Shown: positions 1 through 64,000 of the stretch, in pieces
How positions within the stretch are numbered: position 1 is the first letter of the stretch
Layout: each line of letters starts with the position of its first letter
Assembly (NCBI RefSeq): GCF_023702125.1
Contig: NZ_CP098415.1
Span: 186,001-250,000 of the forward strand
From: Halorubrum hochsteinianum
Lineage (GTDB): Archaea > Halobacteriota > Halobacteria > Halobacteriales > Haloferacaceae
Direction of reading: 5' to 3'
Length of the DNA: 64,000 nucleotides
Translations under genes and position numbers: made by a program
The notes under the pieces: generated by a model
What the model saw: the letters and a program-made list of their open reading frames with translations, nothing else
The model's database searches: none
What the model was told of the DNA's origin: nothing

Positions 1-372
1 TCCCTCGGCGACCTGGCGGCCGGAACGAAGGTCGCCGTCGAGTGGACCGGCGGGGGCGAGACGCGGACGGTGACGGAGCACGTGCTCCCGCCGCAGGCGA
101 CGTTTGAGGTCACGTACGAGCCGTCCGACGGCGAGGAGTCGGGCGGCGTCGTGACGCTCGTACACGCCGGGGGTGACGCCGTCGACGCTGAACGCCTCGA
201 CGTGGTCGTGGAGCCGGCGACCGACGGACTGCGCCCGTGGGACCCCGACGCCGACACGGTGACGGCGGGCGACGAGACGACCGTCGCGGTCGACGGCGAG
301 GCCCGGATGGCCGTCGTCGTCTTCCGCGAGCGCGAGGTGCTCCACCGCGAACCCCTCGGCGACGAGGAGTAG
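1..372 (+). CDS. C-terminal fragment of a type IV pilin-like secreted protein
   Basis: The frame is open from the first base to a TAG stop, so this is the last 123 residues of a gene starting upstream; GTG at 70 is only an internal codon. The segment VTLVHAGGDAVDA followed by a beta-rich, very acidic tail resembles the C-terminal half of haloarchaeal type IV pilin or archaellin-like proteins, where a T-H-x-G-G-D-type strand is common. The N-terminal class III signal and hydrophobic helix that would prove a pilin lie outside the window, so the family call is an inference. A separate leaderless methyltransferase gene follows 74 bp downstream. Confidence 0.55.
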   Translation, partial: SLGDLAAGTKVAVEWTGGGETRTVTEHVLPPQATFEVTYEPSDGEESGGVVTLVHAGGDAVDAERLDVVVEPATDGLRPWDPDADTVTAGDETTVAVDGEARMAVVVFREREVLHREPLGDEE

Positions 373-446
373 TCGGCCGGAATCCGGCGGAGCCGCAGTC
401 GAACGCCGTTCGACGGGGTTTTATCCCTCTGTCTCGGCCGACACAC

Positions 447-1067
447 GTGGATATCGACACCGTCCGAGAGTCGTGGACGAACCGGACGGGCGAGTACTCT
501 CCGGCGTACTACGCGCACTACGGTCCGAACGAGACGAGTTCGGTGATCCGCGACGCCCTCGACCGGAACCTCCGCCGCGACGCGAGCGTCCTCGAACTCG
601 GCTGCGGCTCGGGCCGCCACCTCGCGCACCTCGCGGACCACGGCTTCGAGGACCTCTCCGGCGTCGACATCGACCCCGAGGCGTTCGACACGATGCGGGA
701 GGCGTATCCCGACCTCGCCGAGGACGGAACGTTCCGCTGCGGCCCCATCGAGGAGGTCGTCACGGAGTTCGACGACGGGCGGTTCGACGCGGTCTACTCC
801 GTCGAAACGCTCCAGCACCTACACCCCGACGCCGATTGGGTCTTCGGAGAGATCGCCAGGATCACGGACGGGGTCCTCGTCACGGCGGAGATCGAGGCAC
901 CGACGCGCGACTCGGCCCCGTCCGACCCGGACGTGAACTACGTCGACGAGGAGACGCCGCTGTACTACCGGGACTGGAACCGAGTCTTCACCTCGCTGGG
1001 CCTCGTCGAGGTCGACGTCGTCCGCGGCGACAGAGACACCACGCGGACGTTCCGAGCGTCCGACTGA
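447..1067 (+). CDS. class I SAM-dependent methyltransferase
   Basis: A 206-residue protein with the Rossmann methyltransferase core: motif I LELGCGSGRH near residues 49-58, the acidic SAM-ribose segment GVDIDPEAF near 70-78, and a later DAVYSVETLQHL strand/helix. It should transfer a methyl group from SAM to an unidentified substrate in the cytoplasm. The start is the GTG at 447: a TATA-like TTTTAT at 419-424 lies about 25 bp upstream, the leaderless spacing seen throughout this window, and the longer open frame upstream is Arg-rich and unlike haloarchaeal protein. It stands alone, between the pilin-like fragment and tyrA. Substrate unknown. Confidence 0.85.
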   Translation: MDIDTVRESWTNRTGEYSPAYYAHYGPNETSSVIRDALDRNLRRDASVLELGCGSGRHLAHLADHGFEDLSGVDIDPEAFDTMREAYPDLAEDGTFRCGPIEEVVTEFDDGRFDAVYSVETLQHLHPDADWVFGEIARITDGVLVTAEIEAPTRDSAPSDPDVNYVDEETPLYYRDWNRVFTSLGLVEVDVVRGDRDTTRTFRASD

Positions 1068-1151
1068 CCGCCGGACCCGAGGGGCCCTCCGAACGCCGCC
1101 GCGCCGAGGCGAGTCCTTTTAACCGGCGCGTCGCCTCGTCTCTCCCAACCG

Positions 1152-1925
1152 ATGGACGTACTCGTCGTCGGCGCGGGCGAGATCGGGCGCTGGGTCGCCG
1201 ACACCGTGTCGGCCGACGACGCGCCGGTCGACGCGAGCGTCGCGTTCGCCGACCGCGACCCGGCGGTCGCCGAGGACGCCGCGGCCGAGCGCGACGCGCG
1301 GACGGTCGACGCCGACGGGGATACCGTCCACGACGTCGTCTGCCTCGCGGTCCCGATGTCGGCGGTCCCGGCGGCGGTCGGGGCGTACGCGCCGCGCGCG
1401 GAGCGGGCGATCGTCGACGTCTCCGGCGAGATGACCGACGCGGTCGCGGCGATGCGCGAACACGCCCCGGACCTCGAACGCGCGAGCTACCACCCGCTTT
1501 TCGCGCCGCCGCGGGTCCCGGGCAACGTCGCGGTCGTCGTCGACGAGCCCGGCCCGACGGTCGAGTCGCTCTCGGCCGCCGTCGAGGCCGGCGGCAACGA
1601 CGTGTTCGAGACGACCGCCGCGGAACACGACGCCGCGATGGAGTCCGTTCAGGCGGGCGCGCACGCCGCGGTGCTCGCGTGGCGGCTCGCGGCGGACCCC
1701 GTCCGCGAGGAGTTCCACACCCCGGTGTCGGCCGCCCTCGACGAGATCGCCGACACCGTCACAGAGGGGTCGCCGGCGGTGTACGCCGAGATCCAGCGCG
1801 CGTTCGACGGGGCCGACGACGTGGCCGACGCCGCGGCCGAGATCGCGGCGGCGGACGACGAGGCGTTCGCCGCCCTCTACGAGCGCGCCCGCGGCGACCG
1901 CGAGGGGCGGGACCGGCTGGAGTGA
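1152..1925 (+). CDS. tyrA: prephenate/arogenate dehydrogenase family protein
   Basis: 257 residues. The N-terminus has a dinucleotide-binding fold with GAGEIG at residues 7-12; the segment YHPLFAPPRVPGN near residues 117-129 matches the position of the conserved H-P loop of TyrA proteins. The enzyme would oxidatively decarboxylate prephenate (or arogenate) in tyrosine synthesis using NAD(P). A box A-like CCTTTTAACC at 1115-1124 precedes the ATG at 1152. It is followed after 16 bp by the Rsm22-like gene in the same direction, probably one transcript. The protein is compact and has no fused chorismate mutase. Confidence 0.85.
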   Translation: MDVLVVGAGEIGRWVADTVSADDAPVDASVAFADRDPAVAEDAAAERDARTVDADGDTVHDVVCLAVPMSAVPAAVGAYAPRAERAIVDVSGEMTDAVAAMREHAPDLERASYHPLFAPPRVPGNVAVVVDEPGPTVESLSAAVEAGGNDVFETTAAEHDAAMESVQAGAHAAVLAWRLAADPVREEFHTPVSAALDEIADTVTEGSPAVYAEIQRAFDGADDVADAAAEIAAADDEAFAALYERARGDREGRDRLE

Positions 1926-1941
1926 GGAGAGACAGACACCC

Positions 1942-3465
1942 ATGATCGACAGAACCGCGGTTCGGAACAACGCGAACTACCTGCGCAACGTCAGACCGAT
2001 CGACCCCGAGGAGATCGCCGAGTACATCGAGGGGACGCCGCACCCGGCGGTCGTCCGCGAGACGCTCCGCGAGGAGGCCTTCGACCTCCGGCTCCGCGAG
2101 CGCGACGACGGGACGTTCGTCCCCGTCGAGGAGCGCCCGGTCGGACAGCCGGGGTGGTCGCCCGACGCGCTCCCGGAGCGGTACACGTTCGCCTTGGAGG
2201 ACCTCCTCGTCGAGGAGTACGGCGCGAACTGGCACCGCGGGGAGTCCGGCGACGCGCTCCGCGAGCGGGTCCGGGACCTGAAGGCCGACTACCTCTACGA
2301 GAACGACGTCGAGTACGACCGCGTCGCGGCGCTCGGGTACGCGATCTACCACCTGCCCGCCTACTACGCGACGGTCGGGTACGTCCTCGACAACCTCGTC
2401 GAGAACGGACTTCTCGACCGCACGCTCCGCGTCCTCGACGTCGGGGCCGGCGTGGGCGGTCCCGCGCTCGGGCTCTGCGACTACCTCCCCGACGACGCGG
2501 TCGTCGAGTACCACGCGGTCGAGCCGAGCGCCGCGACGGACGTGCTCGACCGGATGCTCGACGAGACCGGGCGCAACTTCCGGACCACGGTCCACGAGAC
2601 GACCGCCGAGGCGTTCCTCGGTCTGGAAGGCGGCGGGGGAGCCGCCCCCGCGGCCGCCGATGCCTCCGACGCCGCCGATCCCGACGCCGGCTACGCCTCC
2701 GACGCCGCCGACCCCGCGACCGACGACCCCTTCGACCTCGTGCTCTTCGGCAACGTCCTCTCGGAGTTCGCCGACCCGGTCGCGGTCGCCGACGCCGCGC
2801 TCGACGCGCTCGCGCCCGACGGCAGCCTCGTCGCGTTCGCGCCCGCCGACCGCAACACCGCGATCGGGCTGCGTCGGATCGAGCGTGAGGTCGTCGCCTC
2901 CGGCGGCGACCCGGAGCGCGACGCCGAGATCTACTCGCCGACGCTGCGGCTGTGGCCCGACGCGGTCCCGACCGACCCGGGCTGGTCGTTCGACGTCGCC
3001 GGCGACCTCGCGGTCCCGCCGTTCCAGCGTCGGCTCGACGAGGCGGCGGCCCGCGGGGAGACCGACGAGCCGGGCGAGTTCGTCAACGTCGACGTCCAGT
3101 TCGCCTACTCGATCCTCCGCCCGGACGGGCGGCGGCGCGTCGACGTCGAGGCGAGCGCGGAGCGGTGCGCGCGCATGGCCGAGTCGGAGCGCCACGTCAC
3201 CGAGCGGGTGAACCACCTCGCCGTGAAGCTGAGCCACGACTTAAGTGAGGGCGACAACGCCCTCTACCGCGTCGGCGACGGCTCGCAGGCGACCGACCAC
3301 TACCTCGTCTGTACCCGCGAGACCGCGCTGAACCGCGACCTCCGCGAGGCGGACTACGGGGCGGTCGTCTTCGTCGAGAACGGCTTGGTCCTCTGGAACG
3401 AGGACGAGGGCGCGTACAACGTCGTCGTCGACGACGAGACGGTCGTCGACCTCGTCGCGCCCTGA
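1942..3465 (+). CDS. Rsm22-like SAM-dependent methyltransferase
   Basis: 507 residues. A helical N-terminal domain (1-150) precedes the SAM motif LDVGAGVGGPALGL near 165-178, followed by YHAVEPS and FDLVLFGNVLSEFADP, typical of the Rsm22 / small-subunit ribosomal methyltransferase family. A low-complexity Gly/Ala/Asp insert lies near residues 232-255, between the SAM-binding and substrate-binding parts. The C-terminal 90 residues are a beta-rich domain. Rsm22 proteins are linked to small ribosomal subunit maturation, so a ribosomal role is inferred. It is co-oriented with tyrA 16 bp upstream and lacks its own obvious promoter. Confidence 0.75.
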   Translation: MIDRTAVRNNANYLRNVRPIDPEEIAEYIEGTPHPAVVRETLREEAFDLRLRERDDGTFVPVEERPVGQPGWSPDALPERYTFALEDLLVEEYGANWHRGESGDALRERVRDLKADYLYENDVEYDRVAALGYAIYHLPAYYATVGYVLDNLVENGLLDRTLRVLDVGAGVGGPALGLCDYLPDDAVVEYHAVEPSAATDVLDRMLDETGRNFRTTVHETTAEAFLGLEGGGGAAPAAADASDAADPDAGYASDAADPATDDPFDLVLFGNVLSEFADPVAVADAALDALAPDGSLVAFAPADRNTAIGLRRIEREVVASGGDPERDAEIYSPTLRLWPDAVPTDPGWSFDVAGDLAVPPFQRRLDEAAARGETDEPGEFVNVDVQFAYSILRPDGRRRVDVEASAERCARMAESERHVTERVNHLAVKLSHDLSEGDNALYRVGDGSQATDHYLVCTRETALNRDLREADYGAVVFVENGLVLWNEDEGAYNVVVDDETVVDLVAP

Positions 3466-3494
3466 GCGGCCGGACACCCTCCGGCGGTCGCCGC

Positions 3495-4247
3495 TCAGTC
3501 GCCCGCGACGGGCTCGATCAGGTCGGGCGCGTCGACGCTCGGCGAGTTCACCCGGGTCGACACCGGGTGCGCGGTGAGGTCGTCGCTCGGGTGCGGGTCG
3601 AGCAGGGCGGCGGCCTCGTCGGGACTCCCGCGGAGCCACGCCCCCTCCTCGCTCGGGTCCAAGATCACCGCCATCCGGTGGTGGAGGTCGGCGACGAGGT
3701 CGTTCGGCTCGGTGGTCACGATCGAGAACGTCTCGATCGCATCCGACTCGTCGCCCTCGTCACCCTCCCCGTCGCTCCCGCCTCCGCCGCCGAACGCGTC
3801 CAGTCCGGTCTGCGTCGTCTCCGGCGTCGGCGGCTCCCACCGCTCGTAGATCCCCGCCATCGCGAACGGGCGGTCGTCCTCGAAGGCGACGCGGTACGGG
3901 GTCTTCCCGGGGCCGCCCCGCCCGCCGTCACCGGGCCGTCCGCCGTCGACCCACTCGTAGAAGCCGTCGGCGGGGACGAGACAGCGCCGGCGCTCGAAGG
4001 CGTCGGCGAAGCTCCGCTTCTCGCGGACCGTCTCCGCGCGGGCGTTGATGAGGTCGAACGACTCGTCGGCCCACGAGGGGGTGAGCCCCCACTCCATCCG
4101 CGTCGCCTCGCTCGGGTCGTCGTCGGTTATCACCGGCAGCGACTGCCCCGGCGCGCAGTTGTAGCTCGGTTCGTGGCCACCGAAGTCGGCGTCGAACCTG
4201 TCTTCGAGGTCGTCGGTCGGCGTGAAGAGGGTGTAGCGCCCGCACAT
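3495..4247 (-). CDS. SOS response-associated peptidase family protein (YedK/HMCES)
   Basis: 250 residues beginning MCGRYTLF, with the universally conserved Cys2 exposed after Met removal. Other family marks are YNCAPGQ near residue 29, LINARAET near 66, DGFYEW near 95 and HHRMAV in the C-terminal half. YedK/HMCES proteins attach covalently through Cys2 to abasic sites in single-stranded DNA and shield them from error-prone repair. A Gly/Glu/Asp-rich loop near residues 155-170 is a halophilic insertion. It stands alone, convergent with the Rsm22-like gene and divergent from the hydrolase at 4408. Confidence 0.9.
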   Translation of the reverse strand: MCGRYTLFTPTDDLEDRFDADFGGHEPSYNCAPGQSLPVITDDDPSEATRMEWGLTPSWADESFDLINARAETVREKRSFADAFERRRCLVPADGFYEWVDGGRPGDGGRGGPGKTPYRVAFEDDRPFAMAGIYERWEPPTPETTQTGLDAFGGGGGSDGEGDEGDESDAIETFSIVTTEPNDLVADLHHRMAVILDPSEEGAWLRGSPDEAAALLDPHPSDDLTAHPVSTRVNSPSVDAPDLIEPVAGD

Positions 4248-4407
4248 ACCCCTCCCTCGGCGCGGACAGGCATCAATTCGGCGCAGCCGGCCGTCCCCCG
4301 CGGTCGGCGCGTTCGCTGAAATGCGGCGTCGGCCTCAGTTTCGATTCCCGTTCAGATACCATTATGTACCTCTATTCTTTATGATCGACCCACGGTCGTT
4401 AGTAACT

Positions 4408-6159
4408 ATGAACAGAAAGAGGCTCGTACTGTTTGGCGTCGCGCTCGGGTTGATCCTCGTCGGCGGCGTCGTCGGGTGGTGGGGCCACACCGACGGCGGC
4501 GACCTGACGATACGTGAGACGCAGATCGAGACGGATGGCGGGACGATAGACGCGTACCTCTACGTCCCGCCCGGGGTGACGCCCGACGACCCGGCACCAG
4601 GCGTGCTGGCGACGCACGGCTACATCAACAGCAAGGAGACGCAAGCGCCGTTCGCGATCGAGTTGGCTAGGCGCGGCCACGTGGTGTTGGCCATCGACCA
4701 GACCGGTCACGGCTACTCCGACCCGCCGGCGTTCTCGCAGGGGTGGGGCGGCCCGCCGGCGCTCGCGTACCTCGCCGACCACGAACTCGTCGACGAGGAC
4801 CGGATCGCGCTCGAAGGCCACTCCATGGGCGGCTGGGCGTCGGTCGCGGCTGCCGCGACCTATCCGGACCGTTACGAGTCGATGGTCCTCGCCGGCTCGT
4901 CGACCGGGTCGTCCGGCGCGCCGCCGGGCAACGCCACCTTCCCGCGGAACCTCGGCGTCGTCTACGCCGAGTATGACGAGTTCCACTGGCTCATGTGGGA
5001 GACGGAGACCGCGCCGGCCGCGCCGGAGAGCGAGAAGCTCCAGTCGGTGTTCGGCACCGACGAGCGGATCGAGACCGGCAGGACGTACGGCGACATAGAG
5101 TCCGGGACCGCTCGGGCGCTATACCAGCCCGGCACGACCCATCCCGGAACGCACCACTCGCCGACGGCCGTCGGACAGGTCGTCGAGTGGATCGAGCGGA
5201 CGACCGGGGGCGACACGTCGCTCGACCCGGACGACCAGATCTGGCACTGGAAGGAACTGGGGACCGCCGTCGCGCTGCTCGGCGGCTTCCTGTTCCTCTT
5301 CCCGACGATCGGGACCCTCTCTGAGGCCGGCGCGCTGTCGGCGGCGACGCGGTCAGTCCCGGAGCCGGTTGCCGAGCGCGACCGCGGCTGGCTCGTCTCG
5401 GTCGCGCTGACCGCACTGCTCCCGGTCGTGACGTACTATCCGCTGATGCTCCTCGCGGGACAGGTAATGCCGCTGACCCCGGTGACGCCGCAAAACGAGA
5501 CGAACAGCATCGTGCTGTGGATCTTGGGGAACGCGGCGATCATCGCCGTCCTGTTCGGTGTCTGGCACGTCCGTAGCGACCGGACGTTCGCCGCGGCGCG
5601 CGACCGATACGGGCTGGACGCGGGGGACGGCGCTGGGACGCTCGGCCGGTCCGTCGCGATCGCGGGCGGGACGGCCCTCGCGCTGCTCGCGCTGCTGTTC
5701 GCGTTCGACGCCGTCTTCGGGCTCGACTTCCGCGTGTGGGTTCTCGGCCTGAAGCTCCCGAGCGCGCTCCACGTCCGCATCGCAGCGGGCTACTTCCCCG
5801 CGTTCCTCGCGTTCTTCTTCGCGCTCGAACTGCTGCTCCACGGGCGGCTTCGGACCCCGGCGGCGACCGACTCGCTCCCCCGAGCGATCGCGGGGAACGT
5901 CGGCCTGCTCGCCGGGCCGTTCGTCGGGTTCCTCGCCGTCCAGTACGGCTGGCTGTTCGCGACGGGTGCCCTGCCGGTGCCAATCACGGCGCTACAGGCG
6001 ATCATCGCGTTCCAGTTCGTCGGCGTGCTGGTCGGCGTGGGCGCGGTCTCGACGTACAGCTTCCACCGGACCGGCCGCGTGTGGGTCGGGGCGGTCCTCA
6101 ACGCCCTGTTCGTGACGTGGCTCGTCGTCGCCTCGCAGGCGACGCACGTCCCGCTCTGA
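4408..6159 (+). CDS. membrane-bound alpha/beta hydrolase
   Basis: 583 residues. An N-terminal anchor (about residues 6-25) is followed by an extracellular alpha/beta-hydrolase domain: LATHGYINSKETQ, AIDQTGHGYSD and the nucleophile elbow GHSMGG with Ser at residue 139. The second half (from about 290) carries about eight hydrophobic segments, so a hydrolase is fused to a polytopic membrane domain. Substrate unknown; an ester or acyl-peptide is possible. The ATG at 4408 is chosen because TTCTTTAT (4375-4382) lies about 28 bp upstream; the ATG at 4321 would lie upstream of that promoter. Confidence 0.8.
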   Translation: MNRKRLVLFGVALGLILVGGVVGWWGHTDGGDLTIRETQIETDGGTIDAYLYVPPGVTPDDPAPGVLATHGYINSKETQAPFAIELARRGHVVLAIDQTGHGYSDPPAFSQGWGGPPALAYLADHELVDEDRIALEGHSMGGWASVAAAATYPDRYESMVLAGSSTGSSGAPPGNATFPRNLGVVYAEYDEFHWLMWETETAPAAPESEKLQSVFGTDERIETGRTYGDIESGTARALYQPGTTHPGTHHSPTAVGQVVEWIERTTGGDTSLDPDDQIWHWKELGTAVALLGGFLFLFPTIGTLSEAGALSAATRSVPEPVAERDRGWLVSVALTALLPVVTYYPLMLLAGQVMPLTPVTPQNETNSIVLWILGNAAIIAVLFGVWHVRSDRTFAAARDRYGLDAGDGAGTLGRSVAIAGGTALALLALLFAFDAVFGLDFRVWVLGLKLPSALHVRIAAGYFPAFLAFFFALELLLHGRLRTPAATDSLPRAIAGNVGLLAGPFVGFLAVQYGWLFATGALPVPITALQAIIAFQFVGVLVGVGAVSTYSFHRTGRVWVGAVLNALFVTWLVVASQATHVPL

Positions 6160-6200
6160 CCGAGAGCCGTCCGTCGGACTGCGGGGCGGCCCGTCCGGGT

Positions 6201-6863
6201 TCAAAACAGGTCCCACCGGTCGGCGATGACGCCGTCGACGCCAGCGTCAAGGAGCCGCTCGGCGTCGTCGCGGTCGGCCGCGGTCCACGCGTTCACCGCC
6301 AGCCCCGCCTCGTGCGCCGCCTCGACGAACCCCGGCTCGGTCACGAGGTCGGTCGGGGGATGGATCCCGACGCAGCCGAGGTCGGTCGCCGCCGCGACGA
6401 GCGCCTCCGGGTCCCCGTCGGCGACGAGGAGCGCGCGGTCGGCCGCCGGATCCCGGTCCCGCAGCGCCGCCAGCGCGTCCGGCAGGAACGACGAGAACAG
6501 CACCTCGGCGTCCGCCTCGTCGGCGGCGTCGAGCGCGTCACCGGCGAGGCCCCGCTCTTTGATCTCGACGTTGACGGCGGTTCCAGCCGGGACGGCCCGC
6601 AGCGCCTCGTCGAGCCGCGGGATCGCCTCCCCCGAATCGAGGACCGTCAGCTCCCGGAGTTCGTCCCACTCGGCGTCCGCGACGCGTCCGCCCCCCTCGG
6701 TCAACCGGTCGAGCTCCTCGTCGTGGAAGACGACGAGTTCGCCGCTCGCGCACCGGCGCACGTCGATCTCGACGGCGTCGACGTGCGGCACGGCGCGCTC
6801 GATCGCGGCGACGGTGTTCTCGGGGTACTGACCGGCGCAGGCGCGGTGCCCGATCAGCGTCAC
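6201..6863 (-). CDS. glycerophosphodiester phosphodiesterase
   Basis: 220 residues with the GDPD signature: IGHRACAGQYPENT at the start (catalytic His), AVEIDVRRC (Glu/Asp metal ligands), VVFHDEELDRLT (second catalytic His) and a TIM-barrel end VNAWTAADR...GVDGVIADRWDLF. It hydrolyses glycerophosphodiesters to glycerol-3-phosphate (or, in archaea, the glycerol-1-phosphate counterpart) plus alcohol. The listed start is a GTG. The sequence upstream stays protein-like (acidic, G/C at third positions) in the same frame up to a run of 12 G, which shifts it out of frame with an ATG at 6931, so the true N-terminus may be longer. Confidence 0.88.
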   Translation of the reverse strand: MTLIGHRACAGQYPENTVAAIERAVPHVDAVEIDVRRCASGELVVFHDEELDRLTEGGGRVADAEWDELRELTVLDSGEAIPRLDEALRAVPAGTAVNVEIKERGLAGDALDAADEADAEVLFSSFLPDALAALRDRDPAADRALLVADGDPEALVAAATDLGCVGIHPPTDLVTEPGFVEAAHEAGLAVNAWTAADRDDAERLLDAGVDGVIADRWDLF

Positions 6864-6897
6864 GTCGTCCGCGTCCGTCCGGGTCCGCTCGCCGTCT

Positions 6898-6909
6898 CCC
6901 CCCCCCCCC
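6898..6909. repeat. 12-base homopolymer (C on +, G on -)
   Basis: A run of 12 C lies 35-46 bp before the GDPD start. Read on the minus strand, 10 or 13 G would join an ATG at 6931 in frame to the GDPD gene, giving an acidic haloarchaeal-looking N-terminus; with 12 G the frame is broken. It may be a slippage-prone tract or an assembly error. Confidence 0.8.
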
Positions 6910-7052
6910 GCTCACGCTCCGTCCGGTTCATCGGTCGGTCACGGTTCCCTCTCGGGCGCGGAGCGTGTTAGCCGTTCCCCGTCTCCGGTCTCTCGGTCAC
7001 GACTCGGCCGCCTCCCGCGGACTTTTTCACCGCGCGCCGCCCCGGGACGGAC

Positions 7053-7823
7053 ATGCGCATCGAGAACAGCTTCATCCCCGTCGACGGGGTGGGCGAGACG
7101 ACCGAGCGACGCCTCTGGGAGCGGGGGGTCACGACGTGGGACGAGTTCGATCCCGGAGTCGACGTCGCGGGGGTCGGCGCGACGACCGCGGACCGGATCG
7201 AGTCGTTCATCGCGGAGGCGCTCGCCCGGCTCGACGACGGCGACGCCGCCTACTTCGACCGGGAGTTCCCCTCCGGCGAGCGATGGCGGCTCTACGAGAA
7301 CTTCCGCGAGGAGACCTGCTTCTTCGACATCGAGACGACCGGGCTCGACGAGCGGCGCGACCGCGTGACGACGGTGAGCTTCCATCAGGGCGGCGAGACG
7401 ACGACGCTCGTCGCGGGCGAGGACCTCACCGCGCGACGGCTCCGCGAGCAGTTCGCGGACGCGAGCCTGCTCGCGACGTTCAACGGCGCGCGCTTCGACG
7501 TCCCCTTCTTGGAGACCTCCTTCGATGTCGATATCGACACGCCGCACCTCGATCTGATGTACCCCGCCAAGCGCGTCGGGCTCTCGGGCGGGCTGAAACC
7601 GATCGAGAAGGAGCTCGGCATCGACCGCGACCGCCCGGACATCTCCGGCCGCGACGCGGTCCGGCTGTGGCGCGAGTACGAGCGCGGAAGCGACGAGGCC
7701 TTGGAGACGCTCGTCTCGTACAACCGCGAGGACGCGGTGAATCTCCGCGCGCTCGCGGACGCGGTCTGCGAGGCGCTCGACGAGGAAGTGTTCGCCGCCG
7801 TCCCGGACGGAGACGGCGACTGA
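7053..7823 (+). CDS. ribonuclease H-like (DEDD) exonuclease, YprB-type
   Basis: 256 residues. Residues 1-60 form a helix-hairpin-helix-like segment (VDGVGETTERRL and VAGVGATTADRI). The DEDD nuclease core follows: FFDIETTG (Asp92, Glu94), a TFNGARFDVPFL block with the second Asp, and SYNREDAVNL with the last Asp. This combination matches the YprB/predicted 3'-5' exonuclease group. It probably acts on DNA or RNA in repair; no substrate can be read from sequence. A TTTTTCAC box at 7023-7030 lies about 27 bp before the ATG, fitting leaderless translation. Confidence 0.85.
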   Translation: MRIENSFIPVDGVGETTERRLWERGVTTWDEFDPGVDVAGVGATTADRIESFIAEALARLDDGDAAYFDREFPSGERWRLYENFREETCFFDIETTGLDERRDRVTTVSFHQGGETTTLVAGEDLTARRLREQFADASLLATFNGARFDVPFLETSFDVDIDTPHLDLMYPAKRVGLSGGLKPIEKELGIDRDRPDISGRDAVRLWREYERGSDEALETLVSYNREDAVNLRALADAVCEALDEEVFAAVPDGDGD

Positions 7824-7884
7824 GAGGGACCCGATAGCTCGCGGACGGCGGGTATGGACCGTCGCGACGAGTGCGTCGAGGTCG

Positions 7885-8838
7885 TTACCGGCGGAGGACG
7901 GTCCCGCTGGAGCCGACGACGACGGCGTCGCCACCGACGTCGACCGCGTTCAGGTTCTCGCCGGTCGGCGTGTCGAGCACGAACCGGTCGTCGGGCGTCA
8001 GTTCCTGAACGACGCCGCCGCTGCCGACGACGTAGCCGGACTGGCCGTCCGTCTCGACGTCGACGAGGTCGGCGTCGCCGAGGGCGTCCGGCGTCCAGTT
8101 CGCGCCGTCGTACGTGAGGACGGTCCCGTTGCCCCCGGAGACGGCGACGTCGTCTTCGGCGTCGCTGTCGAGCCCGTAGAACGTCGCGTTGGCGTCCTCG
8201 ATCCCGATCGCGTTCCACGTGACGCCGTCGTCGGTCGCGAACACGCGTCCGTTCGTGTCGATCGCGTGGCCGCTGCGCGGGCCGTGGAAGTCGATCGCGG
8301 GCAGCCCGGAGCCGCTCCCCGGGGTGACGTAGTCCCACGTCGCCTCCTCGCCGTTCTCGAAGCTGTAGTATATCTTCCCGGAGTCGCCGGCGACGTAGAC
8401 GTCGGCCTCGCCGGCCTCGCCGGTGACGGCGACGTCGTTGTAGTTGTTCGTGTTGTCGAGCGGCGCGGAGTGGTCGACGAGCGTGTCCGTCGCCGGAATG
8501 TACTCGCCGATCGCGCCGCTCGCACCCACGAACCAGACGCGCTCGCCGTCGTCGGTGACGGACGCGCCGTAGAGGTCGTTCCCGTTTCCGGTCGGCCCGC
8601 CGTCGCGGAGGGTCTTCCACCCGTGGGCTCCGGGCGTCGTGAGAACGCCACCGCCGCCGACGGCGAAGCGCCCGGCGGCCGCGGACACGACGTCGTGGAG
8701 CGTGCCGTCCGTCTCGACCGCCTCGACGGTCCACTCGCTTTCGGCGGCCGCGGCGGCCGTGGTTACGCTACCCGTTGCGACGATCGCGCCGAGGCCCGCC
8801 ATCACCGCGCGGCGGGTCGAGGTCACGTGTCGGCTCAT
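7885..8838 (-). CDS. Tat-exported beta-propeller protein
   Basis: 317 residues. The N-terminus contains TRRAVMAGLGAIVATG, a twin-arginine signal with an Ala-rich cleavage region near residue 33. The rest is a series of about 40-residue repeats (LHDVVSAAAGRFAVGGGG, LYGASVTDDGERVWFVG, YNDVAVTGEAGEADVYVAG and so on), characteristic of photosystem-II-assembly-like or YVTN/sialidase-type propellers. It should be folded in the cytoplasm and act outside the cell; ligand unknown. The start is supported by a box A (CTTACAAA on the minus strand, about 8865-8872) 27 bp upstream. Confidence 0.8.
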   Translation of the reverse strand: MSRHVTSTRRAVMAGLGAIVATGSVTTAAAAAESEWTVEAVETDGTLHDVVSAAAGRFAVGGGGVLTTPGAHGWKTLRDGGPTGNGNDLYGASVTDDGERVWFVGASGAIGEYIPATDTLVDHSAPLDNTNNYNDVAVTGEAGEADVYVAGDSGKIYYSFENGEEATWDYVTPGSGSGLPAIDFHGPRSGHAIDTNGRVFATDDGVTWNAIGIEDANATFYGLDSDAEDDVAVSGGNGTVLTYDGANWTPDALGDADLVDVETDGQSGYVVGSGGVVQELTPDDRFVLDTPTGENLNAVDVGGDAVVVGSSGTVLRR

Positions 8839-9050
8839 GACGCAGTCGGGCGTTCACCCGCCCTTTGTAAGTGCCTTGTGTCCGTTAAGGAAACCCCGAA
8901 ATTAATCCGGGTAAAATCGCGTTAACCGTTCCTCGTCCGGACGTTTTATCGAGTGAAACGGGCGACTCGAACCCCGAGTAAACCTCGTGTCCGGCCCGCT
9001 ACCTGCCAATACCCGATCGCGATAAAACCGTCCTCGAACGCCCGACCCGA

Positions 9051-10184
9051 TCAGGGGTCGTCGGCGTCGGACCCGTCTCCGCCCGCTCCCGCGTTCGGCT
9101 TCACGGTCGCGGTCTCGCCGCTCGGTGCGTCGGCCGTCGCGTCCTCGTCGGCGTCGTCGCCCGGCTCCTCGTCCTCGTCGGCGTCGTCGCCCGGCTCCTC
9201 GTCCCCGTCGGCGTCGTCGGATTCAGTGTCCTCGGCCTCGTCTCGCCCGTCCTCGTCCGCGCCGCCCGCCTTTTGAGCCTCGTCTTCGTCGTCGTCGCTC
9301 TCGTCACCGTCGCTCTCGTCGTCGACGTTCCCGTCGTCGGTCTCGCCGGTCTCTTGGACCAGCCGCATCTCGCCGCGGGCCCGGAGGGTCCCCTGTATCT
9401 CCGCGCCGTCGTACACCACGAGGTCGCCGGCCGACACGTCGCCGAGGACGCGTGCGCCCGCCTCGACGGTCACCGTCCCGCCGCGGGTCGTCACGTCGCC
9501 GTGGATGACCGTGTCGGAGCCGACGGTGACGTCGTCGCGGGCGCGCAGCGAGCCGAACACCTCGTTGCGCTCGCCGACCCGGATCGACTCGGCCCGGAGG
9601 TTTCCGTGGAGGCGGCAGTCGTCGCCGACCGTCGCGGGCGTCGACACCCGCCACGCGTCGTCGGATATCTCCGCGCTCCGCGGCACGAGGAAGGGGTCGC
9701 GGACGTCGTCGCCGTCGGCGAGCGCCTCGGCCAGTTCGTCGGCCGCGTCGGTCTCGCCGACGCGGAGCAGCTGCGAGAGGACGATGAAGTAGAAGACGAT
9801 GGTCGGCACGGGGTTGCGGATGACGATCCAGCCGTTCGCCTCGAACCCCTCCTCGATCGTCACGTCGTCGCCGATGTCGAGGTCGCCGGAGACCATCAGC
9901 CGGCCCGTGACGGTGACCCGCTCGCCGAGGTACGCGTCCTCGCCGACCAGCACGTTCCCGTCGACGGAACACCAGGTGTCGAGCCGGCAGTCCCCCTCGG
10001 CCTCGATGTCGTCGCCGACGCTCACGCGTTCGCCGATCGCGACGTTTCGGCCGCGAACGCCGAGCTCGACCGTCGACTGCCCGCCCACGAGCACGTCGCC
10101 GTCGACGACGACGTCGTGCTCCTCGACGGTCGTCCCCGAGGGGACAGCGAGCTCCTCGACCGGACCGTCTCCTCGCAGCGGCAC
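9051..10184 (-). CDS. polymer-forming (bactofilin-like) protein with acidic tail
   Basis: 377 residues. Two beta-solenoid regions with repeated V.G-D-type turns (VVVDGDVLVGG, VSVGDDIEAEGDCRLD, and later VGDDCRLHGNLRAESIRVGE) resemble polymer-forming cytoskeletal proteins. They are split by one hydrophobic stretch (TIVFYFIVLSQLL), so the protein may be membrane-attached. The last 100 residues are almost wholly Asp/Glu/Ala/Gly and include a tandem decapeptide. The GTG at 10184 is chosen because TTTATATCC (minus strand, about 10207-10215) is 27 bp upstream; the longer frame would cross that promoter and the neighbouring gene. A role in cell shape or envelope scaffolding is inferred. Confidence 0.75.
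   Translation of the reverse strand: MPLRGDGPVEELAVPSGTTVEEHDVVVDGDVLVGGQSTVELGVRGRNVAIGERVSVGDDIEAEGDCRLDTWCSVDGNVLVGEDAYLGERVTVTGRLMVSGDLDIGDDVTIEEGFEANGWIVIRNPVPTIVFYFIVLSQLLRVGETDAADELAEALADGDDVRDPFLVPRSAEISDDAWRVSTPATVGDDCRLHGNLRAESIRVGERNEVFGSLRARDDVTVGSDTVIHGDVTTRGGTVTVEAGARVLGDVSAGDLVVYDGAEIQGTLRARGEMRLVQETGETDDGNVDDESDGDESDDDEDEAQKAGGADEDGRDEAEDTESDDADGDEEPGDDADEDEEPGDDADEDATADAPSGETATVKPNAGAGGDGSDADDP
9141..9219. repeat. 30-bp in-frame minisatellite in the bactofilin-like gene
   Basis: Two identical 30-bp copies (9141-9170 and 9171-9200) and a partial third (9201-9219) encode repeats of the decapeptide DEEPGDDADE in the acidic tail. Copy number could change without a frameshift. 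Confidence 0.9.
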
Positions 10185-10310
10185 ACCGGGAGCAGTCGTC
10201 CCGCGGATATAAACGGTGCGGGGCGTCCGACGGGCGTCGGACGCGTGCGATTGCCTCCCGAACGCTCCGGATGCCGCCGTGCTTTTCAGTGCGCCGGCGG
10301 AAGCGGGTCC

Positions 10311-10490
10311 ATGGGATTCGGATCGTACGACGAGAGCGAACAGAAGGATCAGGACGTCGACACCGACGAGGACGAGGCCGTGAACGTCCACGAGAACGAC
10401 CACGACGGCGACGTCTCGATCGAGGGGGACGCCGACACGGACGACCTCGTCGGCCGCCTCTCGGAGATGCGCGACGACGACGACGAGTAA
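10311..10490 (+). CDS. DUF5786 family small acidic protein
   Basis: 59 residues, starting MGFGSYDESEQKDQ and ending in a run of Asp with the conserved-looking LVGRLSEMRDDD helix. I recognise the N-terminus as the haloarchaeal DUF5786 family; function unknown. Strongly acidic and free of cysteines, so probably a soluble cytoplasmic protein. A box A-like GCTTTTCAGT at 10281-10290 is 25 bp before the ATG. It is divergent from the bactofilin-like gene, with both promoters inside the 126-bp gap. Confidence 0.88.
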   Translation: MGFGSYDESEQKDQDVDTDEDEAVNVHENDHDGDVSIEGDADTDDLVGRLSEMRDDDDE

Positions 10491-10600
10491 CCGAGACGGA
10501 CGGTAGCCGACGGGCAGCAGGCGACAGACAGCACTCGACGGATAGCTCCTGACCGGCCCGTGTCGCGCTCTTTTTACAGACTCGCCGACTACCCCGACGC

Positions 10601-10798
10601 ATGAGTACGGACCTGACGTTCACCGACCGCGGCGTCGACGTCGTCTACGAGGGGACGGAGTTCGAACTGGAGAAGACGCTGATCGAGGAGGCGACCGGGA
10701 AGTCTTACCGCGACGTCACCGACCACGAGGTCCTGGCCATCGTCGCCGAGGACCCGGAACTGGACGGCGAGCCGGTCCGGATCGGCGACGTGCTGTGA
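10601..10798 (+). CDS. DUF5800 family protein
   Basis: 65 residues. The sequence (FTDRGVDVVYEGTEFELEK ... YRDVTDHEVLAIVAEDP ... GEPVRIGDVL) fits the haloarchaeal DUF5800 family, of unknown function. A CTTTTTACAG box near 10570 lies about 27 bp before the ATG. The gene stands alone and runs convergently toward the PQQ-propeller lipoprotein, with only 19 bp between the two stops. Confidence 0.88.
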   Translation: MSTDLTFTDRGVDVVYEGTEFELEKTLIEEATGKSYRDVTDHEVLAIVAEDPELDGEPVRIGDVL

Positions 10799-10817
10799 CA
10801 GCCGGCAGCGATCTCTT

Positions 10818-12107
10818 CTACTCCGCCGCGACGAGCTTGTAGCCGCCGCCGTCGGTCTCGCCGTCGTCCGGATCCGGGGCGCGCTCGGCGTAGTAGATGT
10901 CGCCATCGACGACGCGAGGCGTGCTCGTTATCCACCCCTCGTGTTCGACGCGCCACACCTCGTCGCCCGAGTCGGCGTCAAGCGCGTAGAGGGTCCCGTC
11001 CTTCGACCCCGTGAGTACGCGGTCGCCGGCGACGGTCGCACAGCCGGTCAGCGGCCGGCCGGTCCGGAAGCGCCACTCGGCGTCGCCGGTCGACGCGTCG
11101 AGGGCGTGCAGGTGGTCGTCGTGGCTCCCCATGTACACCACGTCGCGCTCGGGGTCGATTGCGGGCCCCGTCATCGACAGGTCGCCGGTCTCGAAGCGCC
11201 AGTCCGCCTCCCCGGTGGCCAGGTCGACTCGATAGACGGAGGAGTCCCACGACCCGAAGAACGCGGCCCCGTCGTACGTCGCGATCGGCCCCTTGATCTC
11301 GCCGTCGTTCGTGTCGGGCGGGTCCGTCCCGAACCGCCACCGGAACTCCAGATCCGGAAAGCTCCAGCAGTAGAGGTACCCGTCGTTCGACCCGCACACC
11401 ATCCGCCCGGCGTCGAGCGACACGGCGGGCGAGGAGTGCGGGTGATCGGTGGGGCGGTGGTCCGGCTCCGCCCAGGTCACGTCGCCCGTCTCCGCGTCGA
11501 CCGCGAACATCCGGCCCTCGGGCGTCGGGAACTCGACCGAGACGTACAGCTCGCCGTCGTAGTACAGCGGGCTGGACCCGATGGAGCCGCCGAGCTTCGT
11601 CGACCACTCGAGGTCCCCGGAATCGAGCGCGAACGCGTAGAGGACGCCGTCGTACGCGCCGACGTACGCGCGCCCGTCCGCGACCGCGGGCGTACCGTGG
11701 ATTCCCCTGCCCGTCATGTCGGTCTCGCCGCGCCAGCGCACGTCGCCGTCGGCCGTGATCGCGAGGAGTTCGCCGGTGTCGCCCGGGAGGACGACGCCGC
11801 CGTCGGGCAGCGGGACCGCGCTGGCCTTCGCCGCGCTGTGTTCGCCGGTGTTGACCTCGGGGATCCGCCAGGCGGTCTCGACCGCGTCGGGGACCGTCTC
11901 GTCCGGGTAGTACCCCCACCGCTCCAGCGACCCGCGGAACTGCGCGACGCCCGCGGGGATCGTCTGCTCCGTGGCTCCGCCGAGGTCGGGGTTCCCGTCG
12001 GTGTCGTCGTCGGTCGGCGCGTCAAGCGAGGAACACCCGGCCGCGGTGGCCGTCGCGGCCGCACCGACCGCGGCGAGCCACTCGCGTCGGGAGGGGGCGT
12101 CGGTCAT
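10818..12107 (-). CDS. PQQ-like beta-propeller lipoprotein (Tat)
   Basis: 429 residues. The N-terminus SRREWLAAVGAAATATAAGC has a twin-arginine motif and a lipobox Cys at residue 25, so the mature protein should be lipid-anchored outside the membrane. The body consists of repeated PQQ-like blades with A-x-D-x-x-x-G-D-x-x-W motifs (ALDSGDLEWSTKLGG, AVDAETGDVTWAEPD, ALDASTGDAEWRFRTG, ALDADSGDEVWRVEHEG). Haloarchaea have many such proteins; without catalytic dehydrogenase residues a binding or scaffold role is likelier than a quinoprotein enzyme. It is divergent from the small membrane protein at 12211. Confidence 0.85.
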   Translation of the reverse strand: MTDAPSRREWLAAVGAAATATAAGCSSLDAPTDDDTDGNPDLGGATEQTIPAGVAQFRGSLERWGYYPDETVPDAVETAWRIPEVNTGEHSAAKASAVPLPDGGVVLPGDTGELLAITADGDVRWRGETDMTGRGIHGTPAVADGRAYVGAYDGVLYAFALDSGDLEWSTKLGGSIGSSPLYYDGELYVSVEFPTPEGRMFAVDAETGDVTWAEPDHRPTDHPHSSPAVSLDAGRMVCGSNDGYLYCWSFPDLEFRWRFGTDPPDTNDGEIKGPIATYDGAAFFGSWDSSVYRVDLATGEADWRFETGDLSMTGPAIDPERDVVYMGSHDDHLHALDASTGDAEWRFRTGRPLTGCATVAGDRVLTGSKDGTLYALDADSGDEVWRVEHEGWITSTPRVVDGDIYYAERAPDPDDGETDGGGYKLVAAE

Positions 12108-12210
12108 CGCGATATCGGTCGCGTCGGGTCCGCTTTAGTGTGGCGACCGTACCTCCGGACCCCCGGCACCCGACCGGATGACTTTTTCCGTCGGTGGCCG
12201 AATCGGAGGT

Positions 12211-12411
12211 ATGGAGATCGGATTCGACCTCGGAGCGAACGTCCCGTCCGGCGTGTTCGCGCTCCACGCCGCCGTCGCCGTCGTGTTCCTGTACTTCGCG
12301 GCCGTGAACGGCTCGAACGGCGAGACGGTGGGGCTGGCGCTGTACCTCGCGATCGCCGGGATGGTCGCGCTCGTCGGCCTCCTCGCCGGTCGGATCGTGT
12401 CGCGCCGCTGA
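12211..12411 (+). CDS. small two-helix membrane protein
   Basis: 66 residues with two hydrophobic segments (about 17-33 and 43-60) joined by a polar NGSNGETVG loop, ending in basic RRR, so both termini are probably cytoplasmic. No family recognised. The ATG at 12211 is preferred over 12178 because ACTTTTTCC at 12181-12189 sits about 27 bp upstream as a promoter. Confidence 0.7.
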   Translation: MEIGFDLGANVPSGVFALHAAVAVVFLYFAAVNGSNGETVGLALYLAIAGMVALVGLLAGRIVSRR

Positions 12412-12479
12412 TTCCGGGCCGCGTCTATCCTCTCACACGAAGGGCATTACCCGTCCTCCCGCAGCACTACAGACGGCTC

Positions 12480-12638
12480 ATGGTCGAGTACACGGACGCC
12501 GCCGTGACTCCTAGGAACGGTGGCACATACAGGGCAGAACGCGTGGCGATACTGGATTCGGGATGGGTCGAGATAACCAGACACGGCAGTACGGAGGTGT
12601 ATCCGCCGCACGAGATATCGGTGATCGACCCGGAATAA
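12480..12638 (+). CDS. hypothetical 52-residue protein
   Basis: A short reading frame MVEYTDAAVTPRNGGTYRAE ... STEVYPPHEISVIDPE. Its alternating hydrophobic pattern and mixed charge look like a small beta-barrel domain rather than random translation. It lies 68 bp after the small membrane protein on the same strand. GCATTACCC about 30 bp upstream could be a weak box A. No family recognised. Codon third positions are less G/C-rich than in the neighbours, so the call is moderate. Confidence 0.5.
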   Translation: MVEYTDAAVTPRNGGTYRAERVAILDSGWVEITRHGSTEVYPPHEISVIDPE

Positions 12639-13172
12639 CCCGCGCTGTCCCCGTCGGACCCCCACGGCATCTGACTCGAATGCGAACCGAGCGCCGAGAG
12701 ACGCTTCGAGCCGCGGTCCCGCCGGGTTAACTTACAGTTCGGTCGACGCCGCCGGTCCCGAGCCAACCGGAAGCGGTACGCGTTCCGGAGTTCCGCGGCG
12801 TCGGTGACGGGGGCGAGAGCGCCGTCAGCGCCGCGACGGTTACAGCCGAGGTCACAGCCGATCTCCCGGAATATTTTTCCGGATCTGTCCCCTGATCCGA
12901 TACGGTGTACACAGTACACCGTGTCAGAGGCGACTCCATGCCCTCCACCCCCTCATCGGCGTGACGAGCCCCCCGTTCTCACCTTCACCGGCACCGTCTC
13001 GATCAGCCCCGCCGTCGGTGACGAGTCCACGTTCGCCGACAGTCCGCGCGACCCTTCTCGACGGTGGGAGAGCCGGAGTAACCGAGGCTCACGCGCCGAC
13101 ACCTCCGGTTGCGGACCTGTTTCTCCTCGAATAGCTATTACTAAAAATTGATACGTTAGAGTGAAGACCGCT
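12639..13172. other. 534-bp gene-free region
   Basis: No frame here has haloarchaeal amino-acid composition; open frames are Arg/Ser-rich. It contains the palindromic promoter-like cluster at 12866-12922 and an AT-rich ACTAAAAATTGATA block at 13139-13152. The latter could be a plus-strand box A for a start near 13172 or, on the minus strand, the T-rich terminator of the tRNA-Trp transcript. Confidence 0.6.
12866..12922. promoter_or_regulatory. orphan promoter with two palindromes
   Basis: CCGGAA-TATTT-TTCCGG (12866-12882) embeds a TATA-like ATATTTTT, and 20 bp further on ACGGTGTAC-ACA-GTACACCGT (12902-12922) is a perfect 9-bp inverted repeat with a 3-bp spacer. The spacing from box A puts the second palindrome over the expected transcription start, like a repressor operator. 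No plus-strand gene follows (only an 8-codon frame from 12940) and no convincing minus-strand gene, so the target is unknown. Confidence 0.5.
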
Positions 13173-13378
13173 ATGGGGCCGGAGGGATTATGAACCTCGG
13201 TCGCTGTCGCTCCCTGATTCAAATCCCTCCTCGGCACCTCACCGGCGCTCGCGAGTTGCTCGCGACGGTGGAAAATGGGGCCGGAGGGATTATGAACCTC
13301 GGTCGCTGTCGCTCCCTGATTCAAATCCTTCCTCGGCACCTCACCGTCGCTCGCGACGTTGCTCGCGACGGTGAAAAA
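13173..13378 (-). repeat. two tandem tRNA-Trp tail units
   Basis: Two imperfect direct repeats, 13173-13274 (102 bp) and 13275-13377 (103 bp), abut the tRNA-Trp gene on its 3' side. In the tRNA direction each unit has a hairpin (CACCG/CGGTG arms), an inverted T-arm (GGAGGGATTTGAA), a purine-rich spacer with AGCGA repeats, then GGTTCATAATCCCTCCGGCCCCA, the tRNA-Trp T-arm plus acceptor 3' strand with one inserted base. They lack the 5' half of a tRNA. Confidence 0.85.
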
Positions 13379-13553
13379 TGGGGCCGGAGGGATTTGAACC
13401 CCCGATCGACTGATATCTCCGGTGCGCCTCGGAACTCCAGAGGGTCGTCAACACGACCGATGATCAGTCGGCCGCTCGGTATATCAGTCTGGAGTGTCGT
13501 CCCGGGCGCGAGCCTCTGGAGTCAGTCGCCATGCCTGGCTTGGCCACAGCCCC
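13379..13553 (-). tRNA. tRNA-Trp (CCA) with 101-nt intron
   Basis: Exon 1 is 13516-13553 (38 nt), the intron 13415-13515, exon 2 13379-13414 (36 nt); the spliced tRNA is 74 nt without CCA. The acceptor GGGGCTG pairs with CGGCCCC (one G-U), the anticodon loop is CTCCAGA (anticodon CCA), and the T-arm is GGGGG/CCCTC. The splice sites form a bulge-helix-bulge: CTCC/GGAG as the central helix, bulges AGA and ATA, cleavage between positions 37 and 38. The intron holds two guide segments upstream of CCGA box D-like motifs, as known for haloarchaeal tRNA-Trp introns acting as box C/D methylation guides for C34 and U39. Confidence 0.95.
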
Positions 13554-13665
13554 GCGTGATCTCACATCGAATCGTTGCCGAAACACGGATAAAGGGGTTT
13601 CGATCGCGCTCGATCGGGAGACGGGACGGCGGAACGAGGCGGCGCGGAGGGAGACGCTACGCGGG

Positions 13666-13893
13666 TCAGTCCTCCCGATCGTCGTCGCTCCAGTCACAGT
13701 CCTGGCACTTGTAGCCGGTAACGAACTCGGTCACGCTCGGCATGTAGCCGACGGAGATGACGTCCCCGCCGCAGTCCGGGCAGTCGCGGTCGGCGTCGGC
13801 GATCGACTCCGCCTCCAGCACCGACTCGCCCTCGACTAACTCCGCGAGCTTTTCTGGCGTCACCATCCGCCCCTGAACGACGCGGTTCGACAT
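13666..13893 (-). CDS. DUF5795 family zinc-ribbon protein
   Basis: 75 residues, MSNRVVQGRMVTPEKLAELVEG followed by CPDCGGDV and CQDCDW. The two CxxC knuckles should bind one zinc. I recognise the haloarchaeal DUF5795 family, of unknown function. A GTTTAGGTA box (minus strand, about 13914-13922) lies 27 bp before the ATG. It is the first gene after the tRNA-Trp locus and stands alone. Confidence 0.9.
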   Translation of the reverse strand: MSNRVVQGRMVTPEKLAELVEGESVLEAESIADADRDCPDCGGDVISVGYMPSVTEFVTGYKCQDCDWSDDDRED

Positions 13894-14008
13894 ACCCGTC
13901 GTTCGGCGTCGAGTACCTAAACCCCGGCGACACGCACGGCGCGCGGACGAGGGCGACGAGGCGGCCCGGCCGCGTGACGCGGCGACCTCGCGAGCGCCGA
14001 CCTTCAGC

Positions 14009-15034
14009 TCACAGCCACGGGGCCCGAGAGTCGTCGTCGGTGAACGGGTCCGTCCCGTCGTCGTCGCTCTTGGGGTCCTCCCCGCCGTTCGCGAGGACGG
14101 CGACGTCGTCGTCGACGATCGGTGACGGCCCCTCCGGCGGGGCGTCGAGCGGGGGATCGGTCGGGATGTCCTCCGCGGGGTCGTCGGCCGCGTCCGTCGG
14201 CTCGCCGCCGTCGTCCGCGCCGTCGGCGTCGGGGCTATCGGCGTCGGAGGTGCCGTCGTCGTCCGGCGCGCCGTCGTCGCCGGCGTCTCCCAGTCCGTCC
14301 GCGTTCGGGTCGTACGCGAACAGCGTCGTCACGGCGAGGACGGCGAGCGCGATCGGGACCTCCGTCTGCATGAGGTCGAAGGGTTCGAGCAGGATCGGCA
14401 GCGCGAGCACGCCCAGCGCGACCGCCGACCCGAACCGGAACCGGTCGATGTCGACGCGGCCGCGGAGGTGCGGCGACAGCAGCGCGATCGCCAGGGCGAA
14501 CGAAACGCCGACGGCGGCGGCCGCGGTCCCGTTGACCACGTACTCGGTCGAGGTCTCCAGCGCGAAGCCGGACGGGTCGAAGCTCCCGGCGAGCCCGAGC
14601 CCGATGATCACGCCGGGGCTCGGCAGGAACTCGCCGATCTCGGAGCTGGCGGTCTTGGCGGCGATGGTCAGGATGACGAGCCCGGCGAAGCGGCCGAACA
14701 CGTCGAGGTCCAAGAGCCCGGCCAGCGCCGGCGCGAGGGCGGCCTCGACCGCGGCGAGCGGGATGATGACCGCCCCGATCAGCAGCACGGACCCGACCAT
14801 CTCGCGCCGGGTGCCGTCCATCTCCGCGAGGATCACCGCGGCAGTCGCGGAGCCGCCGAAGATCAGGATGCCGGTCTCGACGACGCCCGCGGCCGACCCG
14901 AGGACCCCGGCGACGACGAGCGCGGGGAAGATGCCGTCGACGAGCGGCAGAACCATCACGGTCGCGAGCAGCTTCGTCGCGCTCCCGACCTGCTGTTCTA
15001 GTCGCAGGGCGACGGGGTGGCGTGAAGTGCTCAT
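14009..15034 (-). CDS. DUF5794 family membrane protein
   Basis: 341 residues. The first 250 contain six to eight hydrophobic segments (LLATVMVLPLVDGIFPALVVAG, VETGILIFGGSATAAVILAE, MVGSVLLIGAVIIPLAAVEAAL and others); the last 90 are a disordered Asp-rich cytoplasmic tail. The family is haloarchaeal DUF5794 and its function is unknown. It has no promoter of its own: the stop codon of a 68-codon frame directly abuts this ATG (TGAATG), so translation is probably coupled. Confidence 0.85.
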   Translation of the reverse strand: MSTSRHPVALRLEQQVGSATKLLATVMVLPLVDGIFPALVVAGVLGSAAGVVETGILIFGGSATAAVILAEMDGTRREMVGSVLLIGAVIIPLAAVEAALAPALAGLLDLDVFGRFAGLVILTIAAKTASSEIGEFLPSPGVIIGLGLAGSFDPSGFALETSTEYVVNGTAAAAVGVSFALAIALLSPHLRGRVDIDRFRFGSAVALGVLALPILLEPFDLMQTEVPIALAVLAVTTLFAYDPNADGLGDAGDDGAPDDDGTSDADSPDADGADDGGEPTDAADDPAEDIPTDPPLDAPPEGPSPIVDDDVAVLANGGEDPKSDDDGTDPFTDDDSRAPWL

Positions 15035-15241
15035 TCAGGGACGATAGCCCTGACCGACGGGGTGGCGGTGGGACGCGTGCGACTCGCGATGGTGTGGGGA
15101 CCACCACGCGGAGTCCGCACCGCGAAGGGTCCGACGAGCCCATGTAAAGAGTTTGCGCGGATTGCCGGCTGTGAAGCGGACGCCGAGGTCGACGTTCGGC
15201 TTGCCGGCGATGCGCGCGTTCACGGGACTGTCGGAGTCCAT
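15035..15241 (-). CDS. hypothetical 68-residue protein directly upstream of DUF5794 gene
   Basis: The frame MDSDSPVNARIAGKPNVDLG... starts 27 bp after a CCTTTAACG box A (minus strand, about 15264-15272), the normal leaderless spacing. Its TGA touches the next ATG with no gap, implying one transcript and coupled translation. The first half has G/C-rich third positions like a real gene; the second half is His/Ser/Arg-rich and less typical. It may be a real small protein or a longer member of the coupled upstream-ORF class seen elsewhere in the window. No family recognised. Confidence 0.45.
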   Translation of the reverse strand: MDSDSPVNARIAGKPNVDLGVRFTAGNPRKLFTWARRTLRGADSAWWSPHHRESHASHRHPVGQGYRP

Positions 15242-15549
15242 ACCAGATATACGTGTTTCGGTCGCGTTAAAGGTTGTGTGAGACGTGTCCGCACGACACG
15301 AAGGATCCACGGCGAAACCCGTTGGTCGGCGACGATACCTCGATTCGTCTCGGGGTTCCCCGAACATCCCACGCCGCCTCGGGGCCGTCCCGGACGGAAC
15401 CCGACCGCGCCCGGATCCCGACGGTAGGCCGGGAGCGCGTCCGCCCCTCGAAGGGCACAATCGTGTATATCACGGAGATTCGATCGTGATCAAACTCCAC
15501 GTCCGTGCCGTCTCGCAACGTTTTTCATCGGCCGTTCGTGACGGATTAT
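15242..15549. other. 308-bp divergent promoter region
   Basis: Contains a box A for the minus-strand 68-codon frame near 15268 and CGTTTTTCATC near 15519-15528, about 27 bp before guaB. Between them I see no gene or clear repeat; open frames here are Arg/Pro-rich. Confidence 0.6.
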
Positions 15550-17037
15550 ATGGCGACAGATTCTGGCCGATTCTCGGCGAAGTTCGAGGTTCCGGAAGCG
15601 CTGACGTTCGACGACGTGCTCCTCCGTCCCAAGGAGAGCCGCGTCGAGCCCGACGACGCCGACCTGAGCACTCGGGTGTCGAAGAACGTCGAACTGACCG
15701 TCCCGGTGCTGTCGGCTGCGATGGACACCGTCACCGAGAGCGACCTCGCCATCGCGATGGCCCGCGAGGGCGGTCTCGGCGTCCTCCACCGCAACATGAC
15801 CGTCGAGGAGACGGCCGCCGAGGTCGAGCGCGTGAAGCGCGCGCACGAACTCGTCATCCGACGCGAGAACGTCGTCACCGTCTCCCCCGAGGACACCGTC
15901 CGCGAGGCCGACGCGCTGATGGAACAGCAGGGCGTCTCCGGTGCCCCCGTCGTCGACGACGACGACACCGTCCTCGGGATCATCTCCGGGACGGACATCC
16001 GCCCGTACCTGGAGGTTGGCGAGGAGGACGCGGTCCGCGAGGCGATGACCGACGAGGTCATCACCGCGCCCGAGGACGTCGGCGCGCGGGCGGCGCTCGA
16101 ACTGATGTACGACCACAAGATCGAGCGCGTCCCCATCGTCGACGAGGCCGAGCGGCTGGTCGGGCTGGTGACGATGCAGGGCATCCTCCAGCGCCGCGAG
16201 CACGAGGAGGCCGCCCGCGACGAGGACGGTCGCCTGCTGGCCGGCGTCGCCGTCGGCCCCTTCGAGGAGGAGCGCGCCGTGGCGGCCGACGAGGCCGGCG
16301 TCGACGTGATCTTCATCGACTGCGCGCACGCCCACAACCTCAACGTCCTCGACTCCGCGGAGGCGATCAAAGCGACCGTCGACGCGGACGTCGTCGTCGG
16401 CAACATCGGCACGCGGGAGGCGGCCGAGGCCGCCGTCGACTTCGCCGACGGCCTCAAGGTCGGCATCGGGCCGGGGTCGATCTGTACCACCCGCGTCGTC
16501 AGCGGCGCGGGGATGCCCCAGATGACCGCCGTCGCTGAGGTCGCCGACGTCGCCGTCGAGCACCGCGTCCCCGTGATCGCCGACGGCGGCATCCGGTACT
16601 CCGGCGACGCGATCAAGGCGCTCGCCGCGGGCGCGGACGCGGTGATGCTCGGCTCGTACTTCGCCGGCACCGACGAGGCCCCCGGCCGCGTCATCACGAT
16701 GAACGGCAAGAAGTACAAGCAGTACCGCGGCATGGGCTCGGTCGGCGCGATGAAGTCCGGCGGCGGCGACCGCTACCTCAAGGAGGAGGACGAAGACGAG
16801 GAGTTCGTGCCCGAGGGCGTCGAGGCCGCGACCCCCTACAAGGGGAGCCTCGCGTCCGAGCTCCACCAGCTCACGGGCGGGATGCGCTCGGGGATGGGCT
16901 ACGTCGGCGCTGAGACCGTCCCCGACCTCCACGAGCGCGCGGAGTTCGTCCGCGTCTCGTCCGCGGGACAGAGCGAGAGCCACCCGCACGACGTGATGAT
17001 CACGGACGAGGCCCCCAACTACAGCCCGGGCGAATAG
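15550..17037 (+). CDS. guaB: IMP dehydrogenase
   Basis: 495 residues. It oxidises IMP to XMP with NAD+, the committed step of GMP synthesis. The N-terminus EALTFDDVLLRP is family-typical; two CBS domains occupy about residues 95-210; the catalytic loop GIGPGSICTTR carries the active-site Cys near 316; and MGSVGAMK near 395 is the flap region. Length is close to the usual 490-500. The ATG at 15550 is chosen over the upstream open frame because a box A lies 27 bp before it and the family N-terminus fits. Confidence 0.97.
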   Translation: MATDSGRFSAKFEVPEALTFDDVLLRPKESRVEPDDADLSTRVSKNVELTVPVLSAAMDTVTESDLAIAMAREGGLGVLHRNMTVEETAAEVERVKRAHELVIRRENVVTVSPEDTVREADALMEQQGVSGAPVVDDDDTVLGIISGTDIRPYLEVGEEDAVREAMTDEVITAPEDVGARAALELMYDHKIERVPIVDEAERLVGLVTMQGILQRREHEEAARDEDGRLLAGVAVGPFEEERAVAADEAGVDVIFIDCAHAHNLNVLDSAEAIKATVDADVVVGNIGTREAAEAAVDFADGLKVGIGPGSICTTRVVSGAGMPQMTAVAEVADVAVEHRVPVIADGGIRYSGDAIKALAAGADAVMLGSYFAGTDEAPGRVITMNGKKYKQYRGMGSVGAMKSGGGDRYLKEEDEDEEFVPEGVEAATPYKGSLASELHQLTGGMRSGMGYVGAETVPDLHERAEFVRVSSAGQSESHPHDVMITDEAPNYSPGE

Positions 17038-17139
17038 CGCCGGAGCGACCCGAGTCGGCCGGAGCGCCGAAGAGGTATTTTAATATAGCCAGCGGAGAGA
17101 CGAAACGTGTGAGCGAACACCCCCTCGCTCCCGTCACCC

Positions 17140-17727
17140 ATGAGTGAGCAACCGCCGCTGGTCCTCGTGGTCGAGGACGAACCCGATCTGGCCGACCTGT
17201 ACGCCGCCTGGCTCGGCGACGAGTACCGCGTTCGAACCGCGTACGGCGGCCACGAGGCCCTCGATCAGCTCGACGAGGCCGAAGACGAGGTCGCCGCAAT
17301 CCTCCTCGATCGACGGATGCCCGGGCTCTCCGGCGACGAGGTCCTCACGGCCGTCCGCGACCGCGGCATCAACTGCCGGGTCGCGATGGTCACCGCCGTC
17401 GAGCCGGACTTCGACATCCTGGAGATGGGCTTCGACGACTACCTCGTCAAGCCCGTCACCAGCGACACGCTCCGGGACACCGTCGAGGGGCTACTGCGGC
17501 GCGGCGAGTACGACACGGAGGTCCAGGAGCTGTTCTCGCTGACCTCGAAGAAGGCGATGCTCGAGTCCGAGAAGAGCGCGAGCGACCTGGCGGACAACGA
17601 GGAGTACCAGGAGCTCACCGATCGGATCGCCGAGCTCCGCGAGCGGGCCGACGAGTCGCGCGACGCGGTCGCGACCGGCGACGAGGACTACGAGAAGCTC
17701 TTTCAGGACTTCGACACCGACGCGTAA
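17140..17727 (+). CDS. HalX-domain response regulator
   Basis: 195 residues. Residues 8-120 form a receiver domain with acidic pocket VVEDEPD, phospho-acceptor Asp57 in ILLDRRMPG, Thr85 and Lys104 (YLVKPVT). The C-terminal 70 residues are a charged helical HalX domain (LTSKKAMLESEK ... LTDRIAELRERADESRD), found only in haloarchaea. No sensor kinase is adjacent, so the partner is unknown. GTATTTTAATATAG at 17074-17087 is a strong box A, but it is about 60 bp before this ATG, so a roughly 33-nt leader is predicted, unusual in this window. Confidence 0.92.
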   Translation: MSEQPPLVLVVEDEPDLADLYAAWLGDEYRVRTAYGGHEALDQLDEAEDEVAAILLDRRMPGLSGDEVLTAVRDRGINCRVAMVTAVEPDFDILEMGFDDYLVKPVTSDTLRDTVEGLLRRGEYDTEVQELFSLTSKKAMLESEKSASDLADNEEYQELTDRIAELRERADESRDAVATGDEDYEKLFQDFDTDA

Positions 17728-17811
17728 GCGGGGATCGACCCGAAGCACGCGACCGATCGAGGGGGTATTCCGCCGACTCTTTATCACCGATCCGACCGAA
17801 CGCGTGATCGC

Positions 17812-19803
17812 ATGCGCGTCCGGGATCTGCCGCTCTCGTCGTCCGTCGTCGACCACTTCGCCGAGCGGGGCGTCCGGGAGCTGTACCCGCCGCAGCGCGC
17901 GGCGGTCGAGGCGGGCGTCTGCGGCGGCGCGGACGTGGTCGCGGCGGTGCCGACCGCCTCGGGGAAGACGTTCGTCGCGCAGCTCGCGCTCCTGACCGCC
18001 GGCGGTCCCGGACTGTACGTCTGTCCGCTCCGCGCGCTCGCCCGTGAAAAGTACGAGACGTTCGCCGCGCTACCCGGCGTCGACGTTGGCATCTCGACGG
18101 GCGACTTCGACGCGACCGGCGAGGAGCTGGCGGGCAACGACGTCGTGGTCGCCACCAGCGAGAAGGTCGACTCCGCGATCCGCAACGGGGCCTCGTGGGT
18201 CGACGAGCTAGCCTGCGTCGTCGTCGACGAGGTCCACCTGCTGGGCGCGAAGCGGCGCGGACCGACCCTCGAAGTGACGCTGGCGACACTCCGGCGGCGG
18301 AACCCCGACCTCCAGACCGTGGCGCTGTCGGCGACCGTCGACAACCCGGACGCGATCGCGGACTGGCTCGACGCCGCCCTCGTCGAGTCCGACTGGCGGC
18401 CCGTCGAGCTGCGGACCGGCGTCGCCGTCGGCGGCGACGTCGCCTTCGACGACGGGACGAGCCTGTCGGTCGACGTCGCGTCCGCCGACGAGGCGGCCCG
18501 CGATGACGACGAAGAAGTCGGTGTCGAGAAAAATGAAGCCGACGGGCCGGACGCAACCGAGGTCACCGCCGCCCTGGTCGCCGACGCGGTCGCGGACGGC
18601 GGCCAGTGTCTCGCGTTCGTCCGATCGCGTCGCGAGGCGGTCGACCTCGCGGAGCGGCTCGCCGACGAGGGGCTCGCCGAGAAACTCGGAATCGAGGACG
18701 CTGCCGCGGCGGCGGCGGACGAGGCCACCGACGTGGACGGGACGCTCACCGGCCGGCAGCTCGCCGACTGCCTCCGCGCCGGCGTCGCGTTCCATCACGC
18801 CGGCCTCCGGTCGGGCCACCGGTCGGTCGTCGAGTCGGCGTTCCGCGACCGCGACGTCGCCTGTATCTGCGCGACGCCCACGCTGGCCGCCGGCGTCAAC
18901 GTCCCCGCGCGCCGCGTCGTCGTCCGCGACCAGCGCCGGTACGGCGAGGCCGGCATGGAGTGGATCCCCACGCTCGAAGTCCACCAGATGTGCGGCCGGG
19001 CGGGGCGTCCGGGGCTCGACCCGCACGGGGAGGCCGTCCTCGTCGCCGACGCGGACACGCGCGCCGCGGTTCACGAGCGGTACGTCGAGGGCGAACCGGA
19101 GGCCGTCGAGTCGCAGCTGGCCGATCCCGGGGCGCTCCGGACCCACGTCCTCGCGGCGGTCGCGACGGGGTTCGCCGCGACCGAGACCGAGATCCTCGAC
19201 GTGTTCGAGGGGACGTTCTACGCCCGGGAGACCGGGGCCGGCGGCCTCGCCGACGCGGTCGCGGTCGCGGTCGACGACCTCGTCGCGGCCGGCATGGTCG
19301 CCCGGGAGACCGGCGGCGTCGAGGACTACCGGCTCGTCGCGACGGCCGTCGGCGAGACTACCTCGAAGCAGTACGTCCGCCCCGAGACGGGCGAGCGGAT
19401 CGTCGCCGGCCTCCGCGCGGCGGCCGGCCTCTCCGACGCGACGACGCTCACCGCGTTCGAGGTGATCTGCGACACGCCGGACATGCAAGACACCTACCTC
19501 GGGAACGCCGAGCGCGCGGACGTCTACCGGTTCGCTCGGACGAACTCCGCGCATCTCACCACGGACATGACCGAGCCGGACGACTTCGAGGGGTGGCTGG
19601 AGTCGGTGAAGACGGCCCGCATCTTAGACGAGTGGATCGGCGGCGCGACCGTCGAGGATCTGGTGGAGCGCTACCGGATCGGGCCGGGCGACCTCGACTC
19701 GCGGGTCGAGCGCGCGGAGTGGCTGCTGAGCGCGGCGGAGGCGCTCGGGGAGACGATCGGCGTTCGGGTCCCGGCGGTGTCGCGGGCGCGGTCGCGGCTG
19801 TGA
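17812..19803 (+). CDS. Hel308-like DEAD/DEAH-box helicase
   Basis: 663 residues. Superfamily 2 motifs are in order: Q-motif LYPPQ near residue 28, Walker A PTASGKT at 47-53, DEVH at 139-142, LSATVDN near 170, the second RecA domain with FVRSRREA, AGVNVPARRV and motif VI QMCGRAGRPG, then a winged-helix and ratchet-like helical region ending with a helix-hairpin-helix-like tail. This is the Hel308/Ski2 layout, somewhat shorter than classical Hel308, so it may be a paralogue rather than the main fork-repair helicase. An acidic insert near 230-250 lies before domain 2. CTTTATCACC about 28 bp upstream supports the ATG. Confidence 0.88.
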   Translation: MRVRDLPLSSSVVDHFAERGVRELYPPQRAAVEAGVCGGADVVAAVPTASGKTFVAQLALLTAGGPGLYVCPLRALAREKYETFAALPGVDVGISTGDFDATGEELAGNDVVVATSEKVDSAIRNGASWVDELACVVVDEVHLLGAKRRGPTLEVTLATLRRRNPDLQTVALSATVDNPDAIADWLDAALVESDWRPVELRTGVAVGGDVAFDDGTSLSVDVASADEAARDDDEEVGVEKNEADGPDATEVTAALVADAVADGGQCLAFVRSRREAVDLAERLADEGLAEKLGIEDAAAAAADEATDVDGTLTGRQLADCLRAGVAFHHAGLRSGHRSVVESAFRDRDVACICATPTLAAGVNVPARRVVVRDQRRYGEAGMEWIPTLEVHQMCGRAGRPGLDPHGEAVLVADADTRAAVHERYVEGEPEAVESQLADPGALRTHVLAAVATGFAATETEILDVFEGTFYARETGAGGLADAVAVAVDDLVAAGMVARETGGVEDYRLVATAVGETTSKQYVRPETGERIVAGLRAAAGLSDATTLTAFEVICDTPDMQDTYLGNAERADVYRFARTNSAHLTTDMTEPDDFEGWLESVKTARILDEWIGGATVEDLVERYRIGPGDLDSRVERAEWLLSAAEALGETIGVRVPAVSRARSRL

Positions 19804-19841
19804 GAGAGGAGGAAGAAGCGATCGGCGCGTCCGATCCGGGC

Positions 19842-20903
19842 TCAGTCGGCCGACCCGACCGCCCGGTGGAAGGGGGTCCGGGCGATCGTCTGCCGCAGCT
19901 CCGCCAGCGAGTCGCGGCCGACGTCGCTCGCGGCCGACATCACCGCGAACACCTCCTGTCTGGACACCTTCACGCCGGTCTCGGTGAGCGCGTCCTCCGG
20001 GCGGCTCCCGAGTTCGCGGAGGGTGCCGACCGCGAGCAGGTACGGGACGGTCCACGCCTCCATCGTGTTGCCGTTCGAGAGCGGCATCGTCTCCAGGTAC
20101 GCCTGCGCGTCGTCCAGGAACGAGCGGGCGTAGTCCGCGGTCCGGTCGACGACGCGGGCCGACGACTCCCGGTTCTCCGGGTGGACGACCCGCTCCTGTT
20201 CGACGCCCTCCGCTTCGAGCCACTCGGCGGGGAGGTAGACGTTGTTCTCCTCGGTGTAGTCGTCGTACACGTCCTTCGAGACGTTCACCAGCTGTAAGAG
20301 GAGGCCGAACTCCTCGGCGGTCTCGCGCAGCCGGTCGGCGCGCTCCTCGGCGACATCGCCGCGGGTGAGCAGGTTCGTGATGAGGTTGCCGACGGTGCCG
20401 GCCGCGTAGTAGCAGTACTGCTCCAGCTCGTCGCGGTCGTCGATGCGGAGGCCGCCCTCGGTTGCGTGGCGGTCGACGAACATCGCCATCCCGTCGACCA
20501 TTTCGAGCACCGGCGGCACGATGGCCTCCTGCGCCTCCGGGTCCAGCTCCTCGAACGTAGCGGCGATCGTCGGTGCCTCCGCGACGACGGTCCAGTCGTC
20601 GTCGCGCTCGGCGGGCAGCCACTCGTCGACCGCCTCGCGGAACGCGCCGATCTCGGTCTCGTCGTCCGGGTCGATCGCTCGTCGGTACGTCCGCAGCACG
20701 TCGCTCTGGGCTTCCGGGGGGATGTGGCCGGCGTCCTCGACGGTGTCGGCGACCCGGCAGAGGAGGTAGCCGACGCAGATCTGCGAAGCCATCGGCTCCT
20801 CTAACACGTCGACGGTCAGCGCGAAGGTCCGCGAGACCCCTTGGACCGCCTCGTGACACCACGCGAGGTCGGCCTCGCCGGGGCCGTGTTCTCGTCCGCT
20901 CAT
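19842..20903 (-). CDS. squalene/phytoene synthase family protein
   Basis: 353 residues. The two Asp-rich Mg-diphosphate motifs are DTVED (53-57) and DVYDD (211-215), with the helices GVSRTFALT and YCYYAAGTVGNL typical of head-to-head prenyl synthases. It condenses two FPP to squalene or two GGPP to phytoene. NVSKDVYDD differs from the usual bacterial phytoene synthase N-x-x-R-D motif, which tilts the guess toward squalene synthesis, but sequence alone does not settle it. CTTTTTATGCG upstream on the minus strand is a clear box A. It is convergent with the helicase. Confidence 0.85.
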   Translation of the reverse strand: MSGREHGPGEADLAWCHEAVQGVSRTFALTVDVLEEPMASQICVGYLLCRVADTVEDAGHIPPEAQSDVLRTYRRAIDPDDETEIGAFREAVDEWLPAERDDDWTVVAEAPTIAATFEELDPEAQEAIVPPVLEMVDGMAMFVDRHATEGGLRIDDRDELEQYCYYAAGTVGNLITNLLTRGDVAEERADRLRETAEEFGLLLQLVNVSKDVYDDYTEENNVYLPAEWLEAEGVEQERVVHPENRESSARVVDRTADYARSFLDDAQAYLETMPLSNGNTMEAWTVPYLLAVGTLRELGSRPEDALTETGVKVSRQEVFAVMSAASDVGRDSLAELRQTIARTPFHRAVGSAD

Positions 20904-21080
20904 TCAGTTGCCGGTCCTTACGGCACAACGCATAAAAAGCCTCGTGGAACGCCGGCCGGTCGCCGCTCGTCGCACGGAACCGCGAAATCGGAGGACTCCG
21001 CCGTCGTTCGCGCCGACGAACCGCCGCCCCGTGTACAATCGTGTGGAAACGGCTAAGTCGGCCCGGCCGAACGTCCCGAC

Positions 21081-22226
21081 ATGGAGTTCACGCTCACCGA
21101 AGAGCAGCGTCAGATCCGCGACACCGTCGCGGAGTTCGTCGACGAGGAGGTCGTGCCGCGGGCGGCCGAGATCGACGAGACGGACGAGTTCCCGGCCGAC
21201 CTGATCGACGAGATGGCCGACCTCGGTCTCATGGGGATGCCGTTCCCGGTCGAGTACGAGGGCGCGGGCCTCGACTACCACAGCTACGCGATCGGTCTCG
21301 AAGAGATCTCCCGGGGCTCCGGGGGGCTCGGGACGGTCGTCGCGGCCCACACCTCGCTGGCCGGCAACATGCTCTACGAGTTCGGCGACGAGGAACAGAA
21401 GCAGGAGTACCTCACGGCCCTGAACACCGCCGAGGACATCGGCGCGTTCGCGCTCTCGGAGGCCGAGGCCGGCTCGGACGTGCCCGCCATGTCGACCACC
21501 GCGGAGCGCGACGGCGACGGCTACCTCGTCAACGGCGGCAAGCTCTGGATCTCCAACGGCTCCGTCGCGGACACGGTCACGCTGTTCGCCAAGACCGACC
21601 CCGACGCGGGCCGGAAGGGCATCTCGTCGTTCGTCGTGCGTCCCGAGGAGGACGACGGGTTCGTCGTCGAGGGGACGGAGGACAAGATCGGCGACAAGGG
21701 GTGTCCGACCGCCGAGCTGCGGTTCGACGACATGTGGATCCCCGAAGACCGGCTGCTCGGCGAGGAGGGCGAGGGGTTCGTCCACGCCCTGAAGACGCTC
21801 AACGGCGGCCGGATCACGATCGCGGCCCGGTCGGTCGGGATCGCGCGCGCCGCGCTCGACGAGGCGAAGTCCTACGCCCAACAGCGCGAGCAGTTCGACC
21901 GGCCGATCTCCGACTTCCAGGCGATCCAGCACAAGCTCGCGGACATGGACACGAAGGCGCGCGCCGCGGAGCTGTTGATGCACGAGGCGGCCGACCTGAA
22001 GATGCGCGACGACGACTACATCAAGGAGGCCGCGCAGGCGAAGCTGTACGCCTCCGAGATCGCCCGTGAGGTCGCCAACGAGGGGATCCAGATCCACGGC
22101 GGCTACGGCTACACCAAGGACTTCCCCGCCGAGCGCTTCTACCGCGACGCGAAGCTCTCGGAGATCTACGAGGGGACCAGCGAAGTCCTGCGGAACACGA
22201 TCGCCCAACAGCTCCTCGACGAGTAG
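21081..22226 (+). CDS. acyl-CoA dehydrogenase
   Basis: 381 residues, full family length. N-terminal helical domain (FTLTEEQRQIRDTVAEFVDEEV), FAD/substrate segment FALSEAEAGSDVPAM, then GGKLWISNG, and the C-terminal helical domain with IQIHGGYGYTKDFPAER and YEGTSEVLRNTIAQQ, which holds the catalytic Glu of short/medium-chain enzymes. It introduces the first double bond in acyl-CoA beta-oxidation, passing electrons to ETF. GGCTAAGTC about 26 bp before the ATG is the likely box A. No other beta-oxidation gene is adjacent. Confidence 0.93.
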   Translation: MEFTLTEEQRQIRDTVAEFVDEEVVPRAAEIDETDEFPADLIDEMADLGLMGMPFPVEYEGAGLDYHSYAIGLEEISRGSGGLGTVVAAHTSLAGNMLYEFGDEEQKQEYLTALNTAEDIGAFALSEAEAGSDVPAMSTTAERDGDGYLVNGGKLWISNGSVADTVTLFAKTDPDAGRKGISSFVVRPEEDDGFVVEGTEDKIGDKGCPTAELRFDDMWIPEDRLLGEEGEGFVHALKTLNGGRITIAARSVGIARAALDEAKSYAQQREQFDRPISDFQAIQHKLADMDTKARAAELLMHEAADLKMRDDDYIKEAAQAKLYASEIAREVANEGIQIHGGYGYTKDFPAERFYRDAKLSEIYEGTSEVLRNTIAQQLLDE

Positions 22227-22241
22227 CGCCGCCGACGGTCG

Positions 22242-24254
22242 TCACTCCCTCGAACCGGGGGCGTCGCCGTCTCCGCCGTCGTCCGTAGTTCCGGCACTCT
22301 CCGCCCCCTCGCCCCTCGTCCCGCTGTTCTCTGTCCCCCCGCTCTCCGCGTTCTCACTCTCGTCGTCGTCGCTCCCGGAGCCGGGGCCGTGAGCCACGTC
22401 GGCGTCCGACGGGTTCTGGTCGACCGCGTACTCGCCCGTGTCGATCCGCTCCGCCGGCTGCGAGTAGTCGCGGTCGCTCGGCGAGAAGTCCGGCCGGACG
22501 ACGCCGTCGTCCGGGATCTCGACCCCGTCGTCGGGCGCGTCGTCGCCCGTCGCCTCCCGATGGGTCGACGCGTCGTTGCGATCGGTCTCGCCGGCCGCCG
22601 ACGCCGGCCTCGATTCCTCGGCGGATCCCGATTCCCCCGTCGTCGCGTCCGATTCCGCGGCCGACCCGGTACTGGTCGCATCCGGTTCCGCGGTCGGCCC
22701 GGTACCCGCCGCCTCCGGTTCCCCGTCCACGCCGTCGCCCTCGTCGACCCACTCGAAGCGGTCGGTCCCGGTCGACCGCCGCTCCGCGACGGCGGTCGCG
22801 AGCCGTTCGGTGAGCGTCTCCTTCAGCGCCTCGGCCTCGTCGATCTCGAAGTCGACCGCGGCGGCGTCGCTCCCGGTCAGCGACCCGGTCCCCGCGGTGT
22901 CGGCGACGATCGTCGCCACGCTCCACCGGCGCTGGAACACGGTTCGGCTGTCGATCACGTTCTGGACCCGGTAGTACGGGACGACCGCGACGGTCCGGCT
23001 CCAGAACCCGTTGCGGGTGAGCAGGTGGTCCTCCCCGAGCCAGTAGCCGCGGTGTTTCCACTTCAGGTGGGCCGCGGGCGGCACGGCGAGGAGTAGCGCG
23101 GCGATCCCGTACCACGGGAGCGACGCCGCGAAGTACCAGTTCGCGGCGTACGCGATCCCCGTGAGGACCCCGACGATCACCGCGTACCGGACGACGTACC
23201 GCCAGCGGATCCGCTTCGGCGGCCGGTTGAACTCGGGCGTGCCGAACGACTCGATCTCGTGTGCGAGCCGGTAGACGCGGTCGGTCGTCGCGATCGGCAC
23301 GGCGGACTGGTTACCCGACTCGGACCCCTGTCCGGGCGCGTACCCCGCGGTCTCGATCGAGAGGCTCGCGTAGCCCAGCGCCCGCTTCGCGGGGTTGTCC
23401 GTTATCCGCAGCGTCTGGACCTTCTCGGTCGGGATCGACCCGCTGTACCGCCGGAACAGGCCGCGCTCGTAGCGCAGTTCGTCGCCGGCGCGCGAGAGCC
23501 GGAACCCGTAGTAGTTCGAGAAGGCGACGCCCGCGCCGATGAGCCACGAGGCGATGAACAGCGCCGCCACGCCGACGAACGCCGTCGCGGTGAGCGCGGC
23601 GGCCGAGGTCTCCGGGAGGAAACCCGACAGCACCGGGAAGGACCCGGAGCTGAGGAACGCCAACAGCCCGATCAGGCGTCCGTCGAACGACAGCGCCCCG
23701 ACGAGGGCGAGTTCGCCGGGCGAGATGGCGAACAGCTCCTCCTCGTCCGGCGCGAACGCGTCGTCGCGCCCGCCCTCGACCGCGTCGTCGACGGCGTCGG
23801 TCCCGTCGCCGGCCCCGCCCGCCCGGCCCGCGTCGGACTTCCGGCGCTGGACCTCGCGCTGGAGGCGGGTCGCCTCCTCGGGCGTGACGAACCGGATCGA
23901 CCCCTCGGTGCTGGAGCCGCCGGCGGTCTCCAGATCGACCGCGGCGACGCCGATCGCGCGCTGGATAACCGACCGACTCACGTCGACGTTCTGGATCCGG
24001 CGGTACGGGATCTCGCGCTCGCGCCGAGAGATGACGCCGGAGGAGATGTCGAGCGTGTCCTCGGTGAGGACGTACTCGAACCGGCGGTAGTACGCGACCT
24101 CGTAGGCGAGCATCGCGAGGAGGATCGCCGCGCCGCCGGCGACCGCCAGCGGGACTCCGAACCCGCCGCTGTTGACGATCACGAACAGGGCGACGGCGGT
24201 CCCGGCCGCCTTCTGGAGCGCGCGGTACGGGACCGACTGCGGCGCTAACTTCAC
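22242..24254 (-). CDS. PH domain (bPH2/YdbT-like) membrane protein
   Basis: 670 residues. Three bPH2-type domains alternate with paired membrane helices; each domain begins after a helix pair and carries the Y-x-x-I/V-Q-N/H-V-D signature (IPYRRIQNVDVSRS near 92, IPTEKVQTLRI in the second, VVPYYRVQNVIDSR in the third). The last 140 residues are a Ser/Thr/Asp/Gly-rich disordered tail. Homologous pairs are known in Bacillus (YdbS/YdbT). Its ATG overlaps the stop of the upstream PH protein by 4 bp (ATGA, 24251-24254), so the two are co-translated and probably form a complex. Function unknown. Confidence 0.85.
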   Translation of the reverse strand: MKLAPQSVPYRALQKAAGTAVALFVIVNSGGFGVPLAVAGGAAILLAMLAYEVAYYRRFEYVLTEDTLDISSGVISRREREIPYRRIQNVDVSRSVIQRAIGVAAVDLETAGGSSTEGSIRFVTPEEATRLQREVQRRKSDAGRAGGAGDGTDAVDDAVEGGRDDAFAPDEEELFAISPGELALVGALSFDGRLIGLLAFLSSGSFPVLSGFLPETSAAALTATAFVGVAALFIASWLIGAGVAFSNYYGFRLSRAGDELRYERGLFRRYSGSIPTEKVQTLRITDNPAKRALGYASLSIETAGYAPGQGSESGNQSAVPIATTDRVYRLAHEIESFGTPEFNRPPKRIRWRYVVRYAVIVGVLTGIAYAANWYFAASLPWYGIAALLLAVPPAAHLKWKHRGYWLGEDHLLTRNGFWSRTVAVVPYYRVQNVIDSRTVFQRRWSVATIVADTAGTGSLTGSDAAAVDFEIDEAEALKETLTERLATAVAERRSTGTDRFEWVDEGDGVDGEPEAAGTGPTAEPDATSTGSAAESDATTGESGSAEESRPASAAGETDRNDASTHREATGDDAPDDGVEIPDDGVVRPDFSPSDRDYSQPAERIDTGEYAVDQNPSDADVAHGPGSGSDDDESENAESGGTENSGTRGEGAESAGTTDDGGDGDAPGSRE

Positions 24255-24715
24255 ACCGCGTCCTCCCCGTCGGCGCGGATGGCCAGCCGCTTCAGTTCCT
24301 CGCGGAGGTCGCTCGCCCCCTCCGGCGTGAGTCCGGGGATCCGCACGTCAGCCCCTCGGGAACCGGCGGTGTACACCACGCAGGAGGCGAGCCCGGCGGT
24401 CCGCTCGATCGGCCCGCGCCGGGAGTCGACGTGCTGGATCCGCACCAGCGGCACCGTGGTCCGCACCTGCGTGATCACGCCGCGGTCGAGGTAGATCGCG
24501 TCCTCGCGGATCTCGTAGCTCCAGCGGCGGTACCGGAGCAGCGCGTGCGCGACGGTGAGCGTCAGCATCGCGGCTCCGACCGCCACCGGTGCCCACTCCG
24601 GCAGGTACTCGAGGTACGCGCCGCCGGCGAACGGGGCGGTGACGAGCGCCGACAGGAGCACCGCACGGAGGACCCACACGATCTGGACTCGGGGGTGGAG
24701 CGTCTGTGCCGTCAT
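24251..24715 (-). CDS. PH domain (YdbS-like) membrane protein
   Basis: 154 residues: two hydrophobic helices (about 13-32 and 39-60) followed by one bPH2 domain with VPLVRIQHVDSRRGPIER near residue 95. It is the small partner of the 670-residue protein downstream (4-bp overlap). No TATA lies at the usual distance from this ATG; instead CTTATAC (minus, about 24772-24778) is 27 bp before an 11-codon upstream ORF that ends in ATGA on this start. Translation therefore seems to begin by termination-reinitiation from that ORF. Confidence 0.87.
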   Translation of the reverse strand: MTAQTLHPRVQIVWVLRAVLLSALVTAPFAGGAYLEYLPEWAPVAVGAAMLTLTVAHALLRYRRWSYEIREDAIYLDRGVITQVRTTVPLVRIQHVDSRRGPIERTAGLASCVVYTAGSRGADVRIPGLTPEGASDLREELKRLAIRADGEDAV

Positions 24716-24747
24716 CGACGGTCCCCCGTCGCGTGTCCGCGTGTCAT
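24712..24747 (-). promoter_or_regulatory. leaderless 11-codon upstream ORF coupled to the PH-domain operon
   Basis: ATG at 24747 lies 27 bp after the TTATA box centred at 24774; the frame MTRGHATGDRR ends in TGA that overlaps the next ATG (ATGA at 24715-24712). Confidence 0.5.
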
Positions 24748-24888
24748 GACCGGCGGTTGACGCGCCCGACGTATAAGTCCGGCCGGAAGCGGCTGACGGG
24801 GACCCACCGAAAAGATCGTGAGAGACACTCTCTTCCGAAGACGATACTTGCCGAAACCGATATGACCCGGGGTCGAGTCGTGCCGGCC

Positions 24889-26178
24889 ATGACCGACGAC
24901 CCGTTCGAGAACATGCTCGCGCAGATGGACCGCGCCGAGGAGTACGCGGACGTTGACCACGGTATCTTCGAGCGGCTCAAACACCCGGAGCGGACGCTCA
25001 AGGTCACGCTCCCCGTCGAACTGGACTCGGGCGAGGTCGAGGTGTTCGAGGGGTACCGCTGTCAGTTCGACAGCGCTCGCGGGCCGTTCAAGGGCGGCGT
25101 GCGATTCCACCCGTCGGTGACCCAGCGCGAGGTCGAGGCGCTCGCCGGGTGGATGACGTGGAAGACCGCGCTGGTCGATCTCCCGTACGGCGGCGCGAAG
25201 GGCGGCGTGATCTGCGAGCCGAAGGAGCTGACGCAGAACGACTTGGAGAGCCTGACCCGGCGGTACACCGAGGGGATCCGCCGGATGATCGGCCCCGAGG
25301 TCGACGTCCCCGCTCCGGACATGAACACGAACCCGCAGACGATGGCGTGGATGATGGACACCTACTCGATGTACGAGGGGCACTCCGTCCCGCAGGCCGT
25401 CACCGGGAAGCCGCTGGAGATCGGCGGGACGCCCGGCCGCGTGGAGGCGACCGGCCGCGGCGTCTCGCTCGTGACCGAGCGGCTCTTCGAGTACCTCGAC
25501 CGCGACCTCTCGGACGCGACGATCGCGATCCAGGGCTTCGGCAACGTCGGGTCGAACGCGGCCCGGCTCCTCGACGAGGCGGGTGCCAACGTGGTCGCGA
25601 CCTCGGACGTGTCGGGGGCCGCCTACGACCCCGACGGGCTCGACGTGGCGGCGCTCGGCGCGCACGTCGACGCCGGCGGTCTGATATCCGAATACGTCGC
25701 GGGCGAGTACCGCGGGAACGCGGACGGCTCCAGTTGGGACGACCCGGACGAGATCACCAACGCGGAGCTCCTCACCCTCGACGTCGACGTGCTCATCCCG
25801 GCCGCCGTCGAGGGCGTGATCACCGCCGACAACGTCGACGACCTGCGGGCGTCTGCGATCGTCGAGGCCGCCAACGGCCCGACGACCGTCGCCGCCGACG
25901 AGGCGCTCACCGAGCGCGACATCCAGGTCGTGCCCGACATCCTCGCCAACGCCGGCGGCGTCATCGTCTCGTACCTGGAGTGGGTCCAGAACGCGCAGGA
26001 GTTCTCGTGGCCGCTGGAGACGGTCAACGCCGAACTGGAGCGCCGCATCGGCGACGCGTTCGACCAGACCATCGAGCAGTACGACGCCAAGGAACTCCCC
26101 GACCTCCGGACCGCCGCGTACACGCTCGCCTTAGAGCGCACGGCGAAGGCCCACGAGTACCGCGGGCTGTTCCCGTAA
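24889..26178 (+). CDS. gdhB: Glu/Leu/Phe/Val dehydrogenase (glutamate dehydrogenase)
   Basis: 429 residues. Substrate domain motifs are RGPFKGGVRFHP, PYGGAKGGV (catalytic Lys) and VPAPDMNTN; the Rossmann domain carries IQGFGNVGSNAA; the C-terminus has ANAGGVIVSYLEWVQN. It interconverts glutamate and 2-oxoglutarate plus ammonia with NAD(P); cofactor preference cannot be read safely. The ATG at 24889 gives the usual start TDDPFENMLAQMDRAEEY; an in-frame ATG at 24862 would add nine residues. No perfectly spaced box A was found for either. Confidence 0.94.
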   Translation: MTDDPFENMLAQMDRAEEYADVDHGIFERLKHPERTLKVTLPVELDSGEVEVFEGYRCQFDSARGPFKGGVRFHPSVTQREVEALAGWMTWKTALVDLPYGGAKGGVICEPKELTQNDLESLTRRYTEGIRRMIGPEVDVPAPDMNTNPQTMAWMMDTYSMYEGHSVPQAVTGKPLEIGGTPGRVEATGRGVSLVTERLFEYLDRDLSDATIAIQGFGNVGSNAARLLDEAGANVVATSDVSGAAYDPDGLDVAALGAHVDAGGLISEYVAGEYRGNADGSSWDDPDEITNAELLTLDVDVLIPAAVEGVITADNVDDLRASAIVEAANGPTTVAADEALTERDIQVVPDILANAGGVIVSYLEWVQNAQEFSWPLETVNAELERRIGDAFDQTIEQYDAKELPDLRTAAYTLALERTAKAHEYRGLFP

Positions 26179-26241
26179 CCCGGCAGTTCACGGCCAATCT
26201 CCGTACCCCGGCCGTTCGCCGCCGCGTCCGGTCTCCCGGCG

Positions 26242-27021
26242 TCAGACTCGCCGGATCCGGTCGGCCGTGACCGCGATCGGCTCCGAGTAGTGGAGTATCG
26301 GGTCGCCGTCGGGGCGGTCGAACCCGTTCGCGGCGAACAGCGTGTTCGACCGTATCTCCGCCTCCGCCGGCCGCAGCGTCCACGGTTCGTGCTCTATCTC
26401 GCCGACGTACAGCCGCCCGCCAGACCCCGCCGTGTAGAACCGGTAGTTCTCCAGCAGGAACGCGGGCAGCGACCCCGCCTCCGGCGTGAACGCCTCGCCG
26501 ACCGGCGCGTAGGTCGCGTCGAACCGGGCGTGCGGGACGCCTCGGTGGACGCGACGGCTCGCGAACCGGACGGTACGGTCGGGGTCGACAGCGTCCCCGT
26601 CGCCGGCGTCGTCCGGGGCCCAACCGCCAGGGTCACCGGCGTCGCCGCGTCGAACGTCGGTCTCGGCCCGGTAGTACGGCAGCCGGAACAGCCCTCGGGC
26701 GACCGCCACGCCGAGCCGGTCGTCGGCGTCGAGGCTGTGGAAGTAGACGCCGGGGCCGTTCGGTCCCTCGACGTACGTCCGGAGGTTGAGTTCGGGGAAC
26801 GACAGCCCCATCGGCACGCCCCGGGGCCGGATGTCGTCCATCACGAACGGGACGACCCCGAGGTACGCGTCGCCGCCGTGGGTCGCGACCGAGAGCCCGT
26901 CGGGGAGCGCCGCGGCGACGACCTCCGGGTCGACGGGCCAGTGCGCGAACAGTCCGTCCCGCCACGTCATCTCCAACCAGCGGCGGCCGAGCATGTCCGA
27001 TCGTAGGGGTTCCGTCGACAT
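26242..27021 (-). CDS. YqjF family protein (DUF2071)
   Basis: 259 residues with the DUF2071 pattern: WLEMTWRDGLFAHWPVDPEVV at the start, YLGVVPFVMDDIRP, LNLRTYVEGPNGPGVYFHSLDA and the C-terminal LYVGEIEHEPWTLRPAE. The family is widespread and its biochemical role unknown; it is thought to be an acetoacetate-decarboxylase-like fold. A variable Asp/Gly-rich loop lies near residues 125-150. The ATG at 27021 is preferred over 27030 because it gives MSTEPL and the usual spacing to the first motif, but the promoter is not obvious. Confidence 0.82.
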   Translation of the reverse strand: MSTEPLRSDMLGRRWLEMTWRDGLFAHWPVDPEVVAAALPDGLSVATHGGDAYLGVVPFVMDDIRPRGVPMGLSFPELNLRTYVEGPNGPGVYFHSLDADDRLGVAVARGLFRLPYYRAETDVRRGDAGDPGGWAPDDAGDGDAVDPDRTVRFASRRVHRGVPHARFDATYAPVGEAFTPEAGSLPAFLLENYRFYTAGSGGRLYVGEIEHEPWTLRPAEAEIRSNTLFAANGFDRPDGDPILHYSEPIAVTADRIRRV

Positions 27022-27087
27022 AACCCGCACGCCGCCGGCGGGCGGTTCCGGGCCGCCCCGCGCGGCCGCTCGACCGAGTGACCCCGC

Positions 27088-28014
27088 CTACTCCGGCGGC
27101 GCGTCGACCGCCTCCGGAGCGTCCTTCCACTCCCCGAGCCCGGAGGGGTCGAGGTGGACGTGGACGTCGCCGACGTCCTCCAACGCGCGGAGGCTCGTGA
27201 CGAGTTCCGTCTCCACGTCGTGGGCCTCCCGGAGGGTCATCGTCCCGTCGACCTCGACGTGGACCTCGACCTCCAGGTCGGTCCCGTCGTAGTACACGGT
27301 GAGGTCGTGGACCCCCTCGACGGCGGCGTGGTCGCGGAGGGCGGCGACGATCCGGTCGCGGTCGCCCGGCGGGGGCGCTTCCCCGACGAGGTACCTGACG
27401 TTCTCGCGGCCGATCTCGATCCCCTGGTACACGACGAGGGCGCTGACCAGCGCCCCCGCGATCGGGTCGAGGACCGGGACGTTCAGCAGCACGCCGAACA
27501 CGCCGACCAGGGCGGCGATCGTGGTGTAGATGTCGTTGAGACAGTCCACCGCGAGGGCGTCGAGCGCGGTCGACCCGAGGTCGGCGTTCACCAGCTCCGT
27601 GTACCGGTACAGCAGGTACATGTCGGCCATCGCGAACAGCAGCGCCCCGACCAGGAGGGGGCTCGGCCGCACCTCGACGGGGCCGAGGAACCCGAGCACC
27701 GACTCGCGCAACAGGAGCAGCCCGAGAACCGCGATCGTCGCGCCGACGAACAGCGCCGTCAGCGGTTCGATCCGCTGGTGGCCGTGCGGGTGCGTCTCGT
27801 CCGCGCTCTCGTACCGCGAGCCGCCCCAGACGAACACCACCGCGCTGGCGACGAGGTCCGCGACCGAGTGGGCGGCGTCGGCCAGGAGCGCGACGCTGCC
27901 GAACGCGAGCCCCGTCGCCCCGACGACCGCGATCTTCACCGCGTTGCCGACGACGTTGACCGCCGCCGCCCGCTGGAACCGAGCGCGGTCGCCGCTCCCG
28001 AAGGGGCTCGACAT
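27088..28014 (-). CDS. cation diffusion facilitator family transporter
   Basis: 308 residues. Six hydrophobic segments in the first 200 residues with the CDF metal sites: LLADAAHSVADL (His/Asp pair, helix II) and ALAVDCLNDIY (Asp pair, helix V), plus a His-rich HPHGHQR loop between helices. The C-terminal 90 residues form the cytoplasmic metallochaperone-like domain with VHDLTVYYDG and VHVHLDP. It should export divalent cations (Zn, Mn, Fe or Co) in exchange for protons. The ATG at 28014 is chosen; the longer open frame upstream reads Arg-rich sequence over the promoter. Confidence 0.92.
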   Translation of the reverse strand: MSSPFGSGDRARFQRAAAVNVVGNAVKIAVVGATGLAFGSVALLADAAHSVADLVASAVVFVWGGSRYESADETHPHGHQRIEPLTALFVGATIAVLGLLLLRESVLGFLGPVEVRPSPLLVGALLFAMADMYLLYRYTELVNADLGSTALDALAVDCLNDIYTTIAALVGVFGVLLNVPVLDPIAGALVSALVVYQGIEIGRENVRYLVGEAPPPGDRDRIVAALRDHAAVEGVHDLTVYYDGTDLEVEVHVEVDGTMTLREAHDVETELVTSLRALEDVGDVHVHLDPSGLGEWKDAPEAVDAPPE

Positions 28015-28230
28015 ACCCGATGATGCGGCCGCGGCCCTGTTAAGCGTCTCGCGTCGCCCCGGCTCCTCCGGTCCCGCGTCGCGGCACAGTCGAGAGCCCG
28101 TCCCCGCAGGCCGTCCGCGCGGCTCGCCGTCGAGGCCGTCTCCGGCCGAAGGCTCCGTCGTAACGCCTAAGACCGAAACGCTCCTCGGGGACGGTAATGA
28201 ATCACGATCTTTTCGCCCGAGGTGGTCCCG

Positions 28231-28923
28231 GTGGGCGTCGAAATTAAGGAGACGGAGGTGAGCGACGAGGATTTCGAGGAGATGAAGGGGTTCGTCCGCG
28301 ACTACCTCGCGGCCAGCGTCGAGAGCGAGGACGACGGCGGCCGCATGCGCTGGTACCCGTGGCACTCGTCGTCGTACCGGTTCAACCACATCCTCAACGT
28401 CGTCGACCTCGCGACCGAGATCGCCGAGGCCGAGGGCGCGGACGTCGACGTGGTCCGGGTCGCCGCCGTCTTCCACGACGTCGCCAAGCTGGAGGCCGAA
28501 CAGGACGTTCACGCGGAGGCCGGCGCGCGTGTCACCCGCGAGTACCTCCAGAGCCGCGGCAACTACCCCGAGTCGTTCATCGAGGAGGTGTGCGGGGCGG
28601 TCGTCGACCACTCGTACACCGGCGACCTGTCGGCCGTGCCCCTGGAGAGCCGATGCCTGATCGAGGCCGACGTGCTCGACAAGGTCGGCGCGAACGGCGC
28701 GGTCCTCATGCTGTTGCGGATGGGCTACGAGTCGCGGACCCACATGGACTCGGCGAAGATGGTCGACCGCGTGCTCCAGCGCGCGTACGACCACACCGAG
28801 CGCGTCGTCTCCGACACCGCCGAGAGCATCGCGCACCAGCGCATCAAGCGCGTGAAGTGGCTCCGCGAGTGGCTCGAAGAGGAGGTCTCGCGGATGGACG
28901 CCGACGGCGTCACCGACCGCTAA
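28231..28923 (+). CDS. HD domain phosphohydrolase
   Basis: 230 residues. HD-superfamily residues are visible: FNHILNVV (first His), VFHDVAKLEAE (His-Asp pair), VDHSYTG and the final Asp in LIEADVLDKVG. Such enzymes hydrolyse phosphoesters of nucleotides; the substrate is unknown. GTG at 28231 is chosen because it gives the compact start GVEIKETEVSDEDF; GTG at 28222 or 28258 (with a GGAG Shine-Dalgarno six bases before) are alternatives. A 16-codon leaderless frame (28197-28247) overlaps this start, so initiation may be more complex than listed. Confidence 0.82.
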   Translation: MGVEIKETEVSDEDFEEMKGFVRDYLAASVESEDDGGRMRWYPWHSSSYRFNHILNVVDLATEIAEAEGADVDVVRVAAVFHDVAKLEAEQDVHAEAGARVTREYLQSRGNYPESFIEEVCGAVVDHSYTGDLSAVPLESRCLIEADVLDKVGANGAVLMLLRMGYESRTHMDSAKMVDRVLQRAYDHTERVVSDTAESIAHQRIKRVKWLREWLEEEVSRMDADGVTDR

Positions 28924-28960
28924 CGGCGCGCGTCACGCAGCGCGCGCGGCGGCCCCCGTT

Positions 28961-29746
28961 TCAGGACCGTTCGTCAGTCTCCACGAGCGGCAGCACCGCC
29001 TCTAGGTACCGATCGATCCCGGTCCGCGACTCCGGGACCCACGCCCGGTCGTTCGTCGTCGACCACCGGAACATCCCGCCGGTGGCGAACGTCTGGAGCG
29101 TCGACGCGACCTCCGACGCGGCGACGGACCGGTCGGCGTCCGCCGCCTCGGGGCCTCCCGGAGACGGTGCGGTGTCCTCGCGAGACGCCTCGGCCGCCGC
29201 CTCGCGGACGATCCGTTCGAGGTACTCGCCGAAGACGCGGTCGCTGCGGTCGAAGTGTTCGCGGTACGCCTCGTCGTTGGCGGCCTGCGACCGGAGCTCC
29301 GTCATCACCGTGACGAACCGCGCGTCCGGCGCGTACGCCTCGTCGAGCGAGTCCGGATCGACCGCGGCCGCGAGGTACCCGTCGAGCTGTTCGCGCGCCG
29401 AGCGGTCGAAGGCCGCCTCTGGGGGCATCTCGGTCGGCCCGCCTGCGGTCGCCTCCGTCGATTCCGGGGGTTCGTCCCCCTCGGACGCCTCCTCCCCCTC
29501 CGGCGGGTCCGTGGCGCTCCCGTCCGCGATGGACGCCTCGAACTGGTCGAGCAGGTACTCCAGCAGGTCGAGCAGCAGGTCGTCTTTCCCGTCGTAGTGG
29601 TGATACACGAGCGACTGGCTCTTGTCGAACTCGTCGCCGATCCGCTTGATCGTGACGTTCGCGTACCCGTGCTCGCAGAGCGCGCGGAACGCCGCGCCGA
29701 GGATCGCCTGCCGAGTGTCCGACGGCTCCGCGAACGGGTCGTCCAT
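28961..29746 (-). CDS. TetR/AcrR family transcriptional regulator
   Basis: 261 residues. The N-terminal helix-turn-helix is typical: RQAILGAAFRALCEHGYANVTIKRIGDEFDKSQSLVYHHYDGKDDL split over residues 10-55. The ligand-binding domain holds a long Glu/Pro/Ser-rich insert (about 72-105). ATG at 29746 has GGTATATG (minus, 29769-29776) 27 bp upstream. A near-perfect palindrome at 29782-29799 lies just behind this box and just before that of the divergent surface-protein/MMPL operon, so it probably represses itself and that operon, as many TetR proteins do beside exporters. Confidence 0.9.
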   Translation of the reverse strand: MDDPFAEPSDTRQAILGAAFRALCEHGYANVTIKRIGDEFDKSQSLVYHHYDGKDDLLLDLLEYLLDQFEASIADGSATDPPEGEEASEGDEPPESTEATAGGPTEMPPEAAFDRSAREQLDGYLAAAVDPDSLDEAYAPDARFVTVMTELRSQAANDEAYREHFDRSDRVFGEYLERIVREAAAEASREDTAPSPGGPEAADADRSVAASEVASTLQTFATGGMFRWSTTNDRAWVPESRTGIDRYLEAVLPLVETDERS

Positions 29747-29781
29747 ACGGGCCCGTAGGCGGGTGCGGCATATACCACTCC

Positions 29782-29799
29782 TGATTGAACGTTCATTCA
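29782..29799. promoter_or_regulatory. probable TetR operator
   Basis: TGATTGAACG-TTCATTCA: an 18-bp palindrome with a perfect TGAACGTTCA core (29786-29795) and one mismatched pair. It sits between the divergent box A elements at 29769-29776 (minus) and 29804-29810 (plus), where one bound dimer could block both promoters. Confidence 0.7.
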
Positions 29800-29833
29800 A
29801 CAGGCTTATTCCGCGGGCCTCCGAGCGGACCGT

Positions 29834-29917
29834 ATGACTCGATCCGACGCGTCACGGCACGCCCGGTCGCCGCGCGCGACCAGACCCTCCCGGAAGGACG
29901 GCGGAGGCGATCGATGA
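29834..29917 (+). promoter_or_regulatory. leaderless 27-codon upstream ORF coupled to the surface-protein gene
   Basis: ATG at 29834 is 27 bp after the GCTTATT box centred at 29807. The 27-residue Arg/Ser-rich product ends in TGA overlapping the next ATG as ATGA (29914-29917). A GGAGG at 29903-29907 also lies six bases before the main ATG. Confidence 0.5.
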
Positions 29918-31611
29918 GCCGATCGACGCGGCTCGCGACGGTCGCGCTCGGCGTCGCCGCCGCGGCCGCGCTCCTCGTCGGCGTCTCGCTCGCCGGCGCG
30001 GCGGCGGCGAACGCGGACGCCTCCCCCGACGGCGGTCAGCCCGCGCTCTCGGGCGTCGGCGCGGCCGCGGACGGTGCGGTCGCGCAGACCGAACCGACGG
30101 ACAGGCAGATCCGCGGCTCCCCCGTTCTGGACCTCTTCGTCTCGCAGCGGTCGGTGCCGAGCGGCGCGGAGTCGACGGTCACGGTCGACATCGTCAACAC
30201 CGGCGAGATGACCATCGGCAACCAGCTCGACTCCCGGGTGACGACGGCCCGCGGACTCACCCTCGAAGTCGACGACGGCGACGTGCCGATCGACGTCGAG
30301 GACGGGAAGATCCCGGTCGGCGACGTGCCGACCAGCGCCAGCCCGGTCTCCGTCCCGCTCGACGTGACCGTGCCCGACGACGTGCCGGACGGAACGTACG
30401 AGGTGGAGGCGACGGCCCGCTACCGGTACACCTTCGAGGTCATCCCCGAGTTCAACGACCACAAGGACCGGCGCGGGATCGACGACTTCGACCTGACGAT
30501 CGTCGTCGACGACGGCGCTCGGTTCGCGGTCTTGGAGACCGACACCGACGCGCAGGTCGGCGGCAGCGGCGACGTGAGGGTCACGATGGCGAACGTGGGC
30601 GACGAGACCGCCCGCGACGCCGTCGTCTCCGGGTCCACGACCGCGCCCGGCGTCCGCCTCGGCGAGGGCGGCGGCCAGTCGTTCGTCGGCGACTGGGCCC
30701 CCGGCGAGAACCGGACGGTGACGTTCGACTCGACCGTCGGGGAGGCGTTCGGCGACGGGGCGTACGCGCTCTCCTCGACGGTCGAGTACCGCGACCCGAA
30801 CGGGGTCGACGCGACCGCGGCCGCCGCGCGCGCCGGCGTCGTCCCGATCCCGGAGCAGTCTTTCTCGCTGCGCAACGTCTCCGGGACGCTCGAAGTCGGG
30901 TACTCCGGGACGGTCTCCGGCACGCTGACGAACGAGGGGCCGGTCGACGTCGAGGACGCGGTCCTCGTCGCCGACTCCGGGAGTAGCCGAGTGAGCCTCG
31001 GCGAGAGCCGGTACGCGCTCCCGACCATTCCGGCGGGCGAGTCCGCGGAGTTCTCCTTCGACGCGGACGTGAGCGGGAGCGCCGACCCCGGCCCGCGGCA
31101 GTTCCGGTTCACCACCGAGTACGACAGCGGCGACGCCACGGTCGCGGTCGAGGAGACCCGCCGCGTCGAGGTCGCGCCGCGGCAGCCGGAGTTCGAACTC
31201 GATGTCCAGAACGCCACGGTCCCGGCGGGCGGGACCCAGCGGATCGACGTGGAGATCACGAACCGGCGACCGGAGACGCTGTCGTCGATCAACGCCGGCC
31301 TCTACGCCGACAGCCCGCTGTCGACGGTCAACGACGAGGCGTTCGTCGACGAGCTGGAGCCCGGCGAGTCCGAGGAGATCTGGTTTGAGGTGTCCGCCGC
31401 CCAGGGCGCGAGCGTGGAGGACCACCCGATCGAACTCGACTTCCGGTACGACGACGCGCGGGGCAACGACCGCATCTCGGACGTGACGCAGGTCCCGGTG
31501 TCGGTGACCGAACCCGTCGACGACGGCGGGACCCCGGCCGGACTGATCGCCGTCGTCGTCCTGGTCGTCGTCGCCGCGGCCGGCGGCGCTGTCTGGTACC
31601 GACGGCGGTGA
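29914..31611 (+). CDS. secreted CARDB/S-layer-like protein with C-terminal anchor
   Basis: 565 residues. Signal peptide about 1-27 (LATVALGVAAAAALLVGVSLAG), then at least four immunoglobulin-like CARDB/COG1361 repeats with VPSGAESTVTVDIVNTGE, VGGSGDVRVTMANVGDE, YSGTVSGTLTNEGP and VPAGGTQRIDVEITNRRPE, and a final transmembrane helix followed by YRRR. It should stand outside the membrane on a C-terminal anchor. It is followed at once by the MMPL exporter and shares the TetR-controlled promoter, so an accessory role to export or envelope assembly is likely. Start chosen from the Shine-Dalgarno and signal peptide. Confidence 0.87.
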   Translation: MSRSTRLATVALGVAAAAALLVGVSLAGAAAANADASPDGGQPALSGVGAAADGAVAQTEPTDRQIRGSPVLDLFVSQRSVPSGAESTVTVDIVNTGEMTIGNQLDSRVTTARGLTLEVDDGDVPIDVEDGKIPVGDVPTSASPVSVPLDVTVPDDVPDGTYEVEATARYRYTFEVIPEFNDHKDRRGIDDFDLTIVVDDGARFAVLETDTDAQVGGSGDVRVTMANVGDETARDAVVSGSTTAPGVRLGEGGGQSFVGDWAPGENRTVTFDSTVGEAFGDGAYALSSTVEYRDPNGVDATAAAARAGVVPIPEQSFSLRNVSGTLEVGYSGTVSGTLTNEGPVDVEDAVLVADSGSSRVSLGESRYALPTIPAGESAEFSFDADVSGSADPGPRQFRFTTEYDSGDATVAVEETRRVEVAPRQPEFELDVQNATVPAGGTQRIDVEITNRRPETLSSINAGLYADSPLSTVNDEAFVDELEPGESEEIWFEVSAAQGASVEDHPIELDFRYDDARGNDRISDVTQVPVSVTEPVDDGGTPAGLIAVVVLVVVAAAGGAVWYRRR

Positions 31612-31615
31612 TCGG

Positions 31616-31723
31616 ATGACGGAACGCACTACCTGCCGCGCGGCGGACGCGGTCCGGCCGCGACGGCCGGCGACCGCCGCCGGACGGCGACCGGCCACCT
31701 GCCGGACAGCGGGGCGTCGGTGA
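31616..31723 (+). promoter_or_regulatory. 35-codon bridging ORF between surface protein and MMPL gene
   Basis: ATG at 31616 is four bases after the upstream stop; its TGA (31721-31723) overlaps the GTG start of the MMPL gene as GTGA. The product is Arg/Ala/Thr-rich and unlike a haloarchaeal protein, so it may only carry ribosomes across the 108-bp gap. Confidence 0.4.
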
Positions 31724-34218
31724 CCGCGGTCGACCGCCTCATCGAGCGGGTCGACCGCCTCGTCACGGAGCGACCGCTGGCGGTCATCGCGGCCTTCCTC
31801 CTCGTCACCGTCGTCTTCGCCGGCGGTCTGACCGGCATCCAGACCAGCGCGGGCGCGGACCAGTTCACGCAGGACATCCCCGCCCAACGGGCGCTCGACG
31901 AGATCGACGAGGAGTTCGAGACCTCGATCGGGGGGTCGGCGACCTCCGCGCAGGTGATCGTCTCCGACGACAACGTCCTCTCCCGCGACGCGCTCGTCCG
32001 GACGCTGGAGACGCAGTCGCGGCTCGAATCGCGCTCGACGCTCCGGGTCGCGTCGACGTCGAGCCACGCGGACGCGATCGCGCGACAGTTGGACCCGGCC
32101 GCGGAGAGCGCTGCGGAGCGACGCGACGCCGTGGCGGAGGCGACGCCGGCCGAACTCCGGACCGCCGTCGCCGACGCGGACGCGGCCGGCGCGGTCGCGC
32201 CGCAGGTGTCCGTCGACTACAACCCCACCGCGCAGCGGGCCGGGACCGCCATCGTGGGGATCACCTACGACCTGCCGGACGCGGCGACGACGGCGCGGGT
32301 GACGGAGCTTCAGACCCGCAGCGTCGACGTCGTCGACTCGGTCCCGGGCAACGAGGCCGGCGAGAACGCGATCCTCTTCGGCGACGGCGTCCTCCAGTCC
32401 GAGATCACCGCGCTGTTGACCGACACCGCGATCATCGTCTTCCCGGCGGCGCTAATCTTGATCGTCGGGTTCCTGATCTTCGCGTACCGCGACCCGATCG
32501 ACATGGCGATCGGTATCTCCGCGCTCCTGCTGTCGCTCCTCTGGACGTTCGGGTTCATGGGCTACGCAGGGATCCCCTTCTCGGACTCGCTCGTGACAGT
32601 CTTCCCGCTGTTGCTCGCGGTCGGGATCGACTTCGGGATCCACATCGTCAACCGCTACCGCGAGGAGCGGGAGACCGGAACCGGGATCGGCGCGTCGATG
32701 CGGACCACGACCGACCAGCTGCTCGTCGCCTTCCTGCTCGTGACGATCACCACGGTGTTCGGGCTCGTCTCCAACGTGGTGAGCCCCTTCGACCCCAACC
32801 GCGACTTCGGGATCGTCGCGGCCGCCGGGATCGTCTTCACGCTCCTGATATTCAGCGTCTACCTCCCGGCGGCGAAGGTGCTCGCCGACCGCTGGCGCGA
32901 GCGGCTGCCGATCCCTGAGTTCGGGACGACCGCGCTCGGGTCGGGCGGCTCGCGGCTCGCACGCGTCCTCCGCGTCGGCGTCGACCTCTCGCGTATCGCT
33001 CCGGTCGCGGTCGTCGTCCTGCTCCTCGTCGGCGGCGCGGCCGGCGGCGCGTACGGCACCGGGGTGAACACGGAGTTCTCGGAGGAGGCGTTCTTCCCCG
33101 ACCAGGACCGGCTGGAGACGTACGCCGACCTGCCGGAGCCGTTCGCGCCGACCGAGTACACCTTCCTCGACGTGTTGGACCTGTTCGAGGAGGAGTTCGA
33201 ACAGAACTTCGGGGGGTCCGTGACGCTGTACGTCGACCAGTCGGTCAGAGACGACGACGCCCTGGAACTGATCGACCGGACCACGCGGAACCCGCCGGAC
33301 ACCTTCGAGACCACCGACGAGCGCCGCGCGGCAGCGACGAGCGTCGTCACCGTGATCGACGACCGGGCGGCACAGGACCCCGAGTTCGCGTCGCTCGTCG
33401 AGCGAAACGACCGCCTCGGGAACGGCGTCCCCGACCGGAACGTCGACGAGGTGTACGACGCGCTCCTCGACTCCCCCGCCGAGACGCAGGCGCGGGGCTA
33501 CCTGGCCGCCGACCGCGGCAGCGCGCGGATCGACTACACGATCCGACCCGGCGTCGACAACTCCGAGGCGGTCGCGGACGTGCGCGAACTCGCCGAGCGC
33601 ACCCCCCTCGAAGCCGTCCCGACGGGCTCCCTCGTCGTCAACGAGGCGGTGATAGACCTGTTGACGGAGTCGGCTATCCGGAGCCTGTTCGCGGCCTTCG
33701 GCCTCACGGCGCTGTTCCTGGCGCTGTCGTACGCGTACCTCGAAGGGAAGGCGGTGTACGGCCTGTTGAACCTCGTCCCCGTCCTCGTGACGGTCGGACT
33801 GCTCATCGGGTCGATGCGACTGCTCGACATCCCGCTGACGCCGATCAACGCGCCGATCCTCTCCGTCTCCATCGGACTCGGCGTCGACTACACCGTCCAC
33901 TTCGTCCACCGGTTCGTCGACGAGTACAAGTCGGGGCTCCCGGTCGACGAGGCGCTCGACGTCACCATCGCCGGGACCGGCGGGGCGCTCACCGGCAGCA
34001 TGCTCACCACCGTCTCCGGGCTGGGCGTCCTGTGGCTCGCGGTGATTCCCCTGCTGCGCGACTTCGGGATCCTGCTCGCGCTGGGCGTGTTCTACGCGTA
34101 CCTCTGTTCGATCCTGCTCGTTCCGTCGCTCGTCGTCGTGTGGGGCCGGTACGGCGGTGTCGTCGGACTCGGTCTCGACGGTGGACTTCGGGATTCAGGC
34201 GTCGAGACTGGGCGCTGA
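31720..34218 (+). CDS. MMPL/RND family transporter
   Basis: 832 residues with two repeats of one helix, a large extracellular domain and five helices. The helix-IV motifs LLLAVGIDFGIHIVNRYRE (first half) and SIGLGVDYTVHFVHRF (second half) carry the Asp of the proton relay. Such proteins export lipids, hydrophobic compounds or polyisoprenoids; archaeal substrates are not established. The GTG at 31720 gives TAVDRLIERVDRLVTERPLAV, the common short cytoplasmic N-terminus. It lies in an operon with the secreted CARDB protein and behind the divergent TetR gene. Confidence 0.9.
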   Translation: MTAVDRLIERVDRLVTERPLAVIAAFLLVTVVFAGGLTGIQTSAGADQFTQDIPAQRALDEIDEEFETSIGGSATSAQVIVSDDNVLSRDALVRTLETQSRLESRSTLRVASTSSHADAIARQLDPAAESAAERRDAVAEATPAELRTAVADADAAGAVAPQVSVDYNPTAQRAGTAIVGITYDLPDAATTARVTELQTRSVDVVDSVPGNEAGENAILFGDGVLQSEITALLTDTAIIVFPAALILIVGFLIFAYRDPIDMAIGISALLLSLLWTFGFMGYAGIPFSDSLVTVFPLLLAVGIDFGIHIVNRYREERETGTGIGASMRTTTDQLLVAFLLVTITTVFGLVSNVVSPFDPNRDFGIVAAAGIVFTLLIFSVYLPAAKVLADRWRERLPIPEFGTTALGSGGSRLARVLRVGVDLSRIAPVAVVVLLLVGGAAGGAYGTGVNTEFSEEAFFPDQDRLETYADLPEPFAPTEYTFLDVLDLFEEEFEQNFGGSVTLYVDQSVRDDDALELIDRTTRNPPDTFETTDERRAAATSVVTVIDDRAAQDPEFASLVERNDRLGNGVPDRNVDEVYDALLDSPAETQARGYLAADRGSARIDYTIRPGVDNSEAVADVRELAERTPLEAVPTGSLVVNEAVIDLLTESAIRSLFAAFGLTALFLALSYAYLEGKAVYGLLNLVPVLVTVGLLIGSMRLLDIPLTPINAPILSVSIGLGVDYTVHFVHRFVDEYKSGLPVDEALDVTIAGTGGALTGSMLTTVSGLGVLWLAVIPLLRDFGILLALGVFYAYLCSILLVPSLVVVWGRYGGVVGLGLDGGLRDSGVETGR

Positions 34219-34273
34219 CGGGGCGTTCGTTCCGGAATTCGATCGCTGTCGAGCAAAAGGTCCGACGGACCGG

Positions 34274-34729
34274 TCAGCCGACGACGCCGACGACCAGCTG
34301 GACGGTGACGAGAACGAGGAAGGCCGCACCGGTGGCGAGGGTCCCGGCGGCGACGCCGTGCGCGTTTCCGAGCCCGCGGCTCCGGGTCGCGAAGTAGGCA
34401 CCGAGGAAGACGAAGCCGACGAGAAGCAGGGCGACGAGCAGGTACGCGACGGTCACCAGCGTGCCGGCGAGCCCCTCGGGGATGCCGAAGCTCCCGACGC
34501 CGAGGAGGATGCTCCCGCCGATGAGGACGGTGACGCCGACGAACGAGACCGCCCACACGACCGGCGTCCGGACGAACTCGGCGAGCGCCGCGACGACGGC
34601 CTCGTAGCGTCCGCCGCTCTCGTCGCGGCCGGGTGCGGACCGCTTCCCTCCGATCTCGGCGACTGCGACGAACGTGGCGACGACGAGTAGGCCCATCAGA
34701 CCCGTACTCAAGAGGGTGAGTGATGTCAT
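34274..34729 (-). CDS. four-helix membrane protein of unknown function
   Basis: 151 residues with four hydrophobic segments (about 4-24, 54-77, 86-112 and 125-150) and a basic-acidic loop KRSAPGRDESGGRYE after the first. No cofactor-binding motifs. It is divergent from the cox operon, and small membrane proteins beside haloarchaeal oxidase genes can be accessory factors, but nothing in the sequence proves this. TATTTGTA (minus, 34762-34769) may be its box A, giving a leader of about nine bases. Confidence 0.75.
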   Translation of the reverse strand: MTSLTLLSTGLMGLLVVATFVAVAEIGGKRSAPGRDESGGRYEAVVAALAEFVRTPVVWAVSFVGVTVLIGGSILLGVGSFGIPEGLAGTLVTVAYLLVALLLVGFVFLGAYFATRSRGLGNAHGVAAGTLATGAAFLVLVTVQLVVGVVG

Positions 34730-35037
34730 GGATATCCGTTATTGGGACCTCCGTTCGCGCGTACAAATACCCTTCGACGCGTCCTCCTCTCCCCCGTCAT
34801 CCCGGCGTCTCCGTCCCACTCGACCCCCGGCTTCCACCCCGTCGGCCCGCCGTCTTCGTCGTCGCCGACCGGCGCGCGTTCCCCCTCTCCACGACGGCCC
34901 GCGCCGGGGTTCCAGCGGACCGGTTCGAGGGGGAGATCCGCGCGCGAAACCGGCACCTTCGCCGCCGACCCTCCGGTCTGCTACACAAGAGATAAGTGTA
35001 CCATCGCTAAGGGAGATACAAGAGCAGACAGACGAAC
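34730..35037. other. 308-bp divergent region upstream of cox genes
   Basis: Holds the minus-strand TATA near 34765 and, close to coxB, an A-rich purine tract (34985-35037) with GATAAGTG and GGGAG that may form the cox promoter and leader. The C-rich middle has no coding character and no clear repeat. Confidence 0.55.
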
Positions 35038-35820
35038 ATGATAGATCCAGTTATCCTACAACAGGGGAGCGACTGGCGCGCACAGGCGGAGGTCTTCGAC
35101 GAGATCTTCTTCGTCTTCCTCGCGCTCGGCACTCTCGTCGGCACCATCGTCGTGGCGTACACGCTGTGGAACGTGTACAAGTACCGCGACGACGGCGACC
35201 GGTCGGACGAGAAGTTCGACGCGCCGACTGTCGGCGAGCTCCCGACGGGACAGGGCGGTCCGAAAGCGAAGAAGCTCTTCCTCTCGTTCGGGTTGAGCGC
35301 CATCGTCGTCATCAGCCTCGTCGTGTACGCGTACGGGCTCCTCCTCTACGTCGAGGACGGACCGAGCGTCCAGGACGACGGCGACATCGAGATCCTCGTC
35401 GAGGGACAGCAGTACGGCTGGGTGTACGAGTACCCGAACGGCCACACCGAACGGGGTGAACTGATCGTCCCGGCCGATCAGCGGATCGACATCAACGTGA
35501 CATCACAAGACGTCTGGCACAACTTCGGTTCGTCTGAGTTGCGGATAAAGTCGGACGCGATCCCCGGAGAGTACAACGAGAACTGGTTCTCGGTGAGCTC
35601 CGAGGAAGTCGAGGCGCAGGGCGGCGAGGCGACGTACACCGTCGAGTGCTTCGAGCTGTGCGGTCCGGGCCACTCCGCGATGAAGGGTCAGATCACGGTC
35701 ATCCCGGAAGACGAGTGGGAGGAGTGGTACGCGGACACCGGTGAGGACTCCGAGAGCGAGAGCATCGAGAGCGCCGGCGTGACGTTCGACGCGTCCGCCG
35801 CCAGCGGGGTGAGCGCATGA
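35038..35820 (+). CDS. coxB: cytochrome c oxidase subunit II
   Basis: 260 residues. Two transmembrane helices (about 22-45 and 80-104) precede the extracellular cupredoxin domain with GQQYGWVYEYPNG, VWHNFGSSELRIKSDAIPG and the binuclear CuA site CFELCGPGHSAMKG (two Cys, His, Met). It accepts electrons from a blue copper protein such as halocyanin and passes them to heme a in subunit I. The acidic tail after residue 235 is halophilic. Its stop overlaps the subunit I/III start by 4 bp (ATGA, 35817-35820), giving coupled translation. Confidence 0.96.
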   Translation: MIDPVILQQGSDWRAQAEVFDEIFFVFLALGTLVGTIVVAYTLWNVYKYRDDGDRSDEKFDAPTVGELPTGQGGPKAKKLFLSFGLSAIVVISLVVYAYGLLLYVEDGPSVQDDGDIEILVEGQQYGWVYEYPNGHTERGELIVPADQRIDINVTSQDVWHNFGSSELRIKSDAIPGEYNENWFSVSSEEVEAQGGEATYTVECFELCGPGHSAMKGQITVIPEDEWEEWYADTGEDSESESIESAGVTFDASAASGVSA

Positions 35821-38315
35821 GCGAGCTCCCGCCGACGACCTCCGTCAAGCGGTGGCTCGTCACGACCAACCACAAGGACATCGGTATCCTGTATACGATC
35901 ACCGCGCTGTTCTTCCTGCTGTTCGGCGGCGTGATGGCGCTGCTCATCCGCCTCCAGCTGTGGGACCCGACGAGCCAGATCCTCTCCGGGCTGGCGTACA
36001 ACGAGGCCGTCACCGCCCACGGGCTGATCATGGTGTTCTGGTTCCTCTCGCCGTTCGCGTTCGGGTTCGCGAACTACTTCGTGCCGCTCCAGATCGGCGC
36101 GGACGACCTCGCGTTCCCGCGGCTCAACGCGGTGTCCTACTGGCTGTACCTGTTCTCGGGCGTCCTGCTCGCGATCAGCTTCTTCCAGGGCGGCACGCTC
36201 TCCGCGGGGTGGACGATATACGCCCCACTTAACGTGCCCATGTACACGCCGAGCATCGGGTCGACCGGCGCGGTGCTCGCGCTCGCGATGTTCGTCACCG
36301 GCACGACAGCGTCGACGGTGAACTTCCTCACGTCCATCCACCACTCCCGCGCCGAGGGGATGGGGATCATGGACATGCCGATGTTCACCTGGTCGATGCT
36401 CACCACCGTGTGGATGATGCTGTTCGCGTTCGCCGCGCTGCTCGCGGTCGGGCTCATCCTCTCGGCCGACCGCGTCCTCGGCAGCGTCTACTTCTCGGCG
36501 ACCGAGGGGGGATCCCTGCTGTGGGGCCACCTGTTCTGGTTCTTCGGTCACCCCGAGGTGTACATCGTGTTCTTCCCGGCGCTCGGCGTCATGTTGGAGC
36601 TGTTCCAGACGTTCTCCGGGCGGCGGCTGGTCGGGCGGAAGTGGGTCATCATCGCCATCTGCCTGATCGCCGTTCAGTCGTTCCTCGTGTGGATGCACCA
36701 CATGTTCCTGACGACGATCAACCTGGAGATCAAGACGCTGATGATGGCGACGACCATCGGGATCTCGCTCCCCTTCGACCTGGTCGTCTTCGCGCTGATC
36801 TACACGCTGATCAAGGGGCGGATCCAGTTCACGACGCCGTTCCTCTTCGCGTTCGGCGCGCTGCTGCTGTTCATCCTCGGCGGCATTACGGGCGTCTTCC
36901 TCGGTGCCATCGTGCTCGACTACGAGTTCCGCGGCACCTACTGGGTGGTCGCGCACTTCCACTACGTGATGTTCGGCGGGGCCACGGCGCTGTTCGGCGG
37001 GGCCTACTACTGGTTCCCGAAGATAACGGGGAAGATGTACGACGAGTTCCTCGGGAAGCTCCACTTCGTGGTGTTCTTCCTCGGGTTCAACGCCGTCTAC
37101 TTCTCCATGTTCCTCGGCTGGGAGACTCCCCGCCGAGTGTTCGAGTACAACCCCGAGTTCCAGATCTACCACCAGTTCGGGACGATCGGGGCGTTCGTGC
37201 TCGGACTGTCCTTCTTTATCATGTTCTACAACTTCGCGAAGTCCTACGTCTCCGGCGGGCCGGCCGGAGACAACCCGTGGGACTACTCGCGGACGGCGGA
37301 GTGGGCGGTCTCGTCGCCCCCGCCGCTCGAGAACTGGCCGAACCGGCCGTCGTACGCCTCCGGGAAACTGGAGTTCGTGAAAGACTACGTGCCGGACGGC
37401 GGTCCCGCGATGAAGACCGACGACAACGGCGACGTCGCCACCGACGGCGGCGACAGCCACTCCGCGCACATCTCCGAGTACCCCTACTGGGACAAGCACC
37501 CGAGCCACGCGAGCATCTGGCCGTTCGCGCTCTCGCTGGCGCTCCTGGTCACGCTGTTCGGCTTCTCCGGCTTCGCCGACGCGGTCACCGTCGTGCTGGG
37601 CGAAAGCGCCATGCAAAGCGAGGTCAACATCTCGAACCCGATCTACCCGACTGCGATCGTGGTCGGGCTCGTCGGACTCCTCTACACCGGCGTCAAGTGG
37701 GGCCTAGAAGACTTCTACGCCCCGCCGACCGAGTTCGCCGAGCGCTGGCCGTTCAACGGCGTCGAGAAGGTGAAGCTGGGGATGTGGTTCTTCCTGGCGT
37801 CCGACGTGATCGTCTTCGGCGCGTTCATCTCCGCGGCCGTCTTCGTCCGCTACAACGCGGGCTGGATGACGTGGGAGCCGCTGACCGAGTCGCTGCCGGG
37901 GCTGATCAACACGTTCGTCCTGATCACGTCCTCGTTCACCGTCATCCTCGCGCTGGTCGCGGCGCGCCGGAAGAGCAGGCAGGGAGTCCTCGCGACGCTC
38001 GGCACGACCATCCTGCTCGGGTTCACCTTCATGGCGATCAAGCTGTGGGAGTGGAACCACGAGATATTCGACCGCGGCGTCACCATCGGCGCGAACGCCC
38101 ACGGTGACCCGATCCAGGCGTCGATCTACTACGTCACGACCGGGCTCCACGGGATCCACGTCCTGCTCGGCTTAGTGATCGCCATCTTCCTGTTCGTCAG
38201 GGTGTACCAAGGTCACTACCTCGACGACGAGCGGCCGATCGAGTACTTCGGCCTCTACTGGCACTTCGTCGACATCGTCTGGGTGTTCATCTTCCCGCTG
38301 TTCTACCTCTTCTGA
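35817..38315 (+). CDS. coxA: cytochrome c oxidase subunit I/III fusion
   Basis: 832 residues. Residues 1 to about 500 are subunit I: VTTNHKDIG, AHGLIMVFW (heme a His), GHPEVYIVFFPALG (CuB His cross-linked to Tyr, with the A1-type Glu), the double His in WMHHMF, and HFHYVMFGG (heme a3/a ligands). After a linker and extra helices, residues from about 640 are subunit III: GMWFFLASDVIVFGAF, WEWNHEIF and HGIHVLLGL...YWHFVDIVW. The fused enzyme reduces O2 to water and pumps protons. No separate ctaB or coxD gene is adjacent. Confidence 0.96.
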   Translation: MSELPPTTSVKRWLVTTNHKDIGILYTITALFFLLFGGVMALLIRLQLWDPTSQILSGLAYNEAVTAHGLIMVFWFLSPFAFGFANYFVPLQIGADDLAFPRLNAVSYWLYLFSGVLLAISFFQGGTLSAGWTIYAPLNVPMYTPSIGSTGAVLALAMFVTGTTASTVNFLTSIHHSRAEGMGIMDMPMFTWSMLTTVWMMLFAFAALLAVGLILSADRVLGSVYFSATEGGSLLWGHLFWFFGHPEVYIVFFPALGVMLELFQTFSGRRLVGRKWVIIAICLIAVQSFLVWMHHMFLTTINLEIKTLMMATTIGISLPFDLVVFALIYTLIKGRIQFTTPFLFAFGALLLFILGGITGVFLGAIVLDYEFRGTYWVVAHFHYVMFGGATALFGGAYYWFPKITGKMYDEFLGKLHFVVFFLGFNAVYFSMFLGWETPRRVFEYNPEFQIYHQFGTIGAFVLGLSFFIMFYNFAKSYVSGGPAGDNPWDYSRTAEWAVSSPPPLENWPNRPSYASGKLEFVKDYVPDGGPAMKTDDNGDVATDGGDSHSAHISEYPYWDKHPSHASIWPFALSLALLVTLFGFSGFADAVTVVLGESAMQSEVNISNPIYPTAIVVGLVGLLYTGVKWGLEDFYAPPTEFAERWPFNGVEKVKLGMWFFLASDVIVFGAFISAAVFVRYNAGWMTWEPLTESLPGLINTFVLITSSFTVILALVAARRKSRQGVLATLGTTILLGFTFMAIKLWEWNHEIFDRGVTIGANAHGDPIQASIYYVTTGLHGIHVLLGLVIAIFLFVRVYQGHYLDDERPIEYFGLYWHFVDIVWVFIFPLFYLF

Positions 38316-38376
38316 GGGGATCAGCGGTCCCGTTTTCCCGTCGCCGTTTCCGTTTCGTACTTTCTCGTCTTCCGCG

Positions 38377-38862
38377 TCACGACCCGCCTTCTCCGCCCAG
38401 CGGCTCCGCGCACCACTGACAGAAGTCGACCGTCGGGTCCGTCTCCTTCCCGCACTCCGGACAGCGCACGGTTCCATCGGCCTCGGCGTCCGCGGTTGCG
38501 TCCGCCGACGCCTCGTCGGGGTCGCCGTCGACGCCGACCGACGCCCCCGGAGCGCCGGCCGCGCGGGCCGCGTCGCGCTCCCGCTCGTACTCGCGGTTGT
38601 TCCTGTGAGCCGCGACGTACGCGTCGATCACGCTGGCTCCGACGACCGCCGCGGCGGGCGCGACGTCGCGGACCGGCGGCGGGTTCCCGGAGAACGCCGC
38701 GGTGACCGTGCCGTCGGGGACGAACAGGAAGACGGCCGCGGCCACCGCCAGATACCAGCCGAGCGCGCGGGCCCACCGGCGGAGGTACGCGTGGCCGAGT
38801 CCGGTGACGAGGAGCGCGAGCAGGGCGGCGAGCCACGGTCGCCGCAGCGAGCGGTCGGACAT
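38377..38862 (-). CDS. membrane protein with C-terminal zinc ribbon
   Basis: 161 residues. Two or three hydrophobic segments in the first 75 residues (WLAALLALLVTGLGHAYL, LGWYLAVAAAVFLFVP), a charged linker, and a C-terminal zinc ribbon CPECGKET...FCQWC. The layout resembles small haloarchaeal TM2-like/zinc-ribbon proteins of unknown function. The ATG at 38862 is chosen; the longer frame upstream is Arg/Val-rich antisense of the epimerase gene. It is convergent with the cox operon (61 bp). Confidence 0.78.
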   Translation of the reverse strand: MSDRSLRRPWLAALLALLVTGLGHAYLRRWARALGWYLAVAAAVFLFVPDGTVTAAFSGNPPPVRDVAPAAAVVGASVIDAYVAAHRNNREYERERDAARAAGAPGASVGVDGDPDEASADATADAEADGTVRCPECGKETDPTVDFCQWCAEPLGGEGGS

Positions 38863-38964
38863 GTGCCGCCCTACACGCTCCCGCCCCGAGAAGCTATCTC
38901 TCTCTCGGCGCGTCGTCGCCGCTCCTCTCGGAGCGTTTATGTGGCGGACGCGCCGAACTCGGGT

Positions 38965-39105
38965 ATGTTCGGCGTTCCGCTCGGCGAGTTCCTCTCCGGG
39001 GTCGCGGTCGCGGTGTTCGGCGTCGGGACCTGGGGTATCGGCCTCGGCGTCGCGTACCTCCTGTACCGCCGATGGCGCGGCGGCGGCCCCCGAGGCGACG
39101 AGTAG
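38965..39105 (+). CDS. 46-residue single-pass membrane protein
   Basis: MFGVPLGEFLSGVAVAVFG... has one hydrophobic helix (about 5-34) followed by a basic YRRWRGG tail. CGTTTATGTG at 38935-38944 is a good box A 26 bp before the ATG. No family recognised; it is alone, between the zinc-ribbon membrane protein and the epimerase. Confidence 0.65.
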   Translation: MFGVPLGEFLSGVAVAVFGVGTWGIGLGVAYLLYRRWRGGGPRGDE

Positions 39106-39174
39106 GCCCCGGCCTCCGGCCGACTCGCCTTCCGATTCGGCCACGCTTTTCACCTCGCTCGTCCGATGTCGGGT

Positions 39175-40167
39175 ATGACCGATACCGCGCTCGTTATCGG
39201 CGGGACCCGATTCATCGGCCGCCACACGGTCGACGAACTGCTGGCACACGACTACGAGGTCGCGATATTCAACCGGGGCAACCACGAGGACCCCTTCGCG
39301 GAGGACGACCGCGTGACCCACGTCGAGGGCGACCGGAAAGACGAGACCGCGCTGCGCGCCGCGAAGCTGTCGGTCGAGCCGGATGTCGTGATCGACTGCG
39401 TCGCGTATCAGCCGGCCGACGTGGAGGCCGCCACGGAGATCTTCGCCGACGTCGACGGCTACGTGTACATCTCGTCGGGCTCCAGCTACGCCGCCGAGGA
39501 GATCCCCAAGCGGGAGGGCGAGACGCCGCTGGAGCCCTGTACCGACGAGCAGGCGACCGACGACTCTCACGAGACGTACGGTAACCGGAAGGCCGAGGGC
39601 GACCGCGCGGTGTTCGCGGCCGCCGAGGAGGGCGTGGCGGCGATGGCCGTCCGCCCGTGTATCGTCTACGGGCCGCACGACTACACGGAGCGGCTCGACT
39701 ACTGGATCGACCGCGTGCTCACGCACGACCGCCTCGTGATCCCCGGCGACGGACAGAACCTCTGGCACCGGGCGTACGTCGAGGACGTCGCGAGCGCGCT
39801 CCGGATCGTCGCCGAGCGCGGAGAGCCGGGCGCGGCGTACAACGTCGGCGACAGGCGCGCGCTCACCCTGCGCGAGACGGTGGAGACCATCGCCGACGCG
39901 GCGGGCGTCGAGGCCGAGGTCGTGGCGGCGAGCGACGACGCGCTCGCGGCCGGCGGTCTCGAACCCGACGACTTCACGCTCTACCGCGAGTACCCGCACC
40001 TGCTCGACACCTGTGCGCTCGCGGACCTCGGCTGGGAGTCGACGCCGATCGACGAGTCGATGGCGCGGACCGTCGAGGAACACCGCGAGTCCGACCGCGA
40101 CGGGAGCGAGTGGGATCCCGGCCGCGAGGCCGAGGAGCGGGTCCTCGGCGTCATGGACACGCTCTGA
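39175..40167 (+). CDS. NAD-dependent epimerase/dehydratase (extended SDR)
   Basis: 330 residues. NAD-binding motif IGGTRFIGRH near residues 7-16, the acidic EGDRKDE strand, the Ser-rich SSGSSYAAEE region, catalytic Tyr-x-x-x-Lys as YGNRK near 134, and RPCIVYGP. This pattern occurs in atypical SDR/NAD-epimerases acting on nucleotide sugars or related compounds; the substrate is unknown. The ATG at 39175 is chosen because GCTTTTCAC at 39146-39154 lies 26 bp upstream; the ATG at 39166 would be inside the expected leader. Confidence 0.88.
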   Translation: MTDTALVIGGTRFIGRHTVDELLAHDYEVAIFNRGNHEDPFAEDDRVTHVEGDRKDETALRAAKLSVEPDVVIDCVAYQPADVEAATEIFADVDGYVYISSGSSYAAEEIPKREGETPLEPCTDEQATDDSHETYGNRKAEGDRAVFAAAEEGVAAMAVRPCIVYGPHDYTERLDYWIDRVLTHDRLVIPGDGQNLWHRAYVEDVASALRIVAERGEPGAAYNVGDRRALTLRETVETIADAAGVEAEVVAASDDALAAGGLEPDDFTLYREYPHLLDTCALADLGWESTPIDESMARTVEEHRESDRDGSEWDPGREAEERVLGVMDTL

Positions 40168-40200
40168 GGCGACCGGATCGTCCCGGGGAACGCGCCGGAG

Positions 40201-40950
40201 TCAGTACGCCGCGTCCCAGCGCGTCGGCTTCCGGCGGTTCCCGCAGTCGCGGCACTCCATCCGGTCCATCGTGTCGATCGCGACGTCGGTCCCCTCGCAG
40301 TTGCCACAGAGGTAGCCGTACCGCTGCCCGTGGTCGGGGTCGGCGTACGCGACGTAGAAGGGCGCTCGCGACCCGCGGTCGCTCTCGTCGAACGCGACGT
40401 GGACCGTGTCCCCCGCCTCGGTCTCGTAGACGGCCTCGGAGATGCCGGTGAGGCGGCCGACCTGCTTGCGGTACTCCCGTTCCGCGAACGTTTCCCCGCC
40501 GATGTCGACGTCGCGTTCGCCCGTGAGTTCGTACCCCTCTCGCTCGTAGAACTCCGTGCCCGCCTCGTTGTCGACGAGGACGCGGGCCTCGATCCGGTCG
40601 ACCTCCGCCGAGCGGAGGCCGGACTCGACGTGTTCGAGCAGCGCGGAGCCGATCCCGGATTCCCGGTGGTCGGGGTGGACGTGGAGCCAGTCGATCTCGC
40701 CGACGCGTTCCCGGCGACCGACGACGTAGCTCTCCGCGAAGCCGACGACGACCCCGTCCACGAGGGCGACGGGGAACACCGCGTCGTCGTCGGTGACGTC
40801 GTCCCCGAGGTCGCCGGCGTCGTACCACTCCTCGACGGCCTCGTCCAGCAGTTCCTCGTCGACGGCGTGTCCGTAGGACGCCACGAGCGATTCGCGGGCG
40901 ACCGACCGGACCGCGTCGATGTCGGCGGCGGTTGCGGCGCGTAGGTCCAT
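40201..40950 (-). CDS. GNAT N-acetyltransferase with C-terminal zinc ribbon
   Basis: 249 residues. Residues 1-150 are a GNAT domain: IDWLHVHPDHRESGIGSALLEHVE contains the acetyl-CoA pyrophosphate loop, and EFYEREGYELTGE the C-terminal strand. The remaining part is a small domain (VYETEAGDTVHVAFDE...) ending in a zinc ribbon CGNCEG...CRDCGN, like the haloarchaeal DUF5816 module. Acceptor unknown. The ATG at 40950 has TTTTTTGTAG (minus, about 40969-40978) 25 bp upstream. The left end of an IS6 element lies 20 bp beyond this promoter. Confidence 0.85.
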   Translation of the reverse strand: MDLRAATAADIDAVRSVARESLVASYGHAVDEELLDEAVEEWYDAGDLGDDVTDDDAVFPVALVDGVVVGFAESYVVGRRERVGEIDWLHVHPDHRESGIGSALLEHVESGLRSAEVDRIEARVLVDNEAGTEFYEREGYELTGERDVDIGGETFAEREYRKQVGRLTGISEAVYETEAGDTVHVAFDESDRGSRAPFYVAYADPDHGQRYGYLCGNCEGTDVAIDTMDRMECRDCGNRRKPTRWDAAY

Positions 40951-40997
40951 GCGGGTAGGTCTCACTCCGACTACAAAAAACTCGGTCGCCGTTCTCA

Positions 40998-41695
40998 GGC
41001 GGTGTTCAGATAAGGTTTGAAAGGTGAGGCGGTGCGTTTTCAAAGTGATCTATGCCCGAAAACGACCGCCTCAGCGGCTGTTTAGACGAGATCAACTTAG
41101 AGTTTGTGGAGCGAGAGGCAACACCGAAACTGTTGATGAAGCTCAGTATTCAGCTCCATTTGTCTGGACTGTCGCTTTCGAATACTGTTTCATTTCTTGA
41201 AGTATTCGGTGTTGATCGAGTTCGATCCACCGTTCATAACTGGGTACACAAAGCCGATCTACAGCCGGAAGCTGGTCGGAGCCCGAATCACGTTGCGGTT
41301 GACGAGACTGTGATTCAGCTCGATGATGAACAATACTGGCTGTACGCTGCTGTCGATCCTCAGTCAAACGATTTGCTACATACAAAGCTTGAGCCAACAA
41401 GAACGAACGTGATCGCAGATCAGTTCTTCACGGAACTCCGCGACAAACACGACGTAGATGACGCGATCTTTCTCGTTGATGGTGCGGTTCCACTCCACCG
41501 AGCTTGTGACAAACACGGCCTCGATTTCAGATACGAACGACATGGAAATCGAAACAGCGTCGAACGTGTTTTTCGTGAGATAAAACGCAGAACTACCAGT
41601 TTCTCAAACTGTTTTAGCAACGCCAAAGCAGAAACAGCAAACGAGTGGCTCAGATCGTTCGCCTTCGCATGGAATCAGCTTATCTGAACACTGCC
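40998..41695 (+). mobile_element. IS6-family insertion sequence
   Basis: About 698 bp with 17-bp terminal inverted repeats: GGCGGTGTTCAGATAAG at 40998-41014 and the complement of GGCAGTGTTCAGATAAG ending at 41695 (one mismatch). Base composition is clearly poorer in G+C than the flanks. The flanking 8-mers (CGTTCTCA and GTGGCGTT) do not match, so no target-site duplication is visible. It contains one intact transposase gene. Confidence 0.9.
41052..41687 (+). CDS. IS6-family transposase
   Basis: 211 residues, the usual size for haloarchaeal IS6 (ISH14/ISH15-like) transposases. The DDE catalytic residues are in HVAVDETVIQ (first Asp), IFLVDGA (second Asp) and NSVERVFREIKRRT (Glu). An N-terminal helix-turn-helix (LSNTVSFLEVFGVDRVRSTVHNWV) should bind the ends. 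Codons use many A/T third positions, unlike the host genes, fitting a recently acquired element. The frame is unbroken and runs to within 8 bp of the right end. Confidence 0.93.
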   Translation: MPENDRLSGCLDEINLEFVEREATPKLLMKLSIQLHLSGLSLSNTVSFLEVFGVDRVRSTVHNWVHKADLQPEAGRSPNHVAVDETVIQLDDEQYWLYAAVDPQSNDLLHTKLEPTRTNVIADQFFTELRDKHDVDDAIFLVDGAVPLHRACDKHGLDFRYERHGNRNSVERVFREIKRRTTSFSNCFSNAKAETANEWLRSFAFAWNQLI

Positions 41696-41753
41696 GTGGC
41701 GTTCAGAGACGGAATCAGATCAAAATCGGATGACGCGTCGGATTTTCCGCATC

Positions 41754-42062
41754 TCACCACGAGGGAGGCGAGAAGCCGGCGTCTTCGAGGATGGGTTTCC
41801 ACCGCTTCTGGACCGACAGTCGGGAGACGTCCATCGCGTCGGCGACGGCGGACTGCGAGCGCTCCTCGCCGCGGATCAGCCCGGCGGCGTAGAGGCTGGC
41901 GGCGGCGGCGACGCGCTTGCCGCGGTCGTCGTCGGGCGCGCGAGAGAGGAACAGGTCGACCGCGGTCGAGCGCGTCTCCTCGTCGAGATCGAGCGCGGCG
42001 CACGCCTCGTCGAGGAGTTCGATCCACGCCTCGTTGTCCACCCGGTCGCTCGCTCGGTACAC
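41754..42062 (-). CDS. small TFIIB-family (cyclin-fold) protein
   Basis: 102 residues corresponding to a single TFB cyclin-like repeat: WIELLDEACAALDLDEETRSTAVDLF, GKRVAAAASLYAAGLI and SAVADAMDVSRLSVQKRWKPIL, the last resembling the DNA-binding helix-turn-helix of TFB. It lacks the N-terminal zinc ribbon and the second repeat of a full TFB, so it may compete with or modulate transcription initiation. GTG at 42062 is chosen because CATATA on plus (42085-42090) is a TATA box about 26 bp upstream. It is the first gene right of the IS6 element. Confidence 0.82.
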   Translation of the reverse strand: MYRASDRVDNEAWIELLDEACAALDLDEETRSTAVDLFLSRAPDDDRGKRVAAAASLYAAGLIRGEERSQSAVADAMDVSRLSVQKRWKPILEDAGFSPPSW

Positions 42063-42199
42063 GGGCACCGGTAGTCGAGGGAGGCATATAACGGCCGCGT
42101 CCGTCGGGTCGCGTGCGCCGGCGTCGGCCGCGCGGTCCGCCACTTTGGAGTCGCCCCCGCGTCCGCCGCCCTGAAGTCGCCCGCGCACGTAGCGCGCGT

Positions 42200-42898
42200 A
42201 TGTCGACGCAGACGTGGGACGAGACGCGGGTCCGGGCGCTTCACGACGACCTCGTGTCGCTGTACGAGCCGGTCGACCGGGTGGCCGAGCACGGCGCGGA
42301 CCCGACCGCCGAGCCGGGGGAGGGCGTCCGCCAGCTGGTGACGACGATCCTCTCGCAGAACGTCGCCGACGAGAACACGGCCCGTGCGTCCGAGGCGCTG
42401 TTCGAGCGGTACGACGACTTCGCGGCGATCGAGGCCGCCGACCACGAGGAGCTTCGCGAGACGATCCGCGTGGCGGGGCTCCCCGACCAGAAGGCCGCCC
42501 GGATCCAGCGCGCGCTGACCGCGATCCGGGAGGAGACGGGCGGCGCGTACTCGCTGGCGTTCCTCGACGCCATGGCGACCGACGACGCGAAGGCGTGGCT
42601 CACGGAGATCAAAGGCGTCGGCCCGAAGACCGCCAGCGTCGTCTTGAACTTCCACTTCGGCAAGCCGACGATGGCGGTCGACACCCACGTCGAGCGCGTC
42701 TCGAAGCGGTTCGGGCTGGTCCCCGAGTCGGCGTCGAACGGGCGGGCCCACGAGGTGTTAGACGAGCAGGTTCCCGACGAACTGATCTACCCGCTCCACG
42801 TCCTCCTGATCCGCCACGGTCGCGAGCACTGTTCGGCCCGGAACCCCGACTGCGACAACCCGGTCTGCGAAGCGTACTGCGACTGCGAGGGCTGTTGA
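42200..42898 (+). CDS. nth: endonuclease III (DNA glycosylase/AP lyase)
   Basis: 232 residues. The helix-hairpin-helix-GPD core is IKGVGPKTASVVLNFHFGKPTMAVDTHVERV, with the catalytic Lys in GVGPKTA and Asp in VDTHV. The C-terminal cysteines HCSARNPDCDNPVCEAYC form a [4Fe-4S] cluster, but spacing is C-x6-C-x4-C-x3-C rather than the textbook C-x6-C-x2-C-x5-C. It removes oxidised pyrimidines and nicks the abasic site. No clear box A lies 27 bp upstream of the ATG. Copy A of the dispersed repeat follows the gene. Confidence 0.93.
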   Translation: MSTQTWDETRVRALHDDLVSLYEPVDRVAEHGADPTAEPGEGVRQLVTTILSQNVADENTARASEALFERYDDFAAIEAADHEELRETIRVAGLPDQKAARIQRALTAIREETGGAYSLAFLDAMATDDAKAWLTEIKGVGPKTASVVLNFHFGKPTMAVDTHVERVSKRFGLVPESASNGRAHEVLDEQVPDELIYPLHVLLIRHGREHCSARNPDCDNPVCEAYCDCEGC

Positions 42899-42970
42899 TA
42901 CAGAGTACCAGAATCGATTGATGGAGATTTAGGAGTGAATTCTGATGCTAGCTTGGTGGCGACCACCTCC

Positions 42971-43110
42971 AAAGCCCCACCCCACACCACCGCAGCCGCA
43001 CCTCACGCCTCCCCAGCCTCGTCGACCGGTCTCCGCTTCGCTCCGACCGGTCGACTCCCTCGCGCGTGCTCCTCACGCCCTTCGGGCGTTCGGAGGCACG
43101 CGCCACCGCA
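42971..43110 (+). repeat. dispersed structured repeat, copy A
   Basis: The core 42998-43110 (113 nt) matches copies B and C. Hairpin 1: GTCGACCGGT (43021-43030) pairs with ACCGGTCGAC (43046-43055) around a CTCCGCTTCGCTCC-containing loop. Hairpin 2: GCGCGTGC (43062-43069) with GCACGCGC (43096-43103), with an inner ACGCCC/GGGCGT stem. The left module of the longer copies is mostly missing. It fills most of the gap between nth and tRNA-Leu; the rest of 42899-43173 shows no gene. Confidence 0.8.
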
Positions 43111-43173
43111 GGACTCGCGTCGACGCTGACGGTCCGTCAGGTTCTTGACTCGGTTTCGCCTACGCTGGTCTGC

Positions 43174-43258
43174 GCGCGGGTTGCCGAGCCAGGCCAAAGG
43201 CGTAGCGCTTAGGACGCTATCCCGTAGGGGTCCGCCGGTTCGAATCCGGTCCCGCGCA
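43174..43258 (+). tRNA. tRNA-Leu (UAG)
   Basis: 85 nt. The acceptor GCGCGGG pairs fully with CCCGCGC, discriminator A. Anticodon stem TAGCG/CGCTA encloses the loop CTTAGGA (anticodon TAG). A class II variable arm follows, with T-arm CCGGTTCGAATCCGG. No intron and no encoded CCA. Its 3' end is repeated in degenerate form three times downstream. Confidence 0.96.
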
Positions 43259-43294
43259 TGCTTCTCCGAGCACTACGCGAGGAGAAGCATCTCC

Positions 43295-43592
43295 GCAGGG
43301 ATTCGAACCCTGTCAGTCGCAGCCCGGGAAGCGAGCGGAGCGAGCGACCCGGAACGTCTGACTCCGGTTCAAATCCGGTCCCGCGCACTAAGCGAAGGGG
43401 CGTAGCGACTGAGCGAGGGAGCAGGAGCGGATTTGTAGCCCAGAGGACGAGCGGAGCGAGTCCTCGCGGTTCGAATCCCGCCCCGCGCATTCTGCGGCGA
43501 GCGATCCGTGAGCCGCAGAAACGCGCTACGGACTCGAAGCAGGGAACGGAGCGAAGCGGAGTGACTGAGGGTCGAATCCGGCCCGACGCGCA
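43295..43592 (+). repeat. three degenerate tandem tRNA-Leu tail units
   Basis: Copies of the tRNA-Leu T-arm plus acceptor 3' strand end at 43387, 43489 and 43592 (real gene ends at 43258), i.e. 129, 102 and 103 bp apart. Each is preceded by a purine-rich AGCGAGCGGAGCG-type hairpin: CCCGG...CCGGG near 43323-43352 and GAGGAC/GTCCTC at 43443-43465. In front of that lies an inverted T-arm (GGGATTCGAACC at 43298-43309, weaker in units 2 and 3). None has a 5' half. The 371-bp stretch up to cheC holds no gene. Confidence 0.82.
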
Positions 43593-43629
43593 CTGTCTCG
43601 AACGGACGTGAAGGGTCCTGAGGGGGCGG

Positions 43630-44805
43630 TCAGTTGTTGCGGGGGCCGGGGAGTTCCTCGAGCGCCTGAGCGAGTTCCGCGCGGTCGGGAACGACGTAGA
43701 TGTGACACTGGGTCTCCTCGCTCCCGATCTCGATCGCCGAGTCGATGGCGAACGCGTAGTCCTGGTCGTCGGCGAGCCGGGCGATCACCGACCGCATGAT
43801 CGCTTCGCCGCTGTCGCGGACGTACTCGGGCGGCGAGTGTTCGATGGTCGATTCGAGCATGTTCGCCCATCCGTCGATGAACCCGCTGGTGAGGATGTTG
43901 CCGAGCTCCTCTATCGCGGCCTTCACGGTCGCGTCGTCGAGGTCCGCGGCGTCGCCGGGCGTCATCGCCTCGGCGACCGACTGACCGGACCGAACGTCGA
44001 AAAGCAGGAGGAAGTACCCGCCGGGGAGCCCGTTCATCTCGAACAGCGACCCGATGTGGGTCCGCTGCCCGAGGTCCGCGGCGATCTCCGACAGAGAGAG
44101 GAACCGGAGCTGACTCACGTCGACGTCGGTGGGGAGACCGGTCAGCATGCCGAGCTGGTCCGACGCTCGCTCGGCGCTCTCCTTCGCGAAGTCGTTGAAC
44201 AGGGTGAGCTTCTCCACCGGGACCGTCTGGCTGTTGGACTGCCCCGCGAGGAGGGTGACGAACTCCTCGTATTCGGGGATCAGGTACATCGGGACCGACA
44301 GGTCGACGTCCGTCGCAGTGAGCCGGCTCTCGAAGAGGAAGACGCCGTCCTCGCTCGCCTCGCGGCGCGTCAGCCGCGGGAGGATCCGCATGCCCGCCGC
44401 CTCGAGGTACGTCGGTGGCGTCATGTTGACCTCGACGCCGAGGTGGTCGGCCCACCCGTCGACGAAGCCGCCGACCATGATGTTGCCCAGTTCGGCGAAC
44501 GCGCTCCCCGCCATCGACGCGTTGCCGGTCGCACCGGGGATCTGTTGCCGGAGCTGGTTCGCCGAACTCGGCTCGAAGATCAACACCGTCTCGCCGGAGA
44601 GTCCCCCTTCGAGTCCGACCTGAACGCCGATGTACTGCTGGCCGGCGAAGATCGCTTCGAGGTCGTCCTCGGTCACGAGTCCGGCCCCGGTGCGCTCGTC
44701 GCGGAAGCGAAGCCCGGTGAGCTGTGACAGCGACCGCGCGGCCTGACGAGCGCCCTGAGACGCGAGGTGGTTGAACTGTTCGAGCTGATTGATGTCGATC
44801 CTCAT
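43630..44805 (-). CDS. cheC: chemotaxis protein CheC (two-module)
   Basis: 391 residues with two CheC phosphatase repeats. The active helices are FAELGNIMVGGFVDGWAD (first) and IEELGNILTSGFIDGWAN (second), each with the E-x-x-N pair that removes phosphate from CheY. A third CheX/CheC-like helix lies near LFNDFAKESAERASDQLG in between. It should terminate chemotaxis signals that reach the archaellum motor. No other che gene is in the window. There is no box A next to the ATG; TTAATA (minus, 44909-44914) instead serves a 27-codon upstream ORF ending in ATGA on this start. Confidence 0.9.
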   Translation of the reverse strand: MRIDINQLEQFNHLASQGARQAARSLSQLTGLRFRDERTGAGLVTEDDLEAIFAGQQYIGVQVGLEGGLSGETVLIFEPSSANQLRQQIPGATGNASMAGSAFAELGNIMVGGFVDGWADHLGVEVNMTPPTYLEAAGMRILPRLTRREASEDGVFLFESRLTATDVDLSVPMYLIPEYEEFVTLLAGQSNSQTVPVEKLTLFNDFAKESAERASDQLGMLTGLPTDVDVSQLRFLSLSEIAADLGQRTHIGSLFEMNGLPGGYFLLLFDVRSGQSVAEAMTPGDAADLDDATVKAAIEELGNILTSGFIDGWANMLESTIEHSPPEYVRDSGEAIMRSVIARLADDQDYAFAIDSAIEIGSEETQCHIYVVPDRAELAQALEELPGPRNN

Positions 44806-44885
44806 TGGTGGTCCGCGCGGTGTCGGGAAGGGCGGTGAGTGACGCCGGAGCTTCGATCGGGCGGCCGAGGGCGAGACGAGCGCAT
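44802..44885 (-). promoter_or_regulatory. leaderless 27-codon upstream ORF coupled to cheC
   Basis: ATG at 44885 is 26-27 bp after the TTAATA box; the Arg/Ser/His/Pro-rich 27-residue frame ends in TGA overlapping the cheC ATG as ATGA (44805-44802). The design is the same as at 29834-29917. Confidence 0.5.
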
Positions 44886-44979
44886 GCGTGGTTTCAGAGC
44901 CGAGATCCTATTAACGGACTGGATTCGGCGGTCGCGGTCCGCGGTCTGCGGTCCGCGGTACGGCGGGGCGACGAGGCGC

Positions 44980-45924
44980 TCACGCCGGGCCGTCGTCGAC
45001 GAACCGCTCCGGAACCAGCCGCCGGAGGAGCCGCGACCGAGTCACGGGGAGGCCGCTGACGAGGAGGAAGCCGGCGAAGATGACGCCGAACCCGGCCAGC
45101 GACTGTGCCGAGAGCGTCTCTTCGAGCAGCGCCCAGCCCCCGACCGCGGAGACGACGGGAACGAAGTAGAACAGCAGGTTCGCGCGCGTCGCGTCGGTCT
45201 CGTCTATGAGCGCGAAGTACGCGATGTACGCGAGCGCACCGGAGAAGACGCCGACGTACAGCAGCGCCGCGAGCGCGACGGGCGGCACCGACAGCCCGGG
45301 GACCGGCTCCCCGACGCCGAGGCTCAGCGCGTGCGAGAGGACGGCCGCCAGCGGGACGCCCCAGACGGTCCGGGCCGTGCTCGACAGCGTCGCGTCCGCG
45401 CGCCGTATCAGCACCGCCCCGAGCGCGCTCGCCACGGCGGCCGCGGCCAGGAGCGGAACGCCGGGCCCGCCACCCAACAGCGCGGCGGGATCGGGGTCGG
45501 CGACGAGCGCGACGCCGAACAGGCCGAGGGCCATGCCGGCGTATCCGCGGGCCGAAAGGCCGTCCTCGCTGAGGAGGAGCGCCGCGAAGACCGGCGTCAG
45601 GATCGGGTTCAGGCTGAAGACGACGGCGGCCACGCCGCTCGTCACGTACTGCTGCCCGACGAACAGCAGCGCGTTCGTCAGCCCGATGACGACCACCCCG
45701 GTCGCGACGATGCCGACGACGTCCCCGCGGGTGCGGGGACGCAGCTCCGCTCGCGAGAGCCGCGTCGCCGCGAACGCCGCCAAGACGACTGCCCCGATGT
45801 CGAATCGGACGGCGACGAAGAACAGCGGCGGAAGGTGGGCCAGCCCCGCCTTCGCAGCGACGAAGGTACCGCCGAAGAGCAGGGCCGAGACGAGGAACAA
45901 CAGGCCCGTGCGTCGGGAGAACAC
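44980..45924 (-). CDS. EamA/DMT superfamily transporter
   Basis: 314 residues with ten hydrophobic segments in two EamA repeats: GLLFLVSALLFGGTFVAAKAGL at the start, LLFVGQQYVTSGVAAVVFSLNPILTPVFAALLL in the first repeat and LIDETDATRANLLFYFVPVVSAVGG in the second. The family exports amino acids, nucleotide sugars or other metabolites; the substrate is unknown. The start is a GTG at 45924 without a well-placed box A, so it may begin elsewhere. It is divergent from the HTH regulator at 46135. Confidence 0.87.
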   Translation of the reverse strand: MFSRRTGLLFLVSALLFGGTFVAAKAGLAHLPPLFFVAVRFDIGAVVLAAFAATRLSRAELRPRTRGDVVGIVATGVVVIGLTNALLFVGQQYVTSGVAAVVFSLNPILTPVFAALLLSEDGLSARGYAGMALGLFGVALVADPDPAALLGGGPGVPLLAAAAVASALGAVLIRRADATLSSTARTVWGVPLAAVLSHALSLGVGEPVPGLSVPPVALAALLYVGVFSGALAYIAYFALIDETDATRANLLFYFVPVVSAVGGWALLEETLSAQSLAGFGVIFAGFLLVSGLPVTRSRLLRRLVPERFVDDGPA

Positions 45925-46134
45925 GTTACCGCAACACCTCGGCCACAGCGCCGTACGAACGATCAGGTTGGGTAGTCGTTCTCGCCACGAACGGGCCTAC
46001 GAGTCGGACACGGATAACGGAATCCGGAAAACATTCCGCGCCGATAAACCGTCGACGCGTCGTGATGATCGTTCACGGCGTGAAACGCGGGCCACGAGCG
46101 AAGCCGGTTTATCTCGGTGGCCGCTGGATCGCGT

Positions 46135-46929
46135 ATGGAGGCCCCGCTCGAGGAGATCGAGTTTCTCGCCCGCTCGACGAACCGTGTCGAGGTGCTACAG
46201 TTGCTGGCGTCGGGGGCGCAGACGCGGCGCGACCTCGCGGCGGCGACCGGCGCGTCGCAGGCGACGCTGGGGCGAATCCTCGAAGACTTCACGGAGCGAT
46301 CGTGGGTCAGCCGCGACGGGGGTGCGTACGTCGCGACCGCGACCGGAGAGCTCGTGGCCGACGGCATCGAGGAACTGGTCTCCGTCCTCGAAACGGAGGC
46401 CAAACTGCGGGACGTCGTGGCGTACCTACCGGCGGCGGAACTCGGGTTCGACCTCCGGCGTCTCGCCGACGCGACCGTCACGATGCCGAGTCGAACGCGC
46501 CCCAGCGCGCCGCTCCAGCGCGTCCTCGACGCGATGGCCGACGCGCGAACGCTGCGCGCGTTCTCGCACACGCTCAACGAGCAGAGCCTCGCGACGGCCC
46601 GCGAAACGGTGGCCGCGGGCGACCAGACGTTCGAGGCGGTACTCTCGACCGACGCGATCGAGGCGCTCGCCGACGACGACGGCCTCTGGGCGGACCTCCG
46701 AGCGCTCGCCGCGAGCGACGACGCGGAGATACGCGTCCGCCGAGAGGAGGTCCCGGTGGCGGTCACCGTCGCGGACGGGACCGTCTACCTCCTCGTCCGC
46801 GACGACGCCGGCATCCTCCGAGCGTCGCTCCACACCGACGACCCGGCGGTCCGCGAGTGGGCGGAAGGGGCCTTCTCCGGCTACTGGGACTCGGCGATCC
46901 CGTTCGATCCGACGGCCTTCAGGGAGTGA
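46135..46929 (+). CDS. winged-helix transcriptional regulator (FilR1-type)
   Basis: 264 residues. Residues 1-75 form a winged helix: EFLARSTNRVEVLQLLASGAQTRRDLAAATGASQATLGRILEDF split over the helices, then SWVSRDGGAYVATATGE as the wing. The C-terminal two thirds match the haloarchaeal/methanogen FilR1-like domain (TFEAVLSTDAIEAL, VPVAVTVADGTVYLL, FSGYWDSAIPFDP). Probable one-component regulator, ligand unknown. GGTTTATCTC at 46102-46111 sits 27 bp before the ATG at 46135, which decides the start over 46117. Confidence 0.87.
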   Translation: MEAPLEEIEFLARSTNRVEVLQLLASGAQTRRDLAAATGASQATLGRILEDFTERSWVSRDGGAYVATATGELVADGIEELVSVLETEAKLRDVVAYLPAAELGFDLRRLADATVTMPSRTRPSAPLQRVLDAMADARTLRAFSHTLNEQSLATARETVAAGDQTFEAVLSTDAIEALADDDGLWADLRALAASDDAEIRVRREEVPVAVTVADGTVYLLVRDDAGILRASLHTDDPAVREWAEGAFSGYWDSAIPFDPTAFRE

Positions 46930-47043
46930 GTCGGCGGGCCGACGGGCCGCCTCGCCGGCCGACCGCGTGCCGTCCGGGGCGGGGAGAACACCGCTGTGAT
47001 CCCGGGCAAAACGCACTTAGCCGCGGTCCGCGTATCGGTAGTG

Positions 47044-47394
47044 ATGCCCCTTCGTGACGCGGAGTTAGAGGTAGAAACGTGGCGATTTCGGGAGCGCGAG
47101 CTGCCGCGCGTCCCGCCGGCGGGCTGGGCGACGACCGACCGGCTTCGCGAAGCGGTGTGCCTGGCGGTAGCGTGCTCTGTCGACGGCGTCGAGCGCGTCG
47201 ACCCGTTCGCGGGACCGGCGACCGAACGCGAGCGGTTCGACGCTACCGTGACCGCGGAGTCGGTCGATCACGACCTCGTCCGGCTGGTGACCCCGGCGTC
47301 GGACCGCCCGGAGGGGGAAGCGGACGCCAAGCGGGAGTCGTTCGGCGAGTCGACGGAGCAGTTCGACCTGGACGAGGCGCTCGACCGGCTCTGA
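47044..47394 (+). CDS. hypothetical 116-residue protein
   Basis: Acidic soluble protein (AELEVETWRFRERELPRVP ... AVCLAVACSVDGVERVDP). No transmembrane segment, and isolated cysteines do not form a zinc site. GCACTTAGCC near 47011-47020 is a plausible box A 27 bp before the ATG at 47044, which I prefer to 46996. Codon use is typical of the host. No family recognised. Confidence 0.72.
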   Translation: MPLRDAELEVETWRFRERELPRVPPAGWATTDRLREAVCLAVACSVDGVERVDPFAGPATERERFDATVTAESVDHDLVRLVTPASDRPEGEADAKRESFGESTEQFDLDEALDRL

Positions 47395-47450
47395 CGACCC
47401 GTGAACGGCGGCACGGCGTCGCCGGACGGACGGCCGTTCGGTCTCGGTCG

Positions 47451-48473
47451 CTACTCGTCGTCCGGACTCGACACCCGCACCACCTGCTTGCCGATGTTGT
47501 CGCCGGAGAAGAGACCGAGGAAGGCGTCGGGCGCGTTCTCCAGCCCCTCCACGACCGTCTCGCAGTGTTCGAGCTCACCGGTCGCGACCCACCGGCCGAG
47601 CTGTTCGCTCGCCTCGCCGAAGCGCGTCGCGAAGTCGCCGACGAGCAGCCCCTCGATTCTGGCCCGCACGGGGATGATCTGCGGGAGCTTCCGCGGCCCG
47701 GTCGGGACGCCCTCTTCGTTGTAGTGGGCGATCTGGCCGCAGACCGCGACCCGCGCGTCGAGGTTCAGCTGCGTGAACACGGCGTCGGTGATCGGGCCGC
47801 CGACGTTGTCGAAGTACACGTCGACGCCGTCGGGCGCGGCCTCGGCGAGCGCGGCGCGGTAGTCGTCGGTCGCCTTGTAGTTGATCGCGGCGTCGAAGCC
47901 GAGGTCGTCGGTGAGCCAGTCGGTCTTCTCGTCGCTGCCGGCGAAGCCGACGACGCGACAGCCGTTGCGCTTGGCGATCTGTCCGACGACCGAGCCGACC
48001 GCACCCGCCGCGCCGGAGACGACGACCGTGTCGCCGGGCTTGGGTTGCCCGACCTCCAGCAGCCCGAAGTAGGCGGTTCGACCGGGCATGCCGAGCACGC
48101 CGAGGTACGCCTCCGGGTCGGCAATCGTCGGGTCGACGGGCGCGACGTCGTCGGCGTCGAGAGTCGCGTAGTCGGCCCACTTCCCCTCGCCGGTCACGAG
48201 GTCGCCCGCGTCGTACGCGTCGCTCTCGCTCTCGACCACTTCGCCGACGACGCCGCCCTTGAGCGCGTCGCCCACGTCCCACGGCTCCGCGTAGGACTCG
48301 ACGTCGCGCATCCGGCCGCGCATGTACGGGTCGACCGAGAGGTATCGGATCCGGACGAGGAGTTCGCCGGGGTCGGGCGTCGGCACGTCCGTCTCGCGCA
48401 GTTCGAAGCTGTCCGTGTCCGGTTCGCCGTCGGGCCGTTCGGCGAGAAGCCACTCGCGGTTGGTGTTCGTCAC
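47451..48473 (-). CDS. NADP-dependent oxidoreductase (MDR superfamily, CurA-like)
   Basis: 340 residues. The medium-chain reductase layout is clear: N-terminal GroES-like domain (YLSVDPYMRGRMRD, typical of the leukotriene-B4-dehydrogenase/CurA group), then the nucleotide fold VVVSGAAGAVGSVVGQIAKRNGCRVVGFAGS, and FDNVGGPITDAV. It reduces activated double bonds of enones with NADPH; no zinc ligands are present, as expected. GTG at 48473 is chosen: CCCTATTGG (minus, about 48497-48505) is a box A 27 bp upstream, and the longer frame overlaps the CapA gene in antisense-like Arg-rich sequence. Confidence 0.9.
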   Translation of the reverse strand: MTNTNREWLLAERPDGEPDTDSFELRETDVPTPDPGELLVRIRYLSVDPYMRGRMRDVESYAEPWDVGDALKGGVVGEVVESESDAYDAGDLVTGEGKWADYATLDADDVAPVDPTIADPEAYLGVLGMPGRTAYFGLLEVGQPKPGDTVVVSGAAGAVGSVVGQIAKRNGCRVVGFAGSDEKTDWLTDDLGFDAAINYKATDDYRAALAEAAPDGVDVYFDNVGGPITDAVFTQLNLDARVAVCGQIAHYNEEGVPTGPRKLPQIIPVRARIEGLLVGDFATRFGEASEQLGRWVATGELEHCETVVEGLENAPDAFLGLFSGDNIGKQVVRVSSPDDE

Positions 48474-48595
48474 GGTCCCCCTTGCGCCATCGAACCCAAT
48501 AGGGTTTGGACCCCAGCAGCCGCAGTGGGGATCCAAAAGTCGGGGGCGTCGCCACTGTGGGGCCGTCACCGCCGTAGGGCCGTCACCGCAGCGGA

Positions 48596-49741
48596 CTACT
48601 CGCCAGCGAGCGGGATCCGCAGTCGACCGTCGGTCAGTTCCCCGTCGGTCCCTCGGACCTCGGTGTCGTACGGGGCGGAGCGCTCGGCGACGGCGTCGCG
48701 GACCCACGCCGCGACCTCGCCGTCCGCCAGCGCCGCGGTCTCGTCGTCGATCGCGGTCGGGACCACGTCGAGGGCCGCGAGGCCGCCGTCGCGGACGACG
48801 AGTTCGAAGAGCGCGCTCCGCTTGTTGCGGACGCCCTCGCGGTCGACGTAGTCGAGGTAGTCGTCGACGAAGTCGCCCGCGTCGTAGAGGATCGGCCGGC
48901 CCTCGTACACCTCGACGCCCTGAACGACGTGCGCGCTGTGGCCGTGGACCACGTCGACGCCCTGATCGACGAGCCACCGACCGAACCGCTCGTGGACCGC
49001 GCGGGGTTCGGTCTCCCAGTTTGCGCCCCAGTGAAGCGAGGCGACGACCAGGTCCGGGTCCCGGTCCGCGACGCGGTCGAGCACCTCGCCGACGAGGGCG
49101 CGGGTCTCGCGCACGGCGGGGTCGAGCCGGGCGAACGCGGTGCCGGGGTCCGCGTCCGTCGCCGCGAACGCCGTCGACCGGTCGGTGAGTCCGAACGCGG
49201 CGACGGTGAGGTCGCCGGCCTCGAACGTCGCGGGTTCGAGCGCCTCGTCGCGGGTCGCGCCCGCACCGGCGCGGGCGATGCCGGCGTCGGCGAGGTGCGT
49301 TCGCGTGTCACGGAGCGCGGGTTCCCGGTAGTCGAGGACGTGGTTGTTTGCGAGCGAGACGAACGACGCGCCCGCCGCCTCCAGCGCGGGCATCGCGAAC
49401 GACGGGGGCGACCGGAAGTAGTAGGTCTTGTCGGGCCAGCGCTCGCCGCGGTCGGAGACGCAGCACTCAAGATTGCCGACGAGGGCGTCGAGGTCGCGGA
49501 GCCGCGGGAGCGTCGTGCCCCAGACGCCCGCGGGGTCGTCCGCGTCGGCCCAGCGGTCGGCGACGCTCCGACCGAGCATCAGGTCCCCGACGAGGCCGAT
49601 CCGCGTCGCTTCGCCGTCGGCGACATCGGCGACATCCGCGTTCCTCTCGCCATCGTCGGAATCCGTCGGAGACGCCGCGCAGCCGGCGGTTCCGGCGACG
49701 CCAGCGACGCCCGAGGCGAGCAGCGCGCGGCGGGAGAGCAT
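48596..49741 (-). CDS. CapA family lipoprotein
   Basis: 381 residues. The signal sequence LSRRALLASGVAGVAGTAGC has two arginines and a lipobox Cys at residue 20, so Tat export and lipid anchoring are likely. The metallophosphatase-like CapA/PgsA domain follows: GLVGDLMLGRSV, VGNLECCVSD, LANNHVLDY, ASLHWGANWE, HGHSAHVVQGVEVYEGRPI. Bacterial relatives act in poly-gamma-glutamate capsule synthesis; in haloarchaea the role is unproved and no capB/capC is nearby. ATG 49741 is preferred over GTG 49747. Confidence 0.88.
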   Translation of the reverse strand: MLSRRALLASGVAGVAGTAGCAASPTDSDDGERNADVADVADGEATRIGLVGDLMLGRSVADRWADADDPAGVWGTTLPRLRDLDALVGNLECCVSDRGERWPDKTYYFRSPPSFAMPALEAAGASFVSLANNHVLDYREPALRDTRTHLADAGIARAGAGATRDEALEPATFEAGDLTVAAFGLTDRSTAFAATDADPGTAFARLDPAVRETRALVGEVLDRVADRDPDLVVASLHWGANWETEPRAVHERFGRWLVDQGVDVVHGHSAHVVQGVEVYEGRPILYDAGDFVDDYLDYVDREGVRNKRSALFELVVRDGGLAALDVVPTAIDDETAALADGEVAAWVRDAVAERSAPYDTEVRGTDGELTDGRLRIPLAGE

Positions 49742-49869
49742 CGTCACGTGGTCTCGCCGAGCGCGACTTCAACGCTGCGAACGGGGAGACGGAACGAGAC
49801 GTGACCGGCAGAACGACGGGGTCAGAGTGACGGAACCGCCGTGAGGAGAGGGCGCGCCCGACGCCGCGG

Positions 49870-50070
49870 TCACGCGACCGCGACGCCGTTGCGCGTGAGG
49901 TAGTCGCTCGCGGCCTTGATCTCCACCGGGCTGCCGATGATCCGGTACCGCTCCGGCAGTTCGACGACGGTGACGGTGAACCGGTCCTCGAGACACTCCC
50001 GGTGGCCCTCGAGCGCCGCGCGCGGGAGGACGATCTGCGTGCTGTCTCGAAGGCTCGACGGGTCTGGCAT
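49870..50070 (-). CDS. small conserved haloarchaeal protein (VNG_1110C-like)
   Basis: 66 residues: MPDPSSLRDSTQIVLPRAAL ... ERYRIIGSPVEIKAASDYL. The compact alpha/beta pattern resembles the family named after Halobacterium VNG_1110C, from memory and not checked. GGTTATATCG (minus, about 50098-50107) is a box A 30 bp before the ATG. Function unknown; it is convergent with CapA's promoter region and divergent from the Drg GTPase. Confidence 0.72.
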   Translation of the reverse strand: MPDPSSLRDSTQIVLPRAALEGHRECLEDRFTVTVVELPERYRIIGSPVEIKAASDYLTRNGVAVA

Positions 50071-50249
50071 TCGGCGTGTCTGAGAGTTGCTCGTCGGCGA
50101 TATAACCGTGTCGAAGTATCGGTGCGCCGACCACTCTCGCGGCGGGGATCCGCCGGTTCGCGGCCGGCCGCGGTCGACCGCGAACGCCGGGACCGCCGCG
50201 GCGAGCCGAAGGAACACCTTTAACGAGCCGACCGGCCGAGGAACGTGTA

Positions 50250-51359
50250 ATGGGACTGGAGGAGGAGATCGAAGCCCTCCGCGAGGAGATCGCCGAGACG
50301 CCCTACAACAAGTCCACCGAGGCGCACATCGGGCGGCTGAAGGCGAAGCTCGCGGAGAAGAAAGAGAAGCTGGAGAACCAGTCCTCCGCCGGCGGCGGTC
50401 ACGGCTACGCGGTCGAGAAGCACGGCGACGCCACGGTCGCGCTGGTCGGGTTCCCGAGCGTCGGCAAGTCCACCCTCATCAACGCCCTCACCAACGCCGA
50501 CAGCGAGGTCGGCTCCTACGAGTTCACCACCCTCGACGTGAACCCGGGGATGCTGAAGTACCGCGGCGCGAACATCCAGATCCTCGACGTTCCGGGCCTG
50601 ATCGAGGGTGCCGCGGGGGGCCGCGGGGGCGGCAAGGAGGTGCTCTCCGTCGTCCGGACGGCGGATCTGGTCGTGTTCATGCTCTCGGTGTTCGAGATCG
50701 AGCAGTACGACCGGCTCCGCGAGGAGCTGTACGCGACGAACATCCGCCTCGACAGCGAGCCGCCGAACATCAACATCCGCAAGACGCACAAGGACGGGCT
50801 GGGCGTGACGATGAGCGACGACGTGAGCTTAGACGAGGAGACCGTCAAGCAGGTGCTCCGCGAGTACGGCTACGTCAACGCGAAGGTCACCATCCCCCAC
50901 GACCTCACCATCGACGAGCTCGTCGACGCCGTGATGGACAACCGGGTGTACCTCCCGTCGATGGTCTCGGTGAACAAGGCCGACCTCATCGACAAGAGCT
51001 ACCTCCCGACCGTCAAAGAGGAGCTCCGCGACCGCGACCTCGACCCCGACGACGTGCTGTTCATCTCCGCCGAGAAGGGCCTCGGCCTCGACGGCCTCAA
51101 GGAGCGGCTCTGGGAGGAGCTGGGCGTCATCCGCATCTACATGGACAAGCCCGGACGGGGCGTCGACTACGAGGAGCCGCTCATCCTCTTCGAGGGCGAC
51201 ACCGTCGGCGACGCCTGCGAGAAGATCGGCGGCGAGTTCGACGAGCGGTTCAAGTTCGCGCGGGTGTCGGGCGAGAGCGCCAAACACGACGACCAGCAGG
51301 TCGGGAAGAGCCACGAACTCGCCGACGAGGACGTGTTGCGGATCGTCGCGAGAAAGTGA
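50250..51359 (+). CDS. Drg/Rbg-type OBG GTPase
   Basis: 369 residues. A helical N-terminus (EEEIEALREEIAETPYNKST, common to Drg proteins) is followed by the G domain: G1 GFPSVGKST near 66-74, G3 DVPGLIEGAAGGRGGG, and G4 NKAD. A C-terminal TGS domain (about 290-369, IRIYMDKPGRGVDYEEPLILFEG split across strands) should contact RNA. Drg proteins associate with translating ribosomes. CCTTTAACGAG about 27 bp upstream of the ATG is the box A. Copy B of the dispersed repeat follows the gene. Confidence 0.93.
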   Translation: MGLEEEIEALREEIAETPYNKSTEAHIGRLKAKLAEKKEKLENQSSAGGGHGYAVEKHGDATVALVGFPSVGKSTLINALTNADSEVGSYEFTTLDVNPGMLKYRGANIQILDVPGLIEGAAGGRGGGKEVLSVVRTADLVVFMLSVFEIEQYDRLREELYATNIRLDSEPPNINIRKTHKDGLGVTMSDDVSLDEETVKQVLREYGYVNAKVTIPHDLTIDELVDAVMDNRVYLPSMVSVNKADLIDKSYLPTVKEELRDRDLDPDDVLFISAEKGLGLDGLKERLWEELGVIRIYMDKPGRGVDYEEPLILFEGDTVGDACEKIGGEFDERFKFARVSGESAKHDDQQVGKSHELADEDVLRIVARK

Positions 51360-51456
51360 CGTTCGTGTTTCTGTCGGCGGGCGATCGGTCGCGACTACTT
51401 CTGACGCCGTCACCGTTCAGCCATAAATTGTCGATAGCGGGTCGACGCCGAACACC

Positions 51457-51706
51457 GCCGAAGCCCCAGCCGCGACGGCTCGCGCGCCTTGCTGTGCGCC
51501 TCGCTCGTTCGCTTCGCTCACTCGCTGCGGTGCTTGCTGCGGCGGGCTTCGCCCTCGCGGCTGCCCCTTCGAGCCCCGCCCCGCACAGCGACCGCACCTC
51601 ACGCCTCCCCAACCTCGTCAGTCGCCTCCGCTTCGCTCCGGCGACTGACTCCCTCGCGCGTGCTGACTCGCGGCCTGTCGGCCGCTCGCGGACACGCGCC
51701 ACCACA
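51457..51706 (+). repeat. dispersed structured repeat, copy B
   Basis: 250 nt filling most of the 435-bp gap between drg and ychF; no gene is visible in 51360-51794. Left hairpin: CAGCCGCGA near 51467 pairs with TCGCGGCTG near 51564. Core 51594-51706 (113 nt): hairpin 1 TCAGTCGCC (51618-51626) with GGCGACTGA (51640-51648) around TCCGCTTCGCTCC; hairpin 2 starts GCGCGTG and ends CACGCGC with inner GCGGCC/GGCCGC. Confidence 0.85.
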
Positions 51707-51794
51707 ACTGATTGATGGATCCGCAGTAGCCGTTGCCGGTCGCTTCGGCGAGTCCGACCGAAAGGCGCTTTTCGCGTCGCCGCGAGGCTCCGGC

Positions 51795-52982
51795 ATGATC
51801 ACGGTCGCGCTCGCGGGCAAGCCGAACGCCGGCAAGTCCACCTTCTACACCGCCGCCACGATGGCCGATGTCGACGTCGCGAACTACCCGTTCACGACCA
51901 TCGACGCCAACCGCGGGGTGACCCACGTCCGGACGCGCTGCCCCTGCCTCGACCGCGAGGAGCGGTGCGGCAACGAGAACTGTCGCGACGGGAAACGCTA
52001 CGTTCCGATCGAACTGCTCGACGTGGCCGGACTCGTCCCGGGCGCGCACGAGGGCAAGGGGCTCGGCAACCAGTTCCTCGACGAACTGACGAACGCGGAC
52101 GTGGTGGTGAACGTCGTCGACGCCTCCGGCGCGACGAACGCCGAGGGGGAGCCGGTCGAGGTCGGGAGCCACGACCCGCTCAACGACGTAGACTTCATCG
52201 AGGAGGAGATGGACCTGTGGCTCGCGGGCATCGTCGACCGCAACTGGGAGAGCGTCGAGCGGAAGTCCCGCTCGCCGGACTTCGACCTCGAAGCCGCGCT
52301 GTCGGAGATGCTCACCGGCTTCGGCGCGACCGAGGCCGACGTGGCGAGGGTCCTCCGCGGGTTGGAGTACCCCGACGACCCGAAGGCGTGGACCGACGGC
52401 GACCGCGAGGCGCTCGCGCGGGCGGTCCGCCGCCGCACCAAGCCCATCGTCGTCGTCGCGAACAAGGTCGACGCGGCCCCCGACGGCGCGGTCGGCCGCA
52501 TTCGCGAGGGGACCGACAAACCCGTGATCCCCGCGACCGCCGACGGCGAACTCGCCCTGCGCCGCGCCGCGGAGGCCGGCGTCGTCGACTACGACCCGGG
52601 CGACGAGCCCTTCGAGATCGTCGGCGACGTGTCCGACGAGCAGCGCGCCGGCCTCGACGCGCTCCGCGAGTCGATGGCCGACCACGAGGGGACCGGCGTT
52701 CAGACGGCGCTGAACGCGGCCGTCTACGACCTGCTCGACCGCATCACGGCCTATCCCGTTCAGGACGCCGGCAAGTGGACGGACGGGACGGGGAACGTCC
52801 TCCCGGACGCGTTCCTGCTGCCCGCGGGATCGACCCCGCCCGACCTCGCGTACGCGGTCCACTCGGACATCGGCGAGGGGTACCTCCACGCGGTCGACGC
52901 GCGCGCCTCGCGCCGGATCGGCGAGGACCACGAACTGACGGAGGGCGACGTGATCAAGATCGTCTCGACGGCGGGCCCGTGA
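51795..52982 (+). CDS. ychF: redox-regulated ATPase YchF family protein
   Basis: 395 residues. G1 is AGKPNAGKST near 6-15 (OBG subfamily), G3 DVAGLVPGAHEGKGLG, and G4-like VANKVD near 222; the YchF G4 usually departs from NKxD, so ATP or GTP specificity is open. A Cys-rich insert CPCLDREERCGNENC near 53-67 is an archaeal feature that may bind a metal. The C-terminal TGS domain covers about 310-395. CGCTTTTCGCG 27 bp upstream supports the ATG at 51795; the upstream open frame runs through the repeat element. Confidence 0.9.
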   Translation: MITVALAGKPNAGKSTFYTAATMADVDVANYPFTTIDANRGVTHVRTRCPCLDREERCGNENCRDGKRYVPIELLDVAGLVPGAHEGKGLGNQFLDELTNADVVVNVVDASGATNAEGEPVEVGSHDPLNDVDFIEEEMDLWLAGIVDRNWESVERKSRSPDFDLEAALSEMLTGFGATEADVARVLRGLEYPDDPKAWTDGDREALARAVRRRTKPIVVVANKVDAAPDGAVGRIREGTDKPVIPATADGELALRRAAEAGVVDYDPGDEPFEIVGDVSDEQRAGLDALRESMADHEGTGVQTALNAAVYDLLDRITAYPVQDAGKWTDGTGNVLPDAFLLPAGSTPPDLAYAVHSDIGEGYLHAVDARASRRIGEDHELTEGDVIKIVSTAGP

Positions 52983-53077
52983 CCGGGTCGGGATCTATGG
53001 CGGAGTACGGCCTCCCCGCCGCCGTGCGACCGACAGGCACATCCGGGTCGCCCGAGACGGGCCGGTAGAGAGCGGCA

Positions 53078-53908
53078 ATGCTCGGGCTCGAACACGACTT
53101 CCGGATCGTCGACACCCGCGCGACCCTCGACCCCGACGAGTCGTCGGTCGTCACCCACGGGCGGGACATCTCCCCGGAGCGGCTGGAACGCGAGATGCTC
53201 CAAGCGGGGATCGTCCGCGCCGTCGCGAGCCCCGGCCAGCGACCCCCCGGACGGAGCTACCTCCGCGCGAACAACGCCGTCGCGCGCCTCTCCATCGACC
53301 GCCCGTTCGTCGCGTTCGCCCGCCTCAACGGGCCCCGCGACCCCGGGACGGGCCCCGCGTCGGTCGTCCGGAACCTCCGCGCCGAGCGCGACGACCACCA
53401 CACCCGCCCGGACGACGTCGAGCAGTACTCCTACGACGACCGGTTCCACGGCTTCACGCTCGCGCCCCACGTCGACGGCCTGCCGAACGAGGACGTGCTG
53501 TCGCGGCTGGAGGACGCCGACCTCCCCCTCTTCGTCCACGCGGGCCGCGAGTTCCCGCCCGAGGCGGTCGAGACGGAGCTGCTCGGCTACGACCTCCCGC
53601 TCGTCCTCGGGAGCTTCGGCGGGTACCCGCTGGACGCCGAGCTGATGAATCGGACGCTCGACCTCCTCGACGAGCACGACCGCGTGTACGTCGACACGAG
53701 CGCGGTGCGGTACCGCGAGGTGCTCGAACGCGGCGTGTTGGAACACCCCGACCGCGTCCTCTTCGGCTCCGGCGCGCCCGACGTCCACCCGAACGTCGGC
53801 GTGATGGAGGTGCTCACCCTCGACGTCTCCGAGGACCTGATGGCCCGCGTGCTGGCGAAGAACCCCGCCCGCCTCGTCCCCGCCCTCGCCGAGGGGGCCG
53901 ACGCCTGA
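53078..53908 (+). CDS. amidohydrolase family protein
   Basis: 276 residues, an ACMSD/amidohydrolase-2-like TIM barrel: FVAFARLNGP, FHGFTLAPHVDG, LPLFVHAGREFPPE (metal-site His), LVLGSFGGYP, YVDTSAVRY and RVLFGSGAPDVHP (final Asp). The N-terminal H-x-H pair usual in the family is not evident, so metal binding may differ. Substrate unknown. It follows ychF by 95 bp; a 23-codon frame (52997-53068) bridges most of that gap. Confidence 0.78.
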   Translation: MLGLEHDFRIVDTRATLDPDESSVVTHGRDISPERLEREMLQAGIVRAVASPGQRPPGRSYLRANNAVARLSIDRPFVAFARLNGPRDPGTGPASVVRNLRAERDDHHTRPDDVEQYSYDDRFHGFTLAPHVDGLPNEDVLSRLEDADLPLFVHAGREFPPEAVETELLGYDLPLVLGSFGGYPLDAELMNRTLDLLDEHDRVYVDTSAVRYREVLERGVLEHPDRVLFGSGAPDVHPNVGVMEVLTLDVSEDLMARVLAKNPARLVPALAEGADA

Positions 53909-53983
53909 GGCGGCGGTCCGGGTCGAGGCGCGGTCCGGTCGGAAGCGACGCGCACTTGTTCCGTCACGGCCGACTCGACGCGT

Positions 53984-54463
53984 ATGAGCGACGCAGACGC
54001 CGAGACCGGCGACGCGGACTCCGCCCTCGTCGAGGTCGTCCGCGCGGTCGGCCACGAGAACGTCACCGCCGAGCACGCGAGCACCGTCGAACTCACGACC
54101 GACGACTGGCTCACGCCCGCCGGCGACTGTATCGTCGGCGTCGAGGCGGACCGAACCCCCAGAGATTTCGCCCCCGAGTTCCGCGAGGCGTGTCGGGACG
54201 CGGCCGCGACGATAGAGGCGACGTTCGTCGTCGACGACGGCGACGAGACCCACCGCGAGACCATCGTCGGCCGCGGCGACCCCGGCCTCGCGCTCGTCGA
54301 CGACCGCTCGATGGTCGGGCGCACGAGCGACTACACCGACGACGAGCGCACCATTTTCGTCGACGGAGACGGGGCCGCGGCCGACCTCGACCGCGACCTC
54401 GTGGCGGCGCTGGCCGACGGTGCGAACCTGACGCTCCGGCTCGAAGTGATCCCCGCAGAGTGA
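53984..54463 (+). CDS. DUF371 domain-containing protein
   Basis: 159 residues with the archaeal DUF371 core: VVRAVGHENVTAEHASTVELT, CIVGVEADRTPRDF, ETHRETIVGRGDPGLAL, RTSDY and MVGRTSDYTDDERTI. The first 15 residues are an acidic halophilic extension. The family forms a small beta-rich fold; function unknown. The gene is 75 bp after the amidohydrolase, possibly one transcript. Confidence 0.88.
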   Translation: MSDADAETGDADSALVEVVRAVGHENVTAEHASTVELTTDDWLTPAGDCIVGVEADRTPRDFAPEFREACRDAAATIEATFVVDDGDETHRETIVGRGDPGLALVDDRSMVGRTSDYTDDERTIFVDGDGAAADLDRDLVAALADGANLTLRLEVIPAE

Positions 54464-54492
54464 CGCCATGCGCGACGACCGACGATCTGCGG

Positions 54493-54745
54493 TGCGGTGG
54501 CGCGTGCCTGCGAGCGTGCCGCCGAAGGCGGCCGCGAGGCAGCACGCGCGAGGGAGTCAGTCGCCGAGCGAAGCGACGGCGACTGACGAGGCTGGGGAGG
54601 CGTGAGGTGCTGTGCGGTCGCGGGTGGGACTCGAAGGGGCAGCCGTGAGGCGGACAGAGGCGACGTAAGCACTGGAAGGAGCGAACGAAGTGAGCGACTG
54701 AGGCGCGCAACGAGCGTCCGTCCGCCTCACGGCTGGGGCTTCGGC
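54493..54745 (-). repeat. dispersed structured repeat, copy C (inverted)
   Basis: 253 nt in the 412-bp gap between the DUF371 gene and the 68-residue protein; oriented opposite to copies A and B. Read on the minus strand, the left hairpin is CAGCCGTGAGGCGGAC paired with GTCCGCCTCACGGCTG (16 bp). Hairpin 1 is CAGTCGCC/GGCGACTG around a CGCTTCGCTC loop, and hairpin 2 GCGCGTGC/GCACGCGC with inner GCCGCC/GGCGGC. The rest of the gap has no gene. Confidence 0.85.
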
Positions 54746-54875
54746 AGTCTCGGTCACGGAGCTACTCTCGGCGAAACCGATCACGCACGGCCGAGCGACG
54801 TTACCGAAAACTCCCACCCAATCAGAGCCACAGATTATCCACCAGACATATGTGTTCACTCGGTGAAAAAAGCGT

Positions 54876-55082
54876 ATGAATACGCTGTGGTGGGCCGGAT
54901 CCGTCATAGCCGTGGTCCTCGGCCTCGCCTACGTCGTCCTTCCGAAGAGAATCCACGCGTTCGGATTCGAGTTCCTCCGGCGGTCGTCTTCCGACCGATC
55001 CGAGGAGTCCGACACTCCCGTCTGGCTGTATCGCGGGTTGGGTGTGCTGTTCTTGTGTATTGGTGTAACGGGACTCGTCTGA
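54876..55082 (+). CDS. small two-helix membrane protein
   Basis: 68 residues: helix 1 about 5-23 (WWAGSVIAVVLGLAYVVLP), a polar loop with FEFLRRSSSDRSEESDTP, helix 2 about 49-67 (WLYRGLGVLFLCIGVTGLV). The layout resembles DUF6199-like small membrane proteins, uncertain. ACATATGTG at 54847-54855 is 27 bp before the ATG, a good leaderless promoter. Confidence 0.72.
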   Translation: MNTLWWAGSVIAVVLGLAYVVLPKRIHAFGFEFLRRSSSDRSEESDTPVWLYRGLGVLFLCIGVTGLV

Positions 55083-55109
55083 ACGGTGGTTCAACAGAAC
55101 GTATAACCC

Positions 55110-55709
55110 CTATATCGGCAGTTCCGCGTCCGCGCCGACGACGCGGTCGGGTTCCGCGGGGGCGCGCCAGTCGGTCGTGCGCTCCAACAGCTGGACGACC
55201 ATCTGGCCCGTCACGCCCCAGACCGTGTAGCCGTCGACGTGGAAGTAGTGGACGCGGTGGTCGCCGTACTCCGGGTGGCCGACCCGGCGCTCCGACTCGT
55301 AGTTCGCGGGGTCGGTGAGCGCGTCGACGGACAGGACCGCCACCTCCGCGACCTCCGACTCGTCGGGGATGTACTCGCGGTCGGGCGCGACGCCCACGAA
55401 CGGGCGGACCGCGTACTTGCTCGACGTGCGCGTGTCGTCGATCCGGCCGACGACGTCGACCTCGTCCGGTCGCATCCCGACCTCCTCGTCGGCCTCGCGT
55501 AACGCGGTGTCCGTCAGCGTCCGGTCGATCGGTTCGCGGCCGCCGCCGGGGAAACTCATCTGGCCCGGGTGTTCGCCGAGGTGCGCGGCGCGCTTGGTGA
55601 AGAGGAGGTGGGCCTCGCCGCCGCGAGCGATCACCGGTGCCAACACCGCCGCCTCCCGCCGCCCGGCGAGCGACCGCGGGTTGTGCCGGCGCAGCCCCGA
55701 CAGGTCCAT
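55110..55709 (-). CDS. NUDIX hydrolase, CoA pyrophosphatase type
   Basis: 199 residues. LLFTKRAAHLGEHPGQMSFPGG is the CoA-pyrophosphatase signature, followed by the Nudix box GGGREPIDRTLTDTALREADEEVGM (positions about 72-96, key residues Gly, the READEEVG Glu cluster). It would cleave CoA or acyl-CoA to phosphopantetheine and 3',5'-ADP. The ATG at 55709 is preferred to 55775 because CGTTAACCC (minus, about 55732-55740) lies 27 bp upstream. Confidence 0.9.
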   Translation of the reverse strand: MDLSGLRRHNPRSLAGRREAAVLAPVIARGGEAHLLFTKRAAHLGEHPGQMSFPGGGREPIDRTLTDTALREADEEVGMRPDEVDVVGRIDDTRTSSKYAVRPFVGVAPDREYIPDESEVAEVAVLSVDALTDPANYESERRVGHPEYGDHRVHYFHVDGYTVWGVTGQMVVQLLERTTDWRAPAEPDRVVGADAELPI

Positions 55710-55859
55710 GGGCGAGGTAGGCGACGCGAGGGGGTTAACGTTTCCGCGGATTCCGCCCGCGCGGGACGTGAACATTTAACGGGGCGGCGGAAGCCCCGAA
55801 CGGCGACGCGGCGGTCGGGTTCGGACCTTTTAAGCCCGCGACACCCGCTTTCGGGAGTA

Positions 55860-57335
55860 ATGAGCGACGACGACCAGGAGCTCGGGATCACCGAGTCCAA
55901 GACGCACAACACCGGCGAGTGGTACGCCGAGGTCGTACAGAAGGCGGGGTTAGCCGACTACGGGCCCGAGGGAATGAGCGGCTTCATCGTCACCCGACCG
56001 CGGGCGTACGCGGTCTGGGAGCGGCTTCAGGGCTTCCTCGACGCGAAGTTCAAGGAGACCGGCGTCCAGAACGCCTACTTCCCCCTCTTCATCCCCGAGT
56101 CGTACCTCGAACGGGAGAAGGACATCGTCGAGGGGTTCGACCCCGAGGTGGCGTGGGTCGACGAGGCCGGCAACAAGGAGCTCGAAGAGCGGCTCGCGGT
56201 CCGGCCCACCTCCGAGTCGATCATCACGCCGTACATCTCGCAGTGGGTGCGGAGCCACCGCGACCTCCCGCTGCGCGTGAACCAGTGGTGTTCCGTCGTC
56301 CGGTGGGAGGCGACCGAGACGAAGCCGTTCTTCCGCACGAAGGAGTTCCTCTGGCAGGAGGGCCACACCGCGCACGCGACCCGCGAGGACGCGTGGGAGG
56401 AGACGATGACGCGGCTCGACCAGTACGAGTCCGTCTACGAGGACCTGCTCGCGCTGCCCGTCCTGAAGGGGCAAAAGCCCGATCACGACAAGTTCCCGGG
56501 CGCGGACACGACGACGACCGTCGAGGCGCTGATGCCCGACGGGAAGTCGGTCCAGGCGGGCACGTCGCACCACCTCGGCCAGTCGTTCGCGGAGGCGTTC
56601 GACATCACCTACTCCGACGAGGACGAGGAGGAGCGGACCGCCCACACCACCTCGTGGGGGCTCTCGTGGCGCGCGCTGGGCGCGCTGATCATGACTCACT
56701 CCGACGAGCAGGGGCTCGTCCTCCCGCACACGGTCGCGCCGACGCAGGTCGTCGTCGTCCCCATCTGGCAGGAGGACACGAAAGACGACGTGCTGGAGTA
56801 CGCCGAGGGCGTGGCCGACGACCTCGACGACGCCGGGATCCGCGTCGAGCTCGACGACCGCGACGAGCGCAACCCCGGGTTCAAGTTCAACGAACACGAG
56901 CTGAACGGGATCCCGCTGCGGATCGAGATCGGCCCGCACGAGGTCGACGACGAGGAGCTCACCCTCGTCCACCGCCCGGACGGCGAGAGCGTCGAGGTCG
57001 ACCGCGACGGCGTCGCCGACACCGTCCGAGACCAGTTCGACGAGGTGTACGCCAAGCTGTACGCGGCCGCTGAGGAGACCCTCGACGAGGGCGTGCGCGA
57101 GGCCGACGACCGCGCCGACATCCTCGGGACGCTCGGCCAGCACGGCGGCTACGTGAAGGCCCCGTGGTGCGGCGACGAGGCCTGCGAGGAGCCGATCAAG
57201 GAGCCACTGGCCGCCGAGATCGTGATGGTCCCCTTCGAGGACGACGACCCCATCGCGAACGGCGACGGCGACGAGACGTGCGCGATGTGCGACGACGACG
57301 CCGAGCGTACGGCCTACTTCGCGAAGACGTACTGA
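55860..57335 (+). CDS. proS: prolyl-tRNA synthetase
   Basis: 491 residues, archaeal/eukaryal-type ProRS. Class II motifs: motif 1 region GFIVTRPRAYAVWERLQ, motif 2 YISQWVRSHRDLPLRVNQWCSVVRWE split, with FFRTKEFLWQEGHTAHAT for proline/ATP binding, and motif 3 SHHLGQ...TTSWGLSWR. The anticodon domain (VVVVPIW...) and C-terminal zinc-like domain with CGDEACEE and CAMC complete it. It charges tRNA-Pro. CCTTTTAAGC at 55827-55836 lies 28 bp before the ATG, which settles the start. Confidence 0.97.
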   Translation: MSDDDQELGITESKTHNTGEWYAEVVQKAGLADYGPEGMSGFIVTRPRAYAVWERLQGFLDAKFKETGVQNAYFPLFIPESYLEREKDIVEGFDPEVAWVDEAGNKELEERLAVRPTSESIITPYISQWVRSHRDLPLRVNQWCSVVRWEATETKPFFRTKEFLWQEGHTAHATREDAWEETMTRLDQYESVYEDLLALPVLKGQKPDHDKFPGADTTTTVEALMPDGKSVQAGTSHHLGQSFAEAFDITYSDEDEEERTAHTTSWGLSWRALGALIMTHSDEQGLVLPHTVAPTQVVVVPIWQEDTKDDVLEYAEGVADDLDDAGIRVELDDRDERNPGFKFNEHELNGIPLRIEIGPHEVDDEELTLVHRPDGESVEVDRDGVADTVRDQFDEVYAKLYAAAEETLDEGVREADDRADILGTLGQHGGYVKAPWCGDEACEEPIKEPLAAEIVMVPFEDDDPIANGDGDETCAMCDDDAERTAYFAKTY

Positions 57336-57448
57336 CGGCTCGACATCTGGGAATCGACCCTACCCCCGTCGCGTCCGGCGATTAATCCGCGTTGATCCGA
57401 GTTAACGGAGTTCCGGGTATATAGGGACGGAGCGCGTACGGGCTGGTA

Positions 57449-58576
57449 ATGAACCGATGGATCGCGAGTCTCCTCGTCGCTCTCGTCGCCGCGGCGGTGG
57501 TCGCCGGGGCCGCCGCCGCCGCGCCGGGGGGCGTGGCGACCGCACAGACCGATCCGGGGGCGAACGGGACCGGGAACGAGAGCGGCGCGAACGCGACGGT
57601 CGACCTCAGCCCCGGCGAACGGCTCGCCGGCGTGGTCGGCGTTCAGGGTGCCGAGATCGACGGCGAGGTCGAGTCGCGCGCCTTCGAGGTCGCGCTCCGG
57701 GAGTCGGAGAGCAACGAGAGCCGCGCCGACGTCGTCGCGGACCGACTGAACCGAACCGAGGAGCGGCTCGCGGAGCTGGAGGAACGGCAGCGGGAGCTCA
57801 AGGAGCGGCGCGACGCGGGCGAACTCAGTCAGGGCGCGTACGCCGCGCGGATGGCGTCGACGACCGCCCGGATCGAGTCGCTCTCCCGCGGGCTGAACCG
57901 GACCGCGAACGCGTCCGCGTCCCTCCCGGCCGAGGTCCGCGAGGAGCGCGGCGTCGACGACGAGCGACTAGCGACCCTTCGGGAGCGCGCGGACGAACTC
58001 CGCGGTCCCGAGGTCGCCGCCATCGCCCGCGGCGTGGCCGGGCCGGGCGTCGGGGGGCCGGTGGGACCGGTCCGCCGCGGGCCGCCGGGCAACGGGGCCG
58101 AGCGGGGACCGCCGGGAAACGCCGGCTCCCCGGGGAACGGTCCGTCGGGTGACGGTCCCGGAAACGGATCCGCCGGACCGCCGGGGAACGGGTCGGTCGG
58201 AGCGCCCGGAGCGGGATCAGGTAACGGGTCCGTCGGCGCGCCCGGAGGAAGCGGTCCGCCGGGAGCGACGGGCGGAAACGGCTCTGCCGCCGGGAACGGC
58301 TCCGCCGCCGGGAGCGATTCGGACACCGCGAACGGTTCCGACGCCGCGAACGGATCGGGTCCGCCGGACCGGCCGGGAGACGGCGACGCGCCCGACGGCG
58401 ACTCCGGCAACGGAACGGGCGGTGCCGGCACCGGCGACGGAGCGGACGGGACGGGCCCCGGCGGTTCGAACGGTTCCGGCTCCGACGGAAGGGACGGCGA
58501 CGACACCCGCGCGTCGGTCGAGCGCGTGACGGTCGTCTCGACGCCGCCCCTCGGCGGGCCGAGCCCCAGCGCGTGA
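57449..58576 (+). CDS. secreted coiled-coil protein with Gly/Pro/Asn/Ser-rich tail
   Basis: 375 residues. Signal peptide 1-33, then a helical domain with LNRTEERLAELEERQRELKE (coiled coil, about 105-140), then from residue 205 a low-complexity region of PPGNG, GNGSxGAPG and NGSAAG repeats with many N-x-S/T sequons suited to N-glycosylation. It should lie outside the cell, anchored or released. It resembles a haloarchaeal family I remember as DUF7096, often next to a membrane HTH gene, as here. GGTATATAGG at 57415-57424 is a strong box A 29 bp upstream. Confidence 0.8.
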   Translation: MNRWIASLLVALVAAAVVAGAAAAAPGGVATAQTDPGANGTGNESGANATVDLSPGERLAGVVGVQGAEIDGEVESRAFEVALRESESNESRADVVADRLNRTEERLAELEERQRELKERRDAGELSQGAYAARMASTTARIESLSRGLNRTANASASLPAEVREERGVDDERLATLRERADELRGPEVAAIARGVAGPGVGGPVGPVRRGPPGNGAERGPPGNAGSPGNGPSGDGPGNGSAGPPGNGSVGAPGAGSGNGSVGAPGGSGPPGATGGNGSAAGNGSAAGSDSDTANGSDAANGSGPPDRPGDGDAPDGDSGNGTGGAGTGDGADGTGPGGSNGSGSDGRDGDDTRASVERVTVVSTPPLGGPSPSA

Positions 58577-58645
58577 GCGACGCCGAGCGGTGACCTCGGA
58601 CGGAGGTCGGGCCCGGAGTTCGGCGTGGTGTCGGGTCGGTAACGG

Positions 58646-59944
58646 ATGGGAAGGAATTTCACGACGGCTCTTGTGAGTCCGCCTGTGCAGCGAGCGTCGG
58701 TCGTTCTCGTCGTCGTCGCCCTGATCGGAGCCGCCGGGCTGGCGGTCGGAGCCGGCGGCGCGGGCGCGGTCCCGTTCGAGGGCGGCTTCGCGCAGATGGA
58801 CGTCGAGCCGGACGACGTGTCGATGGAGGTCGCCGTCGAACCGGACGGCGACGCGCGGTGGACCGTCGAGTACCGGATCCGGCTCGGCACCGACGAGGAG
58901 GAGCAGGCGTTCGAGGAACTCCGCGCGGACGTCGAGAACGACACCGAGGCGTACACGAGCCGCTTCCGCGACCGGATGGCCTCGACCGCGGCGACCGCCG
59001 AGGAGGCGACCGGCCGCAACATGACCGTCTCGAACGCGACCGTGACGGCCGAGCGCCGCGAGTTACCGCAGTCGTACGGCGTGTTGACCTACCGGTTCGA
59101 GTGGACCAACTTCGCCGCGGTCGACGGGGACCGCCTGCGCGTCGGCGACGCCGTCGACGGGCTGTTCCTCGACGACTCCTCGTCGCTCATCCTCTCGTGG
59201 CCGGAGGGGTACCGCCTCGCGGAGACGACCCCCGAGCCGAGCGAGGTCCGCGACCGGTCCGTCGTCTGGAACGGCCCGGTCGACTTCTCGGCCGGCCAGC
59301 CGCGGATCACGGCCGCCCCCGCGGGGCCGCTCGCGGGGATTCCGACCGCCGGACTGCTCGCGGTCGTCGGGATCCTCGTCGTCGCCGGCGGAGTCGTCGC
59401 CTACCGCCGCCGGATCGGCGACGGCGGCGAGGGCGGGGGAGTCCCGGCGGCCGGCGCGAGCGGCGCGGCAGCGAGCGACGCCGCAGCGGACGGCGCGGCG
59501 GCGAGCGGCGCGGATCCGGGCGGGGACGAGACGGCGGGCGCGGGAGCGGCCGCGGCGGACGACGACTCAGCCTCTGACGAGGAGGAGGACCCGACCGAGT
59601 CGGAGGACGCGCCCCCGGTCGACAGCGACCTGCTGAGCAACGAGGAGCAGGTGCTTCGGCTCGTCGAGTCGGAGGGCGGCCGGATGAAACAGAAGCGCGT
59701 GGCGGAGGAGTTGGACTGGACCGCCGCGAAGACGAGTCAGGTGGTGACGGGGTTGCGCGACGAGGGCGACCTCGACGGGTTCCGGCTCGGCCGCGAGAAC
59801 GTCCTCTCGCTGCCGGACTACGATCCGGAGGGAGATCCGAGCGCGAACGGGGGCGAGAGCGACGGGGGAGGAGGCGGAGACGACGGCGAAGCCGAGAGCG
59901 GCGGCGACGAACCGGACGGAGCCGGCGCTACCGGGACCGACTGA
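58646..59944 (+). CDS. membrane-anchored helix-turn-helix regulator
   Basis: 432 residues. Signal/anchor, an extracellular beta domain (VSMEVAVEPDGDARWTVEYRIR, YGVLTYRFEWTNF, SWPEGYRLAETTPEPSEV), one transmembrane helix (about 222-247), a long Ala/Asp/Glu linker, and a cytoplasmic winged helix (LLSNEEQVLRLVESEGGRMKQKRVAEELDWTAAKTSQVV split) with an acidic tail. The layout fits haloarchaeal DUF7345-DUF7343 proteins, which could sense envelope state and act on DNA. Start uncertain: a weak box A (AATTTCAC, 58652-58659) favours GTG 58685, giving a compact signal peptide. Confidence 0.8.
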   Translation: MGRNFTTALVSPPVQRASVVLVVVALIGAAGLAVGAGGAGAVPFEGGFAQMDVEPDDVSMEVAVEPDGDARWTVEYRIRLGTDEEEQAFEELRADVENDTEAYTSRFRDRMASTAATAEEATGRNMTVSNATVTAERRELPQSYGVLTYRFEWTNFAAVDGDRLRVGDAVDGLFLDDSSSLILSWPEGYRLAETTPEPSEVRDRSVVWNGPVDFSAGQPRITAAPAGPLAGIPTAGLLAVVGILVVAGGVVAYRRRIGDGGEGGGVPAAGASGAAASDAAADGAAASGADPGGDETAGAGAAAADDDSASDEEEDPTESEDAPPVDSDLLSNEEQVLRLVESEGGRMKQKRVAEELDWTAAKTSQVVTGLRDEGDLDGFRLGRENVLSLPDYDPEGDPSANGGESDGGGGGDDGEAESGGDEPDGAGATGTD

Positions 59945-59980
59945 GCGGCACGGTCGCGGCTCGGGGCCGACCGACGCCGG

Positions 59981-60112
59981 TCACAGGTCCCGAGAGCGGC
60001 CGAGGTGTCGCAGTTCGCCCCCGCACTCGCACTGGCCGGGCGAGTCCGTCCGCCGCCCGCATTCGAAACACTCGTACACTTCTTCTTCGACGTGGTCGGT
60101 CTCTGGTCGCAT
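59981..60112 (-). CDS. rubrerythrin-like zinc-ribbon microprotein
   Basis: 43 residues: an acidic N-terminus, then YECFECGRRTD and QCECGGELRHLG. Four cysteines in C-x2-C ... C-x1-C arrangement look like a rubredoxin/rubrerythrin-like zinc or iron knuckle, matching haloarchaeal microproteins annotated as rubrerythrin-like (DUF7129, from memory). GCTATGTATC (minus, about 60132-60141) is 27 bp upstream of the ATG. Zinc-finger microproteins of this size act as regulators in Haloferax. Confidence 0.75.
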   Translation of the reverse strand: MRPETDHVEEEVYECFECGRRTDSPGQCECGGELRHLGRSRDL

Positions 60113-60410
60113 ATCTGTCGCTACGCGTCCGTGATACATAGCCACACACCTAATATTCCTATGAGTGTATGATCATGTCCGGCCCGAACGGTGGACGAGT
60201 GATCGGATTCATCGACGATAGGTACTATCCGGGCGGGTCGCTGCGGACGAAACGCCGGTGTGCCCACGTGGACCCCGTCCAAGTGGTACGTGTCAGCGGC
60301 GAGCGTTTGAAGAGGTGGACCGGAGACGGAGACCGAGAACCGCGGCCGTGCCGCTTTCCGGACGCAGATCCCTCTCAGAGCTCTTCGACTCGACGCCGTT
60401 CCGTCAGAAG
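60113..60410. other. 298-bp gap before tRNA-Thr
   Basis: CTAATATTCC at 60149-60158 could be a plus-strand box A for an ATG at 60175, but that frame runs on antisense through the tRNA and is Arg-rich. No convincing gene is visible. A minus-strand T-poor region follows the tRNA 3' end. Confidence 0.5.
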
Positions 60411-60483
60411 AGCCGGAGGAGGGATTTGAACCCTCGACCTATTCCTTACGAAGGAATCGCTCTGCCAGCTGAGCTACCCCGGC
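60411..60483 (-). tRNA. tRNA-Thr (CGU)
   Basis: 73 nt. The acceptor GCCGGGG pairs with CTCCGGC (one G-U), discriminator U; D-arm GCTC/GAGC; anticodon stem ATTCC/GGAAT with loop TTCGTAA (anticodon CGT); T-arm GAGGG/CCCTC around TTCAAAT. No intron and no encoded CCA. Unlike tRNA-Trp and tRNA-Leu, it has no tail repeats downstream. Confidence 0.96.
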
Positions 60484-61066
60484 GCGTATCGAACAATTCC
60501 CGGACGGAAAAATAAGGGTTCCGAAACGGGGACGGGACGGGGATCGGTCCCACCGTCCGCGGGATGAGGGGCCGGCGGCTCGGCGGAGAACCACAAACAC
60601 GTTCGTCACGGCTGCGGCGGTATTCTACGAGAACACGACAAAGAAGTGCGAACGAGATATGAGAATATAAGGAAAAAGACTAAATACGTGTTCGGTCCTC
60701 AATTCGAGTGTGATGACACCGCCCGCGTGCCGAGACGGCGGGGATCGACTCCCCCGGCGGTGCGTGCCCGGTCGAAGCCCGTACCGGGCGACGAGGGTCC
60801 GGCCGGTCGTCACCCCCACGGCGACTCGGCGCGGCCGTCATCCCCATCAGCGTTCCGTCGCGGCGACCGCGAATCGCGTCTCCGACGCGCCAAGCGCAGA
60901 ATCGCCTCTGGCCCGACGACTTCCGCCGCGACCGCTTGTCATGTGACGGGCCCCCAGCCGCTCCGCCCCGACCCCCCTCGGGGCGGCGCGGCGTTTTCGC
61001 TGTCTCGATGTCCTCGCGAGCGGCGACGCCGACCGGCGACCGACTCCGGTCAGCGCCCGGACCCGG
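60484..61066. other. 583-bp region with AT-rich island and possible transcript
   Basis: The part 60621-60700 is strikingly A/T-rich for this genome and ends in a TAAATA box at 60681-60686. Downstream is a GC-rich segment with several potential hairpins. The remaining 60484-60620 and 60990-61066 show no gene; the former includes the tRNA-Thr promoter. Confidence 0.6.
60708..60990 (+). ncRNA. candidate structured RNA or Arg-rich leaderless ORF
   Basis: A TAAATA box centred at 60683 predicts a start near 60710. The next 280 nt hold hairpins such as GCCCGGT (60766-60772) with ACCGGGC (60783-60789), and end in a terminator-like CCGCCCCGA/TCGGGGCGG stem (60963-60986) followed by GTTTTC. A 78-codon frame (60710-60946) exists but is Arg/Pro-rich and not haloarchaeal in composition. 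SRP RNA and RNase P RNA signatures were not found. Confidence 0.25.
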
Positions 61067-61474
61067 TCAGCCGAACAGCCGCTGCGCTCGGCGCACCGAC
61101 GCCGAGAGGCCGCCGTAGCCCGCGCCGACCGCCCCCGCGAGCCGCAGCTCCGCCGGGGCGACGCCGAGGCGGTGCGAGAGCGGCCCGGGACGCGCGTCCG
61201 CCCCCGCGACGGCGACCGTGCGGCCGCGGACTCTGACCTCCGCGGTGAGGCCGCCGCGCGCCAGTTCGGCGACCGCGCGGTCCGAGACGGAGTCGTCCGG
61301 GAGCCGGCGCGCGACTCGGAGGGCGTCGCGGACGCCGTCGACCTCGACGAAGATCCGCCGGTCCGTCGCGTGGACCGCCGCCTCGACGCCGTCGACCGAC
61401 AGCGTCAGGTCCTCGGTCTCGACCGAGAGCCGGCGTCCCGCGTCACTCGCGTTCACTCGTCGTGACCCGGACAC
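61067..61474 (-). CDS. hypothetical 135-residue protein
   Basis: Sequence pattern RRLSVETEDLTLSVDGVEAAVHATDRRIFVEVDGVRDALRVARRL (split here into strands) suggests a small alpha/beta domain with duplicated short strands, then a basic helical tail ending SASVRRAQRLFG. No family recognised. The listed GTG start (61474) overlaps the upstream 73-residue gene by 32 bp; GTG at 61456 would reduce the overlap to 14 bp. It is probably co-transcribed with that gene. Confidence 0.7.
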   Translation of the reverse strand: MSGSRRVNASDAGRRLSVETEDLTLSVDGVEAAVHATDRRIFVEVDGVRDALRVARRLPDDSVSDRAVAELARGGLTAEVRVRGRTVAVAGADARPGPLSHRLGVAPAELRLAGAVGAGYGGLSASVRRAQRLFG

Positions 61475-61664
61475 CGCCGTCGACGCGCCACTCGGCGTGC
61501 TCGGCGTCCTCGCCGGTGCCGCTCGGCACCTCGACTGTCATGTCCTCGAACTGGTAGTGTATCTCCGCGTTCCGGCCGGTCAGCCGGTCGTACAGGCCTA
61601 TCGCCAGCTCCGGCCAGGTGGTCGTCTCGTCGATCCGCTTCTCGGGGTCTTCGGCGTCGCTCAT
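61443..61664 (-). CDS. hypothetical 73-residue protein
   Basis: Acidic protein MSDAEDPEKRIDETTTWPEL ... AEIHYQFEDMTVEVPSG ... HAEWRVDGGVRVTTSE. The C-terminal half is a beta meander (charged-hydrophobic alternation) and the N-terminal half a helix. CACTTATGAG (minus, about 61688-61697) is 27 bp before the ATG, so this is the leaderless first gene of a two-gene unit with the 135-residue protein. No family recognised. Confidence 0.75.
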   Translation of the reverse strand: MSDAEDPEKRIDETTTWPELAIGLYDRLTGRNAEIHYQFEDMTVEVPSGTGEDAEHAEWRVDGGVRVTTSERE

Positions 61665-61786
61665 ACGACAGTATGACAGATAGTGACACTCATAAGTGAA
61701 CGCCCTGACGTGTCTGTGCCGCCGTCGCTGGCCGAGCGAGGAGAGAGCGGGAGATGTGAGTGGGGATGTGCGAGGGGGAGAGCGCG

Positions 61787-62782
61787 TCAGTCGTCGGTCC
61801 GCGTCAGTCGGACGTCGAGACAGACGTTGTGCTCGTGGGGGGCGTACGACCGGACGACGCGTTCGGTCTCGACGGCAACCGCGTACTCGTCGCCCGCGGC
61901 GGCCTCGATCGCGCGGCGACCCGGGCCGAACGGGTCGTCCTCGTGCTGGATGTCGTAGTAGTGGACCACGCAGTCGTCGCCGGCGAGCGCGACCGCGGTG
62001 TCGACGAACTCGTCCGCGGAGTGCGGGAGGTTCATCACCAGCCGGTCGGCGGTGTCGGCGTACTCGTCCGCGATCTCGCGCACGTCGCCCGCCGTCGCGG
62101 TGATGCGGTCGGCAACCCCGTTCCGCGCTGCGTTCTCGCGGAGGTACTCGACCGCGCGCTCGTTGAGGTCGCGGGCGACCACGTCCGCGCCGCGGGCCGC
62201 CATCGGGACCGCGTACGGCCCCACGCCGGCGAACATGTCGATCGCGGACTCGCCCTCGTCGACCTGTTCGACCACGCGGTGTCGCTCGGTCGCGAGCCGC
62301 GGCGAGAAGTACACCGCGGCGACGTCCAGCAGGAACTCGTGGCCGTACTCGCGGTGGACCGTCTCGGTGCCATTGCCGGCCAGCACGTCCCACTGACGGA
62401 CGCGCAGTTCGCCCTCGATCGGCGAGGCGCGGTTGAGGACGGTGTCGCAGGGGAGGTCGGCCGCCATCACGGCGTCGGCGATCTCGCGGGCCCGCTCGTC
62501 GTCGTCCTCGTCGATTATGACGATGTCGCCGAGGCGCTCCAGCGAGGGCTCGTAGCCGAGGATCTCTGCCGGCGACGTCGGCCGGTTCCGCGCCGCCGCG
62601 TCGCGCTCGACGACCCGGTCCGCGAGGTCGGCGGGCACCCGCTCGCGGCCCGCGACGGGGATGTAGATCGTGTCGCCGTCGACGGCGATCTGGTGGTCGC
62701 CGTCGAGGGCGTCGGCGTCGGCGAGGCGGCTCCGGACGGTCTCGCCGCGCTCGCGGGCGACGGCGACGCAGGGGACGCTCAT
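61787..62782 (-). CDS. trm5: tRNA (guanine-N1)-methyltransferase Trm5
   Basis: 331 residues. The N-terminal D1-like domain and THUMP-free middle domain lead to the Trm5 catalytic core: IDMFAGVGPYAVPMAARGA (SAM motif I), VARDLNERAVEYLRENAARNGV and the signature NLPHSADEFVD. It methylates N1 of G37 in tRNAs, preventing frameshifting, and in archaea may take part in wyosine synthesis. The length fits archaeal Trm5b. It is co-oriented with the ABC ATPase upstream (67 bp), though a separate promoter is possible. Confidence 0.92.
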   Translation of the reverse strand: MSVPCVAVARERGETVRSRLADADALDGDHQIAVDGDTIYIPVAGRERVPADLADRVVERDAAARNRPTSPAEILGYEPSLERLGDIVIIDEDDDERAREIADAVMAADLPCDTVLNRASPIEGELRVRQWDVLAGNGTETVHREYGHEFLLDVAAVYFSPRLATERHRVVEQVDEGESAIDMFAGVGPYAVPMAARGADVVARDLNERAVEYLRENAARNGVADRITATAGDVREIADEYADTADRLVMNLPHSADEFVDTAVALAGDDCVVHYYDIQHEDDPFGPGRRAIEAAAGDEYAVAVETERVVRSYAPHEHNVCLDVRLTRTDD

Positions 62783-62849
62783 CGTCGGAGGGACGCGGGC
62801 GAGCGAATAAACGGTGACGCTTCGCGGGTCGCCGGTGGCGGTCCCGCGG

Positions 62850-64000
62850 TCACTCCTCGAACGCGGCCGCGACCGCGTCGAGCAGGGCCGCGTCGTCGAC
62901 GTCGGCGGGAACGCGGACGAGTCGGTTCGCGGCCGCGGCCACCTCCGCGTTCGGGCCGACCGCGAGCGTCGCCTCCGCGTCGCCGTTCGGGCCGGGGCCG
63001 TCGGCGGCTCCCTCGGAGCCGACCGCGAGCGTCGCCTCCGCGTCGGCGGCGAGGTCGCGCGCGGTCGCGACCGCCTCTTCGGTCGGTCCCTCGAAGGGCG
63101 GTGCCGTCACCGCAGTCGCGCCGGCGTCCGCGGCGGCTCCGGCGGCCGCGTCGCCCTCGGGGACCACGCCGACGGACGGCTCGTGGCCCGCGGCGGCCAG
63201 CCGGGCGACGACGCGGGCCGCCGGCCGGCCCGTGCCGACCACGTGGACCCGCCGCGGTTCGACCTCGCTCCGGGGAAACGCCGTGACCGCGGGCGTTCCC
63301 GTCGCGGGGTTGCGCCCGACAAACGCCTCCGCGTCGAAGGCGGAGCCGACCGTCGAGGCGGACAGCACGGACTCGGGCGGCCCGGCGGCCTGAACGCCCC
63401 CGTTCGCGAGGACGACGACCTCGTCGCAGTAGCGCGCGGCGGCGTCGAGGTCGTGGATCGCGGCGATCGCCCCGCGCGCGCCCTCGTCGACGAACGAGCG
63501 CACCAGCTCCAGGGTCTCGACCGCGTGGTTCACGTCGAGGCTGGCGGTCGGCTCGTCCAAGAGGAGGAGCGGGGCCGCCTGCGCCAGCGCCCGCGCGAGC
63601 AGCACGCGCTGGCGCTCGCCGCCGGAGACCGCCGTGATCGACCGGTCGGCGAAGCGCTCGACGTCCGCGGCCGCCATCGCGGCGTTCACCGCGGCGTCGT
63701 CCTCGACGCCGTGGGCGTCGAACCGGCCGAGATGGGGCGTCCGACCCATCTCGACGACGTGGCGCACGCGGAGGTCGAACGCGAGGTTCGTCGCCTGCGG
63801 GACGCTCGCGACCCGGCGGCCGACCTCGCGGGCCGACAGCGACGCGGCCGGGTCGCCGCCGACTCGGACCGTCCCCGCGTCCGGCTCGACCGCGCCGGTC
63901 GCCGCGCGCAACACCGTGGTCTTGCCGGCACCGTTCGGACCGACGAGGCCGACGAGCGAGCCGGCCTCGACCCGGAGGTCGACGCCCGAGACCACGTCGA
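62850..64000 (-). CDS. btuD: ABC transporter ATP-binding protein, BtuD/FepC type (5' end outside window)
   Basis: The frame runs off the window end; 383 residues are visible. ABC motifs: GLVGPNGAGKTT (Walker A), VPQATNLAFDL (Q-loop), AVSGGERQRVLLARAL (signature), LLLLDEPTASLD (Walker B) and AAIHDLDAA (H-loop). This subfamily drives uptake of cobalamin or iron-siderophore with a BtuC-type permease, presumably encoded upstream beyond the window. A C-terminal extension of about 145 residues (VEPRRVHVVGTGRPAARVV...) resembles a nucleotide-binding or sugar-recognition fold and contains a 27-bp direct repeat. Confidence 0.9.
   Translation of the reverse strand, partial: DVVSGVDLRVEAGSLVGLVGPNGAGKTTVLRAATGAVEPDAGTVRVGGDPAASLSAREVGRRVASVPQATNLAFDLRVRHVVEMGRTPHLGRFDAHGVEDDAAVNAAMAAADVERFADRSITAVSGGERQRVLLARALAQAAPLLLLDEPTASLDVNHAVETLELVRSFVDEGARGAIAAIHDLDAAARYCDEVVVLANGGVQAAGPPESVLSASTVGSAFDAEAFVGRNPATGTPAVTAFPRSEVEPRRVHVVGTGRPAARVVARLAAAGHEPSVGVVPEGDAAAGAAADAGATAVTAPPFEGPTEEAVATARDLAADAEATLAVGSEGAADGPGPNGDAEATLAVGPNAEVAAAANRLVRVPADVDDAALLDAVAAAFEE
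62956..63045. repeat. 27-bp internal direct repeat in the ABC ATPase gene
   Basis: Identical 27-mers at 62956-62982 and 63019-63045 encode two copies of DAEATLAVG in the C-terminal extension, separated by a Gly/Pro-rich linker. Confidence 0.85.

Follow-up and report, generated by a model that had tools for sequence, protein, structure and literature searches.

A probable ribosome-delivery cistron: a conserved, predicted leaderless upstream ORF before a surface-protein gene of Halorubrum

Haloarchaea initiate translation mostly on leaderless transcripts and leave Shine-Dalgarno (SD) motifs unused on 5′-UTRs, so that the start of leadered genes is only partly understood. How a leadered gene obtains its ribosomes is the question raised by a surface-protein gene of Halorubrum hochsteinianum, which lies in a 64,000-nt stretch of DNA analysed as a whole (the window) and whose start codon is overlapped by the stop codon of a short upstream ORF (uORF). 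The uORF probably acts as a ribosome-delivery cistron, combining a leaderless start with termination-reinitiation onto the surface-protein gene. If this is true, some leadered genes would be accounted for, without a new initiation mechanism, by a conserved class of leaderless mini-ORFs whose stops lie on the true start codon, and short, basic, fast-evolving ORFs would become predictable rather than being annotated as microproteins or missed. The genes concerned include proteasome and Cdc48 genes.

Locus layout, promoter and proposed mechanism

The main gene (29914..31611, + strand) encodes a secreted or membrane-anchored protein of 565 aa with CARDB and NPCBM-associated domains, in which a signal-peptide-like N-terminus and a C-terminal hydrophobic stretch can be read from the sequence. 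The next gene downstream encodes an MMPL/RND-type exporter (31720..34218, +), and a TetR-family regulator (28961..29746, −) is encoded divergently from the surface-protein gene. A palindromic probable TetR operator, TTGAACGTTCATTCAA (29785..29800, no strand assigned), at which TetR would bind, lies directly upstream of box A, CTTAT (29805..29809, +; centre 29807). The uORF (29834..29917, +), leaderless by prediction, has 27 codons and encodes MTRSDASRHARSPRATRPSRKDGGGDR followed by its stop. An SD-like GGAGG (29903..29907, +) is situated within the uORF, 6 nt ahead of the main ATG, and the start/stop overlap is an ATGA (29914..29917, +) that lays the TGA at 29915-29917 over the main ATG at 29914. 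A box A centre-to-ATG distance of 27 bp, the ATGA overlap and the GGAGG had been reported in the first-pass annotation of this DNA, and all are present as described.

A promoter matrix was trained on 201 gene starts of the same genome, in which box A is found at −29 to −26 and an A at −10. The uORF ATG scores 7.33 with this matrix, higher than 84% of gene starts and attained by 1.2% of null ATGs, and the main ATG scores −5.28. The TetR gene's own ATG also has a leaderless-type promoter score (7.17). These scores support a predicted transcription start at 29834.

Under the proposed mechanism, transcription would begin on the A of the ATG at 29834, and a ribosome would start leaderless translation there, read 27 codons and terminate at the TGA overlapping the surface-protein ATG. 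Reinitiation would then occur on the main ATG, aided by the internal GGAGG. The sequence of the uORF peptide would be unselected, and what would be kept is the start position, the phase, the SD motif and the overlap; TetR would provide transcriptional control in most species, outside the delivery device. We infer the transcription start, the translation of the uORF and the dependence of the main gene on it; the fixed promoter spacing, the kept phase and overlap and the near-neutral peptide detailed below can be read directly in the sequences.

Spacing, phase and overlap across Halorubrum

Searches of 52 Halorubrum genomes provided 46 orthologues for comparison (L002-L031 and L046-L061); G017, G020, G025, G029, G030 and G040 contain distant paralogues only and are left out of the counts. 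All 46 orthologues have an ATG at leaderless spacing (29-30 nt from box A), with 29 nt between the first base of box A and the uORF ATG in 45 and 30 nt in L051, and a pyrimidine at −1 in 46/46. The uORF stop overlaps the main start in 45/46, as ATGA in 37, GTGA in 7 and TGATG in one (L054), and the 44 NTGA overlaps and the single TGATG are in the same phase. Leader length modulo 3 is identical, and the uORF frame open, in 46/46. The sole orthologue without an overlap is L028, which has ATGG at the main start and a uORF frame of 115 codons that runs into the main gene. In the other 45 orthologues the uORF has 27, 28, 31, 33, 39, 42, 48, 49, 55, 56, 57, 67 or 77 codons. Placed on a quick protein tree, these lengths correspond to ~13 changes (approximate, as 17 of the 43 inner branches were drawn open), and the phase was kept every time; with free indels, the chance of 13 phase-keeping changes is (1/3)^13 = 6e-7. 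The first-pass proposal of a leaderless, ATGA-coupled uORF is strongly supported by the conservation of start spacing and phase (46/46) and of the overlap (45/46). Among the observations that speak against the delivery model are the missing overlap in L028 and the absence of GGAG or GAGG from 12/46 leaders (one or the other is present in 34/46). Outside the genus, L062 (48% protein identity) has the same arrangement with a uORF of 35 codons, and among 20 more distant homologues and paralogues of the main gene a comparable box A and uORF were recognized by reading in L062, L067 and L075, the rest being without one or unclear.

Constraint on the encoded peptide was estimated from the 17 gapless 27-codon leaders. 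The pN/pS ratio is 0.92, near neutral, for uORF codons 9-26, 0.58 for codons 2-8 and 0.59 for the beginning of the main gene; two codons, GGA (codon 24) and CGA (codon 27), do not vary among these leaders. The first eight bases of the uORF are ATGACTCG in 40/46 orthologues, and this conservation of codons 2-8 is more than bare delivery would need. The operator palindrome is matched at no more than 2 mismatches in 44/46 orthologous leaders and is absent in L021 and L022, in which the end of another gene takes the place of the divergent TetR gene, and box A and the coupled uORF are kept. Because these two genomes retain the uORF without TetR and its operator, and because the peptide body is near neutral, coupling appears to be the constant, rather than the peptide or TetR control. 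The title of the first-pass annotation had placed the uORF before a TetR-controlled gene; the uORF does not depend on that control, being kept in the two operator-less genomes.

We note that the L022 uORF is enlarged by tandem 21-nt in-frame repeats, and that the L015 uORF likewise grew through in-frame repeats. A separate observation concerns an inverted repeat, TGACTCG-N6-CGCGTCA, at 29835-29854 of the window, right behind the presumed transcription start; it occurs only in the 27-codon clade and is a possible DNA-binding site.

Coupled translation in other systems and alternative readings

The excerpts of the Haloferax volcanii literature used here report that 72% of protein-coding transcripts are leaderless (PMC4983044) and that SD motifs fail to recruit ribosomes to 5′-UTRs (PMC3986360); since such motifs recruit no ribosomes there, reinitiation at the overlap is the best explanation for the present arrangement. 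According to the same body of excerpts, 9/9 overlapping haloarchaeal gene pairs are strictly coupled, with SD assistance differing by pair and SD motifs not used de novo (PMC6728339), and coupling is gone by a distance of ~22 nt (PMC10666635). Together these facts fit every conserved feature of the uORF locus, which has the overlap and upstream SD of haloarchaeal termination-reinitiation (ATGA with GGAGG; SD in 34/46). SD-independent initiation on 5′-UTRs also exists in haloarchaea (cited in PMC3986360) and might let the main gene initiate independently of the uORF.

The architecture is the same as one described in mycobacteria, where, in the part of the report drawn on here, leaderless short ORFs linked through an RTGA tetramer to the following gene are enriched, and one example retains the leaderless start and the linkage and not the peptide (Shell et al. 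2015, PMC4633059). Two hallmarks of that class are found here, as stop/start overlap (44/46 NTGA, 1 TGATG, 1 none) and as overlap enrichment in 864 kb of the genome. The mycobacterial case differs in that it concerns bacteria, in which SD initiation is available, and in that its printed example covers two species, whereas the present comparison covers 46 genomes and repeated length change (PMC4633059). Overlapping gene pairs of H. volcanii (Huber et al. 2019, PMC6728339; 2023, PMC10666635) share the ATGA or TGATG overlap, the SD motif in the upstream ORF and the haloarchaeal host, but the upstream partners in the excerpted results are annotated genes, whereas here the partner is a non-conserved leader of 11-77 codons. 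The uORFs of long H. volcanii 5′-UTRs (Babski et al. 2016, PMC4983044) are likewise short ORFs upstream of haloarchaeal genes, with mapped transcripts, but they comprise 16 cases in leaders of 150-250 nt, the encoded peptides have low isoelectric points, and section 12 of that paper does not discuss overlap with the main start. A leaderless fore-cistron with an SD motif also drives the second cistron in a bicistronic Corynebacterium design, which differs in being engineered and bacterial (PMC10367133, excerpt). A 2025 review presents, in its excerpted part, the idea of a short ORF delivering a ribosome (PMC12548453), and the terms ‘uORF’ and ‘upstream ORF’ are absent from a 2025 H. volcanii Ribo-seq paper (PMC12482152). 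For haloarchaea, no searchable paper describing leaderless overlapping uORFs was found by title or abstract start, which is weak evidence of absence, as most subscription literature falls outside such a search.

The uORF heads a regulated exporter operon. Leader peptides upstream of bacterial efflux genes are known, and both points favour a regulatory attenuator, in which the operon would be tuned by stalling on uORF codons, by the nascent peptide or by RNA folding. However, apart from the Gly encoded by the SD motif, the 17 leaders share neither a run of conserved codons nor a conserved C-terminal peptide, an Rfam search of 29600-30100 gave no match, the leader RNA folds no better than its shuffles (z −0.25), and a consensus leader fold from 8 of the 46 sequences has a covariation term near zero. 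Neither conserved regulatory codons nor alternative RNA folds, either of which would mark an attenuator leader, were found, and we consider attenuation unlikely. A similarly low probability attaches to the reading of the ATGACTCG block as a DNA element at the transcription start, either a second operator or an initiator, with the ORF being incidental. In its favour, codon 2 is ACT in 17/17 27-codon leaders, third position included, and the clade form of the inverted repeat, TGACNCG-N6-CGNGTCA, spans bases +2 to +21. Yet the repeat is broken outside the 27-codon clade, where ATG, phase and overlap persist, the block is altered in six species that retain ATG and overlap, and a DNA element leaves unexplained why phase was kept through ~13 length changes.

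Slightly less probable again is that the leader is bypassed and the main gene translated de novo from an 80-nt 5′-UTR, the ORF being a side effect of high GC content. Open frames are common in GC-rich leaders, and the main frame is likewise open behind the uORF ATG in 27/46 orthologues, with a stop there in 19/46; but phase and overlap are identical in 45/46 despite length change, and the overlap offset peaks in the genome sample described below. It is very unlikely that the uORF product is a functional small protein whose frame sits in the operon by chance. In favour of such a protein, codons 2-8 are conserved in the 27-codon group and the ORF begins with MTR in most species; against it, uORF length varies between 27 and 77 codons, the body is near neutral, two uORFs grew by in-frame repeats, and Arg makes up 19% and Asp plus Glu ~8% of the pooled peptides, in contrast to acidic haloarchaeal proteins. 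Next to no credibility attaches to a frameshift fusion, in which translation of the main protein would begin at the ATG at 29834 and a ribosomal frameshift would add an N-terminal extension, and this reading was rejected: the main frame of H. hochsteinianum is indeed open ahead of its ATG, but 19/46 orthologues have a main-frame stop behind the uORF ATG, and the signal-peptide-like N-terminus follows the ATG at 29914.

Recurrence in the genome and a possible origin

Delivery by a coupled uORF may extend to other genes. The genome sample comprised the window and 40 further stretches (864 kb), with 732 called genes, 513 of which have at least 60 nt of upstream space; short ORFs were defined as 5-90 codons, and as box A-preceded when their score fell within the top 5% of the null. 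Among 39 box A-preceded short ORFs, nine stop on a gene start, seven at NTGA and two at TGATG, and other offsets within 60 nt are represented at most twice each. Measured against neighbouring offsets, the excess of NTGA and TGATG has P = 5e-12 (Poisson). Termination on a gene start also occurs for 30/272 short ORFs that lack a good box A score (Fisher 0.04 against 9/39); this second figure is the more sober because some of the frames without a promoter are genuine small genes or begin at internal ATGs. A loose start choice over 464 kb gave no clear promoter contrast (8/44 versus 20/156); the tighter choice over 864 kb gave the 9/39 and 30/272. Genome-wide enrichment of such ORFs had been put forward in the first-pass annotation as a check on the proposal, which its absence would have contradicted, and the 864-kb sample contains it. 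Two of the nine coupled ORFs (L133 and L136) look like ordinary small proteins.

Conservation beyond the target was tested for four of the nine at 30 Halorubrum loci each, with L114, L133, L136 and L138 left out. A second predicted leaderless uORF (24712..24747, −), of 11 codons, MTRGHATGDRR and a stop, is coupled by an ATGA overlap to a bPH_2-domain membrane protein gene (24251..24715, −; 154 aa) and is found at 30/30 loci. A uORF precedes the HalX regulator at 28/30 loci, and Cdc48 at 30/30 but at only 11/29 outside the genus. The uORF of the Cdc48-type gene (L147, upstream of 19731, −; L212-L241) has 37-41 codons in Halorubrum, and a second box A-like sequence within it, GCTTATTCC, makes two alternative transcripts possible. 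The second proteasome-alpha gene (L143, upstream of 1066, −; L242-L271; L272-L286) has a uORF at 30/30 Halorubrum loci. When 30 genomes outside the genus were searched, 15 of them above threshold, a uORF of 12-18 codons was present before this gene in 15/15 loci from 11 other genera of the family, and a uORF was also found at 4/6 further family loci. Proteasome-alpha genes of other families, together with the canonical copies of this genome and G046, have a uORF in 0/24 loci, and the canonical paralogue of this genome begins shortly after an upstream stop codon.

The first-pass annotation had also pointed to the same design before cheC. That site is real, with a uORF (44802..44885, −) that again has 27 codons ahead of a CheC-family gene (43630..44805, −; 391 aa), but it is young, being found in 2/30 CheC loci, those of this genome and its near relative G046, and its promoter score of 3.55 (5.6% of null) is weaker than the 7.33 at the target. 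With 2/30 loci, its use as independent proof of conservation was rejected. The equal length of 27 codons at both sites, previously taken as evidence, is a coincidence, given the 27 to 77 codons spanned by the orthologous target uORFs. CheC proteins at the other 28/30 loci are ~47% identical to this CheC, and their genes overlap an upstream cheY by TRATG; the version in this genome, common to G046 only, has no cheY in front.

A gene leaving its operon may thus have swapped one coupling partner for another. That cheC is coupled to cheY in 28/30 loci and to a uORF in the other two suggests that uORFs could replace lost upstream cistrons. More broadly, and as a tentative idea that we regard as rather doubtful, haloarchaea might keep peptide-agnostic delivery cistrons, ~30 per Halorubrum genome (extrapolated from 9 in 864 kb), that stand in for lost upstream genes. 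A coupled inner cistron would leave its operon and then gain a short leaderless ORF, because its own start site cannot recruit ribosomes alone. The cheC loci fit this idea, and so does the second proteasome-alpha gene, which has a uORF and whose paralogue in this genome sits close behind an upstream stop codon.

Follow-up and report, generated by a model that had tools for sequence, protein, structure and literature searches.

Short haloarchaeal repeats bounded by the 3' tail of the adjacent tRNA: a candidate non-autonomous family resembling the RtT repeats of Escherichia coli

The nearest known counterparts of the archaeal units described here are the 178-bp RtT/tyrT repeats of Escherichia coli (Rfam RF00391, rttR), which were found in 4680 of 5426 E. 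coli genomes. In strain MG1655 (L277, 1285000-1289000) a 175-bp RtT unit lies exactly between the tyrT tail and TCTCAAGCATTACC, and it is missing from SK1144 (L276). Exact, tail-bounded blocks of this kind thus appear and disappear in E. coli as well. To our knowledge, the origin of the tyrT repeats has not been settled. The archaeal units resemble them in standing in tandem directly behind a tRNA gene, each ending in an exact tRNA 3' tail, in having an upstream arm that pairs with the tail and a purine-rich core, and in the exact presence or absence of whole units. Unlike RtT, the archaeal family occupies many isoacceptors per genome, its tail lacks an encoded CCA, its units measure 98-207 bp, and the number of units and the type of core in its arrays vary among close relatives.

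Integrative elements that target tRNA genes share with the units the exact insertion at the tRNA 3' end and the duplication from the T loop to that end. Integrases are known to use the T loop as one of their crossover subsites (PMC4383910, PMC8371274), and this fits the duplicated segments, which share a start near nt 53. Whereas tRNA-targeted islands (of tyrosine recombinases or archaeal integrases) extend over kilobases, the units are about 100-200 bp long, encode nothing and carry no integrase of their own. Since the Islander catalogue of tRNA-targeted islands rejects candidates below 2 kb (PMC4383910), they cannot appear in it. Compared from general knowledge, REP/BIME elements are likewise palindromic modules with alternating inverted and direct arms in mosaic arrays, but the repeated arm of a unit is the local tRNA tail and not a fixed REP sequence.

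The analysed stretch, here called the window, comprises 64,000 nucleotides (C1:186001-250000) of the 3.06-Mb genome of Halorubrum hochsteinianum (G000). It contains a plus-strand tRNA-Leu gene with anticodon TAG (43174-43258; ARAGORN; Rfam tRNA 48.4 bits), which is followed on the same strand by three units. Unit 1 (43259-43387, 129 bp) consists of a hairpin (43259-43289), an inverted T-arm (43299-43309), a core of type A and a tail copy (43364-43387), and matches the covariance model of the family with 64.4 bits (C1:229300-229376, i.e., window 43300-43376). Unit 2 (43388-43489, 102 bp) consists of a leader, an inverted T-arm (about 43428-43440), the core CCCAGAGGACGAGCGGAGCGAGTCCTCGCGG and a tail copy (43466-43489), and gives a match of 27.4 bits (window 43430-43478). 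Unit 3 (43490-43592, 103 bp) has a hairpin (43490-43520), an inverted arm (about 43521-43540), the core CAGGGAACGGAGCGAAGCGGAGTGAC and a drifted tail copy (about 43567-43592); its core is 97% identical over 37 nt to the first unit behind tRNA-Gln. The tail copies of units 1, 2 and 3 are identical to the tRNA tail at 96%, 88% and 71%, respectively, over 24 nt.

The window holds a second unit-bearing tRNA, an intron-containing tRNA-Trp on the minus strand (13379-13553; Rfam tRNA 44.8 bits), followed on that strand by units of 103 bp (13276-13378) and 102 bp (13174-13275). No units were found behind the tRNA-Thr gene (60410-60483). An earlier note on this DNA had described three tail copies behind tRNA-Leu, and their ends at 43387, 43489 and 43592 were confirmed. 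It had also proposed a period of about 103 bp shared with tRNA-Trp. The last two spacings are indeed 102 and 103 bp, but the first is 129 bp, and the common period does not hold. As the note had stated, inverted T-arm, purine hairpin and direct T-arm plus acceptor follow each other in the same order at tRNA-Leu and tRNA-Trp, and the tRNA-Leu tails have drifted while this order was preserved; an example is the CCCGACGCGCA drift, which is present in the tail copy of unit 3.

All 47 tRNA genes of the genome were located and the DNA downstream of each was read. This survey revealed 22 units at 14 tRNA loci (Met, Trp, Leu-TAG, Gln-TTG, Ser-GGA, Asp, Pro-TGG, Phe, Val-TAC, Leu-TAA, Tyr, Arg-TCG, Ser-TGA and Gly-TCC). 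Their lengths range from 98 to 207 bp with a median of 122.5, which rules out a fixed period of about 103 bp. Identity of the tail copies, anchored at the 3' end, typically extends over 21-24 nt from the T loop to the discriminator base. When each tail was compared with all tRNAs, its own tRNA was the best match in all 22 units, although in one case tRNA-Leu(GAG), which has the same tail, matched equally well; the claim that the tails match the local tRNA thus held throughout. The earlier note had named random periods or foreign tails as observations that would speak against its reading; genome-wide, the periods do vary, but the tails still fit their local tRNA. Tail copies with up to 2 mismatches in 20 nt are common downstream of the 47 genes, and in the 900 bp upstream of them none was found at the same threshold except for the tandem tRNA-Asp gene. 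Chance is therefore not the source of the copies.

At tRNA-Gly(TCC), the tRNA and its two units are 8 kb apart; the units follow a displaced 3' half of the gene, which begins near the anticodon arm. An island of about 8 kb (G000:C1:113207-121490; L014, L003) has apparently been inserted into this tRNA, separating the units from the gene, and their displacement appears as expected from a later insertion of a larger island.

Direct copies of approximately nt 53-73 of its tRNA, from the T loop to the discriminator base, mark both boundaries of each unit, and the palindrome between them has a fixed orientation relative to the tRNA. Most units show a common order of leader hairpin, reverse complement of the T-arm, core hairpin and direct tail; the two tRNA-Phe units fit it worst. 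The leader hairpin opens with a pyrimidine-rich stretch, and in some units the inverted arm also covers the reverse complement of the acceptor. This left arm is tRNA-specific (mean rank of the own tail 10.9 against 23.5 expected, z -4.4). The purine core contains C-GNA-G minihairpins, 33 of them in tRNA sense and 9 in antisense.

A first alignment of 21 type-A cores revealed double changes at four pairs of the core stem. In an alignment of 58 units from many genomes, which was fitted to the covariance model and is hence biased toward pairing, 98.7% of cells were paired compared with 87.3% after shuffling, and the covariation score was 0.363 against 0.149 (0/500 shuffles); changes on both sides occurred at 11 pairs. 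The sliding control, which gave at most 49.7%, and the first, unfitted alignment argue against model fitting as the cause of the pairing. Helix 1, formed by the upstream arm and the tail, was 98.8% paired (alignment A4), and its T-loop pair tracks the base of each tRNA (C-G 30, U-A 21, U-G 4, C-A 3). Moreover, about 32 left-arm transitions in the 58-unit alignment were compatible with wobble pairing and 5 were pair-breaking, although these events are not independent. Such a bias hints that the pairing may act at the RNA level.

Equilibrium folds of read-through transcripts predicted that the 5' acceptor strand of the tRNA pairs with the distal tail whether the inverted arm is intact or scrambled, with the exception of Asp. 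In these folds the distal and not the proximal tail closes the acceptor stem in 10 of the 11 G000 loci tested, even with a scrambled inverted arm. The idea that the left arm masks the unit's own spare tail, keeping it off the 5' half of the tRNA, found no support, since scrambling of this arm hardly altered the predicted pairing.

With respect to RtT, all 22 archaeal units end in the tail of the adjacent tRNA, as do the repeats at E. coli tyrT/tyrV, and their upstream arm pairs with this tail in helix 1. Searching six unit-bearing haloarchaeal loci with the RtT model (cmscan, up to E = 5) gave no match, whereas the E. coli control gave four RtT at 133-137 bits. The archaeal units are thus built like RtT, yet they are not members of it. 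No published description of them was found in a search of the open-access literature.

The covariance model, which was built from a curated alignment of units, matched in 181 of 195 genomes (93%) and in 59 of 66 genera of the haloarchaeal order. In a sample of 148 genomes from the phylum all 22 positives lay inside the order and none outside. Among 28 complete top matches in other genomes, 27 were located 34-150 nt behind a tRNA on the same strand, and at nearly all of these a copy of the own tail ends 11-12 nt past the match; the remaining locus abuts a tRNA on the opposite strand. Matches in G000 (E<1e-3) away from a same-strand tRNA or displaced 3' half were all core-only. Core hairpins without T-arm or tail were observed far from tRNA genes at G000:C1:1902684-1902723, 2035337-2035379 and 2690236-2690278. 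The short core pattern GCGNAGCGAGCACGT was of no use as a probe for the family, its frequency being equal to that of the reversed control, and a direct search of phages and plasmids with array DNA gave no match.

Units at different tRNAs of G000 are also related outside their tails: 43 pairs were found at E<=1e-3 compared with 0-2 in shuffles, and 40 of the 43 have the same orientation. The units of tRNA-Ser(GGA) and tRNA-Asp, for instance, are 88% identical over 86 nt, and both cores and leader hairpins recur at different tRNAs.

Comparison with relatives revealed differences in unit content at most loci. In several genomes of the genus the tRNA-Trp site is empty, with the TAGCGGTCTTCACTCTAACGTAT flank directly after the tRNA as read at these loci; in G000 the same flank begins beyond the second unit. 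Other genomes of the genus carry tRNA-Trp units of 104-112 bp, and a record of Halorubrum xinjiangense also contains one. An exact tail duplication at the tRNA 3' end combined with empty sites in relatives, as known from tRNA-targeted elements, is thus found here as well. Compared with its closest relative (G176), G000 is occupied at Met and Ser(TGA), where G176 is exactly empty, whereas Arg(GCG) is empty in G000 and occupied in G176. G176 has one unit at Leu-TAG, one at Trp and none at Gln, against three, two and two in G000, respectively; the number has also changed at Asp and the core type at Val-TAC and Leu-TAA, and only Tyr and Arg-TCG have kept an unchanged unit. Across the genus, Leu-TAG carries 0-3 units, the set being different in nearly every genome, and the leader hairpins and cores occur in varied combinations (a mosaic judged by inspection). 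In the Leu-TAG array of another relative (L115, G278), units 1 and 3 have the leader hairpin in common and nearly identical cores, unlike unit 2, as if units had been copied past each other.

Some relatives carry between two Trp tails an element of 1.8-2.6 kb with a Phage_integrase (tyrosine recombinase) gene. Such compact elements are located at L087 1299-3138, L089 1373-3760, L090 1290-3550 and, on the minus strand, at L088; those of L087-L089 lie in the same flank as the tRNA-Trp units of G000. The recombinase gene adjoins the distal tail and is interrupted in L087. The elements of L088-L090 each contain one variable extra gene, coding for a DUF2971 protein in L089 and for products without Pfam match in the other two, and in this they look like single-cargo elements. 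In L091, L095 and L102 a unit follows tRNA-Trp and is itself followed by a sequence similar to the left end of an integrase element; the ends of full integrase elements are unlike the units. Two related integrase loci are present in G000 itself, and a resident integrase might mobilise units in trans, but integrase homologues are equally present in genomes that lack units (12/12). Integrase presence is therefore not supported as the determinant of unit presence, and integrases do not explain the distribution of the units.

The units are bounded by the tail of their own tRNA, keep a conserved palindrome, are present or absent as exact modules and share modules between tRNAs. The reading that we favour, with a probability of about one half, is that they form a non-autonomous family of haloarchaeal repeats turned over by recombination at the T-loop/tail. 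We infer that recombination at this duplicated segment is the source of gain, loss and tandem growth. It might proceed by site-specific exchange through tRNA-directed tyrosine recombinases, in line with the use of the tRNA-Trp site by integrase elements of about 2 kb, or homologously, by exchange and slippage between tails of 21-24 bp. Homologous recombination from tail to tail explains losses and tandem growth without an integrase, and exact losses alone could result from ordinary recombination between direct repeats of 21-24 bp. Moving between different tRNAs would require an extra step, because a simple integrase exchange that changes the isoacceptor would produce a hybrid tRNA. The palindrome may be maintained by selection on a single strand, either folded RNA or folded DNA, and the units would be neutral or almost neutral to the tRNA, whose gene is in every case completed by the proximal tail.

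A possible but less probable explanation is that the units represent an RtT-like trailer RNA, i.e., a transcribed and processed hairpin that would be inherited vertically under selection at the RNA level and would change in number through unequal recombination between tails. The RtT architecture with a left arm pairing to the tRNA tail, the orientation fixed to the tRNA sense strand, the excess of wobble-compatible over pair-breaking transitions (about 32 vs 5) and the class-wide distribution would all agree with it. It accounts poorly for a unit content that differs at almost every locus even among close relatives, for core types swapped at the same locus, and for many tRNAs and some genomes having no units; moreover, G-T pairs are tolerated in DNA too. 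The units might also be the smallest known integrase-mobilised elements, comparable to integron attC or the attP of CTX phage: one folded strand would pair the inverted and direct T-arms and rebuild a double-stranded tRNA attachment site, which a tyrosine recombinase would insert at the T loop of a matching tRNA, and enterobacterial RtT would be the bacterial version. We regard this proposal as speculative and rather unlikely.

Transposition of hairpins onto tRNA tails by a Y1-type enzyme (IS200/IS605, REP/RAYT-like), resulting in BIME-like mosaics of modules, would be in line with the presence of two hairpins in a unit, with their fixed orientation, and with modules shuffled among arms that are alternately inverted and direct. 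Since such elements make no target duplication of 21-24 bp, whereas here it is invariably the tail of the local tRNA that is duplicated, this origin is improbable. We also consider it improbable that the units are att scars, that is, remnants of integrated plasmids or viruses which were internally deleted and left one tail at each end. Genuine integrative elements do occupy the tRNA-Trp site with the same tail duplication, and prophages of haloarchaea are known to bring partial tRNA copies (PMC3119063), but internal deletions are not expected to yield one palindromic, covarying anatomy over about 12 isoacceptors and dozens of genera, and the ends of full elements differ from units. Finally, a chance or compositional repeat would agree with the abundance of C-GNA-G hairpins in GC-rich haloarchaea, with the core-only hairpins found at other places in the genome and with a short core pattern equal in frequency to its reversed control. 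The own-tail copies, the covariation, the empty sites and the association with tRNAs speak against it, and the controls on tail specificity and covariation rule it out.

An RtT-like architecture built on the local tRNA, across about 12 isoacceptors and in 93% of the sampled haloarchaeal genomes, makes the question of its origin testable: nature offers both empty and occupied alleles as well as complete integrase elements at one and the same site, and the copies available for alignment number in the hundreds. Should the units prove mobile, they would rank among the smallest known site-specific elements; should they prove to be a functional RNA, they would constitute a class-wide, unrecognised family of trailer RNAs.
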